A stretch of 22,313 bases of DNA, from IMG/VR virus record IMGVR_UViG_3300007735_000488, positions 1-22,313 of that record. One strand, given 5' to 3'. Below the pieces are notes generated by a model. The model saw only the letters and a list, made by a program, of their open reading frames with translations. It was not told where the DNA came from and ran no database searches. The translations under genes and the position numbers were made by a program. Shown piece by piece: positions 1 through 22,313 of this stretch. The DNA is from a virus. The first letter of the stretch is position 1. Every line of letters begins with the position of its first letter.

Positions 1-1
1 A

Positions 2-691
2 AATGTTGGTGGTGCAGAGGTAGACAGCGCATATATTTCTGCTAATCATGTGATTTTTCAAGGAAATAATATTATTAATTCGGGAAATGTGGGATTAAAG
101 GGATCTTGTGTAAAAAAATCAATAACATGTAAAGGAAATAATATAAATGGTACTAGAACATCACCAGGAATTCTTTTAAAAGGAAGAAGCAGTTCTCATT
201 TAGAGTGGAATGGATTGTGTGAGTACATTGATGCTTCAGACAATACAGTTAATAATGGAGTTTTTACAATAAATTATTCTTTAAGTTCTGGTTCACTTTC
301 GGATTATAGTTTATTTTATTTTGATTCTGCAGTCTTTAAAAATAATGTAATGGGCACAGATGCAAAAACATTTATAGTAAATTCCAATCCTGGATTTTTA
401 TTAAACGAAAAAATAACAGGAAATGATTCTGGGGCAATAGCAACAATTAACGCTTTTCAGGGAATTACACAATTTGGTATAGGGGTAACCAATTACAGTG
501 GTTCCTTCACGACAAATGAAATTATAACCGGAAATATTTCTGGAATAACTACAATTTTACAAGGAATAACATCTACTCATAAATATGGTTCTTTTATTTT
601 TTCTGGTAATAATTTGTGGAGTGGAAATAATGCTTGGTGGAGTGGTTTTACCTTAACTATTTCTTCTGTAACCAACAAAAATAACTTATAA
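2..691 (+). CDS. Beta-helix-like virion/fibre protein, C-terminal part (5' end outside window)
   Basis: The frame is open to the left edge of the window, so this is the C-terminal 229 residues of a longer protein; the first in-frame start-like codon, GTG at 50, is probably internal. The visible N-terminal part has short Asn/Gly-rich turns with regularly spaced hydrophobic pairs (HVIFQGNNIINSGNVG, then CVKKSITCKGNNINGT), as in right-handed parallel beta-helices of phage tailspikes. Further on an imperfect repeat appears twice (LLNEKITGNDSGAIATI and TTNEIITGNISGITTIL), a motif type common in phage structural proteins. It ends in a Trp/Asn/Gly-rich stretch. No catalytic residues can be identified. 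The DNA is very AT-rich: 15 of 60 bases are G or C in the line starting at 361. The next gene begins 1 base after the stop. A role in a tail fibre or spike is inferred from fold style and neighbours. Confidence 0.6.
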   Translation, partial: NVGGAEVDSAYISANHVIFQGNNIINSGNVGLKGSCVKKSITCKGNNINGTRTSPGILLKGRSSSHLEWNGLCEYIDASDNTVNNGVFTINYSLSSGSLSDYSLFYFDSAVFKNNVMGTDAKTFIVNSNPGFLLNEKITGNDSGAIATINAFQGITQFGIGVTNYSGSFTTNEIITGNISGITTILQGITSTHKYGSFIFSGNNLWSGNNAWWSGFTLTISSVTNKNNL

Positions 692-692
692 A

Positions 693-2342
693 ATGAAGGT
701 AAAAATAAAAGAAAATATTAGTTTATTAAACGCCAAATACCAATATGTTAATGGTGAAAATATTTTTACTTTAAAAATTACAGACAAATACAAATGGTTA
801 ACACTGCCTGTAAAAATAACACCAATAAAAGTAGACAATAAAACAGAAAATTTAGAATGGATAGAGTATCCAGCAACGTATTCTTACGTTTTATTAAATA
901 GTATAACCAATCCTAAAAGTATTAGTGTAAGTGTTAACGATTTTGGTTGCTTGGTTACAAATGAAGGCAAAGTTGTGTGTTTTGGTAATAACGATAAAGG
1001 GCAATGCTCTATACCAGAACAAATAAAAACACAAAATGTAAAACAAATTTCTTGTGGGTATAATCATACCGTTGCTCTTTTAGAGAACGGTCAAATTATT
1101 GGTTGGGGAGCTACCGGTTCTGGTGTCGGTCAATACGGTACAGAAACAATAATGGGGCAAATTAGTGCAGCAGGACTAACTGTAAGTAAAATTGATGCCG
1201 GTGCAGAACATGCTCTTGCTTTATTGAGTAATGGTGATGTGGTTGCGTGGGGTAAAAATGAAGCAGCACAATTAAGTGATACCGACAAGTATTGGACCTG
1301 GCCAGAATATATAAATCCAGGATGGGCTGGAGGATACCATCCACAAAGTAATGAAGGATTTAAGTACTATTCTGATCGATCCGCAAGACCAAACAGCGAT
1401 GGTAGTGGAAGGCTGTATCGGTGTGGTCCTTCTTACGACAATAAACGACATAATGGTTGTGAATCACTAAACAGATCAATACTGCCTGAACATTATTTAT
1501 GGACGCCTGCAGGAATAACGGTTTATCCTTGGGCATACGTAGACGCTGCTGCTCCTAATGCATGGGAACCTACTACTGGAGCACCATACGATTATCAGTT
1601 TTCAAGAGCTACAACAAACGATCCAACTAATATAAATTACGGAGGTGGTGGTTGGACCGGAGCAGCAGGCAGCACGTCTGCTATGGGATACTCTTTTAAA
1701 AAATACACAGATATATCTGCTGGTCGATCCCATAATTTATTGTTAGCGACAGACGGAAAGATAGAATTGTGGGGAGATAATTTTTACTATAACGTGTCTG
1801 GTAGCGGAAGCCATAGTTTGGCTGCAGCCAGAAATTGTCCTTACGGATTATGTTATAGAAGAATAGGTTCAGGTTATGGTGGTTACGACACTAATTTAGG
1901 TATAACAATAGATTACGGAGATAATAGTGCACCAACAGTTAAAACGTTTAAAACTACCGCAAATTCTGTAAGCAAAATAGCCACTTCTTACTATGGAAAC
2001 ATGGTTATAAAATCTGATGGTACTGTTTTTGCTTGGGATAGAAACGAATGCGGTGAATGTACAACTTTAAATTCTGTTACAGGAGTTACTTTTACGTTTA
2101 TTAATGGAGCGTATCGTCACAATCTAGGTATTGGAATTACCGGCAGTTTACATATTTCCGGCTGTTGGGTTGGTGAAGATGATGGTGGAATAACTTCTCC
2201 ATATAAACCGTCTGTTGGGTCCAATACATATCAATGGGCTGGAGGTAGTCGTGATTGGAGTGCCGGTGTTTTGACGGAAGGGACTGTGGTTTTCTGGGGT
2301 CAATCTATTTCTAAAATTAAAGGATTTACTTTATTTAATTAA
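693..2342 (+). CDS. RCC1-type beta-propeller protein, probable fibre/adhesion protein
   Basis: A 549-residue protein with repeats of the RCC1/BLIP-II type, in which a hydrophobic strand, a His or equivalent and a 'G.v..WG.n' strand recur. Blades are visible near residues 78-105 (LVTNEGKVVCFGNN), 117-147 (CGYNHTVALLENGQIIGWG), 165-194 (AGAEHALALLSNGDVVAWG), 338-363 (AGRSHNLLLATDGKIELWG), 427-455 (MVIKSDGTVFAWDRNE), and degenerate ones near 471-487 and 509-536 (GVLTEGTVVFWGQS). That makes about seven, the usual number for an RCC1 propeller. Residues about 197-336 form an insertion between blades 3 and 4. The first 75 residues are a separate N-terminal domain. The start lies 1 base after the previous stop, with no clear Shine-Dalgarno sequence. 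RCC1 repeats normally mediate protein binding; a receptor-binding or decoration role here is inferred from the neighbouring fibre genes. The 5' part is far more AT-rich than the 3' part. Confidence 0.8.
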   Translation: MKVKIKENISLLNAKYQYVNGENIFTLKITDKYKWLTLPVKITPIKVDNKTENLEWIEYPATYSYVLLNSITNPKSISVSVNDFGCLVTNEGKVVCFGNNDKGQCSIPEQIKTQNVKQISCGYNHTVALLENGQIIGWGATGSGVGQYGTETIMGQISAAGLTVSKIDAGAEHALALLSNGDVVAWGKNEAAQLSDTDKYWTWPEYINPGWAGGYHPQSNEGFKYYSDRSARPNSDGSGRLYRCGPSYDNKRHNGCESLNRSILPEHYLWTPAGITVYPWAYVDAAAPNAWEPTTGAPYDYQFSRATTNDPTNINYGGGGWTGAAGSTSAMGYSFKKYTDISAGRSHNLLLATDGKIELWGDNFYYNVSGSGSHSLAAARNCPYGLCYRRIGSGYGGYDTNLGITIDYGDNSAPTVKTFKTTANSVSKIATSYYGNMVIKSDGTVFAWDRNECGECTTLNSVTGVTFTFINGAYRHNLGIGITGSLHISGCWVGEDDGGITSPYKPSVGSNTYQWAGGSRDWSAGVLTEGTVVFWGQSISKIKGFTLFN

Positions 2343-2345
2343 TGT

Positions 2346-3716
2346 ATGGACAAATTTCAAGACTATTTTAGAAAAAATTTAGGCCAGATTACAGAAGAAA
2401 AAGTAATTCCAGTTGTAGTTTCGCCCAATCCAAATCCGGGTTTGCGTGGGCCTATAGGACCTATGGGTCCTCCTGGCCCGCAGGGACCTCCAGGAGAAGA
2501 CGGATGGGCTGGCCCTAAAGGAGATAAGGGCGACCAAGGTTCTGTTGGTCCTATTGGCCCCATGGGACCACAGGGACCACAAGGACCTAAAGGAGACAAA
2601 GGTGAACCAGGAGATGTGGGATGGCCCGGAGACAGGGGCGAACCTGGAGTTCAAGGGCCAAAAGGAGACAGGGGAGATACTGGAGAACGCGGTCCACAGG
2701 GTCCTATTGGTCCTATAGGACCCAAAGGAGAACCTGGTATACCTGGTAAAGACGGAAAACCAGGACTTAAAGGAGACCGTGGTGACCAAGGAATTCCTGG
2801 TCCGGAAGGGCCAAGAGGAGAACAGGGTCCTGCTGGTCCCGTTGGTCCTAAGGGGCCCAAAGGAGAACGTGGTCCCAAAGGCGACTCTGGAACACCCGGT
2901 CCTCAAGGTCCTAAAGGAGAACCCGGAGACCGTGGACCCAAAGGTGAGCCTGGAGAACCGGGCCCCGTTGGTGTTGTACAAGCAGAATTTCCATTAGTTC
3001 TAGAAGACCAGACCCTTTCGTTTGATGGATCTAAATTTAAAGAAGAGTTAACCAAACTCGTAAAAACTAAACTAGACGCCCAGACGGTAGCACAAAACTT
3101 TAGTTGGTTAAACACCGGTTCTGTTGGTGGTGGTGCCGTAGGTGTGTACCACGAAAGTGCTCGTGTAATTAAATCTGTTAACGATTTAAATTTCAAGGGC
3201 AGCAGTGTCTCCATTGTCAGAAAAGGCAAACAGGTTGATGTGAGTGTACGTGGCACTGGTATAGTGTTTACGTACGCAGAAGACCCACCAGCAAGCGGCG
3301 TATCCATGGGTGATCGCTGGATGGACTCAGATACAGGAGTGGAATACGTATGGGTAGACGATGGCAACAGCTCCCAATGGATTCAGCCAACCAACACCGC
3401 ACAAAACGCAACGTCTAAAATTTCTATACTGGAAACCACATCCATCACTGGTGCCACATACTCTGCAACACCTTTAGACTACTATATTGGTGTGAGTTAT
3501 GCTGGTCAGTCTATGATTACCCTTCCAGTAAATCCTGAAACCGGTCGTGAAATAGTTGTAAAAGACGAATCAGGTCATGCAGGAGACAATATCAATCGTT
3601 GGATTACTATTTCTGGTTCCGGTTCAGACAAGATAGACAATCAAGACACCGCAGTACTTAACATAAGTAACGGTGCACTACAGTTCATATACAACAACGG
3701 ATGGAGAATCATATGA
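2346..3716 (+). CDS. Collagen-like virion fibre protein
   Basis: A 456-residue protein. Residues 1-31 form a leader, probably an attachment segment. Residues 32-211 are 60 consecutive Gly-X-Y triplets without a break, rich in Pro at X or Y and in KGD/KGE/RGE pairs that stabilise triple helices through salt bridges. Residues 212-456 form a globular C-terminal region with a Trp-containing stretch ([18 protein letters not shown]) and a beta-rich end ([18 protein letters not shown]) of a kind seen in phage structural proteins. Collagen-like tracts occur in phage tail fibres and normally trimerise, so a trimeric fibre shaft with a distal or proximal head is the best reading. The start has no clear Shine-Dalgarno sequence. 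The stop TGA overlaps the start of the next gene (ATGA), implying translational coupling. Gly/Pro codon bias gives this gene higher GC than its upstream neighbours and creates spurious antisense open frames. Confidence 0.88.
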
Positions 3717-4948
3717 GTTACTTGTTTAATAATAAGGTTGGTTTTGTTGATAATGCAGTGGACTCGTTTAATCGTTTACGAACGTCAACACCGTTTACCC
3801 TGTTTGACAGCCAACACCGTTACAAGATTAACGATAAATGGGATACTTTTGGTGTGACCGGCGGAACCGCAACATACGCACTAAACGAAAGTGCAGTTAA
3901 ATTAACCGTAGGAACTACTCTGGGCAGCAAGTGCACCCGTGAAACTAAACGCGTATTTCCGTATCAACCCGGAAAATCTTTACTGGTCTTAAACACGTTT
4001 GCCATGAATACACCCAAAGACGGATTACGTCAACGTGTAGGTTATTTTGGAATTACTGGAGGAGCTACTGCAGGAATTCCGTACAACGGAATTTTCTTAC
4101 AACAAGACGGACTAACACTTTCTTTGGTTATGCAGTCTGCTTCACTAAACACTACCACAACTGTAAACCAATCAGACTGGAACGGAGACAAGTTTGACGG
4201 TACTGGGGCGTCCGGTAGAACAGTAGACGTTACTAAAGCAAACATATTTTGGGCAGACATAGAATGGTTAGGTGTTGGTGATGTGCGTACCGGATTCTTT
4301 GTGGACGGAAAACCGGTGATTGCACACACATTTCATAACGATAACATAAATCCTTCAACATACATGACTACGGCTGTATTGCCTATTCGTTACGAGATAA
4401 CCAACACCACAGCTCAAGCTGCAGGCAGCACAATGACCCAGATATGTTCTAGTGTGATGAGCGAAGCTGGCTACGAAGGGTTTGCCCGCCGTTTTAATGT
4501 TACACACGACGGAGCAACCACTAAAACATTAACTGTAGCAGGAACACAGTATCCTATTATTGCGTTACGTCTTGCTCCAGACCGATTGGATTCGGTAATT
4601 GTTCCGTCCAATATTAGTACCATAGTTCAAGAAACTACAAACAATAAACCGGATACTGTTCAGTATCGTATCTTATTAAATCCTGAAATAACAGGTGGAA
4701 CATGGGAAACACATTACAGTGGAAACGTACAGTACAATAAAACAGCAACCAGTATAACCGGAGGTACCGATATTATTGGTGGCTACATCAGCAGTAGTGG
4801 AGCGTTTATTTTAGACGATGTAAACAGCTTTAATTTCCAGTTAGGCCGAACACAAACCGGTGTTAGCGATGTTATAGCATTTACTCTTACTCCCATAAAC
4901 GCCGGTTCACAGATATGTGCAGATTTCTCTTGGTTTGATATCGTATAA
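3713..4948 (+). CDS. Putative virion structural protein, 411 residues
   Basis: The chosen start at 3713 forms an ATGA overlap with the collagen-like gene and has GGAG at 3703-3706, six bases upstream; an in-frame ATG at 3701 would leave no such ribosome binding site. I do not recognise a named family. The protein is rich in Thr, Gly, Asn and Val with alternating hydrophobic residues, as expected of beta-structured virion proteins. It contains a jelly-roll-like middle (residues about 20-220) and a C-terminal section ([15 protein letters not shown], then [20 protein letters not shown]) resembling conserved C-terminal domains of structural proteins in marine T4-like phages. There is no signal peptide or membrane segment. 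The stop codon TAA lies inside a TATAAATA late promoter octamer. A fibre or baseplate-periphery role is inferred from context only. Confidence 0.72.
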
Positions 4949-4951
4949 ATA
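4944..4951 (+). promoter_or_regulatory. T4-type late promoter TATAAATA
   Basis: Exact match to the T4 late promoter octamer read by the gp55 late sigma factor family. It spans the stop codon of the preceding gene (TAA at 4946-4948) and lies 13 bases before the ATG of the next fibre gene, so a transcript starting about six bases after the octamer would have a leader of only some 7 bases. Confidence 0.75.
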
Positions 4952-4964
4952 CCTTTAACCTATT

Positions 4965-6614
4965 ATGCCCCTAGATTTTCCATCAAATCCTGCAGTAAAT
5001 GAACAGTACGTGTACGCTGGTCGTACATGGGTATGGAACGGAGCCGCTTGGGATTCGTACAATCCCGGAATAACCGCGTACGTTTCCAGACTAAATGGAT
5101 TTACAGGTGGAGTAACTCTGGCAGAAGGCTCAAACGTAACTATATCGTCGGCCAATAATATAATTACTATTTCTTCATCTGGCTCTGTTGGAAGCTCTGG
5201 TGTTTCTAGTTTTAACGGACTGACTGGTGCGGTTACAGGAGTTGGGTCGTTTAATGGTCTAACCGGTGCTGTTACAGGAGTTACCACCTCTACATCTAAC
5301 AGGTTTACAGCCACACAGATATTTGCTGCAGGTCTTACCGCATCAGGAATAACTACACCCAACGTGTATCCACCACCTACTGGCACTCTTGTTTTAGGTG
5401 TTCCTAGTTCTGCTACTAACATAACTGTGAACGATTCTCAAGAAACAGTAAGTATAATAGCAGGATCTCAACTTTTAATACAAACAGCTACCTCTGTTAC
5501 TGATGCTTTTAGTGTTAGTACTGATCAAACTGTTGCGGTTCCGTTTACTGTTTATACTGACACTACTGGATCTCAAAATGCTGTAGAAATAGTAGACGAA
5601 TCTTCTAATGTTCTGGCAGGAATAACACCTAAAGGTGTTGCATTTTTTAACAGAGGATTAACCGGATCTGGCCTTACATTGATTGGTAATGGTCTGATAA
5701 CAGGATCGCTTGAGGTTGACGGTACTCTGATATTAGGTAGCGGTCAAGGTATAACAGGAGCTGTAACTTCGTTTAATAGACTAACAGGAGCAGTATCAGG
5801 TGTTACTCAGATAAATGCTGGTTCTGGCATTAATATTTCTGGTACCACTAATGTTACTGTAACCAATATTGGTGTTACAGGATTTAACGGAGCAACCGGA
5901 AACGTTACAGGAGTTACTGGAGTTGTGGCAGGTACTGGTATTAGTGTATCCGGAACAACACGCCCCACAATCACCAATACTGGTGTGCAAACCTGGAACG
6001 GATTGACAGGTGCTGTAACCGGTGTTACCACTTCTGTAGCTAATACATTTACTGCGCCTCAAACATTTGCTAGAGGAATAACACTCACCACACCAGATAC
6101 TAGCACAGTACCATTAGTTATATACAGTGATACCTCTTCTATTACAGATACAATACAAATTTATGATGAATCTAATAATTTAGGATTATATTATAACCTA
6201 ACTTCTGGTTTGGTTGTAAATTCAACTATATCAGGAACACAGCTTATTTCTACCAGTTCCATACAGTTTGGTTCTCAGTTTGTATGTAATTTAAATACAG
6301 AAAGAACACCATTAACCACAACAGCTGCAAACCAAACCATCAGTACCACTACAGTGATTGTTGAATCTGAACCTATTTTTCGTACTATTGAATTTACTGT
6401 TCAAGCGTCCACAACAACAGCATACGAAACATTAAAAATTACTGTAATTCACGACAACACCAACACATACAACACTCAGTACGGAGTAGTTCGTTCTGGT
6501 GGTAGTTTAGGCACATACACCACAACTCTTTCTGGTGATAATTTATTATTACGAGTAACCCCCACAACAGCAAACACAACGTATACAGTTGTTAAAAAGA
6601 TATTAGAAGTATAA
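4965..6614 (+). CDS. Tail fibre-like protein with FNGLTGAV-type repeats
   Basis: A 549-residue protein. The N-terminal domain (MPLDFPSNPAVNEQYVYAGR, then WVWNGAAWDSYNP) is the 'FPSNP...W.WNG.AWD' type found at the start of many phage fibre and structural proteins, and is paralogous to the start of the gene at 7175. Six copies of an FNGLTGAVTGV-like motif follow (one as WNG, others degenerate), separated by beta-rich Gly/Thr/Ser stretches. Two of them begin a longer module ending in NTFTA.Q.F..GI. The last 100 residues or so (from about RTPLTTTAANQTIS) form a domain resembling the C-terminal domain of structural proteins in marine T4-like phages. The gene has no evident Shine-Dalgarno sequence but is preceded by a consensus late promoter. 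It is probably a homotrimeric fibre or a fibre-associated subunit; its exact location on the virion cannot be decided here. Confidence 0.82.
   Translation: MPLDFPSNPAVNEQYVYAGRTWVWNGAAWDSYNPGITAYVSRLNGFTGGVTLAEGSNVTISSANNIITISSSGSVGSSGVSSFNGLTGAVTGVGSFNGLTGAVTGVTTSTSNRFTATQIFAAGLTASGITTPNVYPPPTGTLVLGVPSSATNITVNDSQETVSIIAGSQLLIQTATSVTDAFSVSTDQTVAVPFTVYTDTTGSQNAVEIVDESSNVLAGITPKGVAFFNRGLTGSGLTLIGNGLITGSLEVDGTLILGSGQGITGAVTSFNRLTGAVSGVTQINAGSGINISGTTNVTVTNIGVTGFNGATGNVTGVTGVVAGTGISVSGTTRPTITNTGVQTWNGLTGAVTGVTTSVANTFTAPQTFARGITLTTPDTSTVPLVIYSDTSSITDTIQIYDESNNLGLYYNLTSGLVVNSTISGTQLISTSSIQFGSQFVCNLNTERTPLTTTAANQTISTTTVIVESEPIFRTIEFTVQASTTTAYETLKITVIHDNTNTYNTQYGVVRSGGSLGTYTTTLSGDNLLLRVTPTTANTTYTVVKKILEV
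5250..5357 (+). repeat. Fibre module copy 1 (FNGLTGAVTGVTTS...)
   Basis: Encodes the 36-residue module FNGLTGAVTGVTTS, then NRFTATQIF and a GLTASG end. It is preceded at 5214 by a shorter FNGLTGAVTGV copy. It matches copies at 5994, 7322 and 8714 at the protein level and partly at the DNA level. Confidence 0.8.
5994..6101 (+). repeat. Fibre module copy 2 (WNGLTGAVTGVTTS...)
   Basis: Encodes WNGLTGAVTGVTTSVANTF followed by TAPQTFARGIT, the second full copy within the gene that begins at 4965. It shares WNG and TTSVAN with the copy at 7322. Confidence 0.8.
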
Positions 6615-6632
6615 TACATAATAAGAAATACC

Positions 6633-6887
6633 ATGGCAGATTTTATACAACCATTCGTAGTACTAGCAGGATTAGCAACAGGCATAACAGCCACGACTGT
6701 TATCACAGAAACTGCATCTCTTCCACTAGCCGTTACCACATTTAATGGAATAACCGGAGATGTGGGTTTTACAGCAGGCACAGGAATAGCTCTGACACAA
6801 TCTGGAAAAAATTTAACAATTACTAACACTCAGGCAGCAGGATCGGTAGATAAAGCTTTCGTGATAGCCATGAGTATAGCTCTATAA
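6633..6887 (+). CDS. Small fibre-associated hypothetical protein, 84 residues
   Basis: An 84-residue protein of unknown function between two fibre genes. Its N-terminal third is hydrophobic and Thr/Ala/Gly-rich (FVVLAGLATGITATTVITET) but too polar to be a clear membrane segment. Residues about 46-55 hold FNGITGDVGF, a single copy of the motif that repeats in both flanking large fibres. Residues about 57-75 (TGIALTQSGKNLTITNTQA) have the pattern that usually follows this motif in fibres. It looks like a free-standing piece of a fibre and may be a small subunit or a remnant of a larger gene. Its TAA stop is embedded in a consensus late promoter. The start at 6633 has no strong Shine-Dalgarno sequence. 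Confidence 0.65.
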   Translation: MADFIQPFVVLAGLATGITATTVITETASLPLAVTTFNGITGDVGFTAGTGIALTQSGKNLTITNTQAAGSVDKAFVIAMSIAL

Positions 6888-6890
6888 ATA
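6883..6890 (+). promoter_or_regulatory. T4-type late promoter TATAAATA
   Basis: Second exact late promoter octamer. The TAA at positions 3-5 of the octamer is the stop codon of the 84-residue gene. The next start is 21 bases downstream, with AGGAG (6898-6902) between them, so the transcript would carry a normal ribosome binding site. Confidence 0.75.
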
Positions 6891-6911
6891 GTACTACAGG
6901 AGTATTTTTAG

Positions 6912-7145
6912 ATGAAACAACTATTAGGAACCGATACAGCAGGCAGTTACACCTTTAATCCCAGTGCTAAAACTGTAACCTTTTCAGGTCTGGCTAGAGC
7001 TATAACTCTTTCTAATATTCTGCTAATCATTCTCAACGAGCAGAAGAAACAAGCCACGCTAATGGGTGATGTTTCTAAAATTGCAGAGCTAGATACCATG
7101 ATATTTGAAACGGAAACAACTTTAACAAAATTAAAAAATATTTAA
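6912..7145 (+). CDS. Small virion-associated hypothetical protein, 77 residues
   Basis: A 77-residue protein. The N-terminal half (QLLGTDTAGSYTFNPSAKTV, then TFSGLARAITLSNILLII) has the 'GSYTFN...KTVTFSGL...ILLI' pattern that I associate with a small domain at the start of fibre-like proteins of marine phages. The C-terminal half, from about residue 44 (NEQKKQATLMGDVSKIAELD, then TMIFETETTLTKLKNI), is predicted helical with heptad-like hydrophobic spacing, so it could form a short coiled coil. AGGAG lies 9 bases upstream of the ATG and the gene is served by the late promoter at 6883. It may be an attachment or joint peptide between fibres, but the function is unknown. Confidence 0.68.
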   Translation: MKQLLGTDTAGSYTFNPSAKTVTFSGLARAITLSNILLIILNEQKKQATLMGDVSKIAELDTMIFETETTLTKLKNI

Positions 7146-7148
7146 ATA
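7141..7148 (+). promoter_or_regulatory. Probable late promoter TTTAAATA (one mismatch)
   Basis: One mismatch from TATAAATA. As in the two exact copies, the stop codon of the preceding gene (TAA, 7143-7145) occupies positions 3-5. It lies 26 bases before the start of the largest fibre gene and is followed by an AT-rich leader. The mismatch makes it less certain. Confidence 0.45.
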
Positions 7149-7174
7149 AAATATTTTTAAAATTGCTGTAATCC

Positions 7175-10100
7175 ATGCCTATAAACTTCCCGTCCAATCC
7201 AACCACCGGTCAAGTCTACGAGTATCAAAATATTCGTTGGCGGTGGAACGGTTCCGCATGGGACAAGTATGAAGTATTTACGTTTAACGGACTGACAGCT
7301 AATGTGGAAGGTGTAGGTTCTTGGAACGGCCTTACCGGAGCAGTAACTGGAGTTACAACCAGCGTTGCAAACATTTTTGTCCCTCTTCAAACGTTTAATT
7401 CTGGTATTAGTGCATATGGTGCAAGCTTTGATGGTGGTCCTGTAACGGTTCAAGGAAATATTGTTTGGCACGCAGGAAACGATGGAGCCACCTCTGCACT
7501 GGACGCAGGACTGCTGTACGGCGTGCAAGGCAACATTTACGCTTCCAGTCTGAGCACAGGTCTGCTGTACGGTGGATTGCTTAGTATTAACGCAGGCAAC
7601 ACTGCCACTTTTGACATCACTGCAGGTTCAGGATATATTGTTACTACCGGAGCAACCTTTACAGCAGAACCAAATCCTGTGATTACACGAGTAAACTGGA
7701 CCGCCAAAACAGGTGTGACACTTTCAGGTTTAAGCTCACAAGACACCACGTGGGTATACGTTGACAGCACCGGAACCTTACACCAACAAGCCGCATTCTT
7801 TACAGACGATCAAGTAAACAGCACTATTGCGTTAGGTGCACTAGTTCATCCAACCCGTTCGTACATTTCGTTGGCAAGAACTATTCCCAACGTGTCGTAT
7901 GCCACCGACAAACAGTACGAACAGTTTATTCGTGCGTTTGGTCCAATGAAAGTAAGTGGCCACACCATTCAAGCCAATGGCGGAAATCTTAGACTAAACC
8001 GTACTAGTGGTACTGCATTTGTTCTTGGTCGTAACTACCCCAACGATCCAAACAATCCCAGTGTGGTTTCAGATATTGCTAAAACAGACGCTGAAATTTG
8101 GCGTTACTACCGTGGAATAACCGCAGGATCTTTCGTTACAGTAACCGGTATAACCACAGGCATTGATCCTACATCATATGATGACGGCACAGGAATTCTT
8201 CACGCAGTTTCACCGTCTACTCCATTTACCATTCAACGAGTATTCTTTTTTCCCGGAACACCCAACGTTTTAGGTGTGTATTACGGGCGATCACAATACG
8301 CCAGCCTTTCAGAAGCAGCAAACAATATCCATCTTGAAGATTTTACTGAAATCACAAACACCGCAACTAACGCAGTATTGGTAGCGTTTATTATTGTGAA
8401 ATATAACGTAACTAATCTAGACACAGCTATTGCTGCAAACAATGCTCGTATTATTCAAGCAGGACAGTTCCGCACCACATCCAGTGGTGGTGGTAGTGTT
8501 GCTACCAATTTAGACTCTTTATCGGACGTTGTTATTAGTGGTGTGCAAGACGACGACGTGTTAATTTACGATACGGCCACTAGTGAATGGTTAAATACAC
8601 CACTTTCACATATCGGAGTAACTAGGTTTAATGGGTTAACGGGTGCTGTTACTGGAGTTGGGTCGTTTAACGGTTCTACAGGAACTGTGGTATTCTCCGA
8701 TTATGTTTCTACTTTTAATGGACTAACAGGTGCTGTGTCTGGTGTTACTACATCTGCGGCCAATACATTTACAGCTCTTCAATCATTTAATGCCGGTATT
8801 AGCGCATCTGGCGGTATAACTTTTGTTGGAACCGTTAACGGATTCCGATTTACATCAGGAAACGGTTTAACATTTGATAATATGATTATAGGAGCCACCG
8901 GTGCGGGAATTGCTTTAACCACCGGCACAAATAATACACTATTAGGTCCTCGTGTAGGTGATGTGTTAACTACAGGTAGTAGAAACGTTGCTATAGGTAC
9001 TGATGCGTTGGGCGGGACTACTGGAGCATCCGATACAGTAGCTATAGGATATAATGCTCTGTTAGTAAATAGAGCAGACGGTGCGGTAGCTATAGGATCC
9101 AATGCACTAAAAAGTTTAACAACGGGAACGGAAAATTTTGCATTAGGTTTTAATGCTGGAGCCGCAATCAATACGGGCAGTAGAAACGTGGCAATGGGTG
9201 CGTATGCGTTAGCACAAGCCACAACAGTAAATGATTGTGTGGCAATAGGACGTTATGCTCTAAACTATAAAACTGGTAGTGGCGACCATTGTGTTGCTAT
9301 AGGTCCCGGTTCTATGTTATACGCAACATCGGCGTCTAATTGCGTTGCTGTTGGTGGTGCTTCACAAAGAGGTAGTGATCTGGTAACAGGTACGTATAAT
9401 TCGTCTATCGGTTACGGGTCAATGCTTAATATAATAGGCGGTAACTACAATACCGCCGTAGGTTACAATTCATTATACAGTTTAACCGGCGGTTCAGAAA
9501 ATATTGCTTTTGGTGGCGAAGCTTTGGTGGCTTTAACAAACACAGGAAAAAATACTGCTGTAGGTCAAGTTGCTTTACGAAACATTACCACAGGTAATTC
9601 TAATACTGCTATAGGATATGGTGCTGGTCAATACAAAACTTCGTCAGATACCAATCATACTTTATCTGGTGATGCAAACGTGTATATTGGGTTTCAAGCT
9701 AGAGCCAGTGGAGACAATGTTACTAATGAAGTAGTTATAGGCGGCAATAAACCTGTTGGTTCTGGTTCTAATACTACAACTATTGGTAATTCTTCTACAA
9801 CATTAACTCAACTGTTTGGCAAAATTAGTACTGCCCAAGGTATCAGTGCTTCTGGTGGTATCACATTTCAGGGTACTATTTCACTAAACGGACAAACATT
9901 TACAAATGTGGTTTCTTCTGTGAATGGTTTAACAGGAGCACTTGCTAATCTATCTGCACCGGCGGGGCTCACTTCATCTACTGCGGTATATACGTTTCCT
10001 AACGGAGTGACTGCTTACAGTGCAAGTAGCACACCGTATTACACTTCTCCGTATTTTGGTTCTCGTTCTGTTAGTACTAGCACACTAACACCAAACAGAA

Positions 10101-10576
10101 CTTATTTTGTTTTACATCAAGCACCACGAGCGATATCTTTGAAGAATATAAGAATAGCCGCAAATTCGCCTTCAGTTGCTATGAACTTATATCTAAGTGT
10201 ATGGACTGTGAATCCTTTAACAGGGTTACCACAATCTAGATTGTACGTATCTGGAGGACTAACGGCCAATGCTAGTACTTTTAACTATGTAACAGTAACA
10301 AATGCTTCAGGATTAGTTAGCGTGCCTGCAGGTCCATTTTATATGGCAGTAACAGTCAGTAATTCGCTTCCCACGTACGCACACAGTAACGATAGATCGA
10401 TAAATCTTTACGGATCCGATAATTACGTAACCGGTTATCAGAATTACGCTCCTGTTTTAGACACTGATGGATTTACTGCCCCAACCAGTATCACTCAAGC
10501 AGGAACAACATTTGCTTTCGTTAATTATATTAATGCTGTGGCACCTACTCCAGTGATGGAGTGGAACCACGTATAA
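7175..10576 (+). CDS. Large tail fibre with YadA-type beta-roll region
   Basis: At 1133 residues this is the largest protein in the window. Residues 1-33 are the 'FPSNP...WRWNGSAWD' N-terminal domain shared with the gene at 4965. FNGLTGAV-type motifs occur near 37, 50, 485, 498, 514 and 916. Residues about 110-435 form a beta-rich domain I cannot assign. Residues about 445-475 hold LDSLSDVVISGVQDDDVLIY, a linker type common in fibres. Residues about 585-880 hold about 16 short repeats ending in AIG, AVG or ALG (RNVAIGTDAL, TVAIGYNAL, AVAIGSNAL), the hallmark of the left-handed beta-roll of trimeric YadA-like adhesin heads. Residues about 935-1133 are a C-terminal beta domain. No S74-type intramolecular chaperone with catalytic Ser/Lys is evident. 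The likely role is a trimeric receptor-binding fibre, with the next gene a candidate chaperone. Confidence 0.85.
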   Translation: MPINFPSNPTTGQVYEYQNIRWRWNGSAWDKYEVFTFNGLTANVEGVGSWNGLTGAVTGVTTSVANIFVPLQTFNSGISAYGASFDGGPVTVQGNIVWHAGNDGATSALDAGLLYGVQGNIYASSLSTGLLYGGLLSINAGNTATFDITAGSGYIVTTGATFTAEPNPVITRVNWTAKTGVTLSGLSSQDTTWVYVDSTGTLHQQAAFFTDDQVNSTIALGALVHPTRSYISLARTIPNVSYATDKQYEQFIRAFGPMKVSGHTIQANGGNLRLNRTSGTAFVLGRNYPNDPNNPSVVSDIAKTDAEIWRYYRGITAGSFVTVTGITTGIDPTSYDDGTGILHAVSPSTPFTIQRVFFFPGTPNVLGVYYGRSQYASLSEAANNIHLEDFTEITNTATNAVLVAFIIVKYNVTNLDTAIAANNARIIQAGQFRTTSSGGGSVATNLDSLSDVVISGVQDDDVLIYDTATSEWLNTPLSHIGVTRFNGLTGAVTGVGSFNGSTGTVVFSDYVSTFNGLTGAVSGVTTSAANTFTALQSFNAGISASGGITFVGTVNGFRFTSGNGLTFDNMIIGATGAGIALTTGTNNTLLGPRVGDVLTTGSRNVAIGTDALGGTTGASDTVAIGYNALLVNRADGAVAIGSNALKSLTTGTENFALGFNAGAAINTGSRNVAMGAYALAQATTVNDCVAIGRYALNYKTGSGDHCVAIGPGSMLYATSASNCVAVGGASQRGSDLVTGTYNSSIGYGSMLNIIGGNYNTAVGYNSLYSLTGGSENIAFGGEALVALTNTGKNTAVGQVALRNITTGNSNTAIGYGAGQYKTSSDTNHTLSGDANVYIGFQARASGDNVTNEVVIGGNKPVGSGSNTTTIGNSSTTLTQLFGKISTAQGISASGGITFQGTISLNGQTFTNVVSSVNGLTGALANLSAPAGLTSSTAVYTFPNGVTAYSASSTPYYTSPYFGSRSVSTSTLTPNRTYFVLHQAPRAISLKNIRIAANSPSVAMNLYLSVWTVNPLTGLPQSRLYVSGGLTANASTFNYVTVTNASGLVSVPAGPFYMAVTVSNSLPTYAHSNDRSINLYGSDNYVTGYQNYAPVLDTDGFTAPTSITQAGTTFAFVNYINAVAPTPVMEWNHV
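7322..7429 (+). repeat. Fibre module copy 3 (WNGLTGAVTGVTTS...)
   Basis: Encodes WNGLTGAVTGVTTSVAN followed by IFVPLQTFNSGISAYG. It sits near the N-terminus of the 1133-residue fibre and is closest in sequence to copy 2 at 5994. Confidence 0.8.
8714..8821 (+). repeat. Fibre module copy 4 (FNGLTGAVSGVTTS...)
   Basis: Encodes FNGLTGAVSGVTTSAAN followed by TFTALQSFNAGISASGGIT. Its last nine residues (ISASGGITF) recur after the YadA-like region near 9841, so that region is bracketed by similar sequence. Confidence 0.8.
8927..9815 (+). repeat. YadA-type beta-roll repeat region within fibre
   Basis: Encodes about 16 short, degenerate repeats with a conserved small-hydrophobic-Ile/Val/Leu-Gly core (VAIG, AVGYNSL, TAIGYG) at intervals of roughly 14-24 residues. 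Such repeats form the trimeric left-handed parallel beta-roll of YadA-like adhesin heads. The region ends with TTTIGNSSTTLTQLFGKI, a terminal pattern often seen after such repeats in phage proteins. Confidence 0.8.
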
Positions 10577-10586
10577 AGGAGATTTT

Positions 10587-10922
10587 ATGGACGTAATGAT
10601 TCATACAATTTACGATGAAGACACAGGAGAAACTGTAATTATCGATAAAAGACATTTTTATCGGTGTGTAGACCATCAGCTTCAAATTATTCGTGAACAA
10701 GCCAAAACTCTTATTCTTGAAGCCGCACCAGAATACAAACAACGAAATGCTGCTTTAGGACTGTTATCTTCAGAAGAAATAGAAGAAATTAAAACAAAGA
10801 TTCAAAATATTCGTACCGTTTCAAATCAAAAAGAACAGGAAATTTTATCTGTTGTTTGGGATGGAACAGAAAACACCAGACCGGCAGCATGTGATGCGGT
10901 ACAATCGGTAAGATGGGATTAA
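10587..10922 (+). CDS. Hypothetical protein, possible fibre assembly chaperone
   Basis: A 111-residue protein starting 10 bases after the large fibre, with a strong AGGAG Shine-Dalgarno sequence at 10578-10582. Residues 1-22 look beta-like (IHTIYDEDTGETVIIDKRHF). Residues about 28-92 are helical, with APEYKQRNAALGLLSSEEIE followed by a Lys/Glu/Ile-rich helix likely to form a coiled coil. The last 20 residues contain two VRWD/VVWD-like endings. The 'aPEY.QRNAALG...I...R' pattern is familiar from small phage proteins encoded after fibre genes. In many T4-like phages the gene after a long fibre encodes a trimerisation chaperone or assembly factor; this identity is inferred from position and size, and a minor virion protein is equally possible. 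It is the last gene before the replication module. Confidence 0.65.
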   Translation: MDVMIHTIYDEDTGETVIIDKRHFYRCVDHQLQIIREQAKTLILEAAPEYKQRNAALGLLSSEEIEEIKTKIQNIRTVSNQKEQEILSVVWDGTENTRPAACDAVQSVRWD

Positions 10923-10926
10923 TTAT

Positions 10927-10955
10927 TTGACTTTGTTATTTTTTTAATGTATACT
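10927..10955 (+). promoter_or_regulatory. Sigma70-type promoter before dUTPase and replication genes
   Basis: TTGACT at 10927-10932 and TATACT at 10950-10955 are separated by 17 bases, the optimum spacing, in an AT-rich setting. The expected transcription start is about 10961-10963, essentially on the A of the dUTPase ATG. It stands exactly at the boundary between the late fibre genes and the replication module, where an early promoter for host RNA polymerase would be needed. Confidence 0.7.
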
Positions 10956-10962
10956 ATGACAA

Positions 10963-11481
10963 ATGCTGAAATACTATAAAGTCCATCCAGACGCACAACC
11001 ACCAGTATTTGCAACCCCCGGATCTGCATGTTTTGATCTGAAGGCGTATCTGGGAAATGATATTTTTCAGGTGCGTGGATATTGCCAGAACAACCGTGAG
11101 TGTAATGTGGCCATTCACCAGACCACTGAAGACCGTTACGTAAAGATTGAACCGGGTCAACGTATTCTGGTTCCTACTGGTCTTGTATTTGATATCCCCG
11201 AAGGATACTCTGTGCGTGTTCACGCCCGTTCTGGTCTGGCGTTGAAGCAAGGTCTAGTAATGGCTAATGCTGAAGGTATCATTGATTGGGATTACGTGGA
11301 ACAAACCCATATTATGGTTCTGAATGTTTCAAACGAAAATTTGTTTGTCCATAATGGCGAACGTATTGCTCAAGGTGAACTGGTTCCTGTACTACAGTAC
11401 AGTATTGAACCCACCGAAACAAAGCCCGAGCAAAAGACCAGTCGTAGTGGTGGATTTGGATCAACAGGAGTACACGGATGA
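10963..11481 (+). CDS. dut: dUTPase (deoxyuridine 5'-triphosphate nucleotidohydrolase)
   Basis: Hydrolyses dUTP to dUMP and pyrophosphate, keeping uracil out of DNA and supplying dUMP to the thymidylate synthase encoded downstream. All five motifs of trimeric dUTPases are present in 172 residues: motif 1 PGSACFDL (19-26), motif 2 RSGLA (89-93), motif 3 GIIDWDY (105-111) with the catalytic Asp, motif 4 NGERIAQ (121-127) and the C-terminal P-loop-like motif 5 RSGGFGSTG (161-169). Residues about 31-58 (containing VRGYCQNNRECNVAIH) look like an insertion relative to the bacterial enzyme, between motifs 1 and 2. The start has no Shine-Dalgarno sequence because the predicted promoter lies immediately upstream. 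The stop overlaps the next start (ATGA at 11478). The enzyme is cytoplasmic. Confidence 0.95.
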   Translation: MLKYYKVHPDAQPPVFATPGSACFDLKAYLGNDIFQVRGYCQNNRECNVAIHQTTEDRYVKIEPGQRILVPTGLVFDIPEGYSVRVHARSGLALKQGLVMANAEGIIDWDYVEQTHIMVLNVSNENLFVHNGERIAQGELVPVLQYSIEPTETKPEQKTSRSGGFGSTGVHG

Positions 11482-11798
11482 CGCGAGATGACCTGATTCG
11501 TAATCACGAGATGCTGTGCAATACCGCCCGTGAATTGATGAAGAAAAAAAATGCAGATTACGCAGGTCGAAACGGTGTAGAGCCGTTTGCTAATTTTACC
11601 CGCGTGGAAGCCATGGGTATTTGCCCAACCGAAGTAGGATTTTTGGTCCGTGTAACCGACAAGATGAGCCGCCTATCTTCGTTTATGGAATCGGGCAAAC
11701 TTGAGGTTGCCAACGAGTCTTTTGAGGATACAATAGTAGATGTAATCAACTACATGGTGCTACTACACTCGTATCTAAAAGACAAGAAGCATGGCTGA
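11478..11798 (+). CDS. DUF1599 / nucleotide modification-associated (Nmad1) family protein
   Basis: A 106-residue protein whose start overlaps the dUTPase stop by four bases. The family features are visible: KKNADYAGRNGVEPFANF near residues 23-40, then a Gly and VRVTDKMSRLSSFM near 55-68, then ESFEDTIVDVINYMVLLHSY near 80-99. The conserved 'KN.DYg...NF', 'R..DK..R' and 'E...dT..D..nY' pattern of DUF1599 fits throughout. The family is small, all-alpha and common in phages; the name refers to association with nucleotide-modification loci, and its biochemical reaction is not settled. The MazG-like layout of acidic residues suggests, by analogy only, nucleotide binding or pyrophosphohydrolysis. 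Its placement between dUTPase and DNA polymerase supports a role in dNTP metabolism. It overlaps the polymerase gene by 8 bases. Confidence 0.85.
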   Translation: MTRDDLIRNHEMLCNTARELMKKKNADYAGRNGVEPFANFTRVEAMGICPTEVGFLVRVTDKMSRLSSFMESGKLEVANESFEDTIVDVINYMVLLHSYLKDKKHG

Positions 11799-14361
11799 AT
11801 TTTACACTGCTGTACACTGTTTCGGTGATACCATTGCCGAGATTTATTATAAGGATGGGAAGCGGTACACACGGAAGACCCAGTTTCTTCCGTCGCTGTT
11901 CGCTCCGTCACTAACCAAGGCGACTCCGTGGAGATCGTTGGAAGGTCTTCCACTAGACGAGTTCTGCCCCGGTTCTATCTCTGAATGTAAAGACACCATT
12001 GAGCAATACTCTAACGTGGCCAACTTCCAGATCTACGGTAATACCGACTGGACCGCACAGTATATTGCCAAGACGTATCCGGGAGAAGTGGAATACGATT
12101 ACAAGGCTCTTCGTATCGGATTCTTAGACATTGAGACCGAATCGGAAGACGGATTCCCGTCTATCTCCGATCCCAACGAACGCATCAACGCTATTACCAT
12201 TGAGACAGACGGTAAGCGTGTCTCGTTTGCTCTACACGAGTTTGACCTGCCCGGTGTGGAGTGCCACGTGTTTGGAGACGAACGCAGCATGCTTCGGGCG
12301 TTCTTGGAGTATTGGGAGCTACACTATCCTGATATTATTACGGGATGGAACATCCGATTCTTTGATATTCCGTACATCTACGGGCGTATTGCTAAACTGT
12401 TTGACGAGAAGACCGCCAAGCGGCTGTCTCCGTTCAAAAAGATCCAAGAAAAGATTATTAACCGTAAGGGTAAAGACCATACAGTATTTGATCTGCTGGG
12501 TGTGGCTACTCTGGACTACTACGAACTGTACATCAAGTTTACGTACACCAATCGTGAGTCGTACGCCCTGAACCATATCGCTCAGGTGGAACTGGGCGAG
12601 AGGAAGCTGGACTATACCGAACACGACAGTATCCGTGAGTTCTACACCAACGACTTCCAGAAGTTCATGGAGTACAACTCTCATGACGTTACTCTGGTTC
12701 AGAAACTAGACAAAAAGCTGAAACTGCTGGAACTGGTGGTGGCTCTGGCGTACAATGCCAAAGTTAATTTTACGGATACGTTCAGTCAGGTCAAGACGTG
12801 GGACTGTATTATCTACCATCACCTCCACTCCAAGGGTGTTGTGATTCCTCTGAAGCCCCAAGCAGAAGAGAAAGCCCAGCAGTTTGAGGGTGCGTATGTG
12901 AAAGATCCTCAGGTGGGCATGCACAACTGGATTGTGTCGTTTGACTTGGATTCGTTGTATCCCCATCTTATTATGGGTTTTAATATTTCTCCAGAAACCA
13001 AGGATAAGTTGGGTAAAAGAAATACTTTAAGCCCGGATTATATTCTTAATCCAGAATCTGAAGAGGCTGGCAAGCAATTTATTCGTTATCAAGACCATTA
13101 CGAATATGCCAAAAAACATAACACCACTATTGCGGCTAATGGTGTGTATTTTACACGAAACAAACAAGGATTTCTTCCAGAGTTGATGGAAACCATGTAC
13201 GGTGAGCGTAAGCTGTACAAGGAAAAGATGTTGGATGCCAAGAGAGAACTAAAGGCTCTGCCTGATACTGCATCTCAGGCAGAACGAGATCGATTAGAGT
13301 TTGATATAACCAAATACCATAACTTTCAATTGGTCCGTAAGATTCAGCTAAACTCTGCTTTTGGAACAGTGGGAAATCCTTATTTTAGGTTTTACGATAT
13401 TGATTGTGCAGAAGCCATAACTGTTTCCGGTAAACTGGCAATTCGTTGGATTGAACAAGAATTAAACAAGTACCTGAACAAGATGGCCGGTACCACAGAC
13501 GTAGACTTTGTGGTGGCTTCAGACACCGATTCGGTGTACTTGTGTCTGGATAAAGTTGTGCAAAAGATTTTTACCAAGCCTGCTACCAATCAAAAAATCA
13601 CCACAACTTTGGAAAAGTTATGTAAGGACAAGATTGAACCGTTTATTGCAGACAGCTACGAGAAGTTGGCCACGCGTGTAAACGCATACGATCAGAAGAT
13701 GCGTATGAAGCGTGAAAGTATCTGCAGTAAGGGTATATGGACCGCCAAGAAACGGTATATGCTTAACGTGATGATGGGCGAAGACGGAGTGCTGCTAAAA
13801 GAACCGGAACTTAAGATCATGGGTATTGAAACCGCACGGTCTAGTACACCACAAATTGTACGTCAGGCTCTCAAAACCGCAATAGGACTGATTATGAATC
13901 AGGGTGAGGCTGCTGTCAAGCGGTTTGTTCAAGAATTCCAAGACCAGTTTAACGCTGCACCTGTAGAAGAGATTGCGTTTCCACGTTCGGTTACCGGTAT
14001 GGAAAAATACTCGTGCAAGACGAACGTGTACAAGAAGTCCACACCTATTGCTGTCAAGGGTTCACTACTGTTTAACCATTTCTTAACAAAGCATGGATTA
14101 GATAAAAAATACCGGTTGGTTGGTGAAGCAGATAAAATTAAATTTATTTACCTGAAAGAACCTAATCCACTTTCACACGTAAGTGGAAAAGAGCAAGTTA
14201 TTTCGTTTATGAACCAGATTCCTAAAGAGCTCCACCTAGATAAGTACGTGAACCGGGATCTACAATTTGAAAAATCTTTCAAAGAACCCTTGAAAACTAT
14301 TCTGGATGTGCTATACTGGAGTATTGAAAACCAGCCGACGCTGGAAGACTTTTTTGTGTAA
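11791..14361 (+). CDS. 43: Family B DNA polymerase (T4 gp43-like)
   Basis: The replicative polymerase with 3'-5' proofreading, 856 residues, slightly shorter than T4 gp43. The exonuclease motifs are intact: Exo I FLDIETE (D113, E115), Exo II GWNIRFFDIPY (N187-Y195, with D192) and Exo III YNSHD (Y295, D299). The polymerase motifs follow: A SFDLDSLYP (D385-P391), B KIQLNSAFG (K517-G525, with Phe where many enzymes have Tyr) and C ASDTDSVY (D578, D580), then a KKRY-type motif within TAKKRYMLNV. The C-terminus, PTLEDFFV, resembles the short hydrophobic peptide by which such polymerases bind the sliding clamp. The ATG overlaps the DUF1599 gene by 8 bases. GC content falls sharply near motif A (about 12,950-13,190), suggesting mosaic ancestry. 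The stop codon merges with the Shine-Dalgarno sequence of the next small ORF (TAAGGG). Confidence 0.97.
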   Translation: MAEFYTAVHCFGDTIAEIYYKDGKRYTRKTQFLPSLFAPSLTKATPWRSLEGLPLDEFCPGSISECKDTIEQYSNVANFQIYGNTDWTAQYIAKTYPGEVEYDYKALRIGFLDIETESEDGFPSISDPNERINAITIETDGKRVSFALHEFDLPGVECHVFGDERSMLRAFLEYWELHYPDIITGWNIRFFDIPYIYGRIAKLFDEKTAKRLSPFKKIQEKIINRKGKDHTVFDLLGVATLDYYELYIKFTYTNRESYALNHIAQVELGERKLDYTEHDSIREFYTNDFQKFMEYNSHDVTLVQKLDKKLKLLELVVALAYNAKVNFTDTFSQVKTWDCIIYHHLHSKGVVIPLKPQAEEKAQQFEGAYVKDPQVGMHNWIVSFDLDSLYPHLIMGFNISPETKDKLGKRNTLSPDYILNPESEEAGKQFIRYQDHYEYAKKHNTTIAANGVYFTRNKQGFLPELMETMYGERKLYKEKMLDAKRELKALPDTASQAERDRLEFDITKYHNFQLVRKIQLNSAFGTVGNPYFRFYDIDCAEAITVSGKLAIRWIEQELNKYLNKMAGTTDVDFVVASDTDSVYLCLDKVVQKIFTKPATNQKITTTLEKLCKDKIEPFIADSYEKLATRVNAYDQKMRMKRESICSKGIWTAKKRYMLNVMMGEDGVLLKEPELKIMGIETARSSTPQIVRQALKTAIGLIMNQGEAAVKRFVQEFQDQFNAAPVEEIAFPRSVTGMEKYSCKTNVYKKSTPIAVKGSLLFNHFLTKHGLDKKYRLVGEADKIKFIYLKEPNPLSHVSGKEQVISFMNQIPKELHLDKYVNRDLQFEKSFKEPLKTILDVLYWSIENQPTLEDFFV

Positions 14362-14371
14362 GGGCGCACAT

Positions 14372-14452
14372 ATGGACCTGTCAACCCTGGTATTTTTGGT
14401 TATTATTGTGATATTTTGTGATATTTTAGAAAAATGGATGAATAAAGAGTAA
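14372..14452 (+). CDS. 26-residue putative membrane peptide
   Basis: A very short frame reading MDLSTLVFLVIIVIFCDIL followed by EKWMNKE. Residues 5-19 are almost wholly hydrophobic, giving a single membrane span, with a basic/acidic tail after it. AGGG at 14361-14364, which shares bases with the polymerase stop codon, gives a 7-base spacing to the ATG. The frame fills the gap between the polymerase and the next gene and its codons are plausible. Small single-span peptides are common in T4-like early regions, often with roles at the host membrane, but no function can be assigned. It could be a chance frame; the good ribosome binding site and the hydrophobic run argue for a real gene. Confidence 0.5.
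   Translation: MDLSTLVFLVIIVIFCDILEKWMNKE
14406..14425 (+). repeat. Tandem 10-bp direct repeat
   Basis: TTGTGATATT occurs twice in immediate succession, inside the 26-residue frame. Because 10 is not a multiple of three, the two copies are read in different frames (encoding parts of IVIF and CDIL). Confidence 0.6.
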
Positions 14453-14455
14453 ACA

Positions 14456-14472
14456 TATATAAGTGTATACAC
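14456..14472 (+). promoter_or_regulatory. Candidate late promoter or operator before the misplaced fibre gene
   Basis: TATAAGTG (14458-14465) matches six of eight positions of the T4 late octamer, and a perfect 10-bp palindrome GTGTATACAC covers 14463-14472. The downstream gene at 14493 encodes a structural-type protein and would be expected to need late expression. Neither signal is strong alone. Confidence 0.3.
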
Positions 14473-14492
14473 ATTTATGAGGAACCCGCAGC

Positions 14493-16481
14493 ATGTTTAA
14501 CCCCTTTGGAAATGTACTAAGATTCCCTGATGGCCGAGTTATAGTCAGACAGCCCAATGGAATGTGGAAAGACACCACTACAGGGGTTCAGTTCCACCAA
14601 AACACCGCCCAAGACTTGTTTTACTCGTCCATGTATCATCTAGACGTTTCAGACGGTGGACGGGTAAAAAAAGCAAGAAGTGGCGATGGTTCAACTTTAA
14701 ATCTGGATTTTACTACTACAACCTCTCTAAATTCCATATTTACGTTTAGTCGAACCACTACGGCAACATTTGTCAACAGCAGCGGATACGTACAGTACGC
14801 AAACGCAAACATGATGCGAAATAGCGAGTGGGTGGATGGTGGAAGTGGAACACCGACTAATTGGACCGCAGTTGGCAACCTTCCAACCATTCCAACTGCA
14901 GGTTCTCGAACGCTTGCAGTCGATACCACCCCCGCTCTTTCATATATTACTGAGGGGAATGCAAATCCCAAAAAAGGACTTATTTACACCGCTGTGATTG
15001 AAGTAACTGCAGTGACTGGTTCTCCGGCATACAATACCACATTCGCTGTAACAGGATTCCCCGAAAATACTACTTATTATTTAAACGGGACACCTGTTAG
15101 CAGTACGGCAACAATGGCACCGGGTATTGTTTCGTTGGTGTTTACTTCCGGTAACGATAGTAGTACTGTACGTATTGGTCCAGGTTCTGATGGAGTAAAT
15201 AAAACTAGCCAGTCCATCACTGTAAAAGCCCCGCGATTAGTGCCCGGTATTTCGGTGTCTGCACCGTATATTCAAAGTACCACAAGTGCTGCGTACCACG
15301 CTCCGCGTTTCGATTACAGTCCAACAGTCATAGGCACGCCTCGCGGCCTGCTGATTGAAGGCAGCGCGACCAACTTAATACCGTACAGTTTTGCTATGAC
15401 CGGTGGACAATGGGAGTATGCTGCAGGAGGAACTATTACAGTTACACTTAATACCTCAGAGACGACCGCACCAGACGGAACAACCGGAGCAATAAAGATA
15501 CTAAAAAATTCCGGTTCAAATTCGTACACATTTGTACGAAACTCAGTAACACCAACAACGTCTGATTATCACACTGTAAGTTTTTGGGCCAAAAAACCTA
15601 GTATTAACGGATCAACATACGCAGGATTGCGTACCACCGGTGCAGGATTTGTGCCAGCAGACGCAACTAAAAGTATAGTATTTGATCTGGTAAACGGTAC
15701 TGTTGTGACTGGTTTGAGCGGAAACCAGTTTTACACCAATCCTACAATTACGCCGTATAGAGACGGTTGGTACCGAATAAGTGCCACATCTGGGGCAACT
15801 ATGGCTTCAGGGTTAGGATCTGCTTACGCCAGCATATGTATGACAACTCCTGAAGCTAATGGCATAGAAAACAACACGCTTCCAGCAAACACAAGCATGT
15901 ATGTATGGGGTCCTATGCATGAAGCTGGATCTGGAACCTCATCGTACATTCCAACCGGTGCGGCATCGGGAGGTGCTCAAAGAACATCAGATAATGCGTA
16001 TCTAACAAATTGGTCTGCATTCTCACCAAACTGGAACCAATACCAAGGAACCCTGTTAATCGATGGTGATGTAACCAGAATTTCTTCAATTCAATCATAC
16101 CCACGTATTGTTGCGTTTACTACCACAACAAACACCACTCCACGATTTGGTGTATTTATGGATACTGCGCTCAATACATACAAAGGAGAAGTGTATCTTC
16201 AAACATATCCTATAGATGCAACGGTAAGTATAACACCCGGAACACGATTTGTTCACGCAATTTCTGCTCTTCAAGATACAACAAGCCGTTTGCGTGGATC
16301 GATAAACGGGAGTACAGTCACAGAAGTTACTGACGTTTCACCTCTTGGTTTAACTTTGGTTGGAGGTCTGGCTTTTAACTCCGGCCCAAATACTAATTGC
16401 CCATCCGTTCATTTGCGCCGTGTAAAATATTGGCCTCGTGCTTTTTCACAAACAGAACTAAATTCTATTACCACAATCTAA
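14493..16481 (+). CDS. Fibre/spike-like virion protein with carbohydrate-binding-type domains
   Basis: A 662-residue protein. Residues 85-98 (FSRTTTATFVNSSG) and 271-297 (PRFDYSP...GTPRGLLIEGSATNLI) are the two halves of a signature common in phage head- or tail-fibre proteins, usually adjacent. Here they are separated by about 160 residues that look like an extra beta-sandwich (opening NMMRNSEWVDGGSG and closing near QSTTSAAYHA). Residues about 300-480 resemble a carbohydrate-binding beta-sandwich (TVSFWAKKP, then RDGWYRISATSG). Residues about 508-662 look like a LamG/concanavalin-type domain ending HLRRVKYWPRAFSQTELN. The first 50 residues form a distinct N-terminal domain. GAGGA lies about 10 bases upstream of the ATG. 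A surface fibre binding host glycans is the best inference. The location between gp43 and uvsX is unusual for a structural gene. Confidence 0.82.
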   Translation: MFNPFGNVLRFPDGRVIVRQPNGMWKDTTTGVQFHQNTAQDLFYSSMYHLDVSDGGRVKKARSGDGSTLNLDFTTTTSLNSIFTFSRTTTATFVNSSGYVQYANANMMRNSEWVDGGSGTPTNWTAVGNLPTIPTAGSRTLAVDTTPALSYITEGNANPKKGLIYTAVIEVTAVTGSPAYNTTFAVTGFPENTTYYLNGTPVSSTATMAPGIVSLVFTSGNDSSTVRIGPGSDGVNKTSQSITVKAPRLVPGISVSAPYIQSTTSAAYHAPRFDYSPTVIGTPRGLLIEGSATNLIPYSFAMTGGQWEYAAGGTITVTLNTSETTAPDGTTGAIKILKNSGSNSYTFVRNSVTPTTSDYHTVSFWAKKPSINGSTYAGLRTTGAGFVPADATKSIVFDLVNGTVVTGLSGNQFYTNPTITPYRDGWYRISATSGATMASGLGSAYASICMTTPEANGIENNTLPANTSMYVWGPMHEAGSGTSSYIPTGAASGGAQRTSDNAYLTNWSAFSPNWNQYQGTLLIDGDVTRISSIQSYPRIVAFTTTTNTTPRFGVFMDTALNTYKGEVYLQTYPIDATVSITPGTRFVHAISALQDTTSRLRGSINGSTVTEVTDVSPLGLTLVGGLAFNSGPNTNCPSVHLRRVKYWPRAFSQTELNSITTI

Positions 16482-16483
16482 TT

Positions 16484-16783
16484 ATGAGCGATTTTTTCCT
16501 TCGAACAAACAATAAAACACTTATGAAAACTGCGTTGTTATCTTCTGGTATTGAGGTAGAAGGTATCGACGGAGAAACGGTATGGTTTAACGGTATTCGT
16601 ATCGATTTAGGTTGGATCGGGCCTATTTCACAGCCCAATCCCACGAATCCCAGTGGCCCTCTTATTACTGATAATCGATTTCATGTAAACATGAGAGTAA
16701 GTGGAGAACTGGCAAAAGATATATTGGATAAACTTCCGATATTAGATCCGCCACCTAGTACTCCTGTACGTGTTTGGGCGTAA
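16484..16783 (+). CDS. 99-residue protein following the spike gene
   Basis: The frame opens farther upstream inside the previous gene, but the first sensible start is ATG at 16484, 2 bases after the preceding stop, giving MSDFFLRTNNKTLMKTALLS. The protein has a Pro-rich middle (ISQPNPTNPSGPLI) and a beta-rich remainder (VWFNGIRIDLGWIG). Its end contains a Leu/Asp/Pro-rich stretch (KDILDKLPILDPPPSTPVRV). I do not recognise a family. Its tight spacing to the spike-like gene suggests a partner, such as an attachment or assembly factor, and its opening resembles small phage tail-associated proteins. It has no clear Shine-Dalgarno sequence and may depend on translational coupling with the gene before it. 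Confidence 0.7.
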   Translation: MSDFFLRTNNKTLMKTALLSSGIEVEGIDGETVWFNGIRIDLGWIGPISQPNPTNPSGPLITDNRFHVNMRVSGELAKDILDKLPILDPPPSTPVRVWA

Positions 16784-16824
16784 CTGGCAACACATTTAAC
16801 TACATTTAAAAAGGAATATACATT

Positions 16825-17844
16825 ATGAGTGGGTTTTTACATGATCTAATCAAAGAGTCGGGTAATCAGTACGCAGGTATGATTGAAGACGGTATTGAAG
16901 GCAGTGATATTCGTGGGTTTATTGACACGGGCTCGTACGCGTTCAACGCTCTGGTGTCAGGCTCGCTGTACGGTGGTATTGCAGACAACAAGATTATTGC
17001 ACTGGCTGGTGAATCGGCTACAGGCAAGACGTACTTTTCCATCGGTATGGTACGCAAGTTTCTGGAAGATCGCAAGGACGGTATGGTGCTGTACTTTGAT
17101 TCAGAGCAGGCTGTCACCTCAGACATGTTCTTGGATCGTGGTGTAGACCCCAAGCGTATTGCGGTATTTCCTGTGGCTACCATTGAAGAGTTCCGTGGAC
17201 AGCTAATCAAGATTGTGGACAAGTATCTGGAACAGGAAGTGGACAAGCGTAAGCCCCTGATGGTTGTACTGGACTCACTGGGCATGTTGAGCACCAGCAA
17301 GGAAATGAACGATACTGCTGAAGGTAAGGAAGTACGTGACATGACCCGTGCTCAGGTTATCAAGAGTACCTTCCGTGTGCTTACCCTGAAGCTTGGCAAG
17401 GCTGGTATTCCACTAGTAATGACCAACCACACCTACGACGTGGTAGGCTCGTACGTTCCCACCAAGGAGATGGGTGGTGGTTCTGGTCTTAAGTACGCCG
17501 CATCAACTATCGTATACCTGTCCAAGAAGAAGGACAAGGACGCAGACGGTCAGGTGGTTGGTAATATCATCCACTGTAAGCTGTACAAAAGCCGCCTCAC
17601 CAAGGAAAACCAGATGGTGGATGTACGTCTCAACTACGACAGTGGCCTGAATCGTTACTACGGACTTCTTGACATTGCTCTAAAGCATGATATATTTAAG
17701 AAGGTGTCTACTCGTATTGAACTTCCCGGAGGCGAAAAGGCGTTCGAGAAGAACATTAACGAAGAACCGGAAAAGTATTTCACCGAGGATGTAATGAAGC
17801 GTCTAGAAGAGGCTGTAGCAAAGGAATTTAAGTATGGACAGTAA
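16825..17844 (+). CDS. uvsX: UvsX-like RecA-family recombinase
   Basis: ATP-dependent strand-exchange protein used in T4-type recombination-dependent replication and repair; 339 residues, compared with about 390 in T4. The Walker A motif is GESATGKT (62-69). FDSE (91-94) supplies the catalytic Glu, and Walker B is LMVVLD (145-150). A DNA-binding loop region follows (residues about 155-180), then [20 protein letters not shown] with the RecA-type Gln/Asn-His switch region and [21 protein letters not shown] lies 9 bases upstream of the ATG. The next gene begins within the last codons of this one, at 17834. Codon usage is biased to C- and G-ending codons (CTG, AAG, GAC), unlike the preceding two genes, which supports those two being inserted later. 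Confidence 0.96.
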
Positions 17845-18103
17845 TACTGTGTGGTGGTTTGTTGGTGGTCTAGTAGGTGGTGTTGTTGGTGCTGCAATTG
17901 GAAGGACAGTGTATAATTTTGTTTGGACGTATTACGAAGATTTACGAAAGTTAAATCTACGTATCGTGGACGTTCAACGTGAACTGGGCGAAAATATACG
18001 CCAAAATGATCTTCGTCGTAGCGATAATTTTCATCTCTTATGGAACAAAATTCAAGATTTAACGTGTCGTGTTACTGCACTGGAACCTAAGAAGACCAAG
18101 TAA
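17834..18103 (+). CDS. Small glycine-zipper membrane protein between uvsX and 41
   Basis: An 89-residue protein overlapping the uvsX end by 11 bases, with AAGGA (17821-17825) 8 bases before its ATG. Residues about 6-28 form one membrane span with a Gly zipper ([19 protein letters not shown]). Residues about 34-83 form a charged helix ([20 protein letters not shown]) with heptad-like Leu/Ile/Val spacing, likely a coiled coil. It has the layout of a membrane anchor with a cytoplasmic coiled coil. In T4 the order is uvsX, 40, 41, and gene 40 encodes a small membrane protein needed for head vertex initiation. The present protein occupies the same place, but I see no sequence evidence of homology. 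The stop TAA overlaps the next start (TAATG). Confidence 0.78.
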
Positions 18104-19497
18104 TGAAAGAATTTGAACTAGTGCTTCTAGAAGCACTTCTCTTCCGAGAAGACTTCTACAAGAAGGTTATACCTTTTATCAAGAATGAATACTTCCACAG
18201 GAAGCCTATTCAGATGTTGTATACGTGCATCCACGACTTTGTGATGCAGTACAACGCGTGTCCGTCCAAGGATGCTATGAGTATCTGTCTTGAGAAGCAC
18301 AAGGGCATTGCTCAGAAAGAGTACGATGAGTGTATTGAGATGCTGGAAGACTTTAACAAGAAGTCTGCAGACCAGCACAATCTGGAATGGCTGATCACAG
18401 AAACTGAAAACTTCTGTAAGGAAAAGGCGTTATACAATGGCATCATGGAGTCCATTCAGATCATTGATGGAAAGTCCAAGGACAAAATCCGAACGGCTAT
18501 TCCAAGTATTCTATCTGATGCTCTTGCAGTTAGTTTTGATACTAATATCGGTCACGATTACTTGGAAGATTCAGATCAACGATACGAGTTTTATCATCGA
18601 ATCGAAAAGCGGATTCCGTTTGATCTGGAGTTTTTTAACACCATCACCAACGGCGGAACTCCCATCAAGACCTTGAATATCGTGATGGCAGGTACAGGTG
18701 TAGGCAAGTCCTTATTTCTTTGCCATCATGCAGCAAATTGTCTTGCACAAGGCATGAACGTGTTGTATATTACGTGTGAGATGGCCGAGGAACGTATTGC
18801 CGAACGTATTGATGCTAATCTGCTGGACATCACTCTGGATTCGCTGCGTGAACTTCCCAAGGAAGTGTACGAGAAAAAGATGAACACACTAAAGCAAACC
18901 GTGAAGGGTAAGATTATTATTAAAGAGTATCCTACATCCAGTGCCAGTGTGAACCACTTCCGTGTTCTGCTGGACGAACTTAATCTGAAGAAGAAGTTCA
19001 AGCCAGACGTGATTATTATTGATTACCTGAACATCTGTGCGTCTAGTCGTATGAAGCACAACGGTAACGTTAATTCGTATATGTACATCAAGGCTATTGC
19101 AGAGGAACTCCGAAGCATGGCTGTGGAGTACAGCGTACCAATCTGGTCCGCCACACAAGTCAATCGTACAGGATTTGCCAGCACCGATATCGGTCTGGAA
19201 GACACTTCCGAATCGTTTGGTCTACCAGCAACAGCAGACTTTATGTTTGCTCTGATCTCTACAGAAAAGCTGGACGAAATGAACCAGATCATGGTGAAGC
19301 AATTGAAGAACAGGTATAACGATACCGCAATCAATCGTAAGTTTATTGTGGGTATCAATCGTGCCAAGATGAAACTATTTGATGTGGAGCAGTCTGAACT
19401 GGCAGACGCCAATCAAGAACCGGACACAGAAGAGGACGAGGAGTATCGCTTTACCAGCAAGTTTGGTAAGAAAGACTTTTCCAAGTTTCGATCATGA
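18103..19497 (+). CDS. 41: Replicative DNA helicase (T4 gp41-like, DnaB family)
   Basis: A hexameric 5'-3' helicase that unwinds the fork and works with the primase encoded next; 464 residues, close to T4 gp41 in length. The N-terminal domain (1-150) is helical. The RecA-like motor contains Walker A AGTGVGKS (196-203), CEMAEERIAERIDA (225-238) with the catalytic Glu, Walker B VIIIDYLN (D307), the H3 region SATQVNR with Gln352, and the downstream TSESFGLPATADFMFAL segment typical of DnaB-like helicases. The C-terminal tail is acidic (ANQEPDTEEDEEYRF), then Lys/Phe-rich, and may contact other replisome proteins as in T4. The start overlaps the previous stop by one base (TAATG) and the stop overlaps the primase start (ATGA). 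This genetic coupling of gp41 and gp61 fits their physical partnership. Confidence 0.95.
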   Translation: MKEFELVLLEALLFREDFYKKVIPFIKNEYFHRKPIQMLYTCIHDFVMQYNACPSKDAMSICLEKHKGIAQKEYDECIEMLEDFNKKSADQHNLEWLITETENFCKEKALYNGIMESIQIIDGKSKDKIRTAIPSILSDALAVSFDTNIGHDYLEDSDQRYEFYHRIEKRIPFDLEFFNTITNGGTPIKTLNIVMAGTGVGKSLFLCHHAANCLAQGMNVLYITCEMAEERIAERIDANLLDITLDSLRELPKEVYEKKMNTLKQTVKGKIIIKEYPTSSASVNHFRVLLDELNLKKKFKPDVIIIDYLNICASSRMKHNGNVNSYMYIKAIAEELRSMAVEYSVPIWSATQVNRTGFASTDIGLEDTSESFGLPATADFMFALISTEKLDEMNQIMVKQLKNRYNDTAINRKFIVGINRAKMKLFDVEQSELADANQEPDTEEDEEYRFTSKFGKKDFSKFRS

Positions 19498-20525
19498 CCC
19501 TATTCATCGATAAAAAGTTTATCAATCTGATGTCAGGCCAACTGGAACGTTTCAGTTGGAAGAAAGACAATCTGGCTAATTGTCGTTGTCCTATCTGTGG
19601 TGATTCCAGCAAGAACAAAGTTAAGGCTCGTGGATTCTTCTTTGAGAAGAAAGGTGAGTTCTTTTACAAGTGTCATAACTGTAGTGTAGGATTGAATTTA
19701 TACAACTTTATGAGTAAAGTTACTCCAAACCTATGTAAAGAGTACAGTCTAGAAAAGTTTAAAGAGAAACAACCAACACAGGAAAGGGAAAAACCTAAGA
19801 TGCTGTTCTCCAAGAAGCCCAAAAAGAAGTACACTATTGAGCTGCCCACTGTTGCAGAACTGCCACCTAATCACATGTGCCGCCAGTTTGTGGAACTACG
19901 AAAAATTCCCAAGAAGATGTGGCAGCATCTGTATTACGCAGAAGATTTTGCAGAGTGGGCCAAGCGTATTAATAAAGAGTCTGCAGAAGGTTTAGCCAGT
20001 GAACCTCGTCTGGTGATTCCTATTCTAGATCGTAAAGGGCATCTAGTAGGAGCACAAGGACGAGTACTTAAAGTGTCCACAGATCGTGCTGCCCGTAAGA
20101 GTGTTCGTTACATCACCATCAAACCACACGATCAAGAACACAAGTCGTGGTACGGTTTAGATCGTCTAGATCTAACAGGAACTGTGTATGTTGTTGAAGG
20201 ACCACTAGATTCGTTATTCCTTCCTAACTGTCTTGCGACTGTGGGAATGAGTGATGTGTTTAACGTTCCTAAGGAAATTAAAACTCGTTCTGTGATTTAT
20301 GTGGTGGACAACGAACCACGAAACGCTCAAGTAGTTCATACCATGGAAAAACTTGTTGATCAACATAAACGTGTTTGTGTTTGGCCTGACCATATCAAAC
20401 ACAAAGATATTAATGATATGATTATGGATGGAATGGATGCATCTGAAATCCTAAATATCATTAACGAGAATGCAGTGTCAGGTCTCGAAGCACAAATAAG
20501 GATCAACAAATGGAAGAAGATTTAA
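19494..20525 (+). CDS. 61: DNA primase (T4 gp61-like)
   Basis: Synthesises RNA primers for lagging-strand replication together with gp41; 343 residues, the same length range as T4 gp61. The N-terminal zinc-binding domain has CRCPICGD (C32, C35) and CHNC (C60, C63). A basic linker (about 95-115) follows. The catalytic TOPRIM-type core includes RLVIPILDRKGHLVGAQGR (172-190), VYVVEGPLDSLFL (E235 as the conserved acidic residue) and VIYVVDNE (D272), with KDINDMIMDG (from 304) giving further acidic residues. The start overlaps the gp41 stop by four bases. The next gene begins 16 bases before this one ends. No motifs are missing, so the enzyme should be active. Confidence 0.93.
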   Translation: MTLFIDKKFINLMSGQLERFSWKKDNLANCRCPICGDSSKNKVKARGFFFEKKGEFFYKCHNCSVGLNLYNFMSKVTPNLCKEYSLEKFKEKQPTQEREKPKMLFSKKPKKKYTIELPTVAELPPNHMCRQFVELRKIPKKMWQHLYYAEDFAEWAKRINKESAEGLASEPRLVIPILDRKGHLVGAQGRVLKVSTDRAARKSVRYITIKPHDQEHKSWYGLDRLDLTGTVYVVEGPLDSLFLPNCLATVGMSDVFNVPKEIKTRSVIYVVDNEPRNAQVVHTMEKLVDQHKRVCVWPDHIKHKDINDMIMDGMDASEILNIINENAVSGLEAQIRINKWKKI

Positions 20526-20815
20526 CTCCAGAAGAACCCGAAAAGAAAAAAGAATACGAAGAAATTGAAATAGACAGTGATAATCCTATATTTGTGTTTT
20601 GCTTCATGTTCATGGAGTATATTAAAGAAATAAATCCAGAACTATACGATAAAGCACATCGTTACGCTCAAGATCATACTGATATTGATATTACCGATTT
20701 TGAAATAGGAGATTTTGAAGAATTGGAAGACGATGGAGAAGATGACGTAGACGATGAATACGAAGACGATGAAGGTTTTAATTATGAAGACGACGATTAC
20801 TCACCAGAAAATTAA
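20510..20815 (+). CDS. Highly acidic hypothetical protein, 101 residues
   Basis: The start at 20510 lies inside the primase gene, with TAAGGA (20497-20502) 7 bases upstream. By hand count 42 of 101 residues are Asp or Glu against 6 Lys or Arg, a net charge near -36. A central segment (NPIFVFCFMFMEYIKEINPE) is hydrophobic and probably helical, with YDKAHRYAQDH after it. The last 45 residues are an almost pure Asp/Glu/Tyr tail (EDDGEDDVDDEYEDDEGF). Acidic tails of this sort occur in DNA mimics, nuclease inhibitors and single-stranded DNA-binding protein tails, none of which can be assigned here. The 3' end overlaps the thyX start by 32 bases. No family is recognised. Confidence 0.75.
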   Translation: MEEDLTPEEPEKKKEYEEIEIDSDNPIFVFCFMFMEYIKEINPELYDKAHRYAQDHTDIDITDFEIGDFEELEDDGEDDVDDEYEDDEGFNYEDDDYSPEN

Positions 20816-21491
20816 TGTTTTAGACAAAGGACACGTTGAATATGTCGATCATATGGGCTCAGATCTTACGGTTGTCAATGCTGCTAGGGTCTCATTTGCT
20901 AAAACCAGTGAATGGGAACACACAGAAGATGGTACACGTGTTTTATCACAAAAAGACCAACGACTCATCAAATATCTGGCAAACCACAACCATTGGACGC
21001 CTTTTGCGCACCCGCAAATTACCCTCAGAATCAAGGCACCCATCTTTGTCCGAACACAACTGTTCAAGCACAAGGTTGGGTTCACTGAGAACGAAATTTC
21101 GCGTCGTTATGTGACACACGAACCAGAGGTATATAATCCACAATGGCGTGCTGCTCCTACAGACGGAGCCAAACAAGGCAGTTCTGATTTTATTACAGGC
21201 GAAGCTGCAGAACAACGTTTAGATTTTCTGTACGGAATTGTTACAGAAAATATAGAAGTGTACAACAAATTACTGGAATTAGGGGTTGCCCCAGAGCAAG
21301 CACGGGCTGTATTGCCACAGGGTACCTACACTGAGTGGTGGTGGACGGGATCGCTCTCAGCGTACGCTCGTGTGTTTAAACAGCGAATAGACGCCCACGC
21401 TCAGTGGGAAGTTCAGAGATTTGCTGAGGCAATTGGAAAAATACTGGAACCGCTGTTTCCTCACGCTTGGGCAGTTCTGACCGCTAAATAA
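20784..21491 (+). CDS. thyX: Flavin-dependent thymidylate synthase ThyX
   Basis: Makes dTMP from dUMP using FAD, methylenetetrahydrofolate and NADPH. The frame also has ATGs at 20754 and 20769, but ATG 20784 has AAGG 8 bases upstream and gives a normal length of 235 residues. The ThyX signature appears as FKHKVGFTENEISRRY, where the classical form is RHR followed by seven residues and Ser; here Lys replaces both Arg and there is one extra residue before Ser, a form I recall from some phage and proteobacterial ThyX. The substrate-binding C-terminal part is typical (EQARAVLPQGTYTEWWWTGS, then KQRIDAHAQWEVQRFAEAI). The gene works with the upstream dUTPase, which yields dUMP. It overlaps the acidic protein gene by 32 bases. 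A functional enzyme is expected. Confidence 0.93.
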   Translation: MKTTITHQKINVLDKGHVEYVDHMGSDLTVVNAARVSFAKTSEWEHTEDGTRVLSQKDQRLIKYLANHNHWTPFAHPQITLRIKAPIFVRTQLFKHKVGFTENEISRRYVTHEPEVYNPQWRAAPTDGAKQGSSDFITGEAAEQRLDFLYGIVTENIEVYNKLLELGVAPEQARAVLPQGTYTEWWWTGSLSAYARVFKQRIDAHAQWEVQRFAEAIGKILEPLFPHAWAVLTAK

Positions 21492-21528
21492 ACTTACTTA
21501 CTTTTAACAAACAGGAGAAAAATTAAAT

Positions 21529-22313
21529 ATGCATTTACCTACACCTTATCAAGAGTTTATTCATCTTTCACGGTATTCACGTTGGCTAGAGGAGGAAGGC
21601 CGTCGTGAGACTTGGGAAGAAACAGTTAATCGTTACTTTAACTATTTCGACAAGCACCTGAAAGAAAACACCAAGTGTAAACTGGATAAGGATACTCGTG
21701 AAGAGTTACGTCAAGCAGTTCTCAATCAAGAAGTCATGCCGTCCATGCGTTCACTGATGACCGCAGGCGAGGCTCTAGACCGTGACAATACCGCAGGATA
21801 CAACTGTTCATATGTTGCAGTAAATCGCGTTCGTGCTTTTGATGAAATTCTTTATATTTTAATGTGCGGTACTGGAGTAGGATTCTCCGTGGAGAGACAA
21901 TATGTGGACAAACTACCTACAATCGCTGAGGAATTTACTGACTCAGATACGACAATCGTGGTCCAAGACAGCAAGGCTGGTTGGGCTAAAGCTTTCAAGG
22001 AGCTTGTCTCCCTACTTATTGGAGGTCAAATTCCACGATGGGACCTATCTAAGGTACGCCCTGCTGGTGCCCGACTCAAAACTTTCGGAGGTCGTGCGTC
22101 TGGCCCAAAGCCACTGGATGATCTGTTTAGGTTCAGTGTGGATACATTTAGAAGAGCAGCAGGACGCAAACTCACCTCCATCGAATGCCACGATCTCGTC
22201 TGTAAAATTGCGGAAGTTGTTGTGGTCGGAGGAGTCCGTAGATCGGCTCTTATCAGCCTTTCAAATCTTACCGATGAACGGATGCGTGATGCTAAGACTG
22301 GAGCATGGTGGGA
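21529..22313 (+). CDS. nrdJ: Class II (adenosylcobalamin-dependent) ribonucleotide reductase, 5' part
   Basis: Only the first 261 residues lie in the window; the frame runs off the right edge. The protein matches the monomeric class II ribonucleoside triphosphate reductase type (as in Lactobacillus leichmannii) in motif order: FIHLSRYSRWLEEEGRRETW near residue 11, PSMRSLMTAGEALDRDN (71-87), GYNCSYVAV (90-98) with the first active-site Cys (C93), CGTGVGFSVERQY (113-125), VRPAGARLKTFGGRASGP (176-193) and VVVGGVRRSALISLSNL (231-247). The enzyme reduces ribonucleotides to deoxyribonucleotides without needing oxygen, using host-derived cobalamin. AGGAG lies 11 bases before the ATG, and the 37-base gap after thyX shows no clear promoter. 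The radical-site Cys and the cobalamin-binding residues are outside the window. Confidence 0.95.
   Translation, partial: MHLPTPYQEFIHLSRYSRWLEEEGRRETWEETVNRYFNYFDKHLKENTKCKLDKDTREELRQAVLNQEVMPSMRSLMTAGEALDRDNTAGYNCSYVAVNRVRAFDEILYILMCGTGVGFSVERQYVDKLPTIAEEFTDSDTTIVVQDSKAGWAKAFKELVSLLIGGQIPRWDLSKVRPAGARLKTFGGRASGPKPLDDLFRFSVDTFRRAAGRKLTSIECHDLVCKIAEVVVVGGVRRSALISLSNLTDERMRDAKTGAWW

Follow-up and report, generated by a model that had tools for sequence, protein, structure and literature searches.

A putative phage tail adhesin with an exchangeable RCC1-like propeller head and a conserved inserted element

The open reading frame at positions 693 to 2342 of the window (the whole stretch of DNA analysed, 22,313 bases, IMG/VR record IMGVR_UViG_3300007735_000488) encodes a protein with a short anchor followed by an RCC1-like propeller. 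Judged by comparison with the DNA of a near-twin contig, the whole propeller is a cassette swapped between phages behind that anchor, an exchange that probably changes binding to the host cell. A long aromatic-rich insertion in the propeller had been put forward in a preliminary description as a strong candidate for the receptor-contacting part. We find that this insertion, striking as it is, is conserved and characterises the subfamily recovered here, and is not merely a hypervariable loop; the best evidence for host contact lies in the swap of the whole domain and not in the insertion. The reading that we favour, with a rough probability of 0.55, is that the protein is a virion adhesin composed of an anchor, an exchangeable propeller head, a conserved cap and exposed variable stretches.

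The record encodes a family B DNA polymerase, a RecA-like gene, a DnaB-type helicase, a dUTPase, ThyX and part of ribonucleotide reductase. The best listed matches of the polymerase are T4-like cyanophages (46.6% identity to S-SSM4) and so, judged by this gene, the window represents part of the genome of a T4-like tailed phage. At 3701-4948 it encodes a structural protein that is closest to those of Puniceispirillum phage HMO-2011 and cyanophages. A separate gene at 7175-10576 encodes a 1133-residue protein with repeats and a PHROG tail spike match (8e-28); we take its repeats to resemble the NVAIGxxAL head repeats of trimeric adhesins. The features of the region under study are these (L001 is a stretch of a 44.5-kb contig):

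1 to 691, + strand: upstream gene, open-ended; 97.7% DNA identity to L001 over window positions 1-834
693 to 2342, + strand: open reading frame of the putative adhesin, 549 residues
693 to 833, + strand: N-terminal anchor module, residues 1-47; 89% identical to L001
835 to 2392, + strand: exchanged cassette; DNA without detectable similarity to L001, flanks 97.7% and 93.2% identical
870 to 1280, + strand: propeller repeats 1-3, residues 60-196; Pfam RCC1_2; block pLDDT 70-93, first block 58
1281 to 1700, + strand: insertion, residues 197-336; alignments A3 and A6; no family at E<=0.1
1422 to 1424, + strand: Cys 244; invariant in 16 aligned sequences
1458 to 1460, + strand: Cys 256; aligned in 14 of 16 sequences
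1575 to 1607, + strand: core TGAPYDYQFSR, residues 295-305; 8 of 11 positions invariant (n=16), the best 11-mer of the domain
1701 to 1811, + strand: propeller repeat 4, residues 337-373; highest mean pairwise identity of the segments, 0.65
1812 to 1955, + strand: second long inter-blade loop, residues 374-421; 34-60 residues across 16 sequences
1956 to 2300, + strand: propeller repeats 5-7, residues 422-536; from alignment and model
2346 to 3716, + strand: collagen-repeat tail fibre gene after the cassette; Pfam Collagen 1.9e-30, PHROG tail fiber 3.1e-43

The propeller gene adjoins the open-ended gene on one side and the collagen-repeat tail fibre gene on the other, and genes downstream of the collagen gene have PHROG matches to virion structural and tail proteins. 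When the window was compared with L001 by blastn, the DNA was 97.7% identical over 1-834 and 93.2% identical over 2393-3241, and no match was returned between 834 and 2393 (1.56 kb). The transition is sharp: in steps of 20 bases, 17-20 of 20 agreed for 541-820, 12 at 821 and 2-7 from there up to 980. This places the edges of the cassette near codon 47 of the propeller gene and near codon 16 of the collagen gene after it (5143-6802 in L001), where in L001 the same anchor of 47 residues leads into an unrelated domain, about 524 residues long. It is because identity runs at about 98% to codon 47, is undetectable for 1.56 kb and then returns at 93% that the whole propeller is regarded as swapped; this clean swap was seen in one close pair, the window and L001. 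The gene therefore has the two features by which we would recognise a tail adhesin, a place beside tail fibre genes and an exchangeable distal part, the exchange being seen in that one pair. Modular exchange of tail fibres is common. The strong similarity between the window and L001 ends again at 3241 and resumes at 5247-6068, so mosaicism in the fibre region extends beyond the cassette. The L001 homologue of the upstream gene comes after an open reading frame that we presume, from its look, to be pectate-lyase-like.

The anchor is found with other heads elsewhere. A scan with the C-terminal part of the collagen gene supplied the best 80 of 86 relatives, and among the open reading frames of those loci a three-anchor profile built without L076 found L110 (the L001 contig, twice) and L076 (1.4e-12); with L076 added to the profile, L074 and L137 were also found (2.3e-05). 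Anchor-bearing genes that precede the collagen gene in other contigs have other C-terminal domains: in addition to L001, a domain of the L001 type occurs in the protein of L076 (61.8% identity), and in that of L074 such a domain (67.0%) is combined with a module that is 66.5% identical to the one following the propeller in L006. Neither the L001 replacement domain nor its L076 relative nor the L074 protein has a significant Pfam or PHROG match, the best of the sub-threshold matches being that of L074 to DUF4454 (E 0.054). The contig names of L001 and L074 carry the same sample number. This propeller was absent from the + strand open reading frames of the best 80 of 86 collagen-gene loci, which makes the window the only case here of this propeller head before this collagen gene. 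Shared modules of about 470 and 520 residues occur in different combinations behind an anchor or after the propeller (L074 2240-5359, L006 3-7520, L001 5001-6713). A small gene at 2288-2680 of L001 has a diverged version of the anchor (43% identity, E 0.005) and a C-terminal part that resembles, by eye, the end of the L006 protein.

The exchanged head belongs with the RCC1-like propellers. The protein matches Pfam RCC1_2 in five stretches (E 1.7e-32, 110.8 bits against a cut-off of 22) and Pfam RCC1 (28.6 bits against 21.7), so that several RCC1 repeats lie above the family cut-off; WD40_RLD scored 103.1 bits, under its cut-off of 150. An AlphaFold2 model of residues 60-549, made from a 16-row alignment, had a pTM of 0.73 and a mean pLDDT of 64.0, with blade blocks mostly at 70-93, the insertion at 30-49 and the loop at 374-421 at 44-54. 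A model from the single sequence (pLDDT 31.9, pTM 0.21) was discarded. Seven sets of three propeller strands are predicted, and it is in this model only that the seven-bladed fold is seen. Its closest relatives by VIA-align included UVR8 (Z 29.1, rmsd 3.3, 303 residues aligned), the phiKZ virion protein gp131C (Z 16.9, rmsd 4.6, 279 aligned) and the CV39L lectin (Z 16.4, rmsd 4.0, 251 aligned). The insertion separates the last strand of set 3 (domain residues 124-128) from the first strand of set 4 (279-284), and alignment and model thus agree on the position between repeats 3 and 4 that had been proposed for it. The preliminary description had allowed that the insertion might fold as further blades. 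We set this possibility aside: all seven strand sets are present without the insertion, so extra blades are not needed as far as the model goes. The structure prediction that had been called for resolved the propeller, then, and left the insertion at low confidence.

As had been described, the insertion is a Tyr-, Trp-, Gly- and Pro-rich stretch unlike RCC1 repeats, with cysteines at 244 and 256. Tyr and Trp make up 15.0% of it and 7.6% of the remaining protein, and a level of 15% was reached by none of 818 windows (140 residues, step 5) from ten other open reading frames of the record, where the maximum was 10%. Residues 197-336 matched no Pfam family at E<=1, and the 16 members of the insertion family had no match in Pfam, PHROG or NCBIfam at E<=0.1. 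Among solved structures the insertion-only profile A6 matched no RCC1-type chain at E<=1; its sole match, the plant protein 9x2r (E 0.059), was judged to be due to chance, as was a match of profile A4 to midkine (E 0.24). Comparison of the window and L007 insertions with cultured phages returned only chance-level matches (E 0.6 to 10), which fell on portal, hypothetical and unannotated places. With complete domains (window, L007 and L010) as queries, the matches in cultured phages lay almost entirely outside the insertion. Nor did the insertion profile give anything significant with the RCC1 proteins of five cultured phages (PS6, S-SRM01, LIBA6276, BUCT-ZZ01 and SCTP-2, the protein of the last being cut by the end of the locus), which were drawn from seven matched records, among them NC_070963, which duplicates the phage of MW015081. 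When bacterial and archaeal genomes were scanned with A3 and with A4, pattern matches were obtained in 13 and 41 stretches, and no relative. Among the titles and abstract beginnings listed in searches of an open-access library, none describes this insertion; in a 2026 paper on Ostreococcus viruses, the passages with 'RCC1' are culture-collection numbers. With nothing significant in Pfam, PHROGs, NCBIfam or solved structures, the TGAPxDYxFxR element is, by these searches, a candidate new domain.

Relatives are confined here to IMG/VR contigs. The insertion used as a query found ten of these. Profile A2, which represents blades 4-7, starts at nt 1704 and leaves the insertion out, found 16, namely the same ten and six new ones, and searches with the whole domain and with the insertion plus blade 4 both returned the 16 contigs of A2. 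Profile A5 (blades 1-3) found 14 of the 16; it overlaps the insertion by eight residues and its search pattern spans that edge, so that it is A2 and not A5 that provides an independent test. The insertion is present at the same place, between repeats 3 and 4, in all 16 contigs recovered by A2. Because the sequences behind A2 had first come to light via the insertion, and because the subfamily's own signatures served as search patterns, this statement holds for the subfamily that was found, and a nearby branch without the insertion could have been missed. The propeller stands nearly alone in L007 (an open frame of 554 residues) and L013 (678 residues) and forms part of frames reaching 3,253 residues in the remaining relatives. 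Neighbouring genes have virion matches in four of the seven relatives scanned (a baseplate wedge protein in L004, a tail protein in L006 and a major head protein in L017 and L022), and those of L003, L009 and L024 have none.

Alignment A3 consists of 16 rows, the window and 15 distinct relatives; L011 was left out because its DNA is identical to that of L010. The insertion is 140 residues long in the window and 143-201 in the other sequences, and 14 of its 140 positions are invariant (C244, W291, T295, G296, A297, P298, D300, Y301, F303, R305, N315, W321, S329 and G332), compared with 10 of 137 in repeats 1-3 and 24 of 200 in residues 337-536. The 11-mer TGAPxDYxFxR that starts at 295 has more invariant positions than any other 11-mer in the domain. 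Mean pairwise identity is 0.36 for residues 197-290 and 0.53 for 291-336, with values of 0.41 in repeats 1-3, 0.40 in the loop at 374-421 and 0.54 in repeats 5-7. Segment lengths (94-124 residues for 197-290, 30-37 for 291-321 and 15-41 for 322-336) describe a near-fixed core flanked by two stretches of variable length. Every one of the 16 insertions has two or four cysteines; in L017 and L022 the second is at a place other than that of Cys 256. The alignment that had been recommended as a check on variability therefore returned a divided answer, with variation in the flanking stretches and near constancy in the core, and the outcome that had been named as telling against receptor contact, presence and conservation in all homologues, is largely what was found.

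These data can be accommodated in the following scheme. Residues 1-47 would anchor the protein, we infer to a tail fibre or the baseplate, and residues 60-536 would form the exchangeable head, a seven-bladed RCC1-like propeller of the subfamily that carries 140-201 extra residues between blades 3 and 4. Within this inserted element the near-constant core (Trp 291, TGAPxDYxFxR, Asn 315 and Trp 321) may pack against the propeller near blade 4 as a permanent cap, leaving stretches 197-290 and 322-336 exposed; together with the loop at 374-421, these would be the surface most likely to contact a ligand. A disulfide between Cys 244 and Cys 256 is possible within stretch 197-290. Packing, exposure and the disulfide are guesses, because the insertion blocks were modelled at a pLDDT of 30-49 and the second cysteine is aligned in only 14 of 16 sequences. 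Changes in specificity would come mainly from replacement of the whole head by recombination in the anchor, and less from point change in the insertion. Of this scheme, the conservation and position of the element, one clean cassette swap and the genomic setting are what the data show directly.

The first alternative is that the insertion is itself a rapidly changing receptor-binding tip, with the propeller as a passive scaffold. Its aromatic richness, its range of lengths and the low identity of residues 197-290 are in keeping with this, and the pairwise comparisons speak on both sides. Amino acid differences (uncorrected p values) were in significant excess in the insertion in L010/L012 (31/185 versus 29/345 in the rest, p 0.006) and L024/L026 (33/193 versus 25/328, p 0.001) and significantly fewer in L007/L008 (10/176 versus 43/338, p 0.014); the other four of the seven pairs showed no difference, namely L004/L005 (28/156 versus 86/355, p 0.13), window/L003 (69/138 versus 153/318), L007/L009 (49/176 versus 99/334) and L017/L022 (73/163 versus 147/356). 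The two pairs with an excess count against the explanation that we prefer and are a better fit to a receptor tip. NG86 dN/dS in the insertion was 0.07 in L007/L008, 0.13 in L004/L005, 0.14 in L010/L012, 0.16 in L007/L009, 0.34 in window/L003 and 0.45 in L024/L026, the values for L004/L005, window/L003 and L007/L009 being rough because dS exceeds 1. They are higher than in both blades 1-3 and blades 5-7 in three of the six pairs (L010/L012, L024/L026 and window/L003). The diversifying change that had been envisaged is not borne out by these ratios. The segment with the highest dN/dS in L004/L005 and L007/L008 is the loop at 374-421, which the preliminary description did not include. Given also that the insertion is present in every contig found, that it holds the most invariant 11-mer of the domain and that exchange of the whole domain is the larger change, we regard a fast-evolving tip as unlikely. 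The variable stretches of the insertion may nevertheless contact a ligand, as this part of the original proposal would have it; the pair results are mixed (higher dN/dS in 3/6, amino acid excess in 2/7 and deficit in 1/7).

A structural or oligomerisation element that has no part in ligand binding, for example one that trimerises the propeller or packs it onto the next module, would account for a strongly conserved core beside the blade of highest identity in a domain whose neighbouring modules differ from contig to contig. Two stretches of the insertion vary in both sequence and length, however, which is not what one expects of an interface, and we regard this explanation as improbable.

Still less probable, in our estimation, is that the insertion supplies the missing part of a carbohydrate-active site on the propeller and that the domain cuts or modifies glycans of the host surface. 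The invariant Asp 300, Tyr 301, Arg 305, Asn 315 and Trp 321 would suit such a site. When Pfam was run on the long open reading frames of 7 of the 15 distinct relatives (L003, L004, L006, L008, L010, L014 and L017), the propeller-bearing protein had suggestive matches in four: heparinase-like in L003 and beta-helix in L004, L006 and L010, with a fibronectin match and a weak accessory-domain match to GH85_C also in L006. The proteins of L008, L014 and L017 matched RCC1 only, however, the insertion has neither a family match nor a match to solved structures above chance level, and a glycosidase is named in none of the 50 listed fold-match titles. A broader idea, which we advance as a doubtful one, is that the TGAPxDYxFxR cap is an undescribed domain family, which together with the edge of blades 3-4 might form a site for glycan recognition or processing, in heads that are shuffled with large modules behind anchors; if so, one recombination near codon 47 would change the whole surface chemistry of the fibre in uncultured T4-like and other tailed phages.

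That the protein acts inside the cell and is not part of the virion is highly improbable: three of its four PHROG matches are filed under DNA, RNA and nucleotide metabolism, which favours this idea by name and counts against our preferred reading, but the fourth is a tail protein (1.4e-06), and the gene lies directly before a collagen tail fibre gene and is exchanged as a cassette behind an anchor. The virion adhesin thus remains our preferred reading, and near-twin phages (98% identical on one side of the cassette and 93% on the other) with unrelated heads allow the role of the head in the choice of host to be addressed directly.

RCC1-like propellers usually, though not by definition, have consecutive repeats without a large insertion. 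The propeller described here resembles UVR8, RCC1, the HERC RLDs and BLIP-II in its seven repeats, its fold (Z about 24-29) and its match to Pfam RCC1_2, and differs in that its insertion profile matched no chain of this type. All 16 aligned sequences depart from the usual layout by an insertion of 140-201 residues between repeats 3 and 4, and for this reason the propeller is a subfamily within the RCC1-like fold and not a typical member of it. Among cultured phages, RCC1 proteins of Marinobacter phage PS6, the Synechococcus phages S-SRM01 and BUCT-ZZ01, Clostridioides phage LIBA6276 and Salicola phage SCTP-2 share the repeats, and three of the five are beside or near a gene annotated as a tail fibre, but none of the five has a significant match to the insertion profile. 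Passages of PMC4901313 describe the C-terminal domain of phiKZ gp131 (PDB 4gbf) as a seven-bladed virion propeller at the periphery of the baseplate, with a suggested but unconfirmed role in receptor binding or cell degradation. It has the same number of blades as our model (Z 16.9) and a profile match of 1.4e-05 that covers only positions 428-507 of 518; the putative place of our protein in the virion is taken from genome context. The propeller of the phi11 receptor-binding protein Gp45 is described in the same source as the putative sugar-binding part of a tail adhesin; it is five-bladed, unlike the seven-bladed propeller here, and the likeness is one of description only. Propellers have accordingly been proposed as receptor-binding parts in both phi11 and phiKZ, as passages of PMC4901313 and PMC6115969 state. 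In T4-like marine myophages, according to parts of PMC7029224, a hypervariable host-recognition cluster contains tail fibres and glycosyltransferases, and collagen repeats occur among the structural proteins; neither 'RCC1' nor 'propeller' was found in the main text of that paper. The window shares with those phages a T4-like polymerase and a collagen-repeat gene. The protein fits a known kind, that of host-recognition clusters and phage propellers, and what distinguishes it is that the inserted element is conserved and that the head as a whole is cleanly exchanged.
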